A stretch of 64,000 bases of DNA from Flavobacterium rhamnosiphilum (GTDB taxonomy: Bacteria; Bacteroidota; Bacteroidia; Flavobacteriales; Flavobacteriaceae): assembly GCF_004349195.1 (NCBI RefSeq), contig NZ_SMLG01000008.1:62001-126000 (forward strand), given 5' to 3'. The stretch's first letter is position 1, and the number at the start of each line of letters is the position of its first letter. Under the pieces are notes generated by a model, which was not told the DNA's origin, did no database searches, and worked only from the letters and a program-made list of their open reading frames with translations. The position numbers and the translations under genes are program-made. Below, one piece after another: positions 1 through 64,000 of the stretch.

Positions 1-1081
1 CGTTCCAAGCGTGTTTTTCGATTTGTTCCAATGCTTTTTCGTCAAAAGTGATTTCATCCCGTCCGTATTTAGCAATCATTTTTTGCAAAAGATAGTATGC
101 CAAGGGAATTTTGTCTTCGTTTCGTTCTCGTAATGGAGGCAACACGATTTCCATAGTATTAATGCGATAATACAAATCTTCTCGGAAGTTTTTATCGGCA
201 ACTTCCTGTTTCAAATCCATGTTGGTAGCCGTGATAATACGAACATTCAAAGGTCTTGCTTTCGATTCTCCCAATCGGGTTACCGTTTTGGTTTGGATAA
301 CTTGCAAGAGTTTAGATTGTAAATGCAAAGGCACATTTCCAATTTCATCCAAAAAAATAGTGCCGTTTTGAGCCATTTCAAAACGTCCGGCAGTGTCGAC
401 TTTGGCATCTGTAAAAGCGCCTTTGGCATAACCAAATAATTCGCTTTCAAAAATATTGGAATTCAAAGAACCCAAATCAACGTGAATAAAAGGACTGTTT
501 TTTCGTTCCGATTGGCTAAAGATATGATGTGATAAAACAAATTTACCAGTTCCGTTCTCGCCAAGGATTAAGACATTGGCATCCGTTTTTGCTACTTTAT
601 CAGCCAGTGAATACGCCTTTTTGATAACCTCTGAATTACCAACAAAGAATTCGTCTACAATCCCGATATTATTTGATCTCTTCTGCTCTTTCCGACTTTT
701 ATCAACAGCATGTTTTACAACGCTGAGCAATTTTTCGTTTTCCCAAGGTTTTAAAATATAATCAAAAGCCCCCGCTTTTAATCCTTCTACAGCCGTTTCT
801 ACCTTTCCAAAAGCAGTCATTAAAATAACGACAGTTTTTGGCGAAAGTGTTTTTATTTCTCTTAATAAATACAAACCCTCTTTGCCGTCTTCAAATCCTA
901 TTCTGTAATTCATGTCGAGCAAAACCACATCTATGGTATTTTTTGCCAATAATTCAACTACATTCTTCGGATTATTGAGCGTATAAATGTTTTCAAAATG
1001 TTTTTTAAGGAGCATTTTGGAAGCAAAAAGAATGTCTTCTTGGTCGTCTATGACTAAAATAGAGGCGTTGGTTTTTTTCAT
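1..1081 (-). CDS. Sigma-54-dependent response regulator, NtrC family (3' end outside window)
   Basis: About 360 residues are visible, reading leftwards from an ATG at 1081; the C-terminal helix-turn-helix lies beyond the window. An N-terminal receiver domain carries the acidic pair near residues 12-13 (VIDDQED) and a phospho-acceptor Asp near 57 (VLLDMNY). The AAA+ domain shows Walker A (GENGTGK), the sigma-54 contact loop and Walker B (IFLDEIG). The contact loop reads GAFTDA instead of the consensus GAFTGA. The family is phosphorylated by a sensor kinase and opens sigma-54 promoters from upstream enhancer sites. It is divergent from the efflux operon starting at 1309; the shared gap contains paired dyads and a sigma-54 promoter, so that operon is its likely target. 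A partner kinase may lie off the left edge. Confidence 0.93.
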   Translation of the reverse strand, partial: MKKTNASILVIDDQEDILFASKMLLKKHFENIYTLNNPKNVVELLAKNTIDVVLLDMNYRIGFEDGKEGLYLLREIKTLSPKTVVILMTAFGKVETAVEGLKAGAFDYILKPWENEKLLSVVKHAVDKSRKEQKRSNNIGIVDEFFVGNSEVIKKAYSLADKVAKTDANVLILGENGTGKFVLSHHIFSQSERKNSPFIHVDLGSLNSNIFESELFGYAKGAFTDAKVDTAGRFEMAQNGTIFLDEIGNVPLHLQSKLLQVIQTKTVTRLGESKARPLNVRIITATNMDLKQEVADKNFREDLYYRINTMEIVLPPLRERNEDKIPLAYYLLQKMIAKYGRDEITFDEKALEQIEKHAWN

Positions 1082-1171
1082 GTGAGGCTAATATTTGCTT
1101 TTTTTATAGGAACATGGTATCGCTATTCTTCATTTTTAGATTATAATTTGGAATCATAGCGATTTCATTAC

Positions 1172-1208
1172 TGTTCGGTTTCGGACAAAAGGTGTTCGAT
1201 AATGGACA
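1172..1208. promoter_or_regulatory. Two tandem 16-bp dyads, likely enhancer (UAS) for the sigma-54 activator
   Basis: TGTTCGGTTTCGGACA (1172-1187) and TGTTCGATAATGGACA (1193-1208) share the form TGTTCGnnnnYGGACA, an imperfect inverted repeat. Their starts are 21 bp apart, two helical turns, so dimers would bind on one face. They lie about 95-115 bp upstream of the expected start of transcription from the sigma-54 promoter at 1270-1285, the usual distance for NtrC-type enhancers, and between the regulator gene and its presumed target. Binding by the adjacent regulator is inferred. Confidence 0.75.
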
Positions 1209-1269
1209 CCTTTTAAATTTTATTAAAAATAAAAACTTAAAAATAAGGCTGTTGCAATGTTTAAATTTT

Positions 1270-1285
1270 TGGCACGAAAATCCCT
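1270..1285 (+). promoter_or_regulatory. Sigma-54 (-24/-12) promoter of the efflux operon
   Basis: The sequence TGGCACGAAAATCCCT matches the sigma-54 consensus TGGCACGnnnnTTGCW perfectly in the -24 block (TGGCACG). In the -12 block TCCCT agrees at three of five positions (T, C, W). Transcription would start near 1296, just ahead of the ATG at 1309. This argues against any longer reading of the first operon gene, because the promoter would lie inside it. The divergent gene encodes a sigma-54 activator. Confidence 0.8.
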
Positions 1286-1308
1286 TTAAGCTTACCAAAT
1301 CATCAACA

Positions 1309-2550
1309 ATGGACACCATAATTGCACGTAAAACTAACAAAAATAAGTATCTTTTAATCGCATTACCAATTATCTTACTCTTTGGGTATTTTGTCTTTAC
1401 TTCGGCAACAAAAAAAAGAAGTCTTACCATAAAGAGAGCCGAAATCACAATTAAGACAGTTGAAAATGATTTTTTTGAAGATTTTATGTCTTTTCAGGCA
1501 AAAGCCGTTCCTTTAAATTCAATGTTGGTTAACATCATAGAAGGTGGAGCGGTTCAGGAAATATTTGTCGAAAATGGAGATAGGGTTATAAAAGGGCAAC
1601 CGCTGGCAAGATTGTATAATCCTAATGCTGAATTGGCGTATATGCAACAGGAAACCGCCATCATTGAGCAAATTAATAATTTGAATAAAGCCAAACTCGA
1701 TTTGAGAAACCAAGAATTGAATTTAGCAAAAGACTTGATCGCAATAGAACATGATTATTTGGATGCCAAAAATCTGTATGATTTGAACAAGAAACTTTTT
1801 GAACAAGAAATACTCGCTAAAAACGAATGGGAAAAAACCAAAGAGAATTATCGTTTCCAAAAGGAGCGTATGAACATCATAAAGCAAAGCGTCAAAAAGG
1901 AAAAACTGGCGAATCAAATTCAGATTGGGCAACTTAACCAATCGATTGCCATAATGAACAAAAGTCTGGACATTTTGAGAGCCAACAAGCAGCATTTTTT
2001 AATAACCGCACCGATATCGGGAAGACTTTCTTCTTTTGAGCCGATACTGGGGAAAACTTATTCGCAAAACACGAGTATCGGTTTTATCGATGACATGAAA
2101 GGCTATAAATTGATAGCCGATGTCGATGAGTTTTATTTGGACAAAATTGCAGAAAAGCAAAAAGGAACAGTGAGTTTTGATAACAAAACCATCGAAGTTC
2201 AAATAACCAAAGTAATCCCCGAAATCAAAAGCGGCAGGTTTCAAGTGGAATTGGATTTTGTTTCCTCCGAAAAACTGGATTTAAAACAAGGATTGAGTTT
2301 TGGAGTGAAATTAAATCTGTCGGAGAAAACAAAAACAAAAGTGCTTTCCAAAGGAAGTTTTTATGAAGAGACCAACGGAAAATGGATTTTTGTTGTGAAC
2401 GGAAACAAAGCCGAAAGAAGAGCAATCAAACTAGGAAGGGAAAATCCGCTGTATTATGAAGTCCTTGGCGGATTGAAAGCAGACGAGAAAGTAATTACTT
2501 CGTCTTATAAAGATTATAAACAGATAGAATTATTAGACATACAAGAATAG
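1309..2550 (+). CDS. HlyD-family membrane fusion (periplasmic adaptor) protein
   Basis: The 413-residue protein has an N-terminal membrane anchor (about residues 14-32) after a basic start. A lipoyl/barrel-sandwich half follows (VNIIEGGAVQEIFVENGDRV, near 60-80), then a long coiled-coil hairpin, the second lipoyl half (ITAPISGRLSS) and a beta-barrel domain. This is the layout of adaptors that join an inner-membrane transporter to a TolC-type channel. The ATG at 1309 is chosen because the sigma-54 promoter lies just upstream, although the frame stays open to 1192. It is first in an operon with the ATPase 21 bp downstream, two permeases and an outer-membrane factor. The transported substrate is unknown. 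Confidence 0.92.
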   Translation: MDTIIARKTNKNKYLLIALPIILLFGYFVFTSATKKRSLTIKRAEITIKTVENDFFEDFMSFQAKAVPLNSMLVNIIEGGAVQEIFVENGDRVIKGQPLARLYNPNAELAYMQQETAIIEQINNLNKAKLDLRNQELNLAKDLIAIEHDYLDAKNLYDLNKKLFEQEILAKNEWEKTKENYRFQKERMNIIKQSVKKEKLANQIQIGQLNQSIAIMNKSLDILRANKQHFLITAPISGRLSSFEPILGKTYSQNTSIGFIDDMKGYKLIADVDEFYLDKIAEKQKGTVSFDNKTIEVQITKVIPEIKSGRFQVELDFVSSEKLDLKQGLSFGVKLNLSEKTKTKVLSKGSFYEETNGKWIFVVNGNKAERRAIKLGRENPLYYEVLGGLKADEKVITSSYKDYKQIELLDIQE

Positions 2551-2571
2551 AAATCATTAAAAAAAACGATT

Positions 2572-3282
2572 ATGATAAAAATTAAAAATCTTTCAAGAGT
2601 ATTCAGAACCGAAGAAGTGGAAACCAAAGCATTAAGTGAAATTTCATTAACTATCAAGCAAGGGGATTTTGTGTCTATTATGGGGCCTTCGGGAAGCGGA
2701 AAATCAACTTTGTTGAATATTGTAGGATTACTGGACAGCGCCTCCAGCGGTAGTTATCAATTGCTGAATCAGGAAATGATCGGATTGAAAGAGAAAGAAA
2801 AGTCGAAAGCCAGAAAAGAAAACATAGGTTTCATTTTTCAGAATTTCAATCTGATTGACGAACTATCGGTTTATGACAATATCGAATTGCCGCTGATTTA
2901 CAACAAGGTTTCTTCGGCTGAAAGAAAGAAAAAGGTTGAGAAAATCGCTGAAAAATTAGGAATCTCGCATCGATTAAAACATTATCCACAACAACTTTCC
3001 GGAGGACAACAACAACGTGTGGCGGTGGCAAGAGCTTTAATTAACGACCCGAAAATAATCCTTGCCGATGAACCTACTGGAAATTTAGACAGTAAAAACG
3101 GAAACGAAGTAATGGAATTGCTGACCGATTTGCATACCAACGGCGCAACAATCCTGATGGTAACACACTCTGATTATGACGCATCCTTTTCTCAAAAAAC
3201 CATTTTGATGAAAGATGGAATAATACTTTCCGAAAAAATAAACAGTCGTAATGTTGATGTGCTGATAAGCGAGAAAATCTAA
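2572..3282 (+). CDS. ABC transporter ATPase, MacB/LolD type
   Basis: The 236-residue nucleotide-binding subunit has Walker A GPSGSGKST (38-46), a Q-loop FQNFNL (about 89-94), signature LSGGQQQR (142-149), Walker B IILADEP (162-168) with a D-loop NLD, and an H-loop MVTHSD near 197. Its length and motifs fit the class that powers FtsX/MacB-fold permeases, which act as mechanotransducers rather than as ordinary importers. It lies between the adaptor gene and two permease genes, with 5 bp to the first permease, so it should serve both. The substrate cannot be told from sequence. Confidence 0.95.
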   Translation: MIKIKNLSRVFRTEEVETKALSEISLTIKQGDFVSIMGPSGSGKSTLLNIVGLLDSASSGSYQLLNQEMIGLKEKEKSKARKENIGFIFQNFNLIDELSVYDNIELPLIYNKVSSAERKKKVEKIAEKLGISHRLKHYPQQLSGGQQQRVAVARALINDPKIILADEPTGNLDSKNGNEVMELLTDLHTNGATILMVTHSDYDASFSQKTILMKDGIILSEKINSRNVDVLISEKI

Positions 3283-3287
3283 AGATC

Positions 3288-5711
3288 ATGCTAAAAAATT
3301 GGATAAATATATTTTTATACCAAATCAAAAACAACAAGCTTTTCACGGCTTTGAATGTTTTGGGTTTGAGTATTGGAATAGCGGGATTGATTTTCGCGAT
3401 TTTATATTGGAACGAGGAGCAAAGTTATGATGCTTGGAACCCAAATAAGGAGAAAGTGTTTTTTTTAGTCAATCAAATGGATGAAAATTCTTTTTGGACT
3501 ACTACTTCTGCTCCGGTAGGTTCTAATTTAATAAAAAAATCAGATGATGTAGTTTCCTATTGTTATATCAGCGGAGATTATAATAACGATATAATACGAT
3601 TTAAAAACAATAAAAAGCAATTTGAAAAAATACTTATTGCGCAAGATAATTTCTTTGATTTTTTTCCTTTTGAATTTGTCGAAGGAAACCAAAAAGGAGC
3701 TTTACCGGATGAAAACAGTATTTGTTTATCACAGGAAACAGCGATGCAACTCTTCGGGAATGAGCGCGCTTTAAATCAAGAAGTGGTTTTTGAAAACAAA
3801 AAACTGGTTGTAAGAGGGGTTTATAAATTAGATAAAAAATCATCGTATAATCCTTCCTGTGTGGTTAATTTTATGGATTTTAGAGTAAAAAAGGCTATTG
3901 ATCAATGGGGGAATTTTCAATTTGTGTTATTAATTAAAGCAAAAAGTGCTAGTGCTAAAGAATCTTTAGAGAAAACTTTAGGACAAATGTATTATGATAA
4001 CATGACCGTTCGTTATGCAAAACAAAAAGGTATTACACCAGAAGAGTTTATTGAAAAATTTGGAGCGACAAAACCTTTTTTAGAACCTTTATCAGATGTT
4101 CGTTTGCATACTAAAACAAGTGGAATAATAGAAGCTAAAGGGAATTATTTGTTTTTAAAAATAATGATGGGGTTGAGTATTCTTATTTTGCTTCTATCCA
4201 TATTTAATTACGTCAATATGGCAACTGCGAGCGCTATAAAAAGAGCGAAAGAAGTAGGTTTGCGTAAAGTTTTAGGGGCGTCAAAACGAAATATCATCAC
4301 GCAATTTTTATTTGAAACCATAATTGTTGTTTTGATTGCATTATTGTTTTCTTTAGTAATTGTAGAATTAGCCTTGCCTTATTATAATGAGTTTTTGGAG
4401 AAAAATTTGAGTATTCAATTGGATCAGATTTTCTTTCAATTAGTACTACTATTTCTTTTAATTATAGTAACTGCTGGAATTTCTCCCGCCATTTATGTAG
4501 CAAATTTTGAAGTTTTAAAGGTATTGAAAGGAAACTTCAATAGAAGCAAAGCAGGGATTTGGTTAAGAAATTCCATGTTAGTACTGCAGTTTGCCATAGC
4601 AAGCTTTTTTATTATCGGCTCTTATATTGTTTACCAACAAATAGACTATATGAGTACAAAAGATTTAGGTTTTAAAGCCAATCAAATCTTAAACGTATCC
4701 TACAGAAATGTATATGGAGAACAAATAACAGATAAGTTTAGATTTGATCGATATACAACAATTAAAAATGAATTATTAAAAATAAAAGGAGTAAAACAAG
4801 TTGCAGGTGGTGCTTTTGTCTTTGGTATTGGTGCGCCATCAACAATAACGTATCATTATAAAGATAGAAGTATAGATGGGAATAATATCCCTATTGATTT
4901 TGGAATGCTCGAAATGATGCAAATCAAAATGGTAAAAGGAAGGTATGTTAATCCAAAATTTGCACAGGATACCATCAACACGATGCTGATTAATGAAACC
5001 GCATTGAAGATGTTGAATGAAAAAGATCCAATAGGTAAAAAAGTCAATTGGGGTGGAAAAGAAGTAATTATTGTAGGTGTTGTTAAAGATTTTAATTTAG
5101 GAAATCCAAGTGAAGCTATTCGACCTATGTCCTTTTTTCATTTCAAAACAATTCCTTGGTTTATAGGCACTTTAAATAATATTTATGTTGAAGCAAATCC
5201 TGAGACTATGTCGCAAACGCTTACAGATATTGAAAAATTTTGGATAAAAAATGTAGATCCAGATTATCCATTTGCGTATGATTTTGTCGATAAAGATTAC
5301 AAAAGATCGTACAGCAGTTATGTGAAACAAAAAAACCTGTTTTCACTACTAAATATTGTAGTTATTGGTATTGCCTTGTTCGGATTGTTTGCCTTAGCAA
5401 CCTATTCGATTCAAAGACGAATGAAAGAAATCGCGATACGAAAAACACTAGGCGCAGAAACCAATGTTTTATTAAAAGAATTATCCAAACAATATATCGT
5501 TTTTTGTGCAATTGGATTTCTGATTGCGGTATTTCCGGTGTACTATTTATTGAATTTATGGCTGGAAAATTTTGCTTTTAGAATTTCAATTTCAATTATT
5601 CCTTTTGTCATTGGTTTCATAGTCTTGTTGAGCTTAACGTTAGCTATAGTACTTTCAAGAGCTTATGCCGCAACCAGAGTTGATGTTTTACACTATTTAA
5701 AATACGAATAA
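3288..5711 (+). CDS. FtsX/MacB-type ABC permease, first paralog
   Basis: This 807-residue protein has the duplicated layout common in Bacteroidota: a short cytoplasmic start (MLKNWINIF), a membrane segment at about 20-42, a MacB-like periplasmic domain, three membrane segments around 285-400, a further membrane segment near 430-445, a second periplasmic domain and three C-terminal segments (about 685-795). Conserved FtsX loops are visible twice: RAKEVGLRKVLGA near 320 and RRMKEIAIRKTLGAE near 710. It is closely related along its full length to the next gene, so the two probably arose by tandem duplication and may form a heterodimer. It is 5 bp from the ATPase gene and 2 bp from the second permease. 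Confidence 0.93.
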   Translation: MLKNWINIFLYQIKNNKLFTALNVLGLSIGIAGLIFAILYWNEEQSYDAWNPNKEKVFFLVNQMDENSFWTTTSAPVGSNLIKKSDDVVSYCYISGDYNNDIIRFKNNKKQFEKILIAQDNFFDFFPFEFVEGNQKGALPDENSICLSQETAMQLFGNERALNQEVVFENKKLVVRGVYKLDKKSSYNPSCVVNFMDFRVKKAIDQWGNFQFVLLIKAKSASAKESLEKTLGQMYYDNMTVRYAKQKGITPEEFIEKFGATKPFLEPLSDVRLHTKTSGIIEAKGNYLFLKIMMGLSILILLLSIFNYVNMATASAIKRAKEVGLRKVLGASKRNIITQFLFETIIVVLIALLFSLVIVELALPYYNEFLEKNLSIQLDQIFFQLVLLFLLIIVTAGISPAIYVANFEVLKVLKGNFNRSKAGIWLRNSMLVLQFAIASFFIIGSYIVYQQIDYMSTKDLGFKANQILNVSYRNVYGEQITDKFRFDRYTTIKNELLKIKGVKQVAGGAFVFGIGAPSTITYHYKDRSIDGNNIPIDFGMLEMMQIKMVKGRYVNPKFAQDTINTMLINETALKMLNEKDPIGKKVNWGGKEVIIVGVVKDFNLGNPSEAIRPMSFFHFKTIPWFIGTLNNIYVEANPETMSQTLTDIEKFWIKNVDPDYPFAYDFVDKDYKRSYSSYVKQKNLFSLLNIVVIGIALFGLFALATYSIQRRMKEIAIRKTLGAETNVLLKELSKQYIVFCAIGFLIAVFPVYYLLNLWLENFAFRISISIIPFVIGFIVLLSLTLAIVLSRAYAATRVDVLHYLKYE

Positions 5712-5713
5712 CC

Positions 5714-8134
5714 ATGCTAAAAAATTGGATTAATATATTTACGTACCACCTTAAAAACAACAAGCTGTTTTCGGCTTTGAATGTTTTAGGATTGGCCATA
5801 GGAATTGCAGGATTGATTTTCGCTTTGCTGTATTGGAACGACGAACAAAGCTATGACGCATGGAATCCTGAAAAAGAAAAAGTCTATCAAGTTTTGGTTC
5901 AATTGAGCGATATGCCAGTTTTTTCAGATTGCTCCTTATTCCTAAAACCTGTTTTAGATAAAGATTCCAATGTTGAAACTATACTATATGCTGACAGTTG
6001 GTATCAAAAGGATAAAATTAGCTATAATGGAAAGAAAGAATTTGTCGATAAAATCATCAATGTAGAAAGTAATTTCTTTTCTTTTTTTCCATTCAAAATT
6101 ATTAATGGCGATGCTATTTCAGCAATAAAAGATGATTCTAGTATAGCCATTTCTGATGTTATTGCTAAAAGGGTTTTTGGCAATGAAAACCCAATCGGAA
6201 AACAAATAAAATGTCTTGACCAAATGTTTGTTGTGCGTGCCGTATATCACATCCCGGGGAATTCATCAATTGCCCCAAATGTCATTATCAATAAAATGAA
6301 GGAATTGGTAACTTCAAACATGACAGCTCCATTTGTTTTGAAATTATTGCTGAAAATTAAAGATCCATCAAAAATTGAACATACGCGACAAAGCCTTGAA
6401 AAAATATACAATCAAGATTTCATAACAAGATTAGCTAAGGAGGAGGGTTTTACTCCCGAGGATATGGCTAAGAAAATAGGGCATTTTAAAGTAGTTGTGG
6501 AACCACTTTCAAAAGCTAGATTACATTCTATAACAGATGGTTACCCGGAAGGAAGAGGCAATTATCAATTTTTGTTAATTATGATGGGTCTATCCATTTT
6601 AATTCTCATTTTATCGATTGTAAATTATATTAATTTGGCTACAGCCAATGCCATAAAACGTGCCAAAGAAGTTGGGGTTCGCAAAATCATAGGCGCATCA
6701 AGAGGTAATATTATTATGCAATTTATTTTCGAAACTATCTTGATTAGTTCATTTTCTATCTTATTGGCTTTGGTCATTGTAGAATTGGCGTTGCCGTATT
6801 ACAATGATTTTTTAGGCAAGAACTTAATGATCTTGGGTAGTCAATTTTATATGCAATTAATTCTAATTTTCATCATTATAGTTTTGGTTGCAGGAATATT
6901 TCCAGCGGTTTATGTTTCTAATTTTGAAACTTTAAAGGTATTGAAAGGAAATTTTGGAAGAAGCAAAAGTGGCGTTTGGTTGCGCAACGGAATGTTGATT
7001 TTTCAGTTTGCAATTGCAGCATTTTTCATCATCGGATCTCATATTATGTATCAGCAAGTCAACTATTTAAGCAATAAAGATCTTGGTTTTAAAGGAGATC
7101 AAGTGATTGCCATATCCTTAAACCTTCCAAATTCGGACTATGAAGTAGAAAATGTTGGACAAAATATTTACAACAAATACACTACTATCAAACACGAGTT
7201 GGCTAAAATAAAAGGGGTTGAACAAAGTTCTACTGGTTTGGTTTCATTCAATGGTTCAGACGATTCATTAGGCGGAGTATTGTATAAAGAGGAGCTTTTT
7301 AAAGGACGAACAATTGCGGTAGATTACGGTATGCTCGAAATGATGAAAATAAAAGTCATAAAAGGTAGGGGACTTGAAGAGAAATATGCTTCTGACACCA
7401 TTATTTCTGTACTAATTAATGAAACGGCCCAAAAATTAATGAATATGAAAGAGCCAATTGGACAAGAAATTATTGTTAAACAACGAAAGTTAAAAATAAT
7501 AGGAATCATTAAAGATTTTAATTTATTGAGTCCCGAAGTCGAAGTACCGCCAATGTACTTTTATCATCTTAAAACTGTAGATATAGCTCAAAATATAGAC
7601 AAGGTTTACGTAAAACTAAAATCGGATAATGTTGAAAATACGATAGCAGATATCGAGAAATTTTGGACAGCTAATGTAGATAAGGAATACCCATTTAAAT
7701 ATGATTTTGTAGATAAACAATATGCCAGAACGTATGAATCTTACGTAAAACAAAAGAACCTTTTTTCATTGCTGAACATTGTTGTGATTGGTATAGCGCT
7801 TTTCGGTCTGTTCGCTTTGGCTTCTTATTCGATACAAAGACGTATGAAAGAAATCGCTATTCGAAAAACGCTTGGAGCTGAAACCAATACTTTGTTGAAA
7901 GAATTGTCAAAACAGTACATTTTGTATTGCATAATTGGTTTTCTGCTTGCATTGTTTCCGGTGTATTATTTGTTGAACAAATGGCTCGAAAATTTCGCTT
8001 TTAGGATAGACATGACTGTATTACCATTCATTTTCGGATTCATAATACTATTAGTTTTAACATTGATAATTGTACTGTCAAAAGCCTATCAGGCGACAAA
8101 AACAGATGTTTTGAAATATTTGAAATATGAATAG
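5714..8134 (+). CDS. FtsX/MacB-type ABC permease, second paralog
   Basis: This 806-residue protein has the same start (MLKNWINIF), membrane layout and FtsX loops (RAKEVGVRKIIGA and RRMKEIAIRKTLGAE) as its upstream neighbour. By eye the two are nearly identical in the membrane and loop segments and much more divergent in the periplasmic domains, which suggests a conserved engine with specialised periplasmic faces. The stop codon overlaps the start of the outer-membrane factor gene by 8 bp, so translation is probably coupled. Confidence 0.93.
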   Translation: MLKNWINIFTYHLKNNKLFSALNVLGLAIGIAGLIFALLYWNDEQSYDAWNPEKEKVYQVLVQLSDMPVFSDCSLFLKPVLDKDSNVETILYADSWYQKDKISYNGKKEFVDKIINVESNFFSFFPFKIINGDAISAIKDDSSIAISDVIAKRVFGNENPIGKQIKCLDQMFVVRAVYHIPGNSSIAPNVIINKMKELVTSNMTAPFVLKLLLKIKDPSKIEHTRQSLEKIYNQDFITRLAKEEGFTPEDMAKKIGHFKVVVEPLSKARLHSITDGYPEGRGNYQFLLIMMGLSILILILSIVNYINLATANAIKRAKEVGVRKIIGASRGNIIMQFIFETILISSFSILLALVIVELALPYYNDFLGKNLMILGSQFYMQLILIFIIIVLVAGIFPAVYVSNFETLKVLKGNFGRSKSGVWLRNGMLIFQFAIAAFFIIGSHIMYQQVNYLSNKDLGFKGDQVIAISLNLPNSDYEVENVGQNIYNKYTTIKHELAKIKGVEQSSTGLVSFNGSDDSLGGVLYKEELFKGRTIAVDYGMLEMMKIKVIKGRGLEEKYASDTIISVLINETAQKLMNMKEPIGQEIIVKQRKLKIIGIIKDFNLLSPEVEVPPMYFYHLKTVDIAQNIDKVYVKLKSDNVENTIADIEKFWTANVDKEYPFKYDFVDKQYARTYESYVKQKNLFSLLNIVVIGIALFGLFALASYSIQRRMKEIAIRKTLGAETNTLLKELSKQYILYCIIGFLLALFPVYYLLNKWLENFAFRIDMTVLPFIFGFIILLVLTLIIVLSKAYQATKTDVLKYLKYE

Positions 8135-9428
8135 AAAAACAGTCATAACAGTTTTATTTTTAATATGTAGTGCTTTTGCCAGCGGCCAGGAAAATTCTTG
8201 GTCGCTTACAAAATGCATGGAAACGGCTTTGCAGAATAATATCGAAATAAAAATCAGACAACTCGAAATAAAAAGAACACAGAAATCCCAAAATTCGGTT
8301 TTAAATAGAATGTTACCTGTTGTCAATTTATATGGCGAACAAGGATATAATTTTGGTTCCACCATTGACCCTTCGACTAACGGAAGGGTGAGTTCTAATA
8401 TTCAAAATGATAATTTCTACCTAAATGCCAGAACGAACCTGATAGATTTCAGCGCTTTTGCGAATGCTCAAAAAGATAAAATCAATATTGAGCAAGCCAA
8501 AGCCGAGAAAGAAGTTGTAGAAAACGAATATAAATTGCAAATTTTGGAAAGCTATTATCAAGTACTTTACACGCAAGAATTGTTGAAAATTCAAAAAGAG
8601 CAACTCAAGCAAGCTTCATTCAACCTGGACAGAGTAACTAAAGAAGTGACTATTGGGAGTAAGCCTCAAAGCGATTTGTACGATATGCAATTGAGTTTTT
8701 CGGAGGAAGAAAACCGAAATCTGGAAACCGAACAATTGTACGCTATTAAAAAAACACAATTATTCCAGTTGATAAATGTTACGGATGTAGCAACAGATGA
8801 AGTTGTGTTAGAATCTTATTTAAATAAACGAACTGAAGATATTGAAACTAAACTGTATAGTCCTAAAATAAAACTTGCAGAGCTCAATTATCAAAACAGT
8901 TTGAAGTCGATTCGTTTAGAAAGAGCCGGTAATTTACCCATATTGTCAGCGTATTATGGGTACTCTACTTTTTATTATAAAAATATTAAACAAGCAAATG
9001 CAAACACAGATTCTTTTTTCAATCAATTAGAAGACAATAAAAGTCAACAAGTTGGTATGCAGTTGAGCGTTCCTGTTTTTAATGGCTTTAGAAACAATAA
9101 AAAAATCAGCGCATCGAAAATAGCAAGTGATAAGACAAAACTTGCCATAGAAAAGGAAAAACAACTTTTGGACAAACAAATCGTATTGGAAGAACAAAAC
9201 AAAAGGAATTATTTGCAACTTCAGAACAAATTGATGGAGAAACAAAAGTATGCCAAAGCTTCTCTAGCCACTACGCAAGCTAAATTTATAAGCGGAAAAG
9301 TGGAAGCGATTTTATATTCCTCAGTAAAAAATCAGTCACTTTCGGCTGAATATGAAGTGCTGAAAAACAATCTTCAATTGCAATATATTGACTTGAAAAT
9401 AAATCTGTTAAAAAATAATCGTTTATAA
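8127..9428 (+). CDS. TolC-family outer-membrane efflux protein
   Basis: The 433-residue protein begins with a signal peptide (hydrophobic TVITVLFLICSAFASGQ near residues 5-21). Two repeats of long amphipathic helices with beta-strand segments follow, typical of outer-membrane channel trimers (for example SWSLTKCMETALQNNIEI at the start of the mature part, and QLSVPVFNGFRNNKKI near the start of the second repeat). It overlaps the second permease by 8 bp and is the last operon gene; a hairpin terminator follows at 9481-9515. With the adaptor, ATPase and permeases it should make a complete envelope-spanning export system. Confidence 0.92.
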   Translation: MNRKTVITVLFLICSAFASGQENSWSLTKCMETALQNNIEIKIRQLEIKRTQKSQNSVLNRMLPVVNLYGEQGYNFGSTIDPSTNGRVSSNIQNDNFYLNARTNLIDFSAFANAQKDKINIEQAKAEKEVVENEYKLQILESYYQVLYTQELLKIQKEQLKQASFNLDRVTKEVTIGSKPQSDLYDMQLSFSEEENRNLETEQLYAIKKTQLFQLINVTDVATDEVVLESYLNKRTEDIETKLYSPKIKLAELNYQNSLKSIRLERAGNLPILSAYYGYSTFYYKNIKQANANTDSFFNQLEDNKSQQVGMQLSVPVFNGFRNNKKISASKIASDKTKLAIEKEKQLLDKQIVLEEQNKRNYLQLQNKLMEKQKYAKASLATTQAKFISGKVEAILYSSVKNQSLSAEYEVLKNNLQLQYIDLKINLLKNNRL

Positions 9429-9480
9429 AAGAAAGACTGAATTTTAAAATTTTCACAATAATAGTTCTGCTTTGACTTTA

Positions 9481-9515
9481 AAAAAACTCCTCATTTATTT
9501 GAAGAGTTTTATTTG
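9481..9515 (+). terminator. Intrinsic terminator of the efflux operon
   Basis: AAAACTC (9483-9489) pairs with GAGTTTT (9504-9510) around a 14-nt loop. The T-rich tail is short and interrupted (TTTTATTT). It lies about 55 bp past the last operon gene. Confidence 0.55.
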
Positions 9516-9546
9516 ATAAAATCACTTTTCATTAGAGCATAACCCG

Positions 9547-9717
9547 TTGGGTGTAATTAGTTTTTAATGATAATTTTCGTCAGTTCGAGTGATTTTCGTT
9601 AGAAAATTGTATCGAGAACAAGAAAATTTTGAATTAAAAACGGTTCTCGATACATTTTTTGTTCCGTTTTACTCCACAAAAAACACTCGAACTGACGTTT
9701 TGAATAATTACACCCAA
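9547..9717. repeat. Nested long inverted repeat, possible miniature mobile element
   Basis: Three pairs of perfect arms are nested on one centre. The outer pair is TTGGGTGTAATTA (9547-9559) with TAATTACACCCAA (9705-9717). The middle pair is CGTCAGTTCGAGTG (9578-9591) with CACTCGAACTGACG (9684-9697). The inner pair is TGTATCGAGAAC (9608-9619) with GTTCTCGATACA (9643-9654). Weaker pairing continues outside the outer arms. An open frame runs through it on the plus strand but gives no recognisable protein. It could be a MITE-like element with terminal inverted repeats or a large palindromic intergenic repeat; no transposase is present. It fills most of the gap 9429-9736. Confidence 0.75.
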
Positions 9718-9736
9718 ATGGTTAGAGCTTGGATTA

Positions 9737-11995
9737 TTACAATGCAATTGGAGCGGCAAGGCAACTTTCAGGAATGTCAAATGCTTTTACTAAAGAAACG
9801 GCATCCGGCCTGATTTCCCAGCAAAGCTGATTCACCATCTTGCGTATGGCTTTTGTTTTTGCAGCTTCCATATAACCATCTTCAAGATACCAGCCTTTAT
9901 TTTTTTCAATCTGTGAAAGGGCATACAATTGGCTCAACTTCAACACAATTTCCTTACTTTTTTTGTCCTTGATACTCTTTATGGCTTTTTGAAACTGCTC
10001 CAGAACAATTCGTTCGAGATAAGCCTGAGCTACATCTATCATTTGGTGCTGTACCACATTAAATGCATCATAAGGTTCAAGTCCGCTATCAATCAGCTTT
10101 TTCAATCGTTTTGCTGCAGAAGCCAATGTCGTTTTTTCTCGGTGCTGAAAGGCATTCAAATGAAACTCATCATCGAGTATATGGGCATCATCCGTTATTC
10201 GGGTTATAATTGGATTTTTTTCAGAAATTGCAATCTTGGCATTTTCATAAACGTAATTAATTATTCCCATTGCATCCATTTCACCAAATGATTTACGGAA
10301 TTCTGATAAACGATTCTTAGCTACCAATTGCATCAATACAGTATTGTCACCTTCAAAAGTAGTGTAGATTTCAGTGTCATTTTTCAAGGCATCAATACGA
10401 TTTTCGGATAGATATCCTTTGCCACCGCAGGCTTCGCGACATTCTTGTAAAATATCGGTAGTACTCCAGGTTGAGTAGGCTTTCATCCCGGCAGCGAGGG
10501 CTTCAATTTCCTGCATTTCAGATTCCTTTTTATTGATAAAACGGGAAGTCAAATAGTGTAGCGCAAAATGTATCGCATATGTTTTTGCTAATAGTGGAAT
10601 TAGTCTGCGTTGATGCATACGGTAATTCAAGATTGGGACTTCTGAGCCGCCTTCTGGTCCAAATTGCCTGCGTTTGTCACTATATTTAATTGCTATTGTT
10701 AATCCTGATTTGGCTGCGGCCAAAGCAGATCTCGGAATTCCAATTCTGCCGCCTACCAAAGTTCCAAGCATCGTAAAAAACCGTCGATTGTCACTCGGGA
10801 TCGGGCTTTCAAATTTCCCTTCTTCGTTTACCGATGCAAATCGATCCAACATATTTTCTTTCGAGATGACAACATTTTCAAAACGAATTGTTCCGTTATC
10901 AACGCCATTAAGTCCCATTTTAAGTCCGCAGTCCCCAATAGTAATACCTTTCAGGATTTTACTATTCGCATCACGTATTGGAACAATAAAGGCATTCACC
11001 CCGTAATCAATTTTATCAATGATTAATTTGGCAAAAACCGTAGCCATTTGACCATGCAATGCGGCGTTACCAATATATTCTTTCTGCGCATTTTCATGTG
11101 GTGTATGAATAGTGAATGTTTGGCTGTCGTGATTATATGTCGCCGTTGTTTCCATTCCTTTTACATTCGAACCGTGATTGGTTTCAGTCATTGCAAAACA
11201 GCCGGGTAACTGTAGAGAGCCAATATTTTTTAAGTATTTACTATAATGCTTTTTTGTCCCGAGCGATTGTATACTTGTACCCCAAAGCCCGAATTGTACC
11301 CCAAATTTGATTACCAGACTTAAATCATGATAGCTCAATGTTTCCATGATTGCAAAATAATCACCAATGTTTTCGCCACCACCGTATTGCTTTGGATAGG
11401 CCATATTCCCTAAGTTTTCTTTCGCCAGAATTTTGCACCAATCGTATACTTTTTCACGATAAACGGCAGTATCAGTCGAAGTTTCGTAGGCAAATTCAGG
11501 TCGGCTGATGATTGATTTTACTTTCTTAATAATTGCAGATTGTTCTCCATCCAGAATTTGTGTCAGTTTTTCTATTTCGAATGTGTTGGCAGATTGATAA
11601 TTTGAAGTAAAGGTTTTTACCTTTGTTTTAAAATTTCCAATAGCTTCTTCGCCTAAAATTCCCAGATCATTTTCCAGTTTTATAAAAGCAGTTGCAAGAT
11701 CTTTAATAATTGCATCATTTTCTGAAAGTACAATTGAAATATCAAAAATGGATTTGATGGAAGGCTTTTCTTGAATAATTTGCTCGATTTCAGCTTTCCA
11801 ATCAGCGAGCTGTCCTCTGGACGGCGGAGATGAAATGGCTACTTTTGAAAAAAGAAATCCCTTTTCCTTTTCGGAAATCCAGCTCTGGGAACGGATAAAA
11901 TCTTGCAGCGTAATGAATTCTTTTTGAGTTAAGAGATCGTCTGACCACACCAGATAAAAAAGGGGAATAAAGGCTTTAAGTTTTGAATTTTCCAT
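9737..11995 (-). CDS. Acyl-CoA dehydrogenase/oxidase superfamily flavoprotein
   Basis: This 752-residue protein is longer than ordinary acyl-CoA dehydrogenases (about 380-600) and nearer to acyl-CoA oxidases in length. It has an extra N-terminal helical part (1-170). The middle domain has CFAMTETNHGSNVKG (266-280), the FAD/acyl-CoA site. The helical domain holds the RxxFG-type element KRRQFGPEGG (441-450) and ECREACGGKGYLS (518-530), followed by TTFEGDNTVL (545-554), whose Glu548 is the likely catalytic base. A C-terminal extension of about 190 residues follows. It should oxidise acyl-CoA to trans-2-enoyl-CoA; whether electrons go to a flavoprotein or to oxygen cannot be told. It is a single gene on the minus strand. 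Confidence 0.9.
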   Translation of the reverse strand: MENSKLKAFIPLFYLVWSDDLLTQKEFITLQDFIRSQSWISEKEKGFLFSKVAISSPPSRGQLADWKAEIEQIIQEKPSIKSIFDISIVLSENDAIIKDLATAFIKLENDLGILGEEAIGNFKTKVKTFTSNYQSANTFEIEKLTQILDGEQSAIIKKVKSIISRPEFAYETSTDTAVYREKVYDWCKILAKENLGNMAYPKQYGGGENIGDYFAIMETLSYHDLSLVIKFGVQFGLWGTSIQSLGTKKHYSKYLKNIGSLQLPGCFAMTETNHGSNVKGMETTATYNHDSQTFTIHTPHENAQKEYIGNAALHGQMATVFAKLIIDKIDYGVNAFIVPIRDANSKILKGITIGDCGLKMGLNGVDNGTIRFENVVISKENMLDRFASVNEEGKFESPIPSDNRRFFTMLGTLVGGRIGIPRSALAAAKSGLTIAIKYSDKRRQFGPEGGSEVPILNYRMHQRRLIPLLAKTYAIHFALHYLTSRFINKKESEMQEIEALAAGMKAYSTWSTTDILQECREACGGKGYLSENRIDALKNDTEIYTTFEGDNTVLMQLVAKNRLSEFRKSFGEMDAMGIINYVYENAKIAISEKNPIITRITDDAHILDDEFHLNAFQHREKTTLASAAKRLKKLIDSGLEPYDAFNVVQHQMIDVAQAYLERIVLEQFQKAIKSIKDKKSKEIVLKLSQLYALSQIEKNKGWYLEDGYMEAAKTKAIRKMVNQLCWEIRPDAVSLVKAFDIPESCLAAPIAL

Positions 11996-12100
11996 AGTAA
12001 ACTTTTAATAAAATAAAAATTTTAAGTTTGGTTAAGATAGGAAAATTTAATGACTAAAGAGAAGGAGTAACGGTATACTTATAAATTCGGAAGGGAGTAA

Positions 12101-12135
12101 AATTTGATTTCTTAAACAAAAAATGAAATCAAATT
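12101..12135 (-). terminator. Probable terminator of the transglutaminase-like gene
   Basis: AATTTGATTTC (12101-12111) and GAAATCAAATT (12125-12135) form a perfect 11-bp stem that overlaps the stop codon of the minus-strand gene. On that strand the stem ends in a short T-rich tail. The T-run is weak. Confidence 0.4.
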
Positions 12136-13066
12136 AATCCAATGTCAGGGCACCTAAAATTTCTTCAGACAGGAAAGGTCCGCCGGGATATTTGGCCGTA
12201 TAATCCAGATTCATCCAGATTTGGCCACGCTCATCAACGTGATAATGAAGTTTATTTTCGTTACTCTCATTGACAAATAGCACATTTTTAATTAGAAAGT
12301 TTACTTTTTCTAAATCAGTCAGAGAGCCTATCAGTATTTCGGGATAAATATGTCCTGTAGTATGGATTAATCGGGGAGTTCCACCGATAGACTTGATACT
12401 GGCAGCCATTACTATCGAATGATCATCACAATCACCAGAAAAATAAAGCAGTGATTCCGTAGCCGTAGCTATATAATCTCTTGCTTTTGGGTCGCTTACA
12501 TAGTTCCATCTACTATTTATTTCCTTGAAAACAGCAAAGCATTGTATAATGGTTCTGTAATCAGAATACCCTTTTACGTCTTTAAAATGTTTTGAAGTTG
12601 CCATAATCGCAAAATTCCTGATTTTAGGATTTTGATATTCGATGGCATTGATAATTTTTGATTTATTGGGAAAAGGAAGCAGCTTTGCAATGATGATATC
12701 TTGTGGATATGGATTGTCAGACATCGTGTACATTATTGAATTATAATCTTCAAAAACGCTGTTAAAACCATAGTTTCCAATGGTAGAACCGTAAACTAAA
12801 ACCAACAAATACAGAATGATACAAAAGAGAATAATCGTTCTCAAGAATCGAAGGATGATTTGAATAATTACGATTATCAACAAGAATAAAACAACTCGAT
12901 CAATATTCAGAAACCAATTGGGATTGATTAAATTTTGATGTACAATAATAAATAACGGAATAGCAATTAATATGTTCAGGATAAAAATAATAACGTCATC
13001 CCAGGGTTTTTTGACCTGAAATCGCTGTTTTATACCCTGAAAATTAATTTCTTTTATTTTTATCAT
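12134..13066 (-). CDS. Membrane-anchored transglutaminase-like protein
   Basis: The 310-residue protein has three predicted membrane segments (about 25-45, 56-74 and 76-94), then a soluble part with a transglutaminase-core triad: Cys213 in GDCDDHS, His239 in TTGHIYPE and Asp288 in NLDYT. In this superfamily the fold supports cysteine proteases, transglutaminases and some inactive binding proteins. The Cys-Asp-Asp-His start of the helix is typical of the bacterial membrane-associated group. The soluble domain would lie on one face of the inner membrane. The target is unknown. It is followed closely, on the same strand, by the substrate-binding-like gene upstream of it in transcription order. 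Confidence 0.75.
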   Translation of the reverse strand: MIKIKEINFQGIKQRFQVKKPWDDVIIFILNILIAIPLFIIVHQNLINPNWFLNIDRVVLFLLIIVIIQIILRFLRTIILFCIILYLLVLVYGSTIGNYGFNSVFEDYNSIMYTMSDNPYPQDIIIAKLLPFPNKSKIINAIEYQNPKIRNFAIMATSKHFKDVKGYSDYRTIIQCFAVFKEINSRWNYVSDPKARDYIATATESLLYFSGDCDDHSIVMAASIKSIGGTPRLIHTTGHIYPEILIGSLTDLEKVNFLIKNVLFVNESNENKLHYHVDERGQIWMNLDYTAKYPGGPFLSEEILGALTLD

Positions 13067-13087
13067 AGCAAAAATAAAAACAGTAAT

Positions 13088-13939
13088 CTAGACTGTTTTT
13101 ACAATATCCTCAAAAGTACCTTTTTTATCGATAATTTTAAGTTGAAAAAGTTGATTTTGAACTTTGTTTAACATTTCTGCTAATAATGGTTTTTGTGACC
13201 ATTGCGTTAACGACAACCATTCTTGAATATCTTCAATTTTTTGATGGTAATTTGAAGCCAAAGTTTTGTCAATACATGGAATATCTTTGAATTCCTGTGT
13301 AGTCTGATTAATGATGGCAAGAATTTTTGAAATAATTGTTGGATTTTTTTCCAAAACTTCCTCACGAACCGCAATAACAAAACAGGGCCAAGGCGTTGGG
13401 CAGTCAGCTATTCTTCGGAAAATACCTTTATCGACTAATGGTTTGGTCATAAAACGTTCCCACATAAAATAATCAGCGGTGCCATTCGTCAAGGCCTCGA
13501 CAGCTCCATCGATTGTATTTACAATTTCAAACTGAAGATTGTCTGTTTTCCAACCTTGATTATCGGCATTTACATACGCCATTAATTGCGAACCTGAACC
13601 CAATCTAGAAATAGCTACTTTAGTATTTTCTAAGTCAGCTAATGTCTTATAATTTGATTTTGCAGCCACATGAATTCCCCAAATTAAAGGACTATCCACA
13701 TACACTTGAACTATTTTACTCGGGTTTCCGGCAACAATATCTTTTAAGATTCCTTCGGTTAGAATTACCGCAATATCAGTCTCGCCATCACGAAGCATTT
13801 GACACATTTTTCCGGTTCCTTCGGGAACGTCAGTCCATTGTAAATCGATGTTTTCTTTTTCGAAATCTCCATTTTCTATTGACAAATGCCAAGGAAGATT
13901 GAAATGTTCCGGAACACCAGCTATTTTAATTGTCTTCAT
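13088..13939 (-). CDS. Substrate-binding-protein-like protein without signal peptide (SsuA/THI5-like)
   Basis: This 283-residue protein has the type II periplasmic-binding fold pattern: MKTIKIAGVPEHFNLPWHLS at the start, a glycine-rich ligand loop (EGTGKMCQMLRDGETDIAV, about 39-58), the hinge segment AISRLGSGSQLMAYV and TADYFMWERFMTKPL (about 153-167). It begins directly with the first beta-strand, without a signal peptide or lipobox, so it should stay in the cytoplasm. No ABC permease or ATPase is nearby. Such proteins may act as enzymes (THI5-like) or ligand sensors. It lies in a minus-strand run with two transglutaminase-like genes. Function unknown. Confidence 0.7.
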   Translation of the reverse strand: MKTIKIAGVPEHFNLPWHLSIENGDFEKENIDLQWTDVPEGTGKMCQMLRDGETDIAVILTEGILKDIVAGNPSKIVQVYVDSPLIWGIHVAAKSNYKTLADLENTKVAISRLGSGSQLMAYVNADNQGWKTDNLQFEIVNTIDGAVEALTNGTADYFMWERFMTKPLVDKGIFRRIADCPTPWPCFVIAVREEVLEKNPTIISKILAIINQTTQEFKDIPCIDKTLASNYHQKIEDIQEWLSLTQWSQKPLLAEMLNKVQNQLFQLKIIDKKGTFEDIVKTV

Positions 13940-13996
13940 ATTGTCTTTGTGAGGAAAGAAACAATCTCATCCTCTTTAATTTGTTTCTTAAAGTGA
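13938..13996. repeat. Degenerate copy of the CGAGGAACGAAGCAATC hairpin repeat
   Basis: The segment resembles the intact hairpin at 18081-18177: GTGAGGAAAGAAACAATCTC corresponds to the left arm with several substitutions, and AAGAAACAA (about 13956-13964) pairs with TTGTTTCTT (about 13980-13988). It fills the gap between two minus-strand genes and touches the stop of the next gene. Confidence 0.45.
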
Positions 13997-14482
13997 TAAA
14001 TTACGTATGCATTGTTCTCTAATTTCCCAGATTTCATCAAATGTAAATTCTGAATCGGTTTCTTTCAACCAACGTTTAATAAAGTTTTGATGATAATTTA
14101 CTTTAAAATCGGCTACTTGAAAAGGTTCAATCTCGATTTCTTCAAGTATCTCTGATTTTATTTTATCAAAATTAGATTCTTTTGAAGTTACATCGACCGT
14201 TTTTCCATCAATTTTCAAGTAACAATGTGCTTCCGGAATATATTTGATATTATTATCTGATAAAATGTTTCCAATGTTTGTATTGTCTTCGGTCATTTTA
14301 TAAATTCCAATTATCAATTTAACATTTGGAATATTATTTTGATTTGCAAAACTTTTTAAATAAGCATGTTTTGAACTGCAAGTCCCTTTTTTTTCGGTTA
14401 ATACCAATGAAAAATCGGAACGATTGGCATTTCTTCCGTAAGGAATTTGTTTTACAAAATTTATGGTTTCTTGGAAATTCAT
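13988..14482 (-). CDS. Small transglutaminase-like protein
   Basis: The 164-residue soluble protein shows a possible transglutaminase-type triad: Cys35 in GTCSSKHA, His86 in EAHCYLKI and Asp97 in KTVDVTS, in the right order and context. It has no signal peptide or membrane segment. The same superfamily core appears in the membrane protein at 12134-13066, with little resemblance outside the motifs. A gap of 23 bp separates it from the GNAT gene upstream, so the two may be co-transcribed. Assignment rests on motifs only. Confidence 0.6.
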   Translation of the reverse strand: MNFQETINFVKQIPYGRNANRSDFSLVLTEKKGTCSSKHAYLKSFANQNNIPNVKLIIGIYKMTEDNTNIGNILSDNNIKYIPEAHCYLKIDGKTVDVTSKESNFDKIKSEILEEIEIEPFQVADFKVNYHQNFIKRWLKETDSEFTFDEIWEIREQCIRNLSL

Positions 14483-14505
14483 TTTAAATCTTAAATCAAA
14501 AATAG

Positions 14506-15045
14506 TTAATCATCATTCTTAAATCTTTCGTTTTCAAGTTCAAACCAATTCCAAGAAACGCCGTCTTCCAAGTATTGTTCGGTCATTTTCAGTCCAATTT
14601 TTTGTAGTATTCTGTTTGAAGCGATATTATCCGTATGCGCTGCGGCTTCCATGATTTTGATTTTCATGACATTAAAACCATAATCCAGCCAAGCAAAACT
14701 GGCCTCGCTGGCATATCCTTTGCCCCAGAATTTTTCGTTTAACCGATAGCCAATATCATAGAAATGAATTTTGTTATTTACCATTTCGGTGTTGTATTTT
14801 AATCCGGCCCAACCAATTAATTCATTGGTTTCTTTCAAAACAACCACAAATCGTCCAATATTATTTTGGACGTATTGTGCTCTAACAAGTTCTATATAGG
14901 AATGTACTTCGCTAATATCCGTCAATGGTTTGTTCCAAAGATATTGATGCACCTTAGGATTGCTGTCCATTTCAAATAAAGCTTCGGCATCTGAAAGCAG
15001 CATTTCTCTTAAAATTAATCGGTCGGTTTCTAAAATAAGATTCAT
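14506..15045 (-). CDS. GNAT acetyltransferase, RimJ/RimL-like
   Basis: The 179-residue protein starts with ETDRLILREM, the beginning of the RimJ/RimL-like group. The acetyl-CoA loop appears as RLNEKFWGKGYASEA (about 112-126), followed by NIASNRILQKIGLK (about 146-159). This group acetylates alpha-amines of ribosomal proteins or small amines and antibiotics; the substrate is not evident. It lies between a small transglutaminase-like gene and a short intergenic repeat. Confidence 0.88.
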   Translation of the reverse strand: MNLILETDRLILREMLLSDAEALFEMDSNPKVHQYLWNKPLTDISEVHSYIELVRAQYVQNNIGRFVVVLKETNELIGWAGLKYNTEMVNNKIHFYDIGYRLNEKFWGKGYASEASFAWLDYGFNVMKIKIMEAAAHTDNIASNRILQKIGLKMTEQYLEDGVSWNWFELENERFKNDD

Positions 15046-15076
15046 TTTTCTCTAAAAATTTGATGTTACACAATTT

Positions 15077-15115
15077 AGCCCTGATCGTCCCGAAGTATCG
15101 GGATAGCTCCTAAAA
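15077..15115. repeat. Short copy of the AGCCCCGAT...AGCTCCTAAA interspersed repeat
   Basis: It begins AGCCCTGATC, contains the small palindrome TCCCGA-AGTA-TCGGGA (15088-15103) and ends GATAGCTCCTAAAATTA. The beginning and end match the longer copies at 50331-50414 and 57357-57460; the middle is missing. Confidence 0.7.
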
Positions 15116-16240
15116 TTACACATTAATATCTTTAAAATTATTCAATCTCGCATACCGAATCATATTGGTGAACGCCTCCTGATCCAGTTTTGGTATTTCC
15201 AGAATGGAGTTCAATAAAGTCGTATCGTATTCATTGGCTTCGGTTACGAGGTACGGTTTTAAATGTTTACCAATGCTCTCGTAATAGAGTTTTTCGATGG
15301 TGTTTTTGTATGTGAAATCCAGAGAATTTTGAATTAATGTGAAATTAGTGTAACCCACTTCCTTCATAATTAATTGCAATCCTTTTACAATATTAAAACT
15401 TTTATCATTCACAATATTGAGTTGTTGAATGTCTTCTCTTTCAAATGTATTTACAATCACTTTTGCCACATAATCGACTGGAATTATGTTTAATCCGGTC
15501 TTTTCGTTGATGATAAAACGTACATTTTCCTGTTCGTTTTTTCTTTGGGCAGTAAAGTGAAAAAATTTGGCCAAAAGATAAAAAACCATATATTTAGAAA
15601 TAAAATAATTGCTTTCCTTTCCGAGCATTTTTCCTCCAATAACGCTTGGACGCAAGATTTGATACGGTAACCCTAAAGATTTACATTGTGTTGCAACAAA
15701 GTTTTCCGAGTGGAATTTGGCGTTTTCATACGCATTGCGATGCTCTGGAATGAAATCTAAATTATGAAAATCATTGTCAATCATTCCTTTTCGTTCCCCC
15801 GAAGAAAAAGCGGTGCTGATGTAAATAAACTTTTTTATAAAAGGATGAAATATATTGAAAAGGGATTTTGTGATTTTAGTGTTTTCATCAAAAATCTTTT
15901 CCCGTTGCTCTTCATCGGTAGATAAATTCACATATCCAGCCGAATGGATGAAATAAGCACCTTTTATTTGGCTTGAAAAAGTGTCCTGAATGACAGCCAA
16001 ATCGGTATCGATGATTTCAATGTATTCGTGCAGTTTTGCTATTCCTTTGTCTTTTATGATTTTAGGCGTATAACTGCTGGATAAAAGTTCGTTAATTCGA
16101 TCTAAAGCGGAGTTTTTTCCTTTATTTCGTGCAATAATAAAGAGTTTTCCATCAATTTTAGTGTTGATGAAAAGCTCCAGAATTTCATACATAATATGAG
16201 ATCCCAGAACTCCTGTTGCACCTGTAAGTATTATTTTCAT
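15116..16240 (-). CDS. NAD(P)-dependent extended SDR, fatty acyl/thioester reductase-like
   Basis: The 374-residue protein has an N-terminal Rossmann motif GATGVLGS (7-14), a following arginine region (IIARNKGKNSA) typical of the male-sterility/thioester-reductase group (NAD_binding_4), and the catalytic pair in YENAKFHSEN (YxxxK, about 171-175). The middle part holds LRPSVIGG, as in extended SDRs. Relatives reduce acyl-CoA or carrier-bound thioesters, or act as epimerases. It stands alone without a carrier domain. A -7 box of the Bacteroidota form lies just upstream (16260-16267). Confidence 0.8.
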   Translation of the reverse strand: MKIILTGATGVLGSHIMYEILELFINTKIDGKLFIIARNKGKNSALDRINELLSSSYTPKIIKDKGIAKLHEYIEIIDTDLAVIQDTFSSQIKGAYFIHSAGYVNLSTDEEQREKIFDENTKITKSLFNIFHPFIKKFIYISTAFSSGERKGMIDNDFHNLDFIPEHRNAYENAKFHSENFVATQCKSLGLPYQILRPSVIGGKMLGKESNYFISKYMVFYLLAKFFHFTAQRKNEQENVRFIINEKTGLNIIPVDYVAKVIVNTFEREDIQQLNIVNDKSFNIVKGLQLIMKEVGYTNFTLIQNSLDFTYKNTIEKLYYESIGKHLKPYLVTEANEYDTTLLNSILEIPKLDQEAFTNMIRYARLNNFKDINV

Positions 16241-16259
16241 TATCGTTTTGTTGTAAAGG

Positions 16260-16267
16260 CAAAGGTA
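16260..16267 (-). promoter_or_regulatory. -7 box (TACCTTTG) upstream of the SDR gene
   Basis: Read on the minus strand the sequence is TACCTTTG, matching the Bacteroidota -7 consensus TAnnTTTG, 19 bp upstream of the start codon at 16240. No convincing -33 TTTG is visible. Confidence 0.45.
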
Positions 16268-16327
16268 GTTTTAAATACTAAATATTTCAGGTTTAAAGTC
16301 GCATCGAGTTTTTGAAATCGATAATTA

Positions 16328-16705
16328 TCAATCTGCTTTCAAATCGGAAATGACAATTCGAAATCCATCAGGATCAAGAAACATTTTGCCGTTTTCATTC
16401 CAATATGGATTTTTGGAAGTTATGATTGAAATATTGCTTTCTAAAACACTTTTTATTAGGGTGTTATGTTCTGAAATTGTTTTTGAGTAAAGCACTGTAA
16501 CATCGTCTTCATCAAATGTATGATTGGCTTTTGCATCAGATTGTGTAAATTCAAAATGCCAATCTAATTTTGGTTTTCCAATAAAAACACCATCATAATT
16601 GTTGTGGTTTTGAAAACCTCCAATACGTTCAAAACCAAGAATGTTAACATAAAAATCTTCTATTTTTTCTAAATTGTTAGTGTGTCTTGCAATCCGTAAG
16701 TTCAT
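16328..16705 (-). CDS. VOC (glyoxalase/bleomycin-resistance fold) protein
   Basis: The 125-residue protein has the paired beta-alpha-beta-beta-beta layout: MNLRIARHTNNLEKIEDFYVN at the start and DPDGFRIVISDL at the end, the latter typical of this superfamily. The metal ligands cannot all be assigned: His8 and Glu51 (HFEF) are candidates. Relatives include glyoxalase I, dioxygenases and resistance proteins. Its start overlaps the stop of the upstream GNAT gene by 4 bp, so the two are translated together. Confidence 0.85.
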   Translation of the reverse strand: MNLRIARHTNNLEKIEDFYVNILGFERIGGFQNHNNYDGVFIGKPKLDWHFEFTQSDAKANHTFDEDDVTVLYSKTISEHNTLIKSVLESNISIITSKNPYWNENGKMFLDPDGFRIVISDLKAD

Positions 16706-17157
16706 GTTTTTTCATATTTCATTATAAATGATTCATTATTTTCGCTAATCACTTTAAATCCAATAGAATCATAAAGTTTTTTTGCCTTATTTTCCTTTAA
16801 GACACTTAATGTAACTGACAATTTTTCATCAGATAATTTTTCAATGACCGATTTGATGATTTTTTGTCCAATACCTTTACCTTGATATAGTGGCTCAATT
16901 TGAATTTGTATTATTTCAATATTGCTCTGTTGTTCGAGTATTTTTAAAAGACCTATTTTTTGGTCCTTTAAAAGAATAATTTTTGCTTGCTCAAATTGAA
17001 ACATAATTCTCTTTAAATGATTTTCATGGCTTATATCAATACCTGAATAGATCAGATGCTCATTCATTGTTTTTTTTCTTAACCAAAGAAGATATTCAAT
17101 ATCTGTGTTTAAACATTTTCTATAGGTCAATTCAATTTCATCCATTTTTTTAGTCAC
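16702..17157 (-). CDS. GNAT acetyltransferase
   Basis: The 151-residue protein contains the acetyl-CoA-binding stretch IQIEPLYQGKGIGQKIIK (Q-x-x-G-x-G/A pattern, about 91-108) and a C-terminal ENKAKKLYDSIGFKVISEN typical of GNATs. The start may be the Met at residue 5 (MDEIELTYRKC). It overlaps the VOC gene by 4 bp and is 17 bp downstream of the nucleoside phosphorylase gene, so all three may form one minus-strand operon. Substrate unknown. Confidence 0.87.
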   Translation of the reverse strand: MTKKMDEIELTYRKCLNTDIEYLLWLRKKTMNEHLIYSGIDISHENHLKRIMFQFEQAKIILLKDQKIGLLKILEQQSNIEIIQIQIEPLYQGKGIGQKIIKSVIEKLSDEKLSVTLSVLKENKAKKLYDSIGFKVISENNESFIMKYEKT

Positions 17158-17174
17158 GATATCAAAATCAGAAT

Positions 17175-18044
17175 TTAATTTTTAACCAATTTATCCAACG
17201 TATACGCAATCAATTCATCAACGGCTTTGTATGGATCTTTGCTAAATGTTCCCGAAGCACGATTGGCAATGATGGCGTTTAATGACAATGCATTGTGTCC
17301 TAAAAGCGCCGAAAGCCCATAGATAGCTGCGGTCTCCATTTCTAAATTTGTGATTTGGTTGCCACCAAATTTAAAATTATCCATTTTAGCATTCAATTCC
17401 TCATCTTGAATATTCAAACGCAAAACACGTCCTTGCGGACCGTAAAAACCACCGGCTGTTGCAGTAATTCCTTTATGCATTTTGTCGCTCTCTATCATTT
17501 TTTCCAATTTTTCGGAACAAGCAATCACGCATGGTTTTCCTTTTCTCAAATCCCAATTGGTGTGTTTCACAAAAGCATCTTCCATTTCAAGATTCGAAAC
17601 TTCGTCAATCAAATAGGAGCGGAGCATGTTATCCAGTCCTAACCCAAATTTTGACATCACAAAACTGTCCACAGGAATATCCGCTTGCAAAGAACCTGAA
17701 GTTCCAATACGAATGATGTTCAAAGAAGTTAAATTTTCTTTTGGTTGTCGGGTTTCCAAATCAATATTAACCAAAGCATCCAGTTCATTAATAACGATGT
17801 CAATATTGTCAGGACCAATTCCTGTTGACATTACTGTAATTCGCTTGCCTTTGAAAATCCCGGTTTGGGTTTTGAATTCTCTTTTTTGAGTCGAAAATTC
17901 GATGCTATCAAAAAACTGTGTGATTTTTTCCACGCGATTTTGATCCCCTACAAAGATGATATCGTGTGCAATATGTTCTGGTTTTAAATTCAAATGGTAA
18001 ACGCTACCGTCTGGATTTAATATTAATTCTGATGATTGTATCAT
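17175..18044 (-). CDS. Nucleoside phosphorylase (uridine phosphorylase-like)
   Basis: The 289-residue protein belongs to the PNP/UDP family: phosphate-binding GDQNRVEKI (33-41), VMSTGIGPDNIDIVINEL (about 71-88), IIRIGTSGSLQADIP (family signature) and the ribose-binding NLEMETAAIYGLSAL (Glu-Met-Glu, about 233-247). It should phosphorolyse a nucleoside to base and ribose-1-phosphate; uridine is a guess from overall similarity. A long hairpin repeat lies between this gene and the SUI1 gene. Confidence 0.88.
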   Translation of the reverse strand: MIQSSELILNPDGSVYHLNLKPEHIAHDIIFVGDQNRVEKITQFFDSIEFSTQKREFKTQTGIFKGKRITVMSTGIGPDNIDIVINELDALVNIDLETRQPKENLTSLNIIRIGTSGSLQADIPVDSFVMSKFGLGLDNMLRSYLIDEVSNLEMEDAFVKHTNWDLRKGKPCVIACSEKLEKMIESDKMHKGITATAGGFYGPQGRVLRLNIQDEELNAKMDNFKFGGNQITNLEMETAAIYGLSALLGHNALSLNAIIANRASGTFSKDPYKAVDELIAYTLDKLVKN

Positions 18045-18080
18045 TGTTAAATTGATTAAGTTATTACAGGAGTTTAAGTA

Positions 18081-18177
18081 GTCGTTGCGAGGAACGAAGC
18101 AATCACACTAACTGGAGCACCATTGCAGATACAGCAGTGGCTTAGCCGAATGAGATTGCTTCGTTCCTCGCAATGAC
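18081..18177. repeat. Long hairpin repeat with CGAGGAACGAAGCAATC arms
   Basis: A 24-nt left arm (18081-18104) and right arm (18154-18177) are inverted copies with one mismatch. The arms contain CGAGGAACGAAGCAATC. The 49-nt middle has its own short dyad (CCATTGC...GCAGTGG). The element ends 2 bp before the stop codon of the minus-strand SUI1 gene at 18180. A related but distinct perfect hairpin lies at 57228-57304 and a decayed copy at 13938-13996. Confidence 0.85.
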
Positions 18178-18179
18178 CA

Positions 18180-18509
18180 CTAGCCTCCAACACGTTTTAC
18201 TTTAAAACCTTTTTCTTTTAAAATAATCATTATTTTATCGCGATAATCACCTTGAATAATGATAGAATCATCTTTAAAAGTTCCACCAACACTCAATTTT
18301 GTTTTGATTTCTTTGGCTAGAATTTTAAAATCTTCGTCGGTTCCTTCGTAACCCTCAATTATAGTGGTAGCTTTTCCTTTTCGCTTTTCAAATTTGCAAA
18401 TCATAGGCTCTTTTTGAACGTATAATTCGTGTGCCACTTCTTCAATTGGCTGTTCAGGTGATGGTTCGTGATCTGGAAAAAGATTTTTTAATTGGTCTTG
18501 TAAGTCCAT
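18180..18509 (-). CDS. Translation initiation factor SUI1/eIF1-like protein (YciH family)
   Basis: The 109-residue protein has a variable N-terminal part (MDLQDQLKNLFPDHEPSPEQ) and a SUI1 domain with RKGKATTIIEGYEG, LAKEIKTKLSVGGTFKDDSIIIQGDYRDK and a C-terminal LKEKGFKVKRVGG. In eukaryotes eIF1 governs start-codon choice; bacterial YciH proteins are thought to affect initiation fidelity. The ATG at 18509 is chosen over an upstream in-frame start at 18602 because a strong terminator for the previous gene (18561-18599) lies inside that extension. Confidence 0.88.
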   Translation of the reverse strand: MDLQDQLKNLFPDHEPSPEQPIEEVAHELYVQKEPMICKFEKRKGKATTIIEGYEGTDEDFKILAKEIKTKLSVGGTFKDDSIIIQGDYRDKIMIILKEKGFKVKRVGG

Positions 18510-18560
18510 AATGTATATTTTTTGAACACGGATTTTACGGATTACCGCAGATTTAAATGG

Positions 18561-18599
18561 TAAAAAACAAAAGACATTAAGCATAAACTTAATGTCTTT
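18561..18599 (-). terminator. Strong intrinsic terminator of the 2-oxoglutarate oxygenase gene
   Basis: AAAGACATTAAG (18570-18581) and CTTAATGTCTTT (18588-18599) form a perfect 12-bp stem with a 6-nt loop. On the minus strand it is followed by TTGTTTTTTA. It lies 24 bp past the stop of the gene at 18623-19573. Confidence 0.85.
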
Positions 18600-18622
18600 C
18601 ACTAATTGACGTAAACTTAAGT

Positions 18623-19573
18623 TTATTTTTTGATTAGCCCTAAATCTACTAAACGTTCGTATAAATAGGCTCCCGCGGTAATATCTTCGAATTTTTTTGG
18701 ATGTTCTGTATCAATACAGTTTTCCAAACAATCCAATTTCATATCACTCACCGGATGCATAAAAAACGGAATAGAATAACGTGATGTTCCCCATAATTCT
18801 CTCGGTGGGTTTACCACTTGATGAATGGTCGATTTCAATTTGTTATTGGTATGACGCGATAACATATCACCCACATTGATCACTAATTCATCCGGTTCAG
18901 CAATGGCATCAATCCATTCTCCATCGTGATTTTGTACTTGCAATCCTTTTCCTTGCGCACCCATCAATAAAGTAATCAAATTGATATCACCATGAGCAGC
19001 AGCACGAATAGCGTTTGCCGGCTCTGACGTGATTGGTGGATAATGAATAGGTCTTAAAATTGAATTTCCGTCTTTGGCATACTGATCAAAATAAAATTCA
19101 TCTAAACCAAGGTGTAAAGCCAAAGCTCTCAAAACATAAACGCCTGTTTTTTCCAGCATTTGGTAGGCTTCTTTACCTACAACATTAAAACGGGGAAGTT
19201 CTTTAACTTCAACGTTTTCTGGGTACTCTGATGCGTATTTTGAATCTTTTGACACATATTGTCCAAAGTGCCAAAACTCCTTCAAATCGCCTTCTTTTCT
19301 GCCTTTGGCATGTTCTGTTCCAAAAGAAACATAGCCTCTTTGTCCGCCAATTCCAGGGATTTCATAACTGTGTTTTGTTTCTAAAGGTAAAGCGAAAAAA
19401 TTTCTGATTTCACTATACAATTCATCAACCAACTGGTCATCTAAAAAATGCCCATTGAGTGCTACGAAGCCAATATCTTCAAATGCACTTCCGATTTCAT
19501 TTACAAATTTTTGTTTACGTTTCGGGTCGTCCGAAAGGAAATCACGCAAGTCAACACTAGGAATGTTTTGCAT
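18623..19573 (-). CDS. 2-oxoglutarate/Fe(II) oxygenase, isopenicillin N synthase-like
   Basis: The 316-residue protein has the N-terminal non-haem dioxygenase domain (IPSVDLRDF near the start) and a double-stranded beta-helix core with the iron facial triad His194-x-Asp196 (AAHGDIN) and His251 (STIHQVV). RYS (Arg265-Tyr266-Ser267) matches the RxS motif that binds the 2-oxoglutarate carboxylate. Relatives hydroxylate or desaturate diverse small molecules; the substrate is unknown. A TAnnTTTG -7 box (19623-19630) lies upstream and a perfect terminator downstream, so it is probably transcribed alone. Confidence 0.88.
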   Translation of the reverse strand: MQNIPSVDLRDFLSDDPKRKQKFVNEIGSAFEDIGFVALNGHFLDDQLVDELYSEIRNFFALPLETKHSYEIPGIGGQRGYVSFGTEHAKGRKEGDLKEFWHFGQYVSKDSKYASEYPENVEVKELPRFNVVGKEAYQMLEKTGVYVLRALALHLGLDEFYFDQYAKDGNSILRPIHYPPITSEPANAIRAAAHGDINLITLLMGAQGKGLQVQNHDGEWIDAIAEPDELVINVGDMLSRHTNNKLKSTIHQVVNPPRELWGTSRYSIPFFMHPVSDMKLDCLENCIDTEHPKKFEDITAGAYLYERLVDLGLIKK

Positions 19574-19622
19574 ACTTTTAAATATTTTTTAATAACTTGT
19601 AAGGTTAAAAACCTTGCAGATA

Positions 19623-19630
19623 CAAATGTA
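19623..19630 (-). promoter_or_regulatory. -7 box (TACATTTG) of the 2-oxoglutarate oxygenase gene
   Basis: Minus-strand TACATTTG matches TAnnTTTG 49 bp upstream of the start codon. The leader would contain a small hairpin (AAGGTTTTTAACCTT, about 19600-19614). No clear -33 element. Confidence 0.5.
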
Positions 19631-19714
19631 AAGAATAATTTTATATCTGAATTTTAAAACTTATAAACAACATAAAAAAATATAACAAAATAACACTAAA
19701 CTGTTATATTTTTT

Positions 19715-19722
19715 TATCTTTG
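19715..19722 (+). promoter_or_regulatory. -7 box (TATCTTTG) of the oxoacid dehydrogenase gene
   Basis: TATCTTTG matches TAnnTTTG exactly, 23 bp before the ATG at 19746, giving a leader of about 17 nt. The -33 region is AT-rich without a clear TTTG. Confidence 0.5.
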
Positions 19723-19745
19723 AACCATACAATAAAACCGAAAAA

Positions 19746-21722
19746 ATGACCTTTGACAGAAAAAATCTTACTGACGATCAATTATTAGATTTATATAAAA
19801 GAATCCTGAAACCAAGACTGATAGAAGAAAAAATGTTGATTCTTATCCGTCAGGGAAAAGTATCAAAATGGTTCTCTGGAATTGGCCAAGAGGCTATTTC
19901 TGTAGGTGTTACGGCAGTTTTAGATTCGGATGAGTACATTTTGCCAATGCATAGAAATCTTGGTGTTTTCACTGGAAGAGACATTCCGTTGTACCGTCTT
20001 TTTTCGCAATGGCAAGGTAAAGCCAATGGTTTTACCAAAGGTCGTGATCGAAGTTTTCACTTTGGAACACAACAATACAAGATTATAGGAATGATTTCGC
20101 ATTTAGGTCCACAATTAGGCGTTGCTGACGGAATCGCTTTGGCCAATAAACTCAAGAAAAACGGAAAAGTTACGGCAGTTTTTACCGGCGAGGGAGCAAC
20201 AAGCGAAGGTGATTTTCATGAAGCGTTGAATATAGCTTCGGTTTGGGAATTACCGGTTCTATTTGTGATAGAGAATAACGGTTATGGACTTTCGACTCCA
20301 ACGAATGAACAATACCGTTGCGAAAACCTAGCCGATAAAGGAAAAGGATACGGAATGGAAAGTCATATTGTCGATGGAAATAATATTTTGGAAGTCTATA
20401 ATTTATTATCTGAATTGAAAGCTTCGATGAAAGAAAATCCGCGCCCTGTTTTATTGGAATTCAAAACCTTCAGAATGCGCGGGCATGAAGAGGCGAGTGG
20501 TACTAAATACGTTCCGCAAGAGTTAATGGATATGTGGTCGATTAAAGATCCAGTAGAAAATTATAGAAAATACTTAACCGAAAACGGAGTTCTTACTGTC
20601 GATTTTGATGCGGCTTTGCATACTGAAATAAAGAAGGAAATTGATGAAAGTCTGGCTATTGCCAATGCGGAACCTGAGATTGAAGCTTCTTTAAGTGAAG
20701 AACTAAATGATGTTTACAAACCGTATGCATTCGAGCAAGTTAATCCTTCAGAGGAAAAAGCAAATATTCGTTTTATAGATGCGATTTCTACCAGTTTGAG
20801 ACAATCAATGGAACGCCATGAAAACTCAGTAATCATGGGTCAGGATATCGCTGAATATGGCGGTGCTTTCAAAATTACAGATGGTTTTGTAGCGCAGTTT
20901 GGCAAAGAGCGTGTTATCAATACGCCAATTTGTGAAAGTGCAGTGGTTTCGGCAGGAATGGGATTGTCGATTAATGGATACAAAGCGATTGTGGAAATGC
21001 AGTTTGCCGATTTTGTTTCAACAGGATTTAATCCAATTGTGAATTTATTAGCCAAATCACATTACCGATGGTTAGAAAAAGCCGATGTTGTGGTCCGAAT
21101 GCCATGCGGTGGCGGAACACAAGCAGGACCTTTTCACTCGCAAACCAATGAAGCTTGGTTTACCAAAACACCAGGTTTAAAAGTGGTTTACCCGGCATTT
21201 CCGTATGATGCCAAAGGATTGTTGAATACTGCTATAAACGACCCAAATCCGGTTCTGTTTTTTGAACACAAACAATTGTACAGAAGCGTTTACCAAGACG
21301 TACCAAAAAATTATTATACCATTCCATTAGGAAAAGCGGCTTTATTGAAAGAAGGTAATGATGTTACTATTATTTCGTTTGGAGCAGCGGTGCATTGGGC
21401 TTTGGATACTTTAGCAAAAAAACCTGAAATTTCGGCTGATTTATTGGATTTAAGAACCTTACAGCCTTTAGATACAGAAGCTATTTTTGCTTCTGTGAAG
21501 AAAACGGGAAGAGTGATTATTTATCAGGAAGACAGCATGTTTGGCGGAATAGCCAGCGATATTTCGGCAATGATAATGGAAAATTGTTTCAAATACTTAG
21601 ATGCTCCCGTAAAACGCGTAGCAAGTTTAGACTCGCCAATTCCGTTTACAAAAGCATTGGAAGATCAATATTTGCCGAAAGCAAGGTTTGAGCAAACGTT
21701 GCAGGAATTGATCGAATATTAA
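19746..21722 (+). CDS. Branched-chain 2-oxoacid dehydrogenase E1, alpha and beta fused
   Basis: This 658-residue protein fuses the two E1 subunits. The alpha part (about 1-330) has the thiamine diphosphate motif from GEGATSEGDFHEAL to VIENN and the phosphorylation-loop-like RMRGHEEASGTKYVP. The beta part (about 345-658) starts FIDAISTSLRQSMERHENS and includes PICESAVVSAGMGLSINGYK and GPFHSQTNEAWF. It decarboxylates 2-oxoacids from valine, leucine and isoleucine and passes the acyl group to lipoyl-E2. The fused form is common in Bacteroidota. E2 and E3 genes are not in the window. It is transcribed alone and converges on the phosphoesterase-STAND gene across a bidirectional terminator. Confidence 0.92.
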   Translation: MTFDRKNLTDDQLLDLYKRILKPRLIEEKMLILIRQGKVSKWFSGIGQEAISVGVTAVLDSDEYILPMHRNLGVFTGRDIPLYRLFSQWQGKANGFTKGRDRSFHFGTQQYKIIGMISHLGPQLGVADGIALANKLKKNGKVTAVFTGEGATSEGDFHEALNIASVWELPVLFVIENNGYGLSTPTNEQYRCENLADKGKGYGMESHIVDGNNILEVYNLLSELKASMKENPRPVLLEFKTFRMRGHEEASGTKYVPQELMDMWSIKDPVENYRKYLTENGVLTVDFDAALHTEIKKEIDESLAIANAEPEIEASLSEELNDVYKPYAFEQVNPSEEKANIRFIDAISTSLRQSMERHENSVIMGQDIAEYGGAFKITDGFVAQFGKERVINTPICESAVVSAGMGLSINGYKAIVEMQFADFVSTGFNPIVNLLAKSHYRWLEKADVVVRMPCGGGTQAGPFHSQTNEAWFTKTPGLKVVYPAFPYDAKGLLNTAINDPNPVLFFEHKQLYRSVYQDVPKNYYTIPLGKAALLKEGNDVTIISFGAAVHWALDTLAKKPEISADLLDLRTLQPLDTEAIFASVKKTGRVIIYQEDSMFGGIASDISAMIMENCFKYLDAPVKRVASLDSPIPFTKALEDQYLPKARFEQTLQELIEY

Positions 21723-21744
21723 TATTTTCAATAAAATTTATACA

Positions 21745-21777
21745 AAAAATGGCTTCCAAAATCAGGAAGCCATTTTT
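21745..21777. terminator. Bidirectional terminator between convergent genes
   Basis: AAAAATGGCTTCC (21745-21757) and GGAAGCCATTTTT (21765-21777) form a perfect 13-bp stem with a 7-nt loop and A/T tracts on both sides. It ends the plus-strand dehydrogenase gene and probably also the minus-strand gene whose stop is at 21796. Confidence 0.85.
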
Positions 21778-21795
21778 GATGTTTAAACTATAATA

Positions 21796-24700
21796 TCAAA
21801 ACCTTTTTTTATCCAGATGCTGTTGAAGTCTATCTTTATCTGTTTTGTTATCAAGTTTTAATTGAGCATATTTTATTTTTTGCTTTAGAAAATCTGACAA
21901 TTTTCTATTGTTATTTCCATTGAATGAAAAATAATAATTTAATTTTAGAATAGTTGAATATTTTAAAACTCCTATTTCCATAAAATTTATCAATTCATCG
22001 GAATACTTATATATATTTTCTTCGTCAGTATCCATTAGAATTAGATATAAAATAAATAATTTGTATTGATTATTTTTGTAATTTTTTTTGAGTTCTTCAA
22101 TTTTTGACAATATTACTTTTTCAATATTATGTTGCGCTATATTATCAGTCATGTTAATTTGAGATATAAATGGCAATATTTTACTTATAGTCTCTAAAAT
22201 ATTTTCGTTATCAATATTTTCAACTTCTTTTAAGTCTTTCTCAAATTCTTCAATAAAATAGAAACCGAAATTTATATATGTTTCAAGTAAAAAATCTAGT
22301 ATTTCTGATAATAATTTTGCATCAGTAACACCATCCATAGTTTTAAAAACTCTAGCTAAAACGGATATATATCTTTCATAAATTTCTAAATCGAGCTTTG
22401 AAACATCATATTGTTTTTTCATTGAAATTTCACTGTTGATCGATACGCTGTCAAAATTATCTTTTAACAAATCTTTTTTCTCATTCTCAATAGGTTCAAC
22501 AGGATTTAAAGCTTTGGTGATATTCTCTAAATTAATATCATTTTTGTCTGAAACTTTTGAAATCAAAATAATATCTGAACGTCCCATTTCTTCGTATCTT
22601 TTATTTATAGGACTGAAATATTGATTAGTTTTTTCAAAAATTAGTTTTAAAAAATCAATATCTTCATTTTTAATACCACTATATATTTCAAATTCATTTT
22701 TAAAAGAAAGATAGACATCGTCATTAAGTGCTTCTTCCAAAAACTCTTTATGTTCAGACATGTAATATGCTATGAAAAATTCAAATATACCATTCAATCT
22801 AAATGAAATTCTTTCATCTTCTTTAACTTTCAAAACGCCGGAATTAATTAAATACTCTAATATTTCTTTTGCTTCTGCTTTAATTCGGGTGTTATTATCA
22901 ATATAAATTTCTAATTCTATTAATATTTCTGAATATTTCTTTGAATAATTATTTTCACTATTATTAAATAAAAGAAATTTTGCTAATTGCCCACAAATAG
23001 ATTTTATTTGAGAAAATGAGACTTTACTATTTTTTAATACCCTAAATTTCTTATCTAATATTTCATCTACACATAAATCTAAAAGATTATATATATTTTT
23101 TGAAATATCAAATTTTGATTTTTTATGAATCAGCATTATTAATGATACTGTCCAATAACTTAGGGGTAATTCAATTTGTTTGCAAAAACTAATTATTTTT
23201 TCCAATAATTTGTCCTGACTTTCATTTGTTATGATATCATTTTTTTCGATATATGTTCTTACATCGTTTCTAGATATATCATGCAAATATATTTTTTGAT
23301 ATTCCCTACTATCAATAATGTATTCATCATATAATCTTGATGTAATATAATCGCAGGTCAATACAAAATTAACATTTGGAAATTCTTCTAGGAATTTAGA
23401 AAGTAGTTTACAAAAAGGATGCTTCACATCAAAATTGTCAATAAATAATCTAAAATTATGATTTTTAATTATCTCTTTTGTTTTTTCTCTACTTAAACCA
23501 TAATACTTTCGAATTTCATCAATCAAATCTTTTGAATCTATTTCTTTGAAATCAATATAAAAAGGAATGTTACCATTTTTTGAGTAGTTTTTTAAATGAT
23601 AAATCTGAATATACTTTAAAAGTGATGTTTTTCCTGATTTATCATAACCATAAATAAAATAATTATTTTCATTTATTAATAATGTATCAAAATTAAAATT
23701 ATTCGAATCCGAAGTTGTATTCTCTTTAATCTCTTGTTTCGGGCTTAATTTTATTTTTGGCTTATTAAATAAATCCATGAATAAATTGTCATTATCATTA
23801 TCTAAATTATTTGATAATAATAAATCTTTAGCATTTAATAACTCAGTCGTTAATTTTATATTTACCTTCTCTCTGATTCTATTTTGTTCAGATTTTTCAA
23901 TCCCACAAGGAATCAAGACTTCAACTTTCTCTATTAATTCGAATGAATCTTTTTCAATATTGAAATGATATTTGTTTACAAATGCATTCTCTTCAAAATC
24001 TGCATTATACTCAATAATTGAAAAACCAACATGTTTTTTATCCCACGTAAGAGATGCCGGTGATACATGCGCAAAAATGCCATTATTTTGCTTGTAATGA
24101 GTCGTAATCTCAGATTCATGTATATGACCCGAGAACATAATATTACAATTTTTATAAATTAATTCTTGAAGTTTACTTTGGTTAAAATCTTTGAACCAAT
24201 GAATTGGATGATGTAATACGACAAATATGCATTTATAATTTTTTACTTCAAAAAGTGCTTCTTCGAGTAAATGAGTAGGAAATAATAATTTCCCATTTGA
24301 AGTGTCATCAACGGATCGCCAGGAAGAATTTATAGAAATTATTCCAATATCTTTATTGTCAATTTTTCTTTTATGGACGGTGCAAAGCTCATTAATAATA
24401 TTATTTTCTGAGTTTTCATAGAAGTCAGTAATAAATAAATTATAATTTTCGGTTGTTTTTAAACTATTTTTAAAATCATTATCATTTTCTTTAAAAAATG
24501 AATATAATTTTTCTAAATCAGTAATTTCATTTTCAAATCTATTTTCGAGTGATTTTGATTTGAAACTTCTATCCATATCATGATTTCCTGCACATAATAT
24601 AATATTATTCAACGGAATTTTTAATATTTTTGAGATTTCATTTAAAAATAAATCTTTAGCATTTAAAAATTCTTTAAAATCATTGCCTTTATTCACTAAA

Positions 24701-24840
24701 TCTCCTGAAAAAATAACTAAATCAATTTTTTTATCTAAATTTTTGAGATAGCTTAAAAAATTTATAATCATATTATTTTGTGTATTCTTTTCATACGATT
24801 CAGAGTTATAATGTAAATCGGTAATGTGCAAAATATTCAT
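21796..24840 (-). CDS. Calcineurin-like phosphoesterase fused to a STAND/NACHT-like NTPase; candidate defence protein
   Basis: The 1014-residue protein has three parts. Residues 1-300 are a metallophosphoesterase with all five motifs: D8-x-H10 (TDLH), GD46-47, GNHD 85-88, H210 and GHIH 238-241. Residues 390-700 are a P-loop NTPase with Walker A GYDKSGKTS (398-406), Walker B FRLFIDNFD (463-471) and a sensor-like VLTCDYITSR (493-502), then a helical region as in STAND/NACHT proteins. Residues 700-1014 are rich in helices and would suit ligand sensing. Hand-counted lines of the gene are about 12-22% G+C against 33-48% in the preceding gene, a sign of transfer. It stands alone between housekeeping genes. 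An effector-switch-sensor layout is typical of Avs/bNACHT antiphage proteins; defence is inferred. Confidence 0.75.
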   Translation of the reverse strand: MNILHITDLHYNSESYEKNTQNNMIINFLSYLKNLDKKIDLVIFSGDLVNKGNDFKEFLNAKDLFLNEISKILKIPLNNIILCAGNHDMDRSFKSKSLENRFENEITDLEKLYSFFKENDNDFKNSLKTTENYNLFITDFYENSENNIINELCTVHKRKIDNKDIGIISINSSWRSVDDTSNGKLLFPTHLLEEALFEVKNYKCIFVVLHHPIHWFKDFNQSKLQELIYKNCNIMFSGHIHESEITTHYKQNNGIFAHVSPASLTWDKKHVGFSIIEYNADFEENAFVNKYHFNIEKDSFELIEKVEVLIPCGIEKSEQNRIREKVNIKLTTELLNAKDLLLSNNLDNDNDNLFMDLFNKPKIKLSPKQEIKENTTSDSNNFNFDTLLINENNYFIYGYDKSGKTSLLKYIQIYHLKNYSKNGNIPFYIDFKEIDSKDLIDEIRKYYGLSREKTKEIIKNHNFRLFIDNFDVKHPFCKLLSKFLEEFPNVNFVLTCDYITSRLYDEYIIDSREYQKIYLHDISRNDVRTYIEKNDIITNESQDKLLEKIISFCKQIELPLSYWTVSLIMLIHKKSKFDISKNIYNLLDLCVDEILDKKFRVLKNSKVSFSQIKSICGQLAKFLLFNNSENNYSKKYSEILIELEIYIDNNTRIKAEAKEILEYLINSGVLKVKEDERISFRLNGIFEFFIAYYMSEHKEFLEEALNDDVYLSFKNEFEIYSGIKNEDIDFLKLIFEKTNQYFSPINKRYEEMGRSDIILISKVSDKNDINLENITKALNPVEPIENEKKDLLKDNFDSVSINSEISMKKQYDVSKLDLEIYERYISVLARVFKTMDGVTDAKLLSEILDFLLETYINFGFYFIEEFEKDLKEVENIDNENILETISKILPFISQINMTDNIAQHNIEKVILSKIEELKKNYKNNQYKLFILYLILMDTDEENIYKYSDELINFMEIGVLKYSTILKLNYYFSFNGNNNRKLSDFLKQKIKYAQLKLDNKTDKDRLQQHLDKKRF

Positions 24841-24928
24841 ATAAATATGGTGGTTTAAGTTGTTAATATTGTGATAATTAGTTTAGTTGTAAGTGTCTAA
24901 AATAAGTTGCATTTAATATTTAGAAAAC

Positions 24929-26473
24929 CTATCGATTAATCAACTTGGCTTTTTCCTTGATAATATCACTGATTTTTCGGTTCTCTATTTTGCTTTCGAG
25001 CCAAGAAATAATATCCAGATAAAGGAATGCCCTTTTTTCGTAGGTGTTTTTTTCCAATTCGATAAATCGCGCTCTCATTTTTATAAACTCCTTTTTGATA
25101 TCTGTTGGATAAATGGAGTTTAAGTTTTTCAAAAATCGAATGATTTCTTTTTGCACTTCATGTAAATCATTCATTTTGATGAGGAATTTATAAGTGTTTT
25201 TCAACTGGTTTTCCAGATAATAATCTTTTCCTAATTCATAATGAGCAATCAAACACAGTATTCTGGCAAAACACATTAAATCTTCTCGCATCGAAAGATT
25301 TTTGTTGTTTATGATTTTTTCTAAATAGAATATACATTCTGCATATTTTTCGTTCCCAAAATAAATAGACGCAAATTTATAGTAAAACAACATTTCGTGA
25401 TGTTCATCAAGATGATCTGTATGAATTTTTAATTTGTTTACTATTTCAGGAATTAAGTATTCGCTTTCGGCAAACGTACCTTCCAGAATATGATAATTCA
25501 ACTTATTGTTATACAAATACAGGAATGATAATGATGCTATATTGTCATTCACCGGGAACCGCGGATCTTTTATAGTGTCCTCCAAAAGCAATAAATATCT
25601 TTTGAATTTTGATTTGTATTTAAGCATAAATAGTGATTCCAATAAATAATGGTTTCCTTTTAGGAAAAATACAGGATTCAAATAAATCATATTTGGGTTG
25701 TCATAAAAAAGTGTCACCCATTTTAAAGCGTATTTATAGCAGGAAAGAAAATCCTGTACTAAGAAACTGCGCCAGAGATTGGCATTGTAAAACCAATATT
25801 TTTCTCTGAAACCGAACTTTTTCTCATCAAATTTAGAAATGTGTTTATTGAAATAGTCGTCAATGTATTTGTATTCTTCGTCACTTTTTACATAACCGGT
25901 TTTAAGCATAATACCGTACAGTTGCAACGATAAATTAGATAATTTACTGGAAATGGTATTGCGGTAATTCAGTTCTTTGGCCTGAATAACTAACTCATCA
26001 GCTCGTCCTTGGATACTTCTTGTGATGTACTGTGATTCAATAAGTTTTTCGAATTCTACGATTTCATAGGCCATGAGTTTTTCGTCATTCTCCAAGGCTA
26101 AAATCTTTGTTTTATCCAAGATTTTTAAACTCTGTTTGTATAACCCTTTATTGTACAATATGGCAGCAAAATCAATTTGTTCTCTAAGCTGATACCTAAT
26201 GTTCTGGCTGGGAATATTCAATCGAATGCTCACTAAAATTTGTTTGTACAAGTATGATTTTAGATTCGATAATTGTACTTTTTTAATGATACCACTTTTC
26301 AGAATCAGTTTCTCATCATAGACTTCTGATTTGTCTAAAATATTGAATAATTCAATAAATTTTGTATTGGAACTGGTTTCCAATCGGCTTGCAAAAATCT
26401 TGAATTGTCTTTTTTCAGATTTTGAAAGGGATTTTATTAATACAAATAAGAAATCTTTTTGATGGTTAGCCAT
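24929..26473 (-). CDS. Conserved hypothetical protein, all-helical, possibly TPR-like
   Basis: I do not recognise the family. The 514-residue protein has no signal peptide or membrane segment and is almost wholly helical, with many paired amphipathic helices (ILYNKGLYKQSLKILDKTK near 110-130; KYAECIFYLEKIINNK further on) that resemble tetratricopeptide-type repeats. It is rich in Lys, Leu, Tyr and Asn. It is divergent from leuA; the 148-bp gap holds -7 boxes for both directions. Composition is closer to the neighbouring core genes than to the AT-rich phosphoesterase gene beside it. A scaffold or peptide-binding role is a guess. Confidence 0.6.
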   Translation of the reverse strand: MANHQKDFLFVLIKSLSKSEKRQFKIFASRLETSSNTKFIELFNILDKSEVYDEKLILKSGIIKKVQLSNLKSYLYKQILVSIRLNIPSQNIRYQLREQIDFAAILYNKGLYKQSLKILDKTKILALENDEKLMAYEIVEFEKLIESQYITRSIQGRADELVIQAKELNYRNTISSKLSNLSLQLYGIMLKTGYVKSDEEYKYIDDYFNKHISKFDEKKFGFREKYWFYNANLWRSFLVQDFLSCYKYALKWVTLFYDNPNMIYLNPVFFLKGNHYLLESLFMLKYKSKFKRYLLLLEDTIKDPRFPVNDNIASLSFLYLYNNKLNYHILEGTFAESEYLIPEIVNKLKIHTDHLDEHHEMLFYYKFASIYFGNEKYAECIFYLEKIINNKNLSMREDLMCFARILCLIAHYELGKDYYLENQLKNTYKFLIKMNDLHEVQKEIIRFLKNLNSIYPTDIKKEFIKMRARFIELEKNTYEKRAFLYLDIISWLESKIENRKISDIIKEKAKLINR

Positions 26474-26516
26474 TGTAAAATATAGTAACTTAATGTGTTG
26501 TTTTTCAGTATCTTAC

Positions 26517-26524
26517 AAAGTTAT
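26517..26524 (-). promoter_or_regulatory. -7 box (TAACTTTG) of the helical hypothetical gene
   Basis: Minus-strand TAACTTTG matches TAnnTTTG 43 bp upstream of the start at 26473. No -33 element is apparent. Confidence 0.4.
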
Positions 26525-26584
26525 TATTTGCTTTATAAGCAGTATATTTCATTAAATTGAGTTTTATATTAAAGTAATGAAAGA

Positions 26585-26592
26585 TATTTTTG
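26585..26592 (+). promoter_or_regulatory. -7 box (TATTTTTG) of leuA
   Basis: TATTTTTG matches TAnnTTTG 29 bp before the first ATG at 26622. A TTG lies at 26557-26559 but the spacing of 25 is too long, so only the -7 element is supported. Confidence 0.4.
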
Positions 26593-26621
26593 TTATCAAG
26601 TTGTGAAATTACATTAAATAA

Positions 26622-27803
<1,182 letters not shown>

Positions 27804-27841
27804 AATATTTTGATTTCTATTAAAATCTAAATCTTACTATT

Positions 27842-28957
27842 ATGAACTTAAAAATAGCAGTACTTTCAGGAGACGGAATAGGTCCGGAGGTAATCTTACA
27901 AGCAAAAAAAGCGTTGTATGCAATTGGTGTGGTTTTCGATCATGAGTTTGTTTTTGAAGACGCTCTTATTGGTGCTGTTGCTATTGAAAAAACAGGAAAT
28001 CCTTTGCCGGAACAAACATTGAATCTTTGTTTGAACACTGATGCTATATTGTTTGGAGCTATTGATGATTCAAAATACGATACTAATTCAGATTCAAGAT
28101 TACGTCCTATACAAGGATTATTAAAATTGAGACAAGCATTAGGATTGTATGCGAATATAAGACCTATAAAACCTTATAATGACTTATTGGATTTATCTCC
28201 TTTGAAAAGAAAAATAATTGAAGGCGTTGATTTTATAATCTTCAGAGAAATTTCGGGAGGATCCTATTTTAGTGAGAAAAAGATTAATGAACAGGGAACG
28301 TTAGCTTCTGATTTATGTGAATATTCAGAAGAAGAGATTATTAGAATCAGTCATTTGGCTTTTAGAACTGCTCAAAAAAGACAAAAAAAGGTGACTTTGG
28401 TTGACAAAGCCAGTATTCTTGAAACGTCACGATTATGGAGAAAAGTAGTGAAAGAAATTGCAGAAGGATATCCTGATGTAACCTTAGATTTTCTTTTTGT
28501 TGATAATGCTGCGATGCAAATAATCATTAATCCAAAACAATTTGATGTGATTCTGACTGAAAATTTATTTGGCGATATTTTATCTGATGAAGCAAGTGTA
28601 ATTACGGGTTCAATAGGATTATTACCATCAGCATCTTTAGGAAATTCAAATGCTCTTTTTGAACCTATTCACGGTTCCTATCCAGAAGCAAATAGAAAAA
28701 ATATCGCTAATCCTATCGCTTCAATAGTATCAGCGGCGATGCTTTTGGAACATTTTGGTCTTCAAGTCGAATCGCAAAAAGTATACGAAGCAGTACAAAA
28801 AGCAATTGAATTGAATGTCGTCACGGCAGATTTAAATCCCTATTCAAAATTTGGAACAAATGAAGTGGGAGACTTTATTTCAAATTACATTTTAAGTAAA
28901 GACGACCTATATTTTAAAAGTGACAATGTCTATATAGGACAATCAACTATTGTTTAA
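27842..28957 (+). CDS. leuB: 3-isopropylmalate dehydrogenase
   Basis: The 371-residue protein begins KIAVLSGDGIGPEV, the opening of the isocitrate/isopropylmalate dehydrogenase family. It has LRPIQGLLKLRQALGLYANIRP (substrate-binding arginines), FIIFREISGGSYF, the metal-binding NLFGDILSDEASVITGSIGLLPSASLG and the nucleotide loop PIHGSYPEANRKNIANP (the HGSxP motif, here HGSYPEA). It oxidises and decarboxylates 3-isopropylmalate using NAD. leuC and leuD are not in the window. A weak AT-rich terminator follows before the ilv leader. Confidence 0.9.
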   Translation: MNLKIAVLSGDGIGPEVILQAKKALYAIGVVFDHEFVFEDALIGAVAIEKTGNPLPEQTLNLCLNTDAILFGAIDDSKYDTNSDSRLRPIQGLLKLRQALGLYANIRPIKPYNDLLDLSPLKRKIIEGVDFIIFREISGGSYFSEKKINEQGTLASDLCEYSEEEIIRISHLAFRTAQKRQKKVTLVDKASILETSRLWRKVVKEIAEGYPDVTLDFLFVDNAAMQIIINPKQFDVILTENLFGDILSDEASVITGSIGLLPSASLGNSNALFEPIHGSYPEANRKNIANPIASIVSAAMLLEHFGLQVESQKVYEAVQKAIELNVVTADLNPYSKFGTNEVGDFISNYILSKDDLYFKSDNVYIGQSTIV

Positions 28958-28996
28958 CAAGCAATAATCAAAAATGCATTTAATAATTGAAAATGC

Positions 28997-29022
28997 ATAT
29001 AATATTGAGATTATATTTTTTT
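28997..29022 (+). terminator. Weak terminator after leuB
   Basis: ATATAAT (28997-29003) pairs with ATTATAT (29010-29016), followed by a run of Ts to 29022. A second hairpin, ATGCATTT (28974-28981) with AAATGCAT (28991-28998), overlaps its base by two bases. The stem is only A-T pairs, so readthrough is likely. Confidence 0.4.
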
Positions 29023-29039
29023 AGTACTATTTGTTTTTA

Positions 29040-29047
29040 TACTTTTG
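29040..29047 (+). promoter_or_regulatory. -7 box (TACTTTTG) of the ilv operon leader
   Basis: TACTTTTG matches TAnnTTTG. Transcription would start near 29054, about 14 nt before the leader-peptide ATG at 29068. The -33 region is a T-rich stretch without a clear TTTG at the right spacing. Confidence 0.5.
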
Positions 29048-29067
29048 AAGCAAATAAAAATAAAAAA

Positions 29068-29142
29068 ATGCAAATCGTATCTATTATTTCTTCAATTATT
29101 AATGTCAATGTGATTATCACATGTGCAGAGGGAATGGTATAG
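29068..29142 (+). CDS. ilv operon leader peptide (Ile/Val-rich, 24 codons)
   Basis: A small open frame starts at ATG 29068 and stops at TAG 29140-29142. Of 24 codons, seven are Ile and four are Val (11 of 24), concentrated in the first 17 residues (MQIVSIISSIIN, then VNVII). It is followed 20 bp later by a strong terminator hairpin and then ilvD. A hairpin within its 3' half (ATGTGA-TTA-TCACAT, 29108-29122) could act as the pause or competing structure. This is the layout of ribosome-mediated attenuation: starvation for charged tRNA-Ile or tRNA-Val would stall the ribosome and let transcription continue. I did not resolve the antiterminator pairing. Confidence 0.8.
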   Translation: MQIVSIISSIINVNVIITCAEGMV

Positions 29143-29162
29143 ATATAATTAAAAAAATATTT

Positions 29163-29196
29163 AAAACCTCCCAATTATTTTGGGAGGTTTTTTTTT
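29163..29196 (+). terminator. Attenuator terminator before ilvD
   Basis: CCTCCCA (29167-29173) pairs with TGGGAGG (29181-29187), with extra A-T pairs outside, followed by nine Ts (29188-29196). It lies between the leader peptide and ilvD (start 29230), so it would cut transcription of the whole ilvDBNC operon unless overridden. Confidence 0.9.
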
Positions 29197-29229
29197 GGAA
29201 TAAATTTAAAATACAGAAACAATCATATA

Positions 29230-30903
29230 ATGGAATTAAATAAATACAGCAAGACTATTACTCAAGACCAAACGCAACCGGCAGCACAAGCGATGCTTTA
29301 CGGAATTGGTTTAACTGAAGAGGATTTAAAAAAAGCACAGGTAGGAATCGTAAGCATGGGTTACGAAGGAAATACGTGTAACATGCACTTAAATGATCTT
29401 GCAAAAGATGTTAAACAAGGGGTTTGGAATGCTGATTTAGTCGGTTTGATTTTTAATACAATTGGTGTCAGTGACGGTATTTCGAATGGTACAGATGGTA
29501 TGCGCTTTTCTTTAGTATCTCGTGATGTAATTGCGGATTCTATCGAGACAGTAATGGGAGCGCAATGGTATGATAGTTTGATTGCAATTCCAGGTTGTGA
29601 TAAAAATATGCCAGGAGCCTTAATCGCTATGGGAAGAGTAAATCGCCCAGCCATTATGGTTTATGGAGGGTCAATTCACTCTGGAAAATGGAAAGGGGAA
29701 TCTTTGAATATTGTGTCTGCTTTTGAAGCATTAGGAAAAAAATTCCAAAATACTATTTCTGATGAAGATTTTAAAGGAGTTATTCAAAATGCATGCCCAG
29801 GTGCTGGTGCTTGTGGCGGTATGTACACAGCAAATACCATGTCATCAGCTATCGAAGCACTGGGGATGAGTTTACCGTACAGTTCCTCGTATCCCGCTTT
29901 GAGCAAAGAAAAAAGACAAGAATGTCTTGAGGCTGGAAAAGCAATCAGGATACTATTAGAAAAAGATATTAAGCCAAGAGATATTATGACTCGTAAAGCT
30001 TTTGAGAATGCGATTACACTGGTAGCCGTTTTAGGAGGTTCTACAAATGCAGTAATGCACTTAATTGCAATGGCACATTCTGTTGATGTCGAAATTACTT
30101 TGGAAGATTTTCAAGCAATAAGTGATAAAACTCCTGTACTTGCTGATTTAAAACCGAGTGGTAAATACATGATGGAGGATTTACATGATGTTGGAGGTGT
30201 TCCTGCAGTAATGAAATATTTGTTAAAAGAAGGATTTATTCATGGAGACTGTTTAACCGTAACTGGAAAAACAGTTGCCGAAAATTTAGCTTCGGTTCCT
30301 GATTTGAATGATGGACAAGACGTAATTTATGAAATCCAAAAAGCATTAAAACCAACAGGAAATATTCAAATATTATATGGAAACCTTGCTTCTGAAGGAG
30401 CTGTTGCAAAAATAAGCGGTAAAGAAGGAGAATATTTTGAAGGAACTGCTGTTGTTTTTGAAAGTGAATTCGATGTAATTCCAGGTATTCAAGCTGGAAT
30501 GGTAAAACCAGGGGATGTAGTCGTCATCCGATATTGTGGACCAAAAGGCGGTCCTGGGATGCCTGAAATGCTAAAACCAACATCAGCCATTATTGGAGCC
30601 GGATTAGGAAGTAGCGTTGCCCTGATTACTGATGGTAGGTTCTCTGGAGGTTCACATGGATTCGTGGTAGGTCACGTAACACCGGAAGCTTATGATGGTG
30701 GTGGAATTGCACTCGTCAAGAACGGAGATATAATTACCATCGATGCAAAACACAATACGATAAATCTCAAAATTTCTGATGAAGAATTTGCAGCCAGAAA
30801 AGCAAGTTGGGTTCAACCGGCTTTAAAGGCTACTAAAGGAGTTTTGTTAAAATATGCCAGATCCGTCTCAAGTGCATCCACTGGATGTGTAACCGATAAA
30901 TAA
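29230..30903 (+). CDS. ilvD: Dihydroxy-acid dehydratase
   Basis: The 557-residue enzyme dehydrates 2,3-dihydroxy-isovalerate and 2,3-dihydroxy-3-methylvalerate to the oxoacids for valine and isoleucine. The three iron-sulfur cysteines are visible: Cys50 (GNTCNMH), Cys123 ([11 protein letters not shown]) and the Cys in [13 protein letters not shown] near 195. [19 protein letters not shown] near the C-terminus completes the family signature. It is the first structural gene after the attenuator. A perfect 32-bp inverted repeat separates it from ilvB. Confidence 0.96.
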
Positions 30904-30904
30904 T

Positions 30905-31017
30905 CCTCCCCCCAACCCCCTCCGAAGGAGGGGGAGTCGAGGCTCAAATATCAGAAGTAAAAAAAACACTCCCATTGCGTTATCCCTCCCCCTCCTTCGG
31001 AGGGGGTTGGGGGGAGG
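30905..31017. repeat. Perfect 32-bp inverted repeat between ilvD and ilvB
   Basis: The arms at 30905-30936 and 30986-31017 are exact inverted copies, C/G-rich (CCTCCCCCCAACCCCC...) in an otherwise AT-rich region. Each arm also contains its own small hairpin (CCCCCTCC-GAAGGAGGGGG). No T-run follows on the plus strand, so it is not a standard terminator. It resembles an intergenic palindromic element inserted inside an operon. Confidence 0.9.
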
Positions 31018-31031
31018 AAAAAAAATGAAAA

Positions 31032-32726
31032 ATGAAAAATAATAAAATATCCGGTGCCGAAGCCGTTATTAGATGCTTATTAGAAGAAGGAGTAGACTTA
31101 GTTTATGGTTATCCCGGTGGAGCTATAATGCCAGTTTATGACGAATTATATAAATTTCAAGATCAATTACAGCATGTTTTAGTACGTCACGAACAAGGCG
31201 CAACTCATGCGGCTCAGGGATTTGCAAGAGCAACAGGAAAAGTGGGAGTTGCAATTGCAACTTCGGGCCCGGGAGCAACAAATTTAGTTACAGGAATTGC
31301 AGATGCGCAAATCGATTCGACTCCTATGGTTTGTATCACGGGACAAGTAGGGAAACATTTATTGGGATCTGATGCATTTCAAGAAACCGATATTATTGGA
31401 ATTTCGACTCCGGTAACCAAATGGAATTACCAGATTACGGAAGCTTCAGAAATTCCTGAAATCATTGCTAAAGCATTTTATATTGCTAAATCAGGTCGAC
31501 CAGGTCCAGTATTAATTGATATTACAAAAAATGCTCAGTTTGACGAAATTGAATTCAGTTATAAAAAATGCACCAGTATTAGAAGTTACAATCCGAAGCC
31601 AACTTTAAATCTTGAAAAAGTGGCAGAAGCGGCGGAATTAATCAATAATGCCAAAAAACCGTACATTATATTTGGACAAGGAGTAATTCTTAGTGAAGCG
31701 GAAGCGGAGTTGAAAGCTTTGGTTGAAAAATCAGGAATTCCGGCTGCTTGGACTATTTTAGGACTTTCAGCAATGCCAACAGATCATCCATTAAATGTAG
31801 GTATGGTGGGAATGCACGGAAATTACGGTCCTAATGTTTTGACAAATGAATGTGATGTTTTAATTGCGCTTGGAATGCGTTTTGACGACCGTGTTACAGG
31901 AAATTTAGCCACTTATGCAAAGCAAGCCAAAGTAATTCACTTTGAAATTGATCCTGCCGAAGTAGATAAGAATGTAAAAACTACTGTAGCTGTTTTGGCT
32001 GACTTAAAAGAGTCTTTAACGGCTTTAATTCCTTTAATCGAAAGCAACTCTCATGAATCTTGGCATAATGAATTTAAAGAGAAATATGAAATTGAATTAG
32101 AAACGGTAATCAATGACGAGTTAAATCCAAAGAAAGAAGGAATTTCTATGGGAGAAACTATTGAAATGATTAACAAGCATTCAAAAGGTGATGCCATTAT
32201 GGTTTCGGATGTGGGACAACACCAAATGTTTGCTTGTCGTTATGCCAAATTCAATTCTACAAAAAGTAATGTAACATCTGGTGGTTTAGGAACTATGGGA
32301 TTTGCATTGCCTGCTGCAATTGGAGCTAAAATGGGAATGCCGGATCGTGAAGTAGTAGCAATTATTGGTGATGGCGGTTTTCAAATGACCATTCAGGAAT
32401 TAGGAACTATTTTTCAAACCAAAGTCCCTGTGAAAATTGTGGTGCTAAACAATGAATTTTTAGGAATGGTACGTCAGTGGCAACAATTGTTTTTTGACAA
32501 AAGATATGCTTCTACGGAAATGATCAATCCTAATTTTATAGCCATTGCCGAAGGCTATTATATCAAAGCGAAAAAAGTAACCAAAAGAGAAGATTTAGAT
32601 GCGGCTGTTGCCGAAATGATGGCTTCAAAAGAATCGTATTTTCTTGAAGTTATGGTAGAAAAAGAAAATAACGTATTCCCAATGATTCCAACAGGAGCAT
32701 CAGTTTCTGATATCCGATTAAGTTAA
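31032..32726 (+). CDS. ilvB: Acetolactate synthase, large (catalytic) subunit
   Basis: The 564-residue thiamine-diphosphate enzyme has VYGYPGGAIMPVYD and the catalytic Glu in LVRHEQGATHAAQGFARATGK (N-terminal domain), a middle domain with LGMRFDDRVTGN, and the C-terminal ThDP motif starting GDGGFQM and ending KIVVLNN. It joins two pyruvates, or pyruvate and 2-oxobutanoate, to start valine/leucine or isoleucine synthesis. The partner regulatory subunit follows after 4 bp. The start at 31032 is the first ATG in frame after the inverted repeat. Confidence 0.96.
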   Translation: MKNNKISGAEAVIRCLLEEGVDLVYGYPGGAIMPVYDELYKFQDQLQHVLVRHEQGATHAAQGFARATGKVGVAIATSGPGATNLVTGIADAQIDSTPMVCITGQVGKHLLGSDAFQETDIIGISTPVTKWNYQITEASEIPEIIAKAFYIAKSGRPGPVLIDITKNAQFDEIEFSYKKCTSIRSYNPKPTLNLEKVAEAAELINNAKKPYIIFGQGVILSEAEAELKALVEKSGIPAAWTILGLSAMPTDHPLNVGMVGMHGNYGPNVLTNECDVLIALGMRFDDRVTGNLATYAKQAKVIHFEIDPAEVDKNVKTTVAVLADLKESLTALIPLIESNSHESWHNEFKEKYEIELETVINDELNPKKEGISMGETIEMINKHSKGDAIMVSDVGQHQMFACRYAKFNSTKSNVTSGGLGTMGFALPAAIGAKMGMPDREVVAIIGDGGFQMTIQELGTIFQTKVPVKIVVLNNEFLGMVRQWQQLFFDKRYASTEMINPNFIAIAEGYYIKAKKVTKREDLDAAVAEMMASKESYFLEVMVEKENNVFPMIPTGASVSDIRLS

Positions 32727-32730
32727 TATT

Positions 32731-33264
32731 ATGGAAAATAAAACATTCACCATTTCTGTTTATTCAGAAAACAACGTTGGCTTATTAAACAGAATATCTG
32801 GAATATTCTTGAAACGCCATATCAATATTTTGAGTTTAAATGTATCCGAATCTGAAATTGAAAATGTTTCAAGATTTATCATTGTAGTGAATACAACCGA
32901 AAAATGGGTGCAAAATATAGTTGGACAAATCGAAAAACAAATCGAAGTCATCAAAGCATTTTATCATATTGACGAAGAAACTATTTTCTTGGAAAATGCA
33001 CTATTCAAAATTGAGTCGAGCTTACTTTTTGATGAAAAACAAATTCAGAATATTATTAAAGAAAGCCACTCCGAAATAGTTACGGTTGCGAGAGACTTTT
33101 TTGTGATTTCAAAATCAGGACAACGTGCTGAAATAGAATCGTTATACGAAAAATTAAAACCTTTTGGAATCATGCAATTTGTGCGTTCCGGAAGAATATC
33201 GGTTTCCAAAGCAAAAATGGAGATTTCAACATTATTAGAAGAACTTAAACAGGAATCTGTTTAA
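32731..33264 (+). CDS. ilvN: Acetolactate synthase, small (regulatory) subunit
   Basis: The 177-residue protein has an N-terminal ACT domain (FTISVYSENNVGLLNRISGIFLKRHINILSLNVS compressed over residues 5-38; key residues are the Asn-Val-Gly-Leu-Leu turn and Arg22) and a C-terminal dimer domain ending IMQFVRSGRISVSKAKME. It activates the large subunit and confers end-product inhibition. It starts 4 bp after ilvB, so translation is coupled. Confidence 0.93.
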   Translation: MENKTFTISVYSENNVGLLNRISGIFLKRHINILSLNVSESEIENVSRFIIVVNTTEKWVQNIVGQIEKQIEVIKAFYHIDEETIFLENALFKIESSLLFDEKQIQNIIKESHSEIVTVARDFFVISKSGQRAEIESLYEKLKPFGIMQFVRSGRISVSKAKMEISTLLEELKQESV

Positions 33265-33313
33265 TTTTTAAACCTATCAATTATAAAATTTTACAATCAT
33301 TAAATAATAAAAA

Positions 33314-34783
33314 ATGGCAAATTATTTCAATTCATTACCACTTAGATTACAATTAGAACAATTAGGCGTATGCGAATTCATGGACCAATCTGAATTTGTA
33401 GACGGAATTAAAGCTTTAGCAGGAAAAAAAGTAGTCATTGTAGGGTGTGGAGCACAAGGTTTGAACCAAGGTTTGAACATGAGAGATTCTGGTTTAGATA
33501 TTTCTTATGCATTGCGTGCCGATGCAATTTCAGAAAAAAGAGCTTCGTTTAAAAATGCTTCTGATAATGGATTCAAAGTGGGAACGTATGAAGAATTAAT
33601 CCCAATGGCTGATTTGGTTTGTAACCTTACACCAGACAAGCAACATACTGCTGTAGTTACAGCGATTATACCTTTGATGAAAAACGGATCAACTTTGGCT
33701 TATTCTCACGGATTCAATATTGTAGAAGAAGGAATGCAAATTCGTAAAGACATCACTGTAATTATGTGTGCGCCAAAATGTCCGGGATCTGAAGTGCGTG
33801 AAGAATATAAAAGAGGTTTTGGTGTGCCAACTTTAATTGCGGTTCACCCTGAAAATAATCCAAATGGAGAAGGATTTGAACAAGCAAAAGCGTATGCAGT
33901 CGCTACTGGTGGTCACAAAGCAGGAGTTTTGAACTCTTCATTTGTTGCCGAAGTAAAATCGGATTTAATGGGAGAACAAACCATTCTTTGTGGAATGTTA
34001 CAAACAGGTTCAATTTTATGTTTTGACAAAATGGTCGAAAAAGGAATTGAGCCAGCGTATGCTTCAAAATTAATTCAATACGGTTGGGAAACAGTAACGG
34101 AAGCCTTGAAACACGGTGGAATTACTAATATGATGGATCGTCTTTCAAATCCTGCAAAAATTGAAGCGTATGAATTGGCAGATGAATTGAAAGACATCAT
34201 GCGCCCATTGTTTCAAAAACATATGGATGATATTATTTCAGGGGAATTTTCAAAAAACATGATGATTGACTGGGCTAATGATGATATCAATTTATTGACT
34301 TGGAGAGCTGCAACTGCAGAAACCAACTTCGAAAAAACAGCGCCAACAGCTGCGCATATTTCAGAACAAGAGTATTTTGATAATGGTGTTTTGATGATTG
34401 CCATGGTAAAAGCAGGTGTAGAATTGGCTTTTGAAACAATGACTCAAACAGGAATTATTGAAGAATCAGCATATTATGAATCTTTGCACGAATTGCCTTT
34501 GATTGCAAATACAGTAGCCAGAAAAAAATTATATGAAATGAACAGAATCATTTCGGATACAGCGGAATACGGTTGTTATTTATTTGACCATGCCTGCAAA
34601 CCATTATTAACGGATTTCATGAAAAAGGTAGGTGCTAATGTAATAGGAAAACCTTTTTCAACTTCAAATGGAGTAGAAAATGCGGTTCTTATTGCTGTAA
34701 ATAAAAGCATTCGTCAACATCCAATTGAAGAAGTAGGTGAGTGGTTGAGAGAATCGATGACCGCTATGAAAAAAATAGGATAA
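33314..34783 (+). CDS. ilvC: Ketol-acid reductoisomerase, class II
   Basis: The 489-residue enzyme has the NADPH loop [22 protein letters not shown] (about 39-60) and the long, duplicated helical knot domain of the class II (E. coli-like) form; class I enzymes are about 330 residues. Metal-binding acidic residues lie in [14 protein letters not shown] (about 217-230). It isomerises and reduces acetolactate or acetohydroxybutyrate. It is the last ilv gene in the operon; a terminator follows only at 35124-35159. Confidence 0.95.
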
Positions 34784-35123
34784 TAAAATAGGAATTACCA
34801 CACAAGAGGGTGTGTTGGGATTAGCACTATATCATTTGATTTCATAATATTTTGAATTAGTTAAAACTTATTAAAAAAGATAAATGGATATGGATGCTTT
34901 TACATTCACACAACTTTAAACGAGCTTAAAGTTGTGTGAAGTAATCCCTATGAAACAGATGGGAAGTAGTAGAAATATCCATGGTTATTTTTTTTAAATA
35001 AATCAGTACAGAAGATTTTAACACTATGAGTTCTTGATTTGAACTGAATTATTTTGGTTAATTATAGTTTAAAAAATTATCGCTTATAGTCTTAAAATAA
35101 TTGTTGTTAAATTTTGTTGATAC
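34784..35123 (+). other. Structured non-coding stretch after ilvC
   Basis: This gap has no convincing gene. It holds a small hairpin CACAC/GTGTG (about 34801-34815). A larger fold follows: an 8-bp outer stem ATGGATAT (34884-34891) with ATATCCAT (34975-34982) encloses a perfect 15-bp hairpin, TTCACACAACTTTAA (34905-34919) with TTAAAGTTGTGTGAA (34926-34940), and a short TCCC/GGGA stem (34945-34964). A T-run (34988-34995) follows five bases after the outer stem. It could be a small RNA, a terminator-like fold or a riboswitch-like element; I recognise no known class. Confidence 0.5.
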
Positions 35124-35159
35124 AAAGGCGAGATGGACTTAAATCTATCTTGCCTTTTT
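35124..35159 (+). terminator. Intrinsic terminator downstream of ilvC
   Basis: AAAGGCGAGATGGA (35124-35137) pairs with TCTATCTTGCCTTT (35144-35157) in a 14-bp stem with two G-U pairs, a 6-nt loop and five Ts. It ends the ilv transcript or a small RNA produced from the gap. Confidence 0.8.
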
Positions 35160-35314
35160 GTATTTTACTTATTTTGTAAAAAACGATAAGAATTAAACGG
35201 ATTACTAATAAAAGCGCTTTTTTATTTGATAATTCATTTTTTTTTGTGGGTATTTATGATTTAAATAATTTTAAGAATAGCGTGAGATTTAATACTTTTA
35301 TAAAAAATAAAAAC

Positions 35315-37222
35315 ATGAGCTACTATAAGATTCAAAATTTAGAACAATATTTTAAACATTATAATAAATCAGTTCGTGAACCAAGAAAATTTTGGGGAAA
35401 AATAGCAGAAGAAAACTTTACCTGGTACCAACAATGGGATAAAGTTGTTGATTTTAATATGGGGGAGGCCGAAGTGAAATGGTTTACAGAAGCAAAAGTA
35501 AATATCGTTAAAAACTGCATTGACAGGCATCTTGCAAAAAGAGGAGAAAAAACGGCCATTATTTTCGAACCCAATGATCCATCAGAAACAGCATTGCATA
35601 TCACCTATAATGAATTGCATCAACGCGTTTGTAAAATGGCAAATGTACTGCGTGAACAAGGAATAAAAAAGGGAGATAGAGTTTGTATCTATTTACCTAT
35701 GATTCCTGAATTAGCCATTACAACTTTGGCTTGCGCCAGAATTGGAGCGATACATTCCGTTGTTTTCGCGGGATTTTCGGCATCAGCAGTGGCAACAAGA
35801 ATAAATGACAGTGATTGTAAAATGGTTATCACATCAGATGGTGGCTATCGCGGTAATAAAACTATCGATTTAAAAGGAATAATTGACGAAGCACTGGTAA
35901 ACTGTCCTGGTGTTTCAAATGTATTGGTTGTCAAAAGAACGAATACTGCCATAAATATGCAAGAAGGTCGTGATCAATGGTTACAACCACTTTTAAACGC
36001 AGCTTCGGACAATAATGTAGCCGAAATTATGGATGCCGAAGATCCTTTGTTTATTCTTTACACTTCCGGTTCTACCGGAAAACCAAAAGGAATGGTGCAT
36101 ACTACAGCAGGTTACATGGTGTATACCGCTTATACTTTTAAAAATGTATTTAATTACGAAGAAAACGATGTTTTTTGGTGTACCGCTGATATTGGTTGGA
36201 TAACCGGACATTCTTACATTCTTTATGGCCCATTATTGAATGGTGCAACAACCGTTATTTTTGAAGGAGTTCCTTCCTATCCAGATTTTAGCCGTTTTTG
36301 GGAAACCATCGAAAAGCATAAAGTGACGCAGTTTTATACGGCGCCAACAGCAATCCGAGCCTTGGCAAAAGAGAGTTTAGATTATGTGCAAAAATATCCT
36401 ATGAAGTCTTTAAAAGTGATAGGATCTGTTGGAGAACCTATTAACGAAGAGGCATGGCACTGGTACAATGATCACGTAGGAGGAAAGCGATGCCCTGTTG
36501 TTGATACGTGGTGGCAGACAGAAACCGGCGGAATAATGATTTCTCCAATTGCCTTTGTAACTCCAACAAAACCTACTTATGCTTCCTTGCCATTACCCGG
36601 AATTCAACCTGTTTTGATGGATGATAAACGCAATGAAATAGAAGGCAATCAGGTTACGGGAAGTCTTTGTATCAAATTTCCTTGGCCTGGAATTGCTAGA
36701 ACCATTTGGGGCGATCATCAACGTTATAAAGACACTTATTTTAGTGCTTTCCCAGGCAAATATTTCACTGGAGACGGTGCTTTGCGTGACGAAGTAGGTT
36801 ATTACAGAATTACGGGACGCGTAGATGATGTAGTGATTGTTTCGGGGCATAATTTAGGAACTGCACCAATTGAAGATGCCATAAATGAACATCCGGCTGT
36901 GGCAGAAAGTGCTATTGTAGGCTTCCCGCATGACATAAAAGGAAATGCTTTGTATGGTTTTGTGATTTTAAAAGAAACCGGAGAATATCGTGATCGAGAA
37001 AATCTAAGCAAGGAAATCAATCAACATATTTCAGACCATATAGGACCAATTGCCAAGTTAGACAAAATTCAATTTGTTTCTGGTTTGCCAAAAACACGCT
37101 CCGGAAAAATCATGCGTAGAATTCTTCGCAAAATAGCTGAAGGGGATTGTTCTAATTTTGGTGATATCTCAACACTTTTAAATCCTGAGATTGTAGAGGA
37201 AATAAAAGAAGGAAAACTATAA
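35315..37222 (+). CDS. acs: Acetyl-CoA synthetase (AMP-forming)
   Basis: The 635-residue enzyme has the adenylate motif ILYTSGSTGKPKGMVHT (about 246-262), VDTWWQTETGG (acyl-pocket Trp and ATP-binding Thr-Glu-Thr) and C-terminal PKTRSGKIMRR with the regulatory/catalytic lysine. It activates acetate to acetyl-CoA through acetyl-AMP. The start MSYYKIQNLEQ at 35315 is preferred to an in-frame start at 35246 because the extra 23 residues are not part of the family and overlap the likely promoter region. A strong terminator follows. Confidence 0.95.
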   Translation: MSYYKIQNLEQYFKHYNKSVREPRKFWGKIAEENFTWYQQWDKVVDFNMGEAEVKWFTEAKVNIVKNCIDRHLAKRGEKTAIIFEPNDPSETALHITYNELHQRVCKMANVLREQGIKKGDRVCIYLPMIPELAITTLACARIGAIHSVVFAGFSASAVATRINDSDCKMVITSDGGYRGNKTIDLKGIIDEALVNCPGVSNVLVVKRTNTAINMQEGRDQWLQPLLNAASDNNVAEIMDAEDPLFILYTSGSTGKPKGMVHTTAGYMVYTAYTFKNVFNYEENDVFWCTADIGWITGHSYILYGPLLNGATTVIFEGVPSYPDFSRFWETIEKHKVTQFYTAPTAIRALAKESLDYVQKYPMKSLKVIGSVGEPINEEAWHWYNDHVGGKRCPVVDTWWQTETGGIMISPIAFVTPTKPTYASLPLPGIQPVLMDDKRNEIEGNQVTGSLCIKFPWPGIARTIWGDHQRYKDTYFSAFPGKYFTGDGALRDEVGYYRITGRVDDVVIVSGHNLGTAPIEDAINEHPAVAESAIVGFPHDIKGNALYGFVILKETGEYRDRENLSKEINQHISDHIGPIAKLDKIQFVSGLPKTRSGKIMRRILRKIAEGDCSNFGDISTLLNPEIVEEIKEGKL

Positions 37223-37229
37223 TTAATTA

Positions 37230-37260
37230 GGAGCCGTTTGTAACAAAACGGCTTTTTTTT
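37230..37260 (+). terminator. Intrinsic terminator of acs
   Basis: AGCCGTTT (37232-37239) pairs with AAACGGCT (37246-37253), followed by eight Ts. It starts 8 bp after the stop codon. Confidence 0.9.
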
Positions 37261-37367
37261 TGAATAAAAACAGGAAAGTAGCGCTTATTTTATATCAAAT
37301 AATTATGTAAGTTTTATATTAAATAATATAGCTGCGTTCTCAAACAAATCCATAAATTTACTTCTCT

Positions 37368-38498
37368 ATGAAAAATAATGAAGTTTTAATTATTGGTGGT
37401 GGTTTAGCAGGATTGACTGCTGCGATTCATTTGTCTAAAATTGGACTTCAGGTTACTGTAATTGAAAAAAATGAATTCCCAAAGCATAAGGTTTGCGGCG
37501 AATATATATCTAATGAAGTCTTGCCTTATTTCAATTGGTTGGATTTAAACATAGCTGATTTAAATCCTACAAATATCACAAAACTTGAGTTTTCAACAGC
37601 AAGCGGAAAAACAATTAAAAGCGTTTTGCCACTTGGTGGTTTCGGAATTAGTCGTTTTGTTTTAGACGAATATTTGTATAAAAAAGCACTTAAAAACGGA
37701 TGCAAAATACTTCAAAACAATGTAGAAAGTATAGCATTTGAGGTCAATCAATTTATAGTTACGACTGCTAATAAAAACATTTTAAAATCAGAAATAGTTA
37801 TTGGTGCATTTGGAAAACGTTCTAACATTGACCAGAAATTAAATAGAGATTTCATCCAGAAAAAATCATATTGGTTGGCTGTTAAGGCGCATTATTCGGG
37901 AGATTTTCCAAATGACAGTGTTGGTCTTCATAATTTCAAAGGTGGATATTGTGGTGTTTCTAAAGTAGAAAAGGACACAATTAATATCTGTTATTTAGCA
38001 GATTACGAGACTTTTAAACAGTTTAAAAATATTGATGAATATCAAAATAGTGTAGTTTCTAAAAACCCTCATTTAAAAGTAATTTTCGAAAAAAGTAGTT
38101 TGCTTTTTGAAAAACCTTTAACCATAAGCCAAATATCTTTTGAGAAAAAACAAGCCGTTGAAAATCATATTCTAATGATTGGCGATACCGCAGGACTAAT
38201 TCATCCTTTGTGTGGAAATGGAATGGCAATGGCAATTCATAGTGCAAAAATTGTTTCAGAATTAGTGGAGAAATATTATACCAATGAAATTAAATCCCGA
38301 AATGAATTAGAAGAAAAATACACTCAGGAATGGAATTTAAATTTCAAGAAAAGGCTTAAAATGGGCCGATTGTTATCGAATCTTTTGCAAAAGCAAAAAC
38401 TTTCAGCCGTATTGATGCGTATATTAATTATATTTCCATTTTTATTATCAAAAATTATAAAGAATACGCACGGAACCCCAATAACTTTAAATTCATAA
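37368..38498 (+). CDS. FAD-dependent oxidoreductase, geranylgeranyl-reductase-like
   Basis: The 376-residue protein has the FAD dinucleotide motif LIIGGGLAGLTAAIHLSKIG (about 7-26), the family element KHKVCGEYISNE (about 41-52) and the second FAD motif HILMIGDTAGLIHPLCGNGMA (about 264-284). Relatives reduce prenyl or polyene chains or hydroxylate/halogenate aromatic rings. It opens a seven-gene operon with a type III polyketide synthase, so it probably modifies the polyketide or its alkyl chain. The downstream methyltransferase starts directly after its stop codon. Confidence 0.82.
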   Translation: MKNNEVLIIGGGLAGLTAAIHLSKIGLQVTVIEKNEFPKHKVCGEYISNEVLPYFNWLDLNIADLNPTNITKLEFSTASGKTIKSVLPLGGFGISRFVLDEYLYKKALKNGCKILQNNVESIAFEVNQFIVTTANKNILKSEIVIGAFGKRSNIDQKLNRDFIQKKSYWLAVKAHYSGDFPNDSVGLHNFKGGYCGVSKVEKDTINICYLADYETFKQFKNIDEYQNSVVSKNPHLKVIFEKSSLLFEKPLTISQISFEKKQAVENHILMIGDTAGLIHPLCGNGMAMAIHSAKIVSELVEKYYTNEIKSRNELEEKYTQEWNLNFKKRLKMGRLLSNLLQKQKLSAVLMRILIIFPFLLSKIIKNTHGTPITLNS

Positions 38499-39212
38499 AT
38501 GTTTCTAAATACAAAATTCAGAACCGATACGCTTGAAACGATGGATGATTTTGCCATGGAAGGAGAAATCTTGCGTGATGCATTGGATAAAATTGCCAAA
38601 ATCAATCAACTTTTAGGAGGGAACCAGCTAACTTTAGAAGGCGTTCAGGATTTGATAAGTAGTATTTCAAAATCAAATGAAATTGTAATTGTAGACGTTG
38701 GGTGTGGCAATGGTGATATGTTGCGAACTTTAGCTGATTTTGGATTAAAAAACAAGCTAAAATTCCAGTTAATAGGCATCGATGCCAATCGTTTTACAAT
38801 TAGTCATGCGCAAAAATTATCTGAAAATTACCTCAATATTAGCTATCGTTGTGAAGATGTATTTTCTAAATCATTCAATGAATTAAAATACGATATTGTT
38901 TTGTGTACTTTGACATTACATCATTTTAAAGACAATGAAATTGTTGATTTATTAAACGTATTTAATACCAATTCGAATATTGGAATTGTTATTAATGACT
39001 TGCATAGAAATGCAATAGCATACCGATTATTTCAGGCATTGTGTTTTGTGTTTCAATTGAATGAGATGTCTCGAGAAGATGGATTAACTTCAATTTTAAG
39101 AGGTTTTAAAAAAGAAGAATTGATCGAATTTTCTAAAAAATTAAGTTTTAAAAACTATAAAATTCATTGGAAATGGGCTTTTCGTTATCAATGGATAATT
39201 TCTAAAATATGA
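38499..39212 (+). CDS. SAM-dependent methyltransferase
   Basis: The 237-residue protein has motif I VDVGCGNGDML (about 66-76), IGIDANRFTI (motif for ribose binding) and DIVLCTLTLHHFKDNEIV, the layout of class I methyltransferases of the UbiE-like group. Its start lies directly behind the stop of the oxidoreductase gene and its end overlaps the polyketide synthase start by 4 bp (ATGA). It would O- or C-methylate the polyketide product. Confidence 0.85.
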   Translation: MFLNTKFRTDTLETMDDFAMEGEILRDALDKIAKINQLLGGNQLTLEGVQDLISSISKSNEIVIVDVGCGNGDMLRTLADFGLKNKLKFQLIGIDANRFTISHAQKLSENYLNISYRCEDVFSKSFNELKYDIVLCTLTLHHFKDNEIVDLLNVFNTNSNIGIVINDLHRNAIAYRLFQALCFVFQLNEMSREDGLTSILRGFKKEELIEFSKKLSFKNYKIHWKWAFRYQWIISKI

Positions 39213-40261
39213 GTGTAAAAATCAAAACCGTAACAAAACAGTTACCAAAATATTCCAGAAATACAGATGAAATCATTCCTTTTTTGGATGCATGGTTAGT
39301 GGGGCAAGACGAACGTTTCATTAGAAAAGTAAAGAAAATTTTTGAAGGAGCAGCTGTTGATAAACGCTATTCCATTATGGATCCAATTGAAGTGTTTACC
39401 AAAACTTCATTTGAAGAAAGAAACGATATTTATGTTCGTGAAGTCATTGATTTAGGCGAAAAAGTGTTAGAAAAAGCGCTAAAAAAAGCCAATTGGAACC
39501 CTGAAGATTTAGACTATATTATTACGGTAAGTTGCACTGGAATAATGATTCCGTCACTAGATGCTTATTTGATTAATACATTAAAATTGCGTCAGGATAT
39601 CGTTCGGCTTCCCGTTACCGAAATGGGTTGTGCTGCCGGAATTTCAGGAATTATTTATGCTAAAAATTTCTTGCAGGCCAATCCGGGGAAACGTGCTGCT
39701 GTAATTGCAGTTGAAAGTCCAACAGCAACATTTCAATTGGATGATTTTTCGATGGCAAATATTGTAAGTGCGGCAATTTTTGGCGATGGTGCGGCTTGCG
39801 TTTTACTTTCTTCACATGAAGACGATGAAGGTCCGGAAATTGTAGCGGAGGAAATGTATCATTTCTATGACACTATTCACATGATGGGTTTTAAACTCAC
39901 GAATTCTGGATTGCAAATGGTTCTGGATATTGAAGTTCCAGAAACGATCGCTTCTCATTTTCCCGATATTATTCACCCCTTTTTAGAAAAAAACAATTTA
40001 AAAATGGAGGATATTGATCATTTAATTTTTCATCCCGGAGGAAAGAAAATTGTTCAAACGGTTGAAGGTTTGTTTTCTAATTTGGGTAAAAATATAGACG
40101 ATACTAAAGAAGTTTTGCGTTTGTATGGGAACATGTCAAGCGCAACGGTTTTATATGTTTTGGAACGAATCATGGATAATCAGCCCAAAAAAGGAGAGAA
40201 AGGATTAATGTTGAGTTTTGGCCCTGGTTTTTCAGCGCAACGAGTTTTATTACAGTTTTAA
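39209..40261 (+). CDS. Type III polyketide synthase (chalcone synthase-like)
   Basis: The 350-residue protein has the complete Cys-His-Asn triad of type III PKS: Cys141 in EMGCAAG, His275 in FHPGGKK and Asn308 in GNMSSAT, plus the C-terminal SFGPGFS loop. Type III PKS enzymes extend an acyl-CoA (sometimes acyl-ACP) starter with malonyl-CoA and cyclise it to pyrones, resorcinols or phloroglucinols. The dehydratase, ketosynthase and carrier protein beside it suggest a dedicated fatty starter. KAS III is excluded by HPGG and the GPG loop together with the triad. Confidence 0.92.
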   Translation: MSVKIKTVTKQLPKYSRNTDEIIPFLDAWLVGQDERFIRKVKKIFEGAAVDKRYSIMDPIEVFTKTSFEERNDIYVREVIDLGEKVLEKALKKANWNPEDLDYIITVSCTGIMIPSLDAYLINTLKLRQDIVRLPVTEMGCAAGISGIIYAKNFLQANPGKRAAVIAVESPTATFQLDDFSMANIVSAAIFGDGAACVLLSSHEDDEGPEIVAEEMYHFYDTIHMMGFKLTNSGLQMVLDIEVPETIASHFPDIIHPFLEKNNLKMEDIDHLIFHPGGKKIVQTVEGLFSNLGKNIDDTKEVLRLYGNMSSATVLYVLERIMDNQPKKGEKGLMLSFGPGFSAQRVLLQF

Positions 40262-40269
40262 ACAAGAAA

Positions 40270-40704
40270 ATGAATAACCAAGAAATTATAGCACAATTAC
40301 CGTATTCTAAGCCATTTTTGTTTGTGGACGAAATTCTTCAAATCAATGAAAATGGGGTGGAAGGAACCTACACTTTTGATGAAAATCTTGATTTTTATAA
40401 AGGTCATTTCAGAGATAATCCGGTGACTCCGGGAGTGATTTTGACGGAAGTTATGGCGCAAATTGGATTAGTTTGTTTGGGGATTTTTTTATTAGATAAT
40501 TCATTTAATAGAAATGCCTCAATTGCTTTAACATCAACAGAAATAGAATTTTTAAAACCTGTTTTTCCAAATGAAAAAGCAATGGTAATTTCAGAAAAAA
40601 TATATTTTAGATTCGGAAAATTAAAATGTAAAGTCATCATGAAAAATGAAATAGGAGAGGTTGTTTGTACAGGAATAATCGCAGGTATGGTAATTTCTAA
40701 ATAA
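40270..40704 (+). CDS. FabZ-like 3-hydroxyacyl-ACP dehydratase
   Basis: The 144-residue hotdog protein carries the FabZ active site: His46 in KGHFRDNPVTPGV and Glu60 in LTEVMAQIG, 14 residues apart as in FabZ. FabZ usually reads GHFPGxPVMPG, so the loop is diverged. It should dehydrate 3-hydroxyacyl-ACP to enoyl-ACP on the operon's own carrier. It stops one base before the ketosynthase start. Confidence 0.85.
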   Translation: MNNQEIIAQLPYSKPFLFVDEILQINENGVEGTYTFDENLDFYKGHFRDNPVTPGVILTEVMAQIGLVCLGIFLLDNSFNRNASIALTSTEIEFLKPVFPNEKAMVISEKIYFRFGKLKCKVIMKNEIGEVVCTGIIAGMVISK

Positions 40705-41976
40705 ATGAAAAAAAGAGTAGTTATAACAGGTCTTGGTGTTGTTGCTCCAAATGGAGTAGGACTTGATGCGTTTACGCATGCCATCAAAAACGGAATTTCG
40801 GGAATTAAGCACGACGCTGAGTTGGAACGATTACAATTTTCTTGTCAAATAGCAGGAAAACCGGAGATTTCTACTGAATTAGCATTAAAATATTTTTCTG
40901 AATTGGAGTTAAGAAACTTCAATTCCACTGGGATTTTATATGGTGTAATTGCAGGAATTGATGCATGGAAAGATGCTGGTTTATCTTTAGAAATAAATGA
41001 AGAACCGGATTGGGGCAGCGGAACTATTTTTGGTACAGGAACTTCTGGAATTGATAAATTTCGTGAAAGCATTTATAAAATAGATGATTTTCAAACGAGA
41101 AGATTAGGCAGCACCGCCGTTGCTCAAACGATGAATAGTGGTGTCAGCGCTTATCTGGGCGGAAAATTAGGATTAGGAAACCAGGTTTCAACTAATTCCT
41201 CAGCGTGTACGACCGGCACGGAGAGTATTTTGATGGCTTTTGAAAGGATAAAGTCAGGTCAGGCCAAACGTATTTTAGCAGGAAGCACCAGCGATTCCGG
41301 GCCTTACATTTGGGGTGGCTTTGATGCCATGAAAGTCTGTACTTTTAAGCATAATGAAAATCCCGAACAAGGCTCAAGGCCAATGTCAGCAAGTGCTTCA
41401 GGATTTGTTCCCGGAAGTGGAGCTGGAGCTTTGGTTTTGGAAGATTTAGAAAGTGCGATTGCACGAGACGCTACAATTTATGCTGAAGTTTTGGGTGGAA
41501 ATGTCAATTCCGGTGGACAACGCGGACTAGGAACCATGACCGCTCCAAACCCTATTGCTGTACAGAAATGCATTCAAAATGCTTTAAAAAATGCAGGAAT
41601 TTCTGCCAATGATATCGATGCAATCAACGGACATTTGACAGCCACATCAAAAGATAGTCTTGAAATTCAGAATTGGAGTGAAGCTTTAGGACGAAATGGA
41701 AAAGAATTTCCATACATAAACTCTTTGAAATCAATGGTAGGTCATTGTTTATCGGGAGCGGGAAGTATTGAAAGTGTGGCTTCTATACTGCAATTGCATC
41801 ACGGATTTATTTTCCCGAATATCAATTGTGTCGATTTGCATCCTGAAATTACGGCAATAATTGATGAATCGAGAATACCACAACAACTGATTGAAAAGGA
41901 ATTAAATATAATTGCAAAAGCCAGTTTTGGGTTTGGAGATGTGAATGGATGTGTAATTTTTAAGAAATACATTTAG
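40705..41976 (+). CDS. Beta-ketoacyl-ACP synthase (KAS I/II type)
   Basis: The 423-residue condensing enzyme has the catalytic Cys168 (STNSSACTTGTE), His310 (INGHLTATSKDS) and His347 with Lys342 (SLKSMVGHCLSGAG), the Cys-His-His set of decarboxylating elongating synthases. The first His motif is unusual (NGHLTAT instead of NAHGTST). It would extend an acyl chain on the operon's ACP and so make a custom starter for the type III PKS. No ketoreductase or enoyl reductase is encoded here, so those steps would come from housekeeping FAS II. Confidence 0.9.
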   Translation: MKKRVVITGLGVVAPNGVGLDAFTHAIKNGISGIKHDAELERLQFSCQIAGKPEISTELALKYFSELELRNFNSTGILYGVIAGIDAWKDAGLSLEINEEPDWGSGTIFGTGTSGIDKFRESIYKIDDFQTRRLGSTAVAQTMNSGVSAYLGGKLGLGNQVSTNSSACTTGTESILMAFERIKSGQAKRILAGSTSDSGPYIWGGFDAMKVCTFKHNENPEQGSRPMSASASGFVPGSGAGALVLEDLESAIARDATIYAEVLGGNVNSGGQRGLGTMTAPNPIAVQKCIQNALKNAGISANDIDAINGHLTATSKDSLEIQNWSEALGRNGKEFPYINSLKSMVGHCLSGAGSIESVASILQLHHGFIFPNINCVDLHPEITAIIDESRIPQQLIEKELNIIAKASFGFGDVNGCVIFKKYI

Positions 41977-42030
41977 TCATATATTGGCAGGTAATTTTGA
42001 ATTCAATACATTAACAAAAAGCAAAAAATT

Positions 42031-42288
42031 ATGAATAAAGAACTAACAATTGAAGAATTAAAAAATATAGTAAAGCCGTATATTCAAAATCAAGAAGCTT
42101 TTGATCTGCTTACGGAAGATACTGATTTTATAAATGACTTGAAGATCAATTCTGCTAATTTAGTAGATGTTATTTTAGATATTGAGGAGAAATATAATAT
42201 TGTAATCGATAATGAATCAATGGAGCGTATGGTTAACGTAAAATCGGCATTGGAAATTATTGAAACCAAATTAGCAGAGAAAAACTAG
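42031..42288 (+). CDS. Acyl carrier protein, divergent
   Basis: The 85-residue acidic protein has the four-helix ACP pattern (FINDLKINSANLVDVILDIEE compressed over residues 33-53). The phosphopantetheine serine is probably Ser41 in INSANLVD, where most ACPs have DSLD or DSVE. It is 54 bp after the ketosynthase and 29 bp before the phosphopantetheinyl transferase that should activate it. Confidence 0.82.
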   Translation: MNKELTIEELKNIVKPYIQNQEAFDLLTEDTDFINDLKINSANLVDVILDIEEKYNIVIDNESMERMVNVKSALEIIETKLAEKN

Positions 42289-42317
42289 GGAATTAGCGGT
42301 AAAAAAGTCAGTAAAAA

Positions 42318-42809
42318 ATGATTGGAAACGACATAGTAGATTTGGCTTTAGCCAGAAAAGAAAGTAATTGGAAACGGAACCGGTTTTTAGACAAAATCTT
42401 TACTGCAAAAGAACAATTACTCATTGCTGATACCGAAAACCCTGAAATAATGGTTTGGAATTTATGGAGCAGAAAGGAAGCTGCTTATAAAATCTACAAC
42501 AGAGAAACGGGAATTAGAGGGTATTTTCCTTTACAATTAGAATGTGTCTATGAAAATGAAATTTCAGGCTCAGTTTCAATAAAAGGGAATACGTATTTTA
42601 CAAAAACTACAATTTCTGATGCATTCATACATACGATTGCCGTAGTGAAAAAAGAAAAATTTGATACGATCAGAAAATTAAATTCAAACGAAACAATTAG
42701 TAAAAGTGATGGAATTCCTTTTATAATTGACGAACAGACTAAAATAACTAAACCGGTTTCTATCAGCCATCACGGGCGATTTTGGGAAGGAATTACCTTG
42801 ATTGATTAG
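42318..42809 (+). CDS. 4'-phosphopantetheinyl transferase
   Basis: The 163-residue protein has the two Mg-binding motifs of the superfamily: GNDIVDL (3-9, Asp5) and WSRKEAAYK (50-58, Glu54). It transfers phosphopantetheine from CoA to a carrier-protein serine, most likely Ser41 of the adjacent ACP. Its C-terminal part (PVSISHHGRFWEGITLID) is short. It closes the type III PKS operon and converges on the DnaQ-like gene 7 bp away. Confidence 0.88.
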   Translation: MIGNDIVDLALARKESNWKRNRFLDKIFTAKEQLLIADTENPEIMVWNLWSRKEAAYKIYNRETGIRGYFPLQLECVYENEISGSVSIKGNTYFTKTTISDAFIHTIAVVKKEKFDTIRKLNSNETISKSDGIPFIIDEQTKITKPVSISHHGRFWEGITLID

Positions 42810-42816
42810 AATAATA

Positions 42817-43413
42817 TTATTTTATTCCCAGTTTTGATTTTAATTTTAAGAATAGCAACGACGTTTTATAAGCATCTTCAGCAGAGGAATTTCGGTCACT
42901 TTTAGAAATATTATATACCGTACAAAGTTCATCAAGAGAAAATTGTTTATCATTAATATCATGCAGTTTTCTATGCATAATATCAACATCTAAAGCTTCG
43001 TTTTTTAATCTTCCACAGTCCAGTCTTTCTAATGCTGCGTTAATCATTTCAACATCAAAATCAATATGATGACCCACTAAAGTCGAATTTCCAAGATACT
43101 CTATCAACAATTTTATAGCTTCGGCTTCACCAAGTTTTTTAATTTTACTTTCCACCAAAAATTCATTTGAAAGACCGTTATCATGAAGAAACTTGTATTG
43201 TAGCAATACCGCTTCAAAACTATCGCCAATAACAATACTGTTATCGATTACGGCAAATGAACCTATGGATAAAATAACATCTTTGACTGGATTCAAACCG
43301 GAAGTTTCTGTTGACAAAACAACAAATCGGGTTGATTTCTTCTCAAATTTAGAAAGATAGGTCTTCCAAAATTCTGGATATTCTTTATTAATGTTTTTTA
43401 ACCAGTCTAACAT
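42817..43413 (-). CDS. DnaQ-like (DEDDh) exonuclease-fold protein with altered active site
   Basis: The 198-residue protein follows the DEDDh 3'-5' exonuclease fold: motif I VVLSTETSGL (31-40), motif II LVGHHIDFDVEMIN (112-125) and motif III RNSSAEDAYKTSLLFLKL (174-191). The first catalytic Asp of motif I is replaced by Ser34 (STET for DTET), and the motif III His is replaced by Asn175, while Glu36, Asp118 or Asp120 and Asp180 remain. This suggests lost or altered nuclease activity. It is 2 bp downstream of the DUF294 gene, a pairing known from other bacteria. Confidence 0.82.
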   Translation of the reverse strand: MLDWLKNINKEYPEFWKTYLSKFEKKSTRFVVLSTETSGLNPVKDVILSIGSFAVIDNSIVIGDSFEAVLLQYKFLHDNGLSNEFLVESKIKKLGEAEAIKLLIEYLGNSTLVGHHIDFDVEMINAALERLDCGRLKNEALDVDIMHRKLHDINDKQFSLDELCTVYNISKSDRNSSAEDAYKTSLLFLKLKSKLGIK

Positions 43414-43415
43414 AA

Positions 43416-45332
43416 TTATGAAAATTGAGTAAGTTGAAATTTATTTTTTACTAATTCTTCCAATTCTCTCATAGGAGCTAAAGCATTTTTTAATTTTTCT
43501 CTATCAATTTTTGATAATTCTTCCAAATTTATAAATTGGCCTGAATTATCATTTTTTAAACCTTCTAATGCTCTAAATTTTGATAAAGTCAAAAAGGCTT
43601 CCGCAGAATTAAGATAAATTTCAGCATGTTTAGGATCTGCAATTGCTAACTGCTTGAATCGCTGAAAGGTGTTGTTGATTCCTCGTATGTCAAAACTTAA
43701 GGTAAATAAACGGGCGCCATCAATCAATGGCATCAAAGCACGTGTTTTTATATCAAATTTATCTTTATTAGGGCCTTCTTCCTCAACATTGAATTTTTTG
43801 AAAAAACTTAAAGGAGAGTTTTTTCTCAACGCATCATTTCCTAAGAAATCAAAGAACAAAGTATTATTTTTTGCATTTTTGAAGACTACGTTTCCAATAG
43901 CATCTTCAATTTTTTGTTCTCCAAAAATAATTTCATAATCAAAAAATATACTACTCAAATCATTGCTGTTTTCACCAGGAGTATTCATCCAACTGTCGTA
44001 TTGTTTAGACCAGTCTGTCAGTGATTTACACCAAAGCATGTTGCTTCCCATGTGTCCGTTAGGGCATAATTCATAACCAATTTTTTCGAGTGTTGCAGTT
44101 GTTCTTTTTCCAAGTTTAAGAAAGTAATCTTTGACCTCTCGATACTTGTCTGCCGAAACATCTTCGAAAATCAAGATGCTATCCTGATCCGTTAACAACA
44201 ACTGTTCTTTTCTTCCTTGGCTTCCAATACTCAACCAAGCAAAACGGGCAGGAGGGGAACCTAAATCTAAAATAGATAATTCTACAGAACGTTTAATAAT
44301 GGCTAAATTAATTTCGCTGGCAATATTGAAAACGTGAGAAAGCGGTATGTTTTTAGAAATAGAGGTTTGAATCAAATCCGTTAAACGTTCTCGAATTTGT
44401 TTTAATTCCTTAGGGTTTTGTGAACGCTTAATCTCTTTAATTAAAACACCGGGATTATTTGCTTGGGCAACTATCAAATCATGTTCAGAAATGACTCCTT
44501 TTACATCAGATTTATCAGTTCCATCATGTGTTACGCATAAATGGGTTACATTATGTTTCAGCATCAGTAATTGAGCTTCAGCCAAGGAAACGTTCTCCAC
44601 AACAGTAATAACTGGTGATGACATTATTTTTCCTACCGAAACTGTTACAGGAAATCGACCGGTTGCAATTTTGGAACGCATATCAGTGTCAGTCACAATT
44701 CCGATAGGAAAGTTATTGTCACAAATGATAATGTTGTTTTTTAATGTTTCAGTCATTTGCTGAGCAATATCCTGTACAACTGCTGTAATTGTTGCCTTTA
44801 ATGGTGAAGTATTATAGGATAAAGATTGAAAATACTGCATTTCAGATTGTTGGTCAGAATAGAAAACATTATCAGAGATAAGTTTACCTCTTAAATTTTC
44901 TTTGTCTTTTGGATTTCGCGTATTCGTTGCAAAACTCTCCAACAAAAAATTCAAAACTTCTGAATTATTGACTACAAATGGGCGGAAAGTTGCGATTGGA
45001 ATAGCGTAAACAATGCTTTCTTCTCTGGCTTTGGCCGTCATCATATAATTATTCTTGGCAAAAAATGGACGCAAACCAAAAATATCACCTTCATGACACT
45101 TATTTAATAACGTTTCTTCAGCATCTGAAATGACAGATAAATTGATAGTGCCTGAAGCAACAACATAAAAACTGTCATGCAACACATCATTAATTTGAAA
45201 TAAGTTTTTATGTTTTTCTAAGTTTACAACGCGAATACTCATCGCTATTTGAGATAATTCTTCAAATGTCAAGTGATTAAATGGCGGATATTCCTTTAAA
45301 AAATCGGCAATGTGCTCAGCAATTGTATTCAT
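43416..45332 (-). CDS. cNMP-binding, CBS and DUF294 nucleotidyltransferase-like protein
   Basis: The 638-residue protein has an N-terminal cyclic-nucleotide-binding domain (about 20-130), two CBS domains (about 175-290; DTDMRSKIATGR and SEHDLIVAQ) and a DUF294 nucleotidyltransferase domain with GSQGRKEQ (370-377) and TDQDS (381-385). A helical DUF294_C domain follows. The family is thought to act in nucleotide or cyclic-nucleotide sensing with an associated DnaQ-like protein; the transferred nucleotide and target are unknown. The next gene in the operon is the altered DnaQ-like protein. Confidence 0.88.
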   Translation of the reverse strand: MNTIAEHIADFLKEYPPFNHLTFEELSQIAMSIRVVNLEKHKNLFQINDVLHDSFYVVASGTINLSVISDAEETLLNKCHEGDIFGLRPFFAKNNYMMTAKAREESIVYAIPIATFRPFVVNNSEVLNFLLESFATNTRNPKDKENLRGKLISDNVFYSDQQSEMQYFQSLSYNTSPLKATITAVVQDIAQQMTETLKNNIIICDNNFPIGIVTDTDMRSKIATGRFPVTVSVGKIMSSPVITVVENVSLAEAQLLMLKHNVTHLCVTHDGTDKSDVKGVISEHDLIVAQANNPGVLIKEIKRSQNPKELKQIRERLTDLIQTSISKNIPLSHVFNIASEINLAIIKRSVELSILDLGSPPARFAWLSIGSQGRKEQLLLTDQDSILIFEDVSADKYREVKDYFLKLGKRTTATLEKIGYELCPNGHMGSNMLWCKSLTDWSKQYDSWMNTPGENSNDLSSIFFDYEIIFGEQKIEDAIGNVVFKNAKNNTLFFDFLGNDALRKNSPLSFFKKFNVEEEGPNKDKFDIKTRALMPLIDGARLFTLSFDIRGINNTFQRFKQLAIADPKHAEIYLNSAEAFLTLSKFRALEGLKNDNSGQFINLEELSKIDREKLKNALAPMRELEELVKNKFQLTQFS

Positions 45333-45516
45333 AGTTGGTCAAATAAATGGTGTATTGTTTGTAAAAATAATAAAATAATAAATTATAATGCTGTCATTAT
45401 TGTAGTAAAACAACTAATTTATAAAGTTCTTAATTTTTTCTTAAAATTAAAGAGAATTATGCTAAATTAAATGAAGTTCTTTTATTTTTATAGGATAAAC
45501 TAAATCATTTTAAATC

Positions 45517-46023
45517 ATGAAATTACTAAAAAGAATACATCTTTTACTTATCGCATTTTTGATTGTAAATTCTTTAAATGCTCAAGAGAAACCTTCCAGT
45601 ACAAAAGAGGTTGTTTCAGGGAAAATTAATGGCGCAACCATTAGTATCAATTATGGAAGTCCATCTGTCAGAGCCAGAGAAATCTGGGGTAAATTAGTGC
45701 CATTCAATCAAGTTTGGCGTGCTGGTGCAAACGACGCCACAACTTTCGAAACTGACAAAGAGCTAACTATTGACGGATCTAAATTGCCAGCAGGGAAATA
45801 TTCGTTCTTTATTATACCAAATGAAAAAGAATGTATTATCATCTTTAATAAAGAAGCTAAACAATGGGGAGCTTATAAATATAAAGAAAAAGAAGATCAG
45901 TTAAGAGTTACTGTTAAGCAGAAAATTGCAAAATCAACAGCTGAAAAATTAGTTTATACAATTGATAAAAACAGTATTGCTTTAAGTTGGGATAACTGGA
46001 ACATACCAATTGCTGTACAATAA
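45517..46023 (+). CDS. DUF2911 secreted protein
   Basis: The 168-residue protein has a signal peptide (about 1-22, ending LNAQ) and the DUF2911 pattern: SGKINGATISINYGSPSVRAREIWGKLVP compressed over residues 31-59, VWRAGANDATTFET and KLPAGKYSFFIIPNE, and a C-terminal LSWDNWNIPI. It should be periplasmic or exported. The function of the domain is not established. It is transcribed alone, with a terminator at 46041-46071. Confidence 0.85.
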   Translation: MKLLKRIHLLLIAFLIVNSLNAQEKPSSTKEVVSGKINGATISINYGSPSVRAREIWGKLVPFNQVWRAGANDATTFETDKELTIDGSKLPAGKYSFFIIPNEKECIIIFNKEAKQWGAYKYKEKEDQLRVTVKQKIAKSTAEKLVYTIDKNSIALSWDNWNIPIAVQ

Positions 46024-46040
46024 AATTATTTTATAATTCT

Positions 46041-46071
46041 AAAAGGCATTACCAATAGGTGATGCTTTTTT
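46041..46071 (+). terminator. Intrinsic terminator of the DUF2911 gene
   Basis: GCATTACC (46046-46053) pairs with GGTGATGC (46058-46065), including one G-U pair, followed by six Ts. Confidence 0.8.
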
Positions 46072-46220
46072 GTTTTACTTAAATTGATTCTTTGGTTGTA
46101 TCTAAAAAGTCTATTTTACATAATATAAATTATAGTGCAAAATAATAACATTATAGTAAAGAATCAAAACCTCTGATGTAAAGACATTATGAGCAACGAT
46201 ATGAGCAACTATTGGGTCTG

Positions 46221-46236
46221 GCAATAAATTTATTGC
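46221..46236. promoter_or_regulatory. Perfect 16-bp palindrome upstream of the exporter promoter
   Basis: GCAATAAATTTATTGC is its own reverse complement. It lies 21 bp upstream of the -33 element of the Bcr/CflA promoter. A second inverted repeat, CTAATC (46240-46245) with GATTAG (46260-46265), flanks that element. They could be operators for a repressor or activator of the exporter; no regulator gene is adjacent. Confidence 0.5.
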
Positions 46237-46256
46237 AATCTAATCAGATTCTAGCC

Positions 46257-46286
46257 TTTGATTAGGATCTTAAATATTTACCTTTG
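46257..46286 (+). promoter_or_regulatory. Complete Bacteroidota promoter of the exporter gene
   Basis: TTTG (46257-46260), an 18-bp spacer and TACCTTTG (46279-46286) match the Bacteroidota sigma-A consensus TTTG-N17-20-TAnnTTTG. Transcription would start near 46293. This sets the start codon at ATG 46308 or later, because a TTG in the same frame at 46284 lies inside the -7 box. Confidence 0.8.
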
Positions 46287-46307
46287 CAAAATATTAAAAA
46301 AAATTTC

Positions 46308-47552
46308 ATGACTGATACCGTAATGACAAAAACAAAATATATTAAATTAATTCTAATTTTAGGTTCACTGACTGCGCTCGGACCCTTTTCAATTGATATG
46401 TATTTACCTGGTTTTGCAGGAATTGCTAAAGATTTGAATACTTCAGTTGCTAATGTTTCCATGACTCTTTCCAGTTATTTCATTGGAATTTCTGCTGGAC
46501 AATTGCTTTACGGACCATTATTAGACCGTTTTGGTCGAAAAAAGCCATTATTTATAGGTTTGTTAGTTTATATCTTGGCTTCATTAGGTTGTGTTTTTGT
46601 AACTGACATTGATACTTTCATCGGTTTACGATTCATTCAGGCTGTGGGCAGTTGTGCGGCAACTGTGGCTTCGGTTTCTATGGTTCGTGATTTATTTCCA
46701 GTGAAAGATATTCCTAAAGTATTTTCTTTATTGATGCTGGTTGTTGGGCTTTCGCCAATGTTAGCGCCAACTATTGGTGGTTATGTCACGGAAGATTATG
46801 GTTGGCATACTGTCTTTTTTATATTAATGTGCATTGGAATTGTCATTCTTTTAGCTGCTCAAATTGGCTTGCCAAATACGCACAAACCAGACACTTCAAT
46901 TTCATTAAAACCCAGACCTATTATTTCCAATTTTATTAAAATTGTAAAAGAACCCCAGTTTTACACGTATGCTTTTACAGGATCTGTGGCTTTCTCCGGA
47001 TTGTTTACTTATGTGGCGGCCTCTCCCATTTTATTTATGGATATTTTCAAAGTAGACGCAAAAACCTACGGTTGGATATTTGCCTTTATGTCTTTGAGTT
47101 TTATTATTTCCAGCCAGCTTAATTCGGTATTGTTAAATAGATTCAAAAGTGAGCAAATGATTTTTGGCGCTTTGATTTCGCAGACAATTATCAGTGTTTC
47201 ATTCCTCATATTGTCGATAAATAATCTTTTAGGCTTATATGAAACTATTGCTATGCTATTCTTATTCTTAGCTTGTTTGGGAATTTCTAATCCCAATACA
47301 GCTGGGCTTACCATGGCTCCTTTTGCTCGAAATGCAGGAAGTGCCTCAGCATTAATGGGCGCTATTCAATTAGGATTAGGTGCTTTAGCTTCATTTGCCG
47401 TTGGTGTTTTTGTGAAAAATTCTATTTTACCAATGGTTGTGATTATGACTGTTTCAACCACTTTGGCATTAATCATTTTAATTTTTGGAAAACGAAACAT
47501 AAAAAAAACTATTGTAACTTCTCACGATGAAGGAATTGCAATAGTTCATTAA
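46308..47552 (+). CDS. MFS drug exporter, Bcr/CflA type (DHA1)
   Basis: The 414-residue protein has twelve predicted membrane segments. The first begins KLILILGSLTALGPFSIDMYLPGF, a Bcr/CflA signature. LLYGPLLDRFGRKKPLF near 63-80 is the MFS motif between segments 2 and 3. This family exports bicyclomycin, chloramphenicol-type drugs or similar compounds by proton antiport; the substrate here is unknown. The start is set by the promoter at 46257-46286. It is convergent with NDH-2, 14 bp away. Confidence 0.9.
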   Translation: MTDTVMTKTKYIKLILILGSLTALGPFSIDMYLPGFAGIAKDLNTSVANVSMTLSSYFIGISAGQLLYGPLLDRFGRKKPLFIGLLVYILASLGCVFVTDIDTFIGLRFIQAVGSCAATVASVSMVRDLFPVKDIPKVFSLLMLVVGLSPMLAPTIGGYVTEDYGWHTVFFILMCIGIVILLAAQIGLPNTHKPDTSISLKPRPIISNFIKIVKEPQFYTYAFTGSVAFSGLFTYVAASPILFMDIFKVDAKTYGWIFAFMSLSFIISSQLNSVLLNRFKSEQMIFGALISQTIISVSFLILSINNLLGLYETIAMLFLFLACLGISNPNTAGLTMAPFARNAGSASALMGAIQLGLGALASFAVGVFVKNSILPMVVIMTVSTTLALIILIFGKRNIKKTIVTSHDEGIAIVH

Positions 47553-47565
47553 TTGTAGATTTGAT

Positions 47566-48846
47566 TTAGTATTGTTTTGGTTCTGTTTTTATTTTTTTAT
47601 CAGGTCTGATAATCATACGTAAAGATTGATCTTTTGCAAAATAAGCAATCATCCAATTGAAGAATGTTTTCACCCTATTGCGATACGTTATCAATGAAAT
47701 GAGGTGAATAAAGAGCCATATTATCCAGGCAAAAAATCCTTTGAAATGCATTTTTGGTTTTGGTAAATCAACCACAGCCTTATTTTTACCAATTATAGCC
47801 ATAGATCCTTTATCTTTATATTTAAAGGGTTTTAATGGCCTGTTTTGGTTCAGTAGCTTAAAGTTATTCGCCAAATTTATTCCTTGTTGAATCGCAACTT
47901 GTGCCACTTGCGGATGACCATTAGGGAAATCGGAATCTGTAAGTTGAATACAAGTATCGCCGATTGCAAAGATATTTTCAGTACCGTTAACTTTATTAAA
48001 AGCATCAGTTGCCATTCTTTTTCCGCGACCATAACTTTCAGTTGGAATTCCTTCGAAAACTTTTGCAGAAACTCCCGCGGCCCAAATTAAATTTTTGGTT
48101 TGTATCGTTTCACCATCAGCAAAATATACCGTGTCATCGATATAATCCACAACAGTGGTATTTAATTTCACTACAACACCTAATTTTGTCAGCGCTTCCA
48201 GTGTATCTTCCTGCGAAGCTTTACTCATTGGAGATAATACGGCATTGGCACCGTCAACCAGATAAATATTACTCGCTGTAGTACTTAATTCCGGGTATTC
48301 TTTTAGCAAAATATTTTTACGCATCTCAGCAAACATTCCCGAAACTTCAACACCTGTAGGTCCACCGCCGGCAACTACAATTGTTAATAATTTTCTGCGT
48401 TCGCGAATGTCTTTGCAAATGGCTGCTTTTTCTAAATTTTTAAGCAGTGTATTACGCATTACAATGGCATCATTGAGCGTTTTCATAGGAATCGCATTTT
48501 TCTTTACGTTTTCCATTCCAAAATAACTGGTTTCGGCACCTGTGGCAAAAACCAAGTAATCGTATTCTAATTCTCCATTGTTAAGAATGATTTTGTTTTC
48601 TGAAGGGTTTACTTTTAATAGGTTTCCCAGACGGAATTGTAGATTTTTTTTACCCGAAAAAAACTTTCTAAAAGGGTAACTGATACTTGAAGGTTCTAAA
48701 AAAGCGGTAGCAACCTGATATATTAGTGGCGGGAAGAAATTATAATTATTTTTGTCAACGAGCGTTACATTGATTCCTTTTTCATTTACTAGTTCTTTAG
48801 CAAGATTCAATCCTGCAAATCCTCCTCCTATTATTATAATTTCCAT
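47566..48846 (-). CDS. Type II NADH dehydrogenase (NDH-2)
   Basis: The 426-residue flavoprotein has an N-terminal FAD motif IIGGGFAGLNLAKEL (5-19), the NADH motif VVAGGGPTGVEVSG (about 159-172), GDTCIQLTDSDFPNGHPQVAQVAIQQG near the second FAD contact and a C-terminal hydrophobic helix (FFAWIIWLFIHLIS) as a membrane anchor. It passes electrons from NADH to quinone without pumping protons. It is transcribed alone, with the upstream helicase gene's terminator just before its start. Confidence 0.9.
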   Translation of the reverse strand: MEIIIIGGGFAGLNLAKELVNEKGINVTLVDKNNYNFFPPLIYQVATAFLEPSSISYPFRKFFSGKKNLQFRLGNLLKVNPSENKIILNNGELEYDYLVFATGAETSYFGMENVKKNAIPMKTLNDAIVMRNTLLKNLEKAAICKDIRERRKLLTIVVAGGGPTGVEVSGMFAEMRKNILLKEYPELSTTASNIYLVDGANAVLSPMSKASQEDTLEALTKLGVVVKLNTTVVDYIDDTVYFADGETIQTKNLIWAAGVSAKVFEGIPTESYGRGKRMATDAFNKVNGTENIFAIGDTCIQLTDSDFPNGHPQVAQVAIQQGINLANNFKLLNQNRPLKPFKYKDKGSMAIIGKNKAVVDLPKPKMHFKGFFAWIIWLFIHLISLITYRNRVKTFFNWMIAYFAKDQSLRMIIRPDKKIKTEPKQY

Positions 48847-48873
48847 ATCGTATTTTATAGTCTAAAATAAAAA

Positions 48874-48906
48874 AGCATCCATAAATATACACTATTTACG
48901 GATGCT
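48874..48906 (-). terminator. Intrinsic terminator of the DEAD-box helicase gene
   Basis: AGCATCCATAAATA (48874-48887) and TATTTACGGATGCT (48893-48906) pair over 14 positions with one G-U on the minus-strand RNA, followed on that strand by TTTTTTATTTT. It lies just past the stop at 48941. Confidence 0.85.
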
Positions 48907-48940
48907 GTTACAATATAAAATATTAAAAAAACTTTAAATA

Positions 48941-50278
48941 TTAGTTCTTTTTTAGTTTTTTAACGGGCTTTTCTAAAGGTTCATTTTTGTTTTGAAGCAT
49001 ATAATTAGCCAATAGTTTTTCAATTAATTCATCTTTAGTCAAATGATGAAAAACAGTTTTTATTTTTTCTTTTAATTCTGGAGCAACATCATGATTGGGT
49101 TTGGTTTTAAAAATTTGCTTGGCCCATAACAAGGTGTTATTTTCTTCGATGCTGGCAACCGTTGGTTTTTTGAACTGGGTGAATTTAATTCCTAATTCTT
49201 TTTCAAAATCAGCAATTTCCACTACTTCTTCGGGTTGTAAAACCGTCAAAGAAAGTCCCTTTGCTCCTGCTCTTGCTGTTCTTCCGCTACGATGCACGTA
49301 TGCTTCATAAACGTCCGGTAAATGATAATTAACCACGTAAGAAATTTCCTTTACGTCAATTCCTCTTGCCGCTAAATCTGTCGCTACTAATATATTAATG
49401 TATCCTTCACGGAATTGCTCCATGATTCTGTCACGAATTCCTTGAGATAAACTACCGTGTAATGCTCCTGATGAAAATCGGTTGATGGCTAAGTTTTTGG
49501 CTAATTTATTGACCGCAGCTTTCGTTTTACAAAAGATAATTCCGCGTTCTCCTTCTTTAGAATTCAGGAAATGCATCAAAACATCCAGTTTTTCAATTGG
49601 ATCCACCACAATATATTCATGGTCAATTCCTTGATTTCCTATCGTTTCCATGTTGGCACTAACTTGCACCACATTTTTATTCAAATAGTTTTGAATCAAT
49701 TGTTTTATGGTTCCAGGCATGGTTGCCGAAAACAAAAAAGTATTATGAGTTGCAGGTAATTCAGCTACAATTTCGTCTAAGCTTTCTTTTAATATAGTCA
49801 CCATTTCATCGGCTTCATCGAGCACAAGGAATTTGGTTTCTTTTAGATTTATGGCTTTGCGCTGCATCAAATCAATCAATCTTCCGGGAGTTGCCACAAC
49901 GATATGTGTTGGCAATGAAAGTCTTTCGATTTGCGGCTTGATTGGAATTCCTCCACAAGTTGCCGCAATAGAAACTTGAGGTAAATATTTTGAAAAATCT
50001 TCTAAATTTCTAAAAATCTGGTGGCCTAATTCACGCGTTGGAACCAAAATAACAGCTTGTACAACTGGCAAATTAGTGTCAATTAATTGTAAAATAGGCA
50101 ATCCAAAAGCCGCCGTTTTTCCTGTACCGGTTTTAGCAAGCCCAACCAAATCCGTAGTATTTGATAAAAGTAACGGAATTGTTTTTTGCTGAATCTCTGT
50201 GGGCACAACAATTTTCAATTCGGTAATCGCTTTTAATATGGGTGCTGAAATTCCTAAATCAGAGAATTGTTTTGGCAT
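48941..50278 (-). CDS. DEAD-box ATP-dependent RNA helicase
   Basis: The 445-residue protein has all core motifs: Q motif (TEIQQKTIP), Walker A AKTGTGKTAAFG, PTRELG, DEAD in LVLDEADEMV, SAT in FSATMPG, and HRSGRTARAG. The C-terminal tail is short (LEKPVKKLKKN). It should unwind short RNA duplexes in ribosome assembly or RNA decay. It resembles the RhlE/CshA-like group, but the exact subfamily is not clear. Confidence 0.92.
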   Translation of the reverse strand: MPKQFSDLGISAPILKAITELKIVVPTEIQQKTIPLLLSNTTDLVGLAKTGTGKTAAFGLPILQLIDTNLPVVQAVILVPTRELGHQIFRNLEDFSKYLPQVSIAATCGGIPIKPQIERLSLPTHIVVATPGRLIDLMQRKAINLKETKFLVLDEADEMVTILKESLDEIVAELPATHNTFLFSATMPGTIKQLIQNYLNKNVVQVSANMETIGNQGIDHEYIVVDPIEKLDVLMHFLNSKEGERGIIFCKTKAAVNKLAKNLAINRFSSGALHGSLSQGIRDRIMEQFREGYINILVATDLAARGIDVKEISYVVNYHLPDVYEAYVHRSGRTARAGAKGLSLTVLQPEEVVEIADFEKELGIKFTQFKKPTVASIEENNTLLWAKQIFKTKPNHDVAPELKEKIKTVFHHLTKDELIEKLLANYMLQNKNEPLEKPVKKLKKN

Positions 50279-50330
50279 TTTTTTGGATTTTATAATTTTA
50301 TAAAAAAGTTGTTTTGTAAACGTAATTTTT

Positions 50331-50414
50331 AGCCCCGATAGCAGTGAAAATCCTTTTATTTTTTCTTTAAAAATAAAAGATTGTAACGAATAGCGGGAAA
50401 TAGCTCCTAAAATT
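50331..50414. repeat. Interspersed repeat, copy 2 (AGCCCCGAT...AGCTCCTAAA)
   Basis: The element starts AGCCCCGATAGCAGTGAAAA, contains a hairpin (ATCCTTTTATTTTT with AAAAATAAAAGATT), then TGTAACGAATAGCGGG and AATAGCTCCTAAAATTA. Start, stem flanks and end match the copy at 57357-57460. It lies between the two helicase genes. Confidence 0.8.
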
Positions 50415-50445
50415 AATCGCTGATAGCAGGAACTATTACGGTTAT

Positions 50446-51990
50446 TTAATCTTCATCCGGTTCGTTCATGATTTTTTCCCGATATTTTTTCCCGGTTAAC
50501 AATACCAGTTTTAATTTGTAATCGTCAACAAGCCACTCGCGGTAATTTTTACTGCATTGACTCAAACATTTAGAATAGCGTTTGATGCGACAATCGATAT
50601 CATCATCTAACAGTTTTCCTAATATTTTAGCTTCTTGTAAAGTCTCCGAATTATCAACACACATGGCAGCATGCTGATTCAATGATTTTTCCAACACTTC
50701 TTTTGAACGCAAATTTTGTTTGATGATGAGTTTATGCTCTTCATCGACATCAAAAGTTACGACTTCCGTTTTGCTGAATTTAGCACGTACATCAGGCGGC
50801 ATGCTGTATTTGAAATACAATTCAATTTCGGTATCATCACGTAAATTTTCTAAATAAAATTCAGGTGATTTAAAGATGTGTTGCCAGTTTACCGGCTCAC
50901 TCCACAATCCAAATCGTGCTGCATTATTCCCTAAATCGATAACATTAAAAGTGTCTTTGTTAGGTAGTTTTCTGGAACCACGACCAATCATTTGATAATA
51001 TAATGTCAACGATTTTGTTGCTCTATTTAAAATTATAGTTTCTACGGTCGGTTCATCAAAACCGGTAGTAAGAATCCCAACTGATGTTAGAATGGCATCC
51101 GGCGTATGCTTGAACCAATGTAGAATATCTTTTCTTTCCTCGTTATTACTGGTGTTATCCAAGTGACGAATCGCATAACCGGCTTCTCTAAAAGTTTCAT
51201 ATACATACAAAGATGTATTGATACCATTATTGAAAATCAAGGTTTTCTTACCTAACGATTTCTCGGTATACGCATGCAATAATTTTTCCTGCATGGCCAT
51301 ATTGGTATATAAATCATCAGATGATTTCACGGTGTAATCACCATTGATACCAACTTTTAACGATGTCAAACCTACATCATAGCTATACGTGACTGCTTTT
51401 GCTAAAAATCCATTTTCAATCAACGAACTAATGGTGTCTCCTACGATTAATTCATCGTAGCTTTCATGCATTGGTAATTTAATATTCGAACTTAAAGGCG
51501 TTGCTGTTACGCCTAAAATAAAGGCATTTTTGAAAGAGCTTAATAATTTTCGGAAGGAGTTGTAATGCGCCTCATCGATGATTACCAATCCTACATTATC
51601 CAAATGTAGTTTTTCATCATTGATACGGTTTTTCAAAGTTTCTACCATGGCCACAAAACAGGAATAATCGTTTTGGTCCGGAAGTTCTTTTACTTTACTG
51701 TTGATAATTTTGTTTTTAACATCAAAACCCTTCAACATTTTTGAAGTTTGTTTACACAACTCAATTCGGTGTGTTAAAACAACTACTTTTTTATCGTGTT
51801 GTGATAAATAACGACGCACAATTTCTGAAAACACTACTGTTTTTCCACCACCAGTAGGCAATTGGTATAACAAATGGTGTTGCGGAGGTGCATTGTCTAT
51901 GCGTTCAAATATGGCGTCAATGTCGCCTTGTTGATACGCATAAAGTTCTTTTTTGTCTTCGATTTCTATTTCTAAAGTGTTTTGGGACAT
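50446..51990 (-). CDS. Superfamily II DEAD/DEAH helicase (COG1061-like)
   Basis: The 514-residue protein has Walker A QLPTGGGKTVVFS (44-56), DEAH in LVIIDEAHYNS, motif III GVTATP, a second RecA-like domain with LTTGFDEPTV, and motif VI QMIGRGSRK. This is the UvrB/SSL2-like class related to restriction-enzyme helicases. A C-terminal region of about 120 residues is helical and Lys-rich and has no recognised domain. It is followed by the interspersed repeat and the DEAD-box gene. The biological role is unknown; no nuclease domain is evident. Confidence 0.85.
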   Translation of the reverse strand: MSQNTLEIEIEDKKELYAYQQGDIDAIFERIDNAPPQHHLLYQLPTGGGKTVVFSEIVRRYLSQHDKKVVVLTHRIELCKQTSKMLKGFDVKNKIINSKVKELPDQNDYSCFVAMVETLKNRINDEKLHLDNVGLVIIDEAHYNSFRKLLSSFKNAFILGVTATPLSSNIKLPMHESYDELIVGDTISSLIENGFLAKAVTYSYDVGLTSLKVGINGDYTVKSSDDLYTNMAMQEKLLHAYTEKSLGKKTLIFNNGINTSLYVYETFREAGYAIRHLDNTSNNEERKDILHWFKHTPDAILTSVGILTTGFDEPTVETIILNRATKSLTLYYQMIGRGSRKLPNKDTFNVIDLGNNAARFGLWSEPVNWQHIFKSPEFYLENLRDDTEIELYFKYSMPPDVRAKFSKTEVVTFDVDEEHKLIIKQNLRSKEVLEKSLNQHAAMCVDNSETLQEAKILGKLLDDDIDCRIKRYSKCLSQCSKNYREWLVDDYKLKLVLLTGKKYREKIMNEPDED

Positions 51991-52096
51991 TGCTTATTAT
52001 TGGATTTTTGCAAAAATACACCTAAAAAACAGTTTAATTGTGAATTTTAATTAAAAAAAAAACGATTGATTAAATAAAATTGAATTATGCAACTAT

Positions 52097-52624
52097 TCAA
52101 TATTCAAATCGCTCCATAATGGTATGAAACTCTGGTTCGTTGTACCACTTTTGTACAATGGTTTGATTATGTATGGCTATAATTCTTGGCTTGAAATCAT
52201 TGAGTATTCCATTTGCAATCAGGAAAATTACAGCTTGCTCAAAAGAATTGAACATACTTTTAAAAAACAAGTCTTGCTTTACGATATGTTCAGAGGAGAA
52301 TGTCTGTGCAATTTCGATATTATAGAGCATTACATCGGCAATTATAAAAGGATCTACTCCCAAAAGCGTGAAATGCTTGATGTATTTTTGGGCAACGGAA
52401 CGCCTCATTTTTGGCTTGCTGCGTCTTCCTAATTTTTTCATCGGATAGTATTCATTCGAAATTTTGAGTTTGCATTCCTGCAAAAGTGTTTCTTCCTTTG
52501 GATTGAAAACAAAATTATAATAGACTTTTACGGGGCTGAATTTCTCGTACAATTCAATAATTTGTTCTTCGAGTTGCTCTTTATTAAGTTCGGCTAAATA
52601 TTTTTTTAAATCGCGTTTGCTCAT
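52097..52624 (-). CDS. DUF6155-like protein
   Basis: The 175-residue helical protein starts MSKRDLKKYLAELNKEQLEEQIIELYEKFSPVKVYYNFV compressed over residues 1-39, a pattern I recognise as DUF6155. Basic residues (GRRSKPKMRR near 68-77) suggest nucleic-acid contact but this is a guess. The ATG at 52624 is preferred to one two codons upstream. Function unknown. Confidence 0.7.
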   Translation of the reverse strand: MSKRDLKKYLAELNKEQLEEQIIELYEKFSPVKVYYNFVFNPKEETLLQECKLKISNEYYPMKKLGRRSKPKMRRSVAQKYIKHFTLLGVDPFIIADVMLYNIEIAQTFSSEHIVKQDLFFKSMFNSFEQAVIFLIANGILNDFKPRIIAIHNQTIVQKWYNEPEFHTIMERFEY

Positions 52625-52708
52625 TATCAAGGTTTAGAGTTACAAAAGTAAATTAGTTTACGATGCAATACTTCAAAAATCAATGATAATACTTAATTTT
52701 GCTTAAAA

Positions 52709-52800
52709 TCAAGGTTAGAGGTTAAAAGTTAAACGTTATAAGTTTAGAAACGAAGTAACTCTTAACCCTTGACTTTTAACTCTTAACGCTTAACTCCCAA
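52709..52800. repeat. Imperfect inverted repeat of GTTAAAAGTTAA units
   Basis: The left half (GGTTAGAGGTTAAAAGTTAA, from about 52713) and the right half (52756-52795, containing GACTTTTAACTCTTAACGC) are imperfect inverted copies. Each half is itself built of short units related to GTTAA. It lies just before the ATG at 52804. Confidence 0.6.
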
Positions 52801-52803
52801 AAC

Positions 52804-53088
52804 ATGCTTAAATTTTTCAAGGTTATCGCTTTACTCGAAGGAGTTTCTTATTTGGCTTTATTTTCGAATATGCTTTTTATAAAACCTACCAATCTCACTC
52901 TTTATAAAACATTATTATTCCCAATAGGAATGGCACACGGACTTTTGTTTGTTACCTATATTATTTTGGCTGTAATGCTAAAATTTGAGCAAAATTGGGA
53001 TTGGAAAAAATTTGGCATTATTTGTCTGGCATCAGTAGTTCCTTTTGGGACTTTTTATATAGAAAAAAAATATCTGAAAAATGTATAA
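52804..53088 (+). CDS. DUF3817 small membrane protein
   Basis: The 94-residue protein has three predicted membrane segments: the N-terminal FFKVIALLEGVSYLALFSNM, a middle GMAHGLLFVTYIILAVML and KFGIICLASVVPFGTFYIEKKYL. EGVSYL and GMAHG are typical of DUF3817. It overlaps the MscS gene by 8 bp, so the two are translated together. Function unknown; related domains are found fused to transporters. Confidence 0.8.
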   Translation: MLKFFKVIALLEGVSYLALFSNMLFIKPTNLTLYKTLLFPIGMAHGLLFVTYIILAVMLKFEQNWDWKKFGIICLASVVPFGTFYIEKKYLKNV

Positions 53089-54337
53089 ATACATAGAAAA
53101 AATATTCAATTTTCTATATCCTGTATTCAGAAAATGGGGATTGGGAAGCAGTTTTGCTTCTTATCTGAGTCTGATTATAAATATTGTTGTGCTTTGCGTA
53201 TTGGCGTATTTTATTTATGTGGTCTTTCGTCTTATTTTAGTAACGATTATGGCGGTGATCGCCCAAAAAACCAAAACTAAATTTGATGATTTATTGGTTA
53301 CCAATAAAACGGCAAAATACATTGCACATTTAATTCCGTTATTATTTATTTATAAATCAGTGCCAATAATCCTTGATAAATATGAATATTGGGAAGGCGT
53401 TTTTGGGAAGCTGGTCGGGATTTATATTGTAATGCTTGTTTTATGGATTATCCGAACTATTTTCAATGCATTACGTGATTATTTAAAGCTAAAGCCCAGA
53501 TACAGCGACAAACCTATTGACAGTTTCATTCAGGTAATCATGATTGTGCTTTGGGCTGTTGGGATTACGGTTATTATTTCCAAATTATTTGATATTGATC
53601 AAAAACAGCTCTTAACCATTTTAGGAGCTGTTTCTGCGGTGATAATCTTGATTTTCAGAGATACCATTTTAGGTTTTGTATCCAGTGTCCAAGTCTCTAT
53701 AAATGATATGGTTCGCATCGGGGACTGGATTACGATGGATAAATTTGGTGCCGATGGTGATGTGATTGAAATCAATCTGGCAACAGTGAAAGTTCGAAAT
53801 TTTGACAATACCACTACCACTATTCCAACGTACAGTTTAAGCTCCGATTCGTTTCAAAACTGGCGCGGAATGCTGAATTCAGATGGACGACGTATCAAAA
53901 GACACATTCTTATTAAAACAAGCAGCATTCGATTTTTGGAAGAAGCAGAATTAAACGACTTGAAAAAAATCCATCTGATATCGGATTATATTGACACCCG
54001 AAAACTAGAAATAGACAAATATAATTTCAGTAATAAAATTGACAAATCAATTGCTATTAACGGACGAAATTTGACAAATTTAGGTTTGTTTCGAAAGTAT
54101 ATTACGGAATACTTATTCAATTATCCCGGATTAAATAAAGAGATGCTGATGCTTTGTCGTCAATTACAATCCACTTCACACGGTGTTCCGCTTGAAGTTT
54201 ATGCCTTTTCGCATGACAAACGATTCGAGAATTACGAGTACATCATGTCAGATATATTCGATCATATAATTGCTTCAGTGCACTATTTTGATTTGGAAAT
54301 TTTTGAAACTGTTTCAGAAAATGATTTTAAAGTATAA
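53081..54337 (+). CDS. Mechanosensitive ion channel, MscS family
   Basis: The 418-residue protein has several N-terminal membrane segments (about 27-55, 79-97, 108-128, 150-170), a pore helix and beta domain: LLTILGAVSAVIILIFRDTILGFVSSVQ (near 176-203) is the MscS TM3 region and IGDWITMDKFGADGDVIEINLATVKVRNFDNT its beta domain. It should open under membrane tension and release osmolytes. It is co-transcribed with the small DUF3817 membrane protein. Confidence 0.9.
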   Translation: MYKYIEKIFNFLYPVFRKWGLGSSFASYLSLIINIVVLCVLAYFIYVVFRLILVTIMAVIAQKTKTKFDDLLVTNKTAKYIAHLIPLLFIYKSVPIILDKYEYWEGVFGKLVGIYIVMLVLWIIRTIFNALRDYLKLKPRYSDKPIDSFIQVIMIVLWAVGITVIISKLFDIDQKQLLTILGAVSAVIILIFRDTILGFVSSVQVSINDMVRIGDWITMDKFGADGDVIEINLATVKVRNFDNTTTTIPTYSLSSDSFQNWRGMLNSDGRRIKRHILIKTSSIRFLEEAELNDLKKIHLISDYIDTRKLEIDKYNFSNKIDKSIAINGRNLTNLGLFRKYITEYLFNYPGLNKEMLMLCRQLQSTSHGVPLEVYAFSHDKRFENYEYIMSDIFDHIIASVHYFDLEIFETVSENDFKV

Positions 54338-54379
54338 GAACAACTTTTTGTTTTTACTTTCTTAAAAATGCAAGAAAAA

Positions 54380-54763
54380 TTACAATCGGTCCTTTACAAA
54401 TTCTATAGCTGTTTTTCCGTGTGCTTTTGGTTTTCCTTCAGCATCTAAATTTACCATTGTAGTGTGATCTATAGTGATAATTGTTTCGCGTGTCATCATA
54501 TTTCTAGCTTCACATTTTAGCGTTAGCGAAGTATTTCCAAATTTTAAAACATCAATGCCAATTTCTATAATATCACCCTGTTTTGCTGAGCTTCTAAAGT
54601 TAATTTCTGACATGTGCTTGGTAACAATTCTGGTGTTCTCTAATTGGATAATGGTGTATAAAGCCAATTCTTCATCGATCCAAGCCAATAATTTACCTCC
54701 AAATAAAGTTCCGTTAGGGTTTAAATCTTCTGGTTTTACCCATTTTCTAGTGTGAAATCGCAT
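54380..54763 (-). CDS. Acyl-CoA thioesterase, hotdog fold (YciA-like)
   Basis: The 127-residue single hotdog protein has NPNGTLFGGKLLAWIDEELALY (about 16-37), the helix with the catalytic Asp, as in YciA/acyl-CoA thioesterases, and MTRETIITIDHTTMVNLDAEGKPKA near the end. It hydrolyses acyl-CoA thioesters. A -7-like TATTTTTG lies on the minus strand at 54782-54789. Convergent with the MscS gene. Confidence 0.88.
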   Translation of the reverse strand: MRFHTRKWVKPEDLNPNGTLFGGKLLAWIDEELALYTIIQLENTRIVTKHMSEINFRSSAKQGDIIEIGIDVLKFGNTSLTLKCEARNMMTRETIITIDHTTMVNLDAEGKPKAHGKTAIEFVKDRL

Positions 54764-54781
54764 AATTTTTCTTTATATATG

Positions 54782-54789
54782 CAAAAATA
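54782..54789 (-). promoter_or_regulatory. -7 box (TATTTTTG) of the thioesterase gene
   Basis: Minus-strand TATTTTTG matches TAnnTTTG 18 bp before the start codon; no clear -33 element. Confidence 0.35.
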
Positions 54790-54833
54790 AACTTTTCTTA
54801 TGGCTATTTTCTTTATTTTTAAAGAAAAAAAAC

Positions 54834-55238
54834 ATGAACGAGCGCGATACTTTTTTAAAAGAATTCCGTGGACAGACCATAGGCTCTGTTACCGCACAAT
54901 CTTCCTCTGACGAATCGTTTCAAAATGAAGTACTTAGGCCTATATTAAAACTACAAAACGATTTGTTTGTGGCCTCTTTTATCAATTATATTGGTAAATA
55001 CAAAGCTGATTTTTATACCCATACTGTTGAAAAAAAAATGTCGATAATAGAAAATGCAATTCAAAAAGACATCAAATTCAGGAATGCTTTAAAAGGAATG
55101 ATAATCGGGTTATTTACCTCAGATGAATATGCTGTATACATACAAAACTCTTCCAGTCTCAACAAAAGAATGATGGGTATGCTCATTGAAAGACTAAAAA
55201 GTCAAGTACAATTATTTGAAATAAATGTGAATTCATAA
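54834..55238 (+). CDS. Conserved hypothetical protein
   Basis: I do not recognise the family. The 134-residue soluble protein has no signal peptide or membrane segment. Its N-terminal half (NERDTFLKEFRGQTIGSVTA) is polar and its remainder is helical (NALKGMIIGLFTSDEYAVYI, then NKRMMGMLIERLKSQVQLFE). The reading frame is clean and divergent from the thioesterase gene. No function is evident. Confidence 0.6.
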   Translation: MNERDTFLKEFRGQTIGSVTAQSSSDESFQNEVLRPILKLQNDLFVASFINYIGKYKADFYTHTVEKKMSIIENAIQKDIKFRNALKGMIIGLFTSDEYAVYIQNSSSLNKRMMGMLIERLKSQVQLFEINVNS

Positions 55239-55536
55239 TTCTTTAAAATAATTACCTTTCAAAAGTAAAATTAAATTGATTCCTGACAGGAATAACGTAT
55301 TCACAAATAAATGGAAGTCTTTTTAATACTATTATGAGCTTTTGACAAAGAAAACGATACAATATAAATGGCTGCGTTTTGCTTATAATTTAAAAAAGGA
55401 GTGCTTATTTATGTAAATATTACAATTTCATTACTATTTAATAATCGGTATTGTTTTTTATAATAATTATTGGTTAACCTTGATTATTTATGTTTTTTGC
55501 TTAATTTTTTTCATTATAATTGTTAAAAATAAAGGC
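55239..55536 (+). other. AT-rich leader region of the esterase/ligase cluster
   Basis: No gene is seen. A perfect 15-bp palindrome ATTCCTGACAGGAAT (55279-55293) could be an operator. An in-frame ATG at 55480 would extend the esterase by 19 hydrophobic residues, but the cytoplasmic-type start at 55537 is preferred. Confidence 0.4.
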
Positions 55537-56250
55537 ATGAAGGAAGAGTATTTCAAATGGCATTCACCCCACCTTAACAGGGATATTGAAATGTTAGTTT
55601 TTGGACACGCAGGATACCCTATTATTTTATTTCCTACTTCCATGGGCAGTTACCATGAAAATAAAGACATGGGATTGATTGATTCCGCAAGATGGTATAT
55701 TGAGCAGGGTTTAATCCAGATATTTTGTCCCGATAGTATTGACAAAGACAGTTTTTACAATAAAAATATTCATCCCATACATCGCATAGAAAATCACGTC
55801 AGATACGATAAAATGATTTGTCATGAAATCGTTGAAAAAGTGAAAAACAACACTTCTTCCGGAAAAGTTGTTGTGGCAGGTTGTAGTTTTGGCGGGTATC
55901 ATGCCGCTAATTTTGCCTTTCGTCATCCGGGATATGTCAGCCATATGTTCTCGATGAGCGGTGCTTTCAATATCAAAAGTTTTATGGATGGTTTTCACAA
56001 TGATGATGTGTTTTACAACAGTCCTGAAGATTATTTATACGGTCTAAATGATTATGAAATATGGAATATGGACATCGTTTTAGGAACTTCTAATTGGGAT
56101 ATTTGTTTCGATGCCAATCTAAAATTAAGCAAAGTTCTAAGCGACAGGAACATTCATCATTGGTTAGATATTCGTCAGGAACGCAAGCACGACTGGCCGG
56201 TCTGGAAAGAAATGTTTCCGCATTATTTATCAAGAATTAAATTTTTTTAA
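55537..56250 (+). CDS. Alpha/beta hydrolase (esterase D/tributyrin-esterase-like)
   Basis: The 237-residue protein has the nucleophile elbow GCSFGG (Ser117) after VVVAG, an oxyanion region LFPTSMGSYHENKDMG (31-46), and a C-terminal ERKHDWPVWKEMFPHYL where His is the probable catalytic base. The Asp is likely in the preceding strand but I cannot place it. The start at 55537 begins directly with the enzyme core. It is first of five co-directional genes with ligase-type enzymes, so it may release or trim an ester or amide product. Confidence 0.85.
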   Translation: MKEEYFKWHSPHLNRDIEMLVFGHAGYPIILFPTSMGSYHENKDMGLIDSARWYIEQGLIQIFCPDSIDKDSFYNKNIHPIHRIENHVRYDKMICHEIVEKVKNNTSSGKVVVAGCSFGGYHAANFAFRHPGYVSHMFSMSGAFNIKSFMDGFHNDDVFYNSPEDYLYGLNDYEIWNMDIVLGTSNWDICFDANLKLSKVLSDRNIHHWLDIRQERKHDWPVWKEMFPHYLSRIKFF

Positions 56251-56268
56251 AATTACAAACGTATCAAG

Positions 56269-57216
56269 ATGAAAAAAATTGGAATTTTATTTGGAATGGA
56301 AGACACCTTTCCGCAAGCATTTATTGATCGGGTTAACTCAAAAAACGAAAAGGGAATCATTGCGGAAGCGGTTGCTATTGATAAAGTAGTTCAAAATCAA
56401 GACGGAGAATATGCGGTAATTATTGACCGAATTTCCCAAGATGTCCCTTTTTACCGTGCTTATTTAAAAAATGCCGCTTTAACAGGAACCAATGTAATTA
56501 ATAATCCTTTTTGGTGGAGTGCTGATGATAAATTTTTCAATAATGCTTTGGCAGATACTCTTGGTGTTCCGCTTCCTAATACGGTAATTCTTCCTTCGGC
56601 CGAACATCCTACTGATACCACCGAAAAATCTTTCCGAAATTTAAAATATCCAATGGACTGGCAAGGAATCTTTGATTACATTGGCTTTCCGGCTTATATG
56701 AAACCGTATGCTGGTGGCGGTTGGAAAAACGTGTATCGATTAGAAAACAAAGAAGAGTTTTGGGAAAAACATCAGGAAACGGGACAATTAGTGATGATAT
56801 TACAAGAAGAAATTGTTTTTACGGAGTATTTTAGGGTCTATTGTTTGGGTTGTAAAGCAGTGCGAATTATGCAATATGAACCAAGAAATCCGCATCATTT
56901 GCGGTATGTAATTGATGGGCCTCCAGTTGATAAAAAGTTATTAGCCACAGTAAAAGACTATACTTTACGTCTTTGTGAAGGTTTAGGATATGACTTTAAT
57001 ACGGTCGAATTTGCCGTTCGGGGCGGAATTCCGTACGCAATTGATTTTGGAAATCCAGCGCCTGATGCCGAGTTGACTTCTGTGGGTGCTGAGAACTTTG
57101 AATGGGTGGTGGAAGAAGCCGCAAAAATGGCTATCGCTGCCGCAAAAAAACAAAAACCAGGGAAAATAAATTTGACTTGGGGAACTTTTATAAAAGATGC
57201 CGCCGGAGGAAAGTAA
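56269..57216 (+). CDS. ATP-grasp family ligase-like protein, first of cluster
   Basis: The 315-residue protein starts MKKIGILFGMEDTFPQAFID and has ATP-grasp features: KPYAGGGWKNVYRL (about 144-157, phosphate-binding), MILQEEIVFTEYFRVYCLG (about 174-192) and a C-terminal VEFAVRGGIPYAIDFGNPAPD (about 244-264) with Mg-binding acids. Relatives ligate a carboxylate to an amine with ATP. It is 18 bp after the esterase. Repeats separate it from the next ligase gene. Substrate unknown. Confidence 0.82.
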   Translation: MKKIGILFGMEDTFPQAFIDRVNSKNEKGIIAEAVAIDKVVQNQDGEYAVIIDRISQDVPFYRAYLKNAALTGTNVINNPFWWSADDKFFNNALADTLGVPLPNTVILPSAEHPTDTTEKSFRNLKYPMDWQGIFDYIGFPAYMKPYAGGGWKNVYRLENKEEFWEKHQETGQLVMILQEEIVFTEYFRVYCLGCKAVRIMQYEPRNPHHLRYVIDGPPVDKKLLATVKDYTLRLCEGLGYDFNTVEFAVRGGIPYAIDFGNPAPDAELTSVGAENFEWVVEEAAKMAIAAAKKQKPGKINLTWGTFIKDAAGGK

Positions 57217-57227
57217 TCAGTATTCAG

Positions 57228-57304
57228 TTTGTCATTCCGAGGAACGAGGAATCTCAACCATAAGGAACAGCAAACAGAGATTCCTCGTTCCTCGGAATGA
57301 CAAA
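57228..57304. repeat. Perfect 28-bp hairpin repeat (TTTGTCATTCCGAGGAACGA arms)
   Basis: Arms at 57228-57255 and 57277-57304 are exact inverted copies, separated by 21 bp. The arms share CGAGGAACGA with the hairpin at 18081-18177 but the flanks differ, so the two belong to one family with separate variants. It lies 12 bp after the stop codon of the ATP-grasp gene. Confidence 0.9.
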
Positions 57305-57356
57305 GGGGAAGAAAAATGTAATTTTAAATAAAAGTTTTGTTGATTACGAAATCCCC

Positions 57357-57460
57357 TAGCCCCGATTAAAGTGAAAATCCTTTTTTGTCCTGAAAAAGTT
57401 CAGGACAAAAAAGATTGCAACGGAAAGCGGGTCCCGATAGCTATCGGGATAGCTCCTAAA
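57357..57460. repeat. Interspersed repeat, copy 3 (AGCCCCGAT...AGCTCCTAAA)
   Basis: This longest copy begins AGCCCCGATTAAAGTGAAAA, has a strong inner hairpin (CTTTTTTGTCCTGAA with TTCAGGACAAAAAAG), then TTGCAACGGAAAGCGGG, an 18-bp perfect palindrome TCCCGATAGCTATCGGGA (57432-57449) and ends AGCTCCTAAAA, just before the ATG at 57472. Confidence 0.85.
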
Positions 57461-57471
57461 AAAATAAATTA

Positions 57472-58578
57472 ATGAAAAAATTACCCGTTTTTACACTTGG
57501 TGTTGAAGAAGAATATCAAATTATAGATCCTGAAACAAGAGATTTGCGGTCGCATTTGTCAAAAATTGTGGATGGTGCCAAAATAATTTTAAATGAGCAG
57601 GTTAAAGCCGAAATGCATCAATCGGTGGTGGAAGTGGGTACTAATATCTGCAGTAATGTCAATGATGCCAAAAATGAGATTCGATTTTTACGGTCTAAAA
57701 TTGTTGAATTAGCGGATAAACAAGATCTTATTGTTGGTGGAGCCGGGACGCATCCATTTTCAAAATGGCAGGATCAGCCCATAACTGACGACCCTCGATA
57801 CCACGATATTGTCAATGAATTGCAGGATGCGGCACGTTCCAATTTGATTTTTGGAATGCATTGTCATGTGGGTATTGAAAACCGTGAAATTGGCTTGCAA
57901 TTGATGAATCAAGCCACGTATTTCCTACCTCACATATTTGCACTTTCAACAAATTCTCCTTTTTGGGAAGGCAGAAAAACAGGTTATAAGTCCTTTAGAA
58001 CTAAAGTTTTTGACAAGTTTCCTAGAACGGGTTTGCCGGAATATTTTGATTCGGTAAGTTCCTATGAGAATTATTTAGATACTTTGGTAAAAACAAATTG
58101 TATTGATAATCCTAAGAAAATCTGGTGGGATCTACGCTTGCATCCGTTTTATAATACGATTGAATTCAGGATTTGTGATATGTGTTTAACGGTAGATGAA
58201 ACCATTTGTATTGTAGCAATTATTCAGGCAATTGTGGCTAAACTTTACAAGCTTAACATGAATAATACGAGTTTTAATATCTATCGATTGGCATTGGTAA
58301 AGGAAAATAAATTTCGTGCGGCTCGTTATGGAATTGATAATAATATGATTGATTTTGGATTGCAAAAAGAAGTGGAAACCAAAATGCTTATCTTGGAATT
58401 GTTAGACTTTGTCGATGATGTTGTTGATGAATTGGGAAGCCGCGAGGATATTAATTATGTTCATGAAATTTTGAAAAACGGAACCGGAGCAGACAAACAA
58501 CTAACTGTTTTTGAAGAAACAGGGGATCTTTCCAAAGTGGTAGACTTTATAACTGGCGAATTTACCAAGGGATTATAA
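57472..58578 (+). CDS. Carboxylate-amine ligase, GCS2/YbdK type
   Basis: The 368-residue protein begins FTLGVEEEYQIIDPETRDL (about 7-25), the three glutamates being the metal/substrate motif of the GCS2 glutamate-cysteine-ligase family, and has MHQSVVEVGT and GMHCHVGIE (metal/substrate residues) and LRLHPFYNTIEFRICD (near the C-terminal half). YbdK-like enzymes join an amino acid or other amine to a carboxylate with ATP. It starts 12 bp after the interspersed repeat and is 41 bp before the amidotransferase. It is likely to make the amide bond of the cluster product. Confidence 0.88.
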   Translation: MKKLPVFTLGVEEEYQIIDPETRDLRSHLSKIVDGAKIILNEQVKAEMHQSVVEVGTNICSNVNDAKNEIRFLRSKIVELADKQDLIVGGAGTHPFSKWQDQPITDDPRYHDIVNELQDAARSNLIFGMHCHVGIENREIGLQLMNQATYFLPHIFALSTNSPFWEGRKTGYKSFRTKVFDKFPRTGLPEYFDSVSSYENYLDTLVKTNCIDNPKKIWWDLRLHPFYNTIEFRICDMCLTVDETICIVAIIQAIVAKLYKLNMNNTSFNIYRLALVKENKFRAARYGIDNNMIDFGLQKEVETKMLILELLDFVDDVVDELGSREDINYVHEILKNGTGADKQLTVFEETGDLSKVVDFITGEFTKGL

Positions 58579-58619
58579 AATATAAATTAACTTTACGCAT
58601 TATCTTTTTTTAAATAATT

Positions 58620-59450
58620 ATGTCGAATAAAATTATAAAAATAGCGCTTTTAGATATGTACAAAGGGGAACCTAATCAAGGGATGCGCTGTATAATTGAT
58701 GTTGTAAACAGGTTTAGTCCAGTAGTTAGTTTTGAAATATTCGATGTTCGGGTAAAATGTGAATTGCCGGATATCAAAGAGTTTGATATTTACATTTCAA
58801 CCGGAGGTCCAGGAAATCCATTAATTGGTGATGGAAATTGGGATGTGAAATATTATGCGTTTATTGATTCATTGCATAAATGGAATACTGAAAATGCAAT
58901 TAAAAAGCATGTGTTGTTCATTTGTCATTCTTTTCAAATGGCTTGCTTGCATTTTGGGTTGGCCACGGTGACCCGAAGAAATGATACTTCTTTTGGTGTA
59001 ATGACAATTCATAAAACCAAAGAAGGGCTTACAGATCCTTTATTTGAAGGGTTAGCAGATCCTTTTTATGGGATTGATTCCAGGGATTATCAAGTGGTAC
59101 AGCCTAAGCTTAGTATTTTTTCTAAAAAAGGGGCTAAAATTATTTCGTTAGAAAAAATAAGGGATAATGTACAATACGAGCGTGCAATTATGGCGGTTCG
59201 TTTTACCGATTATTTTGTAGGGACACAATTTCACCCGGAAGCCGATCCGGTAAGCTTTATCTCGCATTTGAGAAACAAACAGGCGAAAGAAAAAATCAGG
59301 AATATGAAAGGGAAAAGAAAGTTTCGAAACATGCTGGAAGATTTATTGGATGATGATAAAATATACAGAACCAATGAAACTTTGATTCCTAATTTCCTTC
59401 GAATAGCGATTAATGACTTGATGAAAACCAAGAGAATGCTTTCTAATTAA
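58620..59450 (+). CDS. Class I glutamine amidotransferase-like protein
   Basis: The 276-residue protein has the complete GATase1 triad: Cys102 in FICHSFQMA, His205 and Glu207 in TQFHPEADP, and the oxyanion loop TGGPGNP (61-67). It would release ammonia from glutamine or cleave gamma-glutamyl bonds. A C-terminal extension of about 65 basic residues (KEKIRNMKGKRKFRNMLEDL) is not part of the core domain and may contact a partner. It lies between the GCS2-like ligase (41 bp) and the ATP-grasp-like gene (15 bp). Confidence 0.85.
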   Translation: MSNKIIKIALLDMYKGEPNQGMRCIIDVVNRFSPVVSFEIFDVRVKCELPDIKEFDIYISTGGPGNPLIGDGNWDVKYYAFIDSLHKWNTENAIKKHVLFICHSFQMACLHFGLATVTRRNDTSFGVMTIHKTKEGLTDPLFEGLADPFYGIDSRDYQVVQPKLSIFSKKGAKIISLEKIRDNVQYERAIMAVRFTDYFVGTQFHPEADPVSFISHLRNKQAKEKIRNMKGKRKFRNMLEDLLDDDKIYRTNETLIPNFLRIAINDLMKTKRMLSN

Positions 59451-59465
59451 TACATTTATTTTAAG

Positions 59466-60656
59466 ATGATTTCAAAATATCGGGAGTTATTTAATACTCA
59501 ATTTACAGAAAAAAAATATCAGGAATTTAAAGATGATATTGCTTCCGATTTTAATTACATGCCTACTTTTCGATTAGGTGAAACCCCTTTTTTTATTTCA
59601 AATGAGTTAAAAGCACAATTGATTGAAGGCTGTAATCAAGTTATAGCTTTTGTTCAAAAAGAAGACTTTAAAATACTTACAAATAAATCATTAGAATTAA
59701 ACCATAAAGTTCCAAATGAGGATGAACACACTACTTTTTTAGCAATTGATTTTGGAATTTGTGAAGAAGACGGAGCTGTTATTCCTAAACTAATTGAAGT
59801 ACAGGGATTTCCTTCTTTGTACAATTATCAGATTAATTTGTATGAGAAATTCAAGAATAACTACCCTTTTCTTAGCGAATTAACGCCGTTTATCAACAAC
59901 ATTGAACCACAAGAATATTTCGATATTTTGGAAGAAGCGATTTGCAATAAGCATCCGAAAGAAAATGTTATTTTGCTTGAAATAGAACCCGAAAAACAAA
60001 ATACCAAGATTGATTTTTATTATTGCAGAAGAGATATCGGTATACCGATAGTTTGCGTTACTGAACTCCTAAAGAAAGACAAACAACTGTTCTATTTGAA
60101 CGAAAAAGGCGATGAAATTCGGGTAAAAAGAATCTATAATCGGGTTATTTTTGATGAATTGGATTTGCGAACCGATTTAAAGTTGAATTTCCATTTTTCA
60201 GATGAACTTGATGTAGAATGGGCTGGACATCCCAATTGGTTTTTTCGAATCAGTAAATTTATTTTACCTTTTCTAAAAGGAAAGTATTTCATCGAAACTA
60301 CTTTGTTGAGTGACTTAAAAGAAATCCCTCAGGATTTAGAAAATTACGTTTTAAAACCTCTATTTTCTTTCTCAGGAACAGGCGTTATTTTTCATGTAAC
60401 AAAAGAAGATATCGAAGCTGTAGTTGATAAAGAGCTTTATATTCTTCAAAAAAAGGTAAACTACATTCCTATTGTACAATCTCCGGAGGGAAAAGTAAAA
60501 GCCGAAGTGCGTGTGCTTTGTGTTTGGAAAAAAGAGGATGCAGCTCCTACTCTACTGTGCAACTTGGTCCGATTGAGTCGTGGCGAAATGATTGGCGTTA
60601 AATTCAATAAAGATAAAGATTGGGTTGGCGGAACACTTGGATTATTTGAAAGGTAA
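59466..60656 (+). CDS. ATP-grasp-like protein, second of cluster
   Basis: The 396-residue protein has an N-terminal domain with LAIDFGICEEDGAVIPKLIEVQGFPS (compressed over 97-122; E118 and Q120 appear to be metal or substrate residues) and an ATP-grasp-like C-terminal part with LKPLFSFSGTGVIFHV (about 299-314), ILQKKVNYIP and AEVRVLCVW. It resembles circularly arranged ATP-grasp proteins related to glutathionylspermidine synthase. It is the last gene of the cluster. Substrate unknown. Confidence 0.7.
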   Translation: MISKYRELFNTQFTEKKYQEFKDDIASDFNYMPTFRLGETPFFISNELKAQLIEGCNQVIAFVQKEDFKILTNKSLELNHKVPNEDEHTTFLAIDFGICEEDGAVIPKLIEVQGFPSLYNYQINLYEKFKNNYPFLSELTPFINNIEPQEYFDILEEAICNKHPKENVILLEIEPEKQNTKIDFYYCRRDIGIPIVCVTELLKKDKQLFYLNEKGDEIRVKRIYNRVIFDELDLRTDLKLNFHFSDELDVEWAGHPNWFFRISKFILPFLKGKYFIETTLLSDLKEIPQDLENYVLKPLFSFSGTGVIFHVTKEDIEAVVDKELYILQKKVNYIPIVQSPEGKVKAEVRVLCVWKKEDAAPTLLCNLVRLSRGEMIGVKFNKDKDWVGGTLGLFER

Positions 60657-61179
60657 ATCCTTTTATTAAATCAAGTTTAAAACTTTCTAATGTGTACTTT
60701 TTTCAAAACTATTTTTTATTTGATTTCTAATTTGGAGTATAATTATTTAGCTTTTTATTCTATTTTTTTGAACTTTTATTCTATTGTAAACAAACACTAC
60801 TTATTATTGTTGCAATACCATATTTAGGTACATTAATTAAAATTCATTTTTAAGTTTAATTTTTGGCGATAATGTCATTTTAACGCATTGAAATACGAAA
60901 AAGTGAAAATCGAACACTTTTTTATAGCGTAATACGTGTTAAAAAAATATTAAAATCAATTATAAAAATAGTACTCACCTGAACTCTTATTTTTAAAATT
61001 TAAGTTTTTTCTTGTTTTAGCTGATTATGGATAGTGTTTAATGAATTTTTAAAACCTACACTCTTAATAATTTACAAATTATTTAATTCTATAATAATTT
61101 AACATTTAAAAAAATAATCTGTCTTTTTTTTATTTATTATTGTAAGGATGTAATTCAAAACTACTAAATATTTTAGCAA
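60657..61179. other. AT-rich intergenic region without a gene
   Basis: No coding frame or RNA gene is supported. A short hairpin AAAAAGTG (60898-60905) with CACTTTTTT (60915-60923) could be a terminator, but it lies 240 bp past the last gene. The region is almost entirely A and T. Confidence 0.4.
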
Positions 61180-61740
61180 ATGAATAGAAGAGAAGCACTT
61201 AAGAGCGTTGCGTATTTGATGGGAAGCGCAATTTCAGCAACTACAATGGGCGTTTTATTTGAAAATTTTACTTTGCCAGAAAAGGAGAAAAATAAAGTGC
61301 CTTTTTCGGCTACTGATGAAGAAGTTTTAGCTGAATTTGCCGATATCATTATACCGACAACAGCATCTTCGCCAGGAGCAAAAGCTGCAGGACTCGGTGC
61401 TTTTATTCCTATGATAATTAGAGATTGTTATCCGGCAAAAATGCAGCAGATTTTTGCATCCGGAATGAAAGACATGCAAGCAAAATGTTTGAAAGACTTC
61501 AATAAAGATTTCATGACTATGACAATAGATGAGCGTCAGAAATTAATGGGAGAATTAAAAGACGAAGCAATTGCTACAGAAAAAGCACCTTCTTTCTTTT
61601 TGATTGCCAGAGATTTAACCATTCTTGGATATTTTTCATCAGAAATAGGTTGTACACAAGCTCGTGAATACCTACCCGTTCCCGGTAAATATGATGGAAA
61701 CGTAGAGTATACCCCAGGTCAAAAAGCTTGGGCAACATAA
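61180..61740 (+). CDS. Gluconate 2-dehydrogenase subunit 3-like protein with Tat signal
   Basis: The 186-residue protein begins MNRREALKSVAYLMGSAISA, a twin-arginine signal (Arg-Arg at 3-4) followed by a hydrophobic stretch. The mature part has EVLAEFADIIIPTTASSPGAKAAGLGAFI, the start of the gluconate 2-dehydrogenase subunit 3 family. In that family the small subunit carries the export signal and the GMC flavoprotein is exported with it. The GMC gene follows 54 bp later and lacks its own signal. Confidence 0.85.
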   Translation: MNRREALKSVAYLMGSAISATTMGVLFENFTLPEKEKNKVPFSATDEEVLAEFADIIIPTTASSPGAKAAGLGAFIPMIIRDCYPAKMQQIFASGMKDMQAKCLKDFNKDFMTMTIDERQKLMGELKDEAIATEKAPSFFLIARDLTILGYFSSEIGCTQAREYLPVPGKYDGNVEYTPGQKAWAT

Positions 61741-61794
61741 TGGTATTAACCCTTTTGACTTTAAAAATATCTTTAAAATATAAAAATACTACAC

Positions 61795-63498
61795 GTGAAT
61801 ATAAATACCAATTTAAAAGAACAAAATACATATGATGCTATTGTGATAGGATCAGGAATTAGTGGTAGTTGGGCAGCAAAAGAGCTTACTGAAAAAGGTT
61901 TGAAAGTTTTGATGTTAGAGCGAGGTATGAACATTGAGCATATTAAAGATTATGAATCTGCCATGAAAGCCCCATGGGAATTGGAGCATGCAGGTAAACT
62001 TACCGTAGAACAAAAAAGAACGCATCCAGTACAAACACGTGATTATCCATACAATGAAGCTACCGAAAAATGGTGGGTTAATGATTTGGAATGCCCGTAT
62101 ACAGAAGACAAGCGATTTGACTGGTACAGAGGATTTCATGTTGGAGGAAAATCTTTAATGTGGGGTCGTCAAAGTTACCGTTTTAGTGACCATAATTTTG
62201 AAGATAATGCTAAAGATGGGTTTGGAAATGACTGGCCTATTCGTTATAAAGATCTTACGAAATGGTATGATTATGTAGAGAAATTTGCCGGAATTAGCGG
62301 ACAAGTCGAAAACTGGCCACTTTTACCGGATGGGAAATTTCTTCCTCCAATGGATTTAAATTGTGTAGAAAAATCAGTTAAAGAAAGATTAGAAAAACAT
62401 TATAATAGAACCCGTATCCTTACTATTGGTCGTACGGCAAACTTAACCGTACCTCACAAAGGTCGTGGTAGCTGTCAATATAGAAATTTATGCAGTCGTG
62501 GTTGTCCGTTTGGAGCCTATTTCAGCACGCAATCTTCTACATTACCTGCTGCTATGGCGACTAATAGATTAACGGTAAGACCCTACTCTATTGTGAATCA
62601 TATCATTTATGATAAAGACACTAAAAAGGCAAAAGGGGTAATGGTAATTGATGCTGAAACCAATGAAACAATGGAGTTTTATGCCAAAATTGTTTTTGTA
62701 AATGGTTCCACTTTAGGATCAACTTTTATTTTATTGAATTCAACTTCTGAAGCGCATCCGGAAGGAATGGGTAACGCTAGTGGGCAATTGGGTCATAATT
62801 TGATGGATCATCATTTCCGTTGTGGTGCTGAAGGAACTGCTGAAGGTTTTGAAGATAAATATACATACGGAAGAAGAGCCAATGGTATTTATATTCCAAG
62901 ATACCAAAATGTAGGTAATGATAAACGAGATTACTTAAGAGGTTTTGGTTACCAAGGAGGTGCCAGTAGAGGATTATGGCATAAAGAAGTTGCCGAATTG
63001 GCTTTTGGTGGTGATTTCAAAGATACAATGTCACTTCCGGCAAATTCCTGGAGCATGGGATTGGGTGGCTTTGGAGAAATGTTGCCTTATTATGAAAATA
63101 AGGTTTACATCGATCATACCAAAAAAGATAAATGGGGACAACCTGTTTTAGCTATTGATTGCGAATACAAAGAGAATGAGGCAAAAATGCGGGAAGATAT
63201 GATGAATGACGCAGCCGAAATGCTCGAAGCATCTGGAATCAAAAATGTAAAAACGTATGATAACGATTGTTATCCTGGTATGGCTATTCACGAAATGGGA
63301 ACAGCCAGAATGGGTAACGACCCTAAAACTTCCGTTTTAAACAAATGGAATCAAATGCATGAAGTAAATAATGTATTTGTCACTGACGGTTCCTGTATGC
63401 CTTCGATTGCCTGCCAAAATCCATCATTGACATTTATGGCATTAACAGCACGTGCCTGTGATTATGCTGTCAAAGAATTGAAAAAAGGCAATATTTAG
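61795..63498 (+). CDS. GMC oxidoreductase (gluconate/sugar dehydrogenase-like flavoprotein)
   Basis: The 567-residue protein has the FAD motif AIVIGSGISGSWAAKELTEKG (about 15-35, GxGxxG), the GMC signature HVGGKSLMWGRQS and the Cys-rich segment RGSCQYRNLCSRGCPFGAYF (223-242), and a C-terminal GSCMPSIACQNPSLTFMALTARA. The Cys segment resembles those of membrane-linked sugar dehydrogenases. The start is the GTG at 61795, because no ATG precedes the FAD motif. It has no signal peptide, so it is probably carried by the Tat small subunit. Substrate likely a sugar or sugar acid. Confidence 0.9.
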   Translation: MNINTNLKEQNTYDAIVIGSGISGSWAAKELTEKGLKVLMLERGMNIEHIKDYESAMKAPWELEHAGKLTVEQKRTHPVQTRDYPYNEATEKWWVNDLECPYTEDKRFDWYRGFHVGGKSLMWGRQSYRFSDHNFEDNAKDGFGNDWPIRYKDLTKWYDYVEKFAGISGQVENWPLLPDGKFLPPMDLNCVEKSVKERLEKHYNRTRILTIGRTANLTVPHKGRGSCQYRNLCSRGCPFGAYFSTQSSTLPAAMATNRLTVRPYSIVNHIIYDKDTKKAKGVMVIDAETNETMEFYAKIVFVNGSTLGSTFILLNSTSEAHPEGMGNASGQLGHNLMDHHFRCGAEGTAEGFEDKYTYGRRANGIYIPRYQNVGNDKRDYLRGFGYQGGASRGLWHKEVAELAFGGDFKDTMSLPANSWSMGLGGFGEMLPYYENKVYIDHTKKDKWGQPVLAIDCEYKENEAKMREDMMNDAAEMLEASGIKNVKTYDNDCYPGMAIHEMGTARMGNDPKTSVLNKWNQMHEVNNVFVTDGSCMPSIACQNPSLTFMALTARACDYAVKELKKGNI

Positions 63499-63510
63499 CA
63501 CCTGAAAAGC

Positions 63511-64000
63511 ATGAGAAAATTAAAAATGGGTATGGTTGGCGGTGGGCAGCATGCTTTTATCGGAGCGATTCATCGCATTGCAGCCAACATAGATGGATTA
63601 ATCGAATTGCATTGTGGTGCTTTTAGTTCCAACCCAGAAACATCAAAAGAATCAGGAAAAGAGTTATTTCTGCCGGAATCAAAATGTTACGGTTCTTATG
63701 CTGAAATGTTTGCAACCGAAAGTGGTCTTCCAAAAGAGCAACGGATGGATTTTGTAACCATTGTTACTCCTAATTTTGCTCATTTTGCTCCGGCAATGAT
63801 GGCTTTAGAGTATGGTTTTCATGTTGTTATAGACAAACCGATGACGTTAAGTCTTGGTGAAGCCAAACAATTGCAACAAAAAGTGAAAGAAACCGGACTT
63901 ATTTTGTGTCTTACACATACCTATTCCGGTTATCCAATGGTAAAACAAGCCCGAAAAATGGTGGCTGACAACCAGTTTGGAAAAATTAGAAAAGTAATGG
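63511..64000 (+). CDS. Gfo/Idh/MocA-family oxidoreductase (3' end outside window)
   Basis: About 163 residues are visible from ATG 63511, 12 bp after the GMC gene. The start RKLKMGMVGGGQHAFIGAIH is the NAD(P) motif (GxGxxG variant), and the family motif VVIDKPM (lysine and proline of the EKP-type active site) appears near 108-114, then ICLTHTYSGYP-type residues. It should oxidise or reduce a sugar. It is part of the operon with the two preceding genes. Confidence 0.9.
   Translation, partial: MRKLKMGMVGGGQHAFIGAIHRIAANIDGLIELHCGAFSSNPETSKESGKELFLPESKCYGSYAEMFATESGLPKEQRMDFVTIVTPNFAHFAPAMMALEYGFHVVIDKPMTLSLGEAKQLQQKVKETGLILCLTHTYSGYPMVKQARKMVADNQFGKIRKVM

What the first reader, a model, noticed from the sequence alone, without database searches (positions are those of the whole stretch)
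55537..60656. Five-gene cluster of esterase, two ATP-grasp proteins, GCS2-type ligase and GATase: likely undescribed amide/peptide pathway
Seen: five co-directional genes with short gaps except where two repeats lie; complete GATase triad (Cys102/His205/Glu207), GCS2 motif and ATP-grasp loops. Known: each family forms or breaks amide bonds (ATP-grasp and GCS2 ligases) or handles gamma-glutamyl/ammonia transfer (GATase). Inference: together they could make a small non-ribosomal peptide or thiol-like molecule, or remodel a carboxylate; no named pathway comes to mind.
Basis: partly seen in the sequence, partly recalled or inferred. Interest (0 to 1): 0.8.

Follow-up and report, generated by a model that had tools for sequence, protein, structure and literature searches.

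The report
Conserved multi-ligase peptide-metabolite gene system
Five neighbouring genes in a Flavobacterium-type bacterium, plus three more found nearby, form a widely shared and still uncharacterised enzyme set that most likely builds and recycles a small peptide-like molecule.

Summary
In detail: the five ORFs, the GATase triad, the GCS2 domain and the repeats in the 255-bp gap are present. The cluster behaves as a functional unit. EST-AG1-GCS2-GAT-AG2 on one strand occurs in 69 of 80 AG1-selected named loci. In a 148-genome Bacteroidota sample the genes co-occur even where unlinked: all 58 strong-AG1 genomes have an EST match, and all have AG2 or an alternative ATP-grasp, k3. AG2 has the glutathione-synthetase/YgiC fold, AG1 the RimK/LysX fold. 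Identities suggest joint transfer between Flavobacterium and Cyclobacteriaceae. Best reading: a non-ribosomal pathway that assembles and turns over a small peptide or pseudopeptide; product and substrates are unknown. Replacing bacillithiol is unlikely (BshC in 147 of 148). No named pathway was found, but the key 2009 amidoligase survey could not be read.

The parts
55537..56250 (+). EST: alpha/beta-hydrolase (esterase-type), 237 aa; GxSxG nucleophile motif GCSFGG
   Evidence: PF00561 2.5e-06, PF00756 5.8e-05; family alignment A4; an EST-profile match at E<=1e-20 in 58 of 58 strong-AG1 genomes
56269..57216 (+). AG1: RimK/LysX-type ATP-grasp ligase, 315 aa
   Evidence: TIGR00768 rimK_fam 3.1e-06, below cut-off; model pLDDT 87.9; RimK 7qys Z 21.7, rmsd 3.0, 263 aligned
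57228..57304 (.). perfect 28-nt inverted repeat, member of a dispersed repeat family
57380..57413 (.). perfect 15-nt inverted repeat, scored as terminator-like only on the minus strand
57472..58578 (+). GCS2: YbdK-type carboxylate-amine ligase, 368 aa
   Evidence: PF04107 1.4e-59; NF010039 1.9e-156, over its cut-off; family profile against YbdK 1r8g 1.7e-66
58620..59450 (+). GAT: class-I glutamine-amidotransferase-like protein, 276 aa, triad C102/H205/E207
   Evidence: PF00117 1.6e-08, 21 of 21 aligned members match PF00117; triad invariant
59466..60656 (+). AG2: circularly permuted ATP-grasp ligase of the glutathione synthetase / YgiC fold, 396 aa
   Evidence: model pLDDT 93.6; YgiC 7uk8 Z 25.6, rmsd 3.5, 341 aligned; human GSS 2hgs Z 24.6

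Best explanation
The five genes are the core of a system (eight genes in this genome) of Bacteroidota that assembles a small non-ribosomal peptide or pseudopeptide by successive ATP-dependent amide ligations and also hydrolyses it, presumably in the cytosol (location not tested). Proposed division of labour (inferred): AG3 joins two amino acids as Ddl/BacD-type ligases do; AG1 extends the peptide as RimK or LysX does; GCS2 adds a gamma-linked or similar acyl-amine bond; AG2 caps the carboxyl end with an amino acid or amine, as glutathione synthetase and YgiC do. GAT, the M17 aminopeptidase and, in some lineages, an M29 peptidase or an amidohydrolase cleave amide bonds for trimming or turnover. 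The two esterases act on an acyl group or ester of the product or its precursor. Shown by computation: the unit, the folds, conserved motif residues, co-occurrence, and an identity pattern that fits joint transfer. Inferred: reaction order, substrates, a soluble product rather than a protein tag, and turnover. A compatible solute or protectant is the physiological role I would test first.
For: Order EST>AG1>GCS2>GAT>AG2 in 69 of 80 named loci by tblastn (68 of 80 by ORFs), median gaps 34/32/45/14 bp. Co-occurrence in one sample of 148 genomes: AG1 58, AG2 49, GCS2 51, GAT 40; AG1 with AG2 48, with GCS2 50, with GAT 40 of 40; Fisher P of the six pairs 1e-10 to 3e-31. EST in 58 of 58 AG1 genomes (P 1e-35). 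The 10 AG1 genomes without AG2 all carry k3, another putative ATP-grasp beside AG1, so a second ligase of that kind is found with AG1 in all 58. AG3 in 34 genomes, all with AG1 (P 4e-18). Eight genes in one direction in L058, EST2>M17>AG3>EST>AG1>GCS2>GAT>AG2. Joint transfer: EST, AG1, GCS2, GAT and AG2 are 75/85/77/63/66% identical to G076 (another family) but 38-40/65/60-61/44-48/40-42% to two same-family genomes, while the control BshC runs the other way (38% against 56%); AG3 and M17 are 69 and 51% to G076 and 52 and 44% to the same-order G012. Folds. Hydrolase associations: M29 in GAT's place in L043, L062 and L145; an Amidohydro_3-type protein directly before AG2, gaps -29 to 17 bp, in 9 loci. 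No small ORF of the gaps and flanks is conserved in the fetched loci beyond close relatives, apart from one 20-residue hit at E 0.007 in L066.
Against: No substrate, product or transcript is known. RimK-type enzymes can also modify proteins (PMC12239564, passages), so a tag on a protein is not excluded. GAT's QFHPE motif is of the ordinary glutaminase type (motif knowledge recalled), which fits an ammonia donor as well as a hydrolase. EST lacks the GxSxG motif in 4 of 98 relatives, so its catalysis may be dispensable there. The P values ignore shared ancestry. In 17 of 49 AG2 loci no other member lies in the fetched stretch (one of them cut by a contig end). AG3 is in only 34, GAT in 40 and GCS2 in 50 of the 58 AG1 genomes. 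M17 relatives are common (102 of 148) and M17's identity pattern is weak (51 against 44%), so its link rests mainly on position; EST2 was not tested for joint transfer.
Confidence: 0.6

Rival explanations
1. A protein-tagging system: AG1, AG2 and GCS2 add a short peptide or amine to a target protein, and GAT and the aminopeptidases remove it, in analogy to RimK/RimB.
For: AG1 is closest in fold to RimK (Z 21.7); 11 of 22 AG1 members (not the window protein) show weak R2K_2 hits, best E 0.0019, and R2K ligases were predicted to modify proteins (PMC4431377, abstract and passages); ligase plus hydrolase pairing is known for RimK/RimB (PMC12239564, passages).
Against: Three or four different ligases plus two esterases are more than one tag needs (inference); AG2's fold relatives YgiC, YjfC and glutathione synthetases act on small molecules; the neighbour clusters listed (the top 45) show no obvious target-protein gene shared across genera.
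Confidence: 0.18
2. GAT is a true glutaminase that feeds ammonia to one of the ligases, so that the product ends in a primary amide, as in N-acetylglutaminylglutamine amide.
For: Complete C/H/E triad, 21 of 21, PF00117 in 21 of 21, GAT only in AG1 genomes (40 of 40). The known osmolyte operon combines an amidotransferase-type enzyme, a ligase and an aminopeptidase (PMC8070244, abstract and passages).
Against: GAT has no match at E<=1e-10 in 18 of 58 AG1 genomes; an M29 peptidase occupies its place in three loci; the elbow reads I-C-H-S-F-Q rather than the usual G-x-C-x-G (usual form recalled).
Confidence: 0.3
3. A glutathione-like or polyamine-conjugate pathway: GCS2 makes a gamma-glutamyl compound and AG2 adds a third residue or a polyamine, giving a redox thiol or a peptidyl-polyamine.
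For: AG2 aligns over nearly its full length with YgiC, YjfC, Gss and eukaryotic glutathione synthetases (Z 23-26); GCS2 belongs to the glutamate-cysteine ligase family 2.
Against: Bacillithiol's bshC is in 147 of 148 genomes (144 over the cut-off) with or without the cluster, so no thiol gap has to be filled; AG2 has Q113 where YgiC has N117 in the metal motif (matched by eye); AG1, AG3 and the esterases have no place in glutathione synthesis.
Confidence: 0.2
4. Chance or mere synteny: five independent housekeeping genes that happen to lie together.
For: In 17 of 49 AG2 loci the other genes are not nearby.
Against: Co-occurrence persists without linkage; flanking genes of the window are shared mainly with Flavobacterium-labelled loci; the identity pattern fits joint transfer.
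Confidence: 0.02

Closest known systems
Glutathionylspermidine synthetase / YgiC-YjfC peptide-spermidine ligases and eukaryotic-type glutathione synthetase (fold of AG2)
   Same: Near full-length fold match, Z 23-26; two ATP-site lysines align in the profile comparison (probability 54%); D...E.x motif in the same place by eye
   Different: 11-14% identity; not over the Pfam GSP_synth cut-off (12.8 against 29.3 bits); Q instead of N in the metal motif in the 42 aligned members
RimK / LysX / ArgX ligases (fold of AG1)
   Same: Fold, Z 19-22
   Different: 13-16% identity; far below the NCBIfam cut-off (26.8 against 143.4 bits); K/R-rich tails of 40 or more residues in 24 of 123 members
YbdK carboxylate-amine ligase (GCS2)
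   Same: Clear family member
   Different: YbdK is not known to me as part of such a set (recalled)
NAGGN osmoprotectant operon (PA3459-PA3461)
   Same: Non-ribosomal ligase plus amidotransferase-type enzyme plus aminopeptidase in one operon (PMC8070244, passages)
   Different: Asparagine-synthase and GNAT components not among the hits of the five window proteins; here several ligases and two esterases
E-64 pathway ligase Cp1B
   Same: Stand-alone ATP-grasp of the homoglutathione synthetase fold making a pseudopeptide (PMC12568646, passages); Z 22.9 to AG2
   Different: Fungal secondary metabolism; partner Cp1D is an ANL-family amide bond synthetase
Amidoligase gene neighbourhoods predicted by Iyer et al. 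2009 (doi 10.1039/b917682a)
   Same: Linked ATP-grasp, GCS2-type and hydrolase genes are the theme of that survey (recalled; cited in PMC8939145)
   Different: Could not be read; whether this neighbourhood is listed there is unknown

Membership tests
YbdK/GCS2 carboxylate-amine ligase (gene 3) | Score over the curated cut-off | tested here: met
   PF04107 202.3 against 21 bits; NF010039 520.5 against 371
Class-I glutamine amidotransferase (gene 4) | PF00117 domain and Cys-His-Glu triad | tested here: met
   34.9 against 22.8 bits; C102, H205, E207 invariant in 21 of 21
Class-I glutamine amidotransferase (gene 4) | Glutamine hydrolysis and ammonia transfer | not testable with these tools
   needs enzyme assay
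GSP_synth PF03738 (gene 5) | Score over gathering cut-off | tested here: not met
   12.8 against 29.3 bits for the window protein; 12 of 42 members match at E<=0.1
Glutathione-synthetase-fold ATP-grasp (gene 5) | Full-length fold match | tested here: met
   YgiC Z 25.6 over 341 residues; 26 rows of this family down to Z 19.5, then 12.3 and below 9
RimK family (gene 2) | TIGR00768 cut-off | tested here: not met
   26.8 against 143.4 bits
RimK/LysX-type ATP-grasp fold (gene 2) | Fold match | tested here: met
   Z 21.7 to 7qys, rmsd 3.0, 263 aligned; synapsin, PPIP5K2 and Ddl at about 18-19 share the fold too
R2K clade of ATP-grasp (gene 2) | Match to R2K models | tested here: inconclusive
   R2K_2 in 11 of 22 members, best E 0.0019; none for the window protein
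NAGGN osmoprotectant system | Asparagine-synthase-type amidotransferase and GNAT-type Ngg | tested here: not met
   none among the NCBIfam hits of the five window proteins at E<=0.01; make-up of the system; the rest of the genome was not searched for it
Glutathione biosynthesis | Glu+Cys and gamma-GluCys+Gly ligation | not testable with these tools
   needs enzyme assay
Graspetide (RiPP) cluster | Conserved precursor peptide gene | tested here: inconclusive
   11 small ORFs (20 aa or more) of the upstream flank, the AG1-GCS2 gap and the downstream flank show no conservation beyond close relatives in the loci fetched, apart from one 20-residue hit at E 0.007; a precursor elsewhere was not sought
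Known anti-phage defence system | PADLOC model match | tested here: not met
   0 families at E<=0.001 for all 8 proteins

The most novel reading that the evidence does not exclude
A dedicated pathway, widespread in Bacteroidota, for a hitherto unknown non-ribosomal peptide-type metabolite (protectant, storage compound or cofactor), made by three different ATP-grasp ligases plus a GCS2 ligase and recycled by its own peptidases, and spread between bacterial orders as a set.
Probability: 0.4. Interest if true: 0.8.

Novelty: new variant of a known kind. Interest (0 to 1): 0.62.

Why it matters
In the sample 58 of 148 Bacteroidota genomes keep this set, so a large bacterial group probably contains a metabolite nobody has named. 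The analysis gives a defined gene list, including genes outside the window, natural replacements (k3 for AG2, M29 for GAT) and carrier and non-carrier species within one genus. That makes comparative metabolomics directly feasible.

Tried and rejected
Bacillithiol link: bshC is in 147 of 148 genomes (144 over the cut-off), so it does not discriminate. Polyamine link through nspC (TIGR01047): 76 of 148 match at E<=0.001 but only 5 over the cut-off, so uninformative. Plasmids: no match for AG1, GAT or AG2. Defence: no PADLOC match for 8 proteins; no PHROGs match for AG1, GAT and AG2. Ribosomal precursor peptide: none conserved near the genes. Solved relatives by sequence: none for GAT at 1e-6; weak for AG1 and AG2. 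AG2 against k3 by profile: probability 36%, E 4e-4, so common descent is suggested but not secure. Promoter scan: 31 sites against 25.9 (sd 4.6) expected, uninformative. GC profile: no sharp step at the cluster edges. Distribution outside the Bacteroidota/Chlorobiota/Ignavibacteria loci seen was not tested: the one genome scan kept the 80 closest only. Papers seen: PMC4431377 (abstract, outline, passages); PMC12568646, PMC2922099, PMC8939145, PMC8070244 and PMC12239564 (passages); all others only as search listings; Iyer 2009 recalled, not seen. The library holds open-licence papers only, so absence of a named pathway is weak evidence.

Dropped rows: of the 64 AG1 genomes at E<=1e-3 I kept 58 with E<1e-90; dropped were G007 and G087 (34-35% identity, E about 1e-52, no companions beside them) and G052, G067, G106 and G114 (E about 1e-3). 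For GCS2 I dropped G004 (31% identity) from 52. k3 also matches G137 at 36% identity, which has AG2 as well. G144 has AG2 and GCS2 but no AG1 match. Five EST genomes lack AG1 (G014, G062, G081, G108, G119).


Full report
OBSERVATION. The window belongs to a 3.78-Mb Bacteroidota genome (G000:C36:62001-126000); the closest named loci are Flavobacterium. The GATase triad is invariant in 21 of 21 aligned sequences. GCS2 is a clear YbdK-type carboxylate-amine ligase. The large gap holds two perfect inverted repeats, the first from a dispersed family; the same-genus relative L031 has only 71 bp there, so the repeats are probably a recent insertion.

THE UNIT IS REAL. In 69 of these the order EST>AG1>GCS2>GAT>AG2 is intact (68 by ORF calling). 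They include Flavobacterium, Algoriphagus, Belliella, Pedobacter, Mucilaginibacter, Dyadobacter, Winogradskyella and Polaribacter; the four loci labelled Ignavibacteria(e) or Chlorobiota show no GAT in the fetched stretch. Median gaps are 34, 32, 45 and 14 bp over 69-75 loci. These 80 were chosen for likeness to AG1. In a sample of 148 genomes drawn evenly from the phylum, 49 AG2 loci of 48 genomes other than the own were fetched: 13 have the full order, others have partial sets, 17 have AG2 alone.

CO-OCCURRENCE WITHOUT LINKAGE. In the same 148 genomes strong matches number AG1 58, GCS2 51, AG2 49 and GAT 40 (with dropped rows named under Tried and rejected). AG1 shares 50 genomes with GCS2, 48 with AG2 and all 40 with GAT (Fisher P 2e-22 to 1e-29 for these three). 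EST is in 63 genomes at E<=1e-20, including 58 of 58 with AG1. Ancestry is not corrected for, but the genes stay together in lineages where they lie far apart. Within the own genus only 2 of 7 sampled genomes carry the set.

REPLACEMENTS. Ten AG1 genomes have no AG2. All ten carry k3 beside AG1, a protein of 451-474 aa in the seven aligned, with a weak circularly-permuted-ATP-grasp signature (PF14403 6.4e-06, 25.8 against a cut-off of 32 bits). So each of the 58 AG1 genomes has a second putative ligase, AG2 or k3. In L043, L062 and L145 an M29-type peptidase (PF02073 2.4e-14 for L043) takes GAT's place, and the two sampled genomes with this M29 type lack GAT. In nine loci a protein of the Amidohydro_3 cluster (one of the nine scanned by Pfam) is directly before AG2, gap -29 to 17 bp, five of them overlapping by exactly 4 bp. 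The same family lies between GCS2 and GAT in L060 and before GAT in L173. In L049 AG2 is fused to a sodium:solute symporter (PF00474 2.4e-36). Different amide hydrolases next to the same ligases argue for turnover rather than ammonia supply; this is inference.

THE MISSING MODULE. Recurrent neighbours revealed a second module: EST2 (PF00756 esterase), an M17 leucyl aminopeptidase (PF00883 3.7e-109) and AG3, a third ATP-grasp (PF13535 8e-08). In L058 all eight genes run in one direction. In several Flavobacterium loci and in Robiginitalea and Polaribacter loci (L138, L156) the module faces AG2 from downstream. In the window's own genome it lies at C36:135490-139342, 12.8 kb beyond AG2 and outside the window, behind a run of other genes. 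AG3 is in 34 of 148 genomes, all of them AG1 genomes (P 4e-18). M17 relatives are common (102 of 148), so M17's membership rests mainly on position.

JOINT TRANSFER. Compared with G076 (family f8, same class) EST, AG1, GCS2, GAT and AG2 are 75, 85, 77, 63 and 66% identical. Compared with same-family genomes G107 and G130 they are 38-40, 65, 60-61, 44-48 and 40-42%. The control protein BshC behaves oppositely: 38% to G076, 56% to G107 and G130. Those two genomes have no AG3 match, so AG3 and M17 could only be compared with the same-order G012: 52 and 44% there against 69 and 51% to G076, where BshC gives 40 and 38%. In G076 AG3 sits about 0.9 Mb from the cluster. EST2 was not compared. Named Belliella, Algoriphagus and Aquiflexum loci show the same closeness (AG1 86-88%); Algoriphagus is Cyclobacteriaceae, Flavobacterium is Flavobacteriaceae. 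Joint horizontal transfer is the simplest reading; no trees were built.

ENZYMES. AG2's model (pLDDT 93.6) matches YgiC and YjfC (Z 25.6), soybean homoglutathione synthetase 24.7, human glutathione synthetase 24.6, E. coli Gss 24.2 and the E-64 ligase Cp1B 22.9; other members of that family follow down to 19.5, then the list falls to 12.3. Two ATP-site lysines (K264, K297) align with YgiC in a profile comparison of moderate probability (54%); by eye D95, E111 and Q113 correspond to YgiC D102, E115 and N117, so AG2 has Q for N throughout the 42 aligned members. AG1 (pLDDT 87.9) is nearest to RimK (Z 21-22) and LysX/ArgX (19-21); K145, E180, E247, D259 and N262 are invariant in 22 sequences (their catalytic role is my inference). 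EST has the GxSxG motif in 94 of 98 relatives.

MECHANISM. The best reading is stepwise synthesis of a small peptide or pseudopeptide by AG3, AG1, GCS2 and AG2, with GAT and the peptidases for trimming or turnover. No conserved precursor ORF was found near the genes. The nearest logic in the papers seen is the NAGGN osmolyte operon: ligase, amidotransferase-type enzyme and aminopeptidase (PMC8070244); its parts differ, so this is a likeness of working, not membership. A protectant role is a guess to be tested first. A protein tag, an amide product and a glutathione- or polyamine-type product remain rivals.

NOVELTY. The family libraries scanned name no pathway for the set and no paper listed by the open-licence searches pointed to it (titles and abstract starts seen, lists partly capped). 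The 2009 amidoligase survey could not be read and may list part of it. Linked amide ligases are a known kind; this eight-gene set with its natural replacements is best called a new variant.

Noticed in passing
L049:6637-9240 (+): Natural fusion of a sodium:solute symporter (PF00474) with AG2 in one 867-aa ORF; in L052 a 461-aa ORF that reads like the same symporter (not scanned) sits directly before AG2. May hint that the ligase's substrate is imported.
   Followed up: partly
L048, L053, L055 (family f14) and L158: EST relatives without the GxSxG serine motif although still in the cluster: possible pseudoenzymes.
   Followed up: partly
AG1 C-termini, e.g. L034, L035, L063: 24 of 123 AG1 proteins end in tails of 40 or more residues with at least 20% K/R, often with much Ala and Pro. 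Function unknown.
   Followed up: no
window 57217-57471: Palindromic dispersed repeat inserted in the AG1-GCS2 gap; 12 matching sites in the own genome, the two here included.
   Followed up: partly
L183:11605-13260 (-), own genome C36:133604-135259: An M1-type peptidase (PF01433 5.9e-15) next to AG3; ORFs of 551-554 aa from one cluster, not scanned, lie between AG2 and AG3 in L091, L099, L110 and L117.
   Followed up: partly
own genome C36:123180-133524: Run of genes that read like GMC-type oxidoreductase, sugar-isomerase and transporter genes (judged from sequence starts) between the five-gene cluster and the AG3 module; looks like an inserted sugar-catabolism island.
   Followed up: no
L170, L171 (G007, G087): Divergent AG1 homologues (34-35% identity) without any recognised companion gene nearby.
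   Followed up: no
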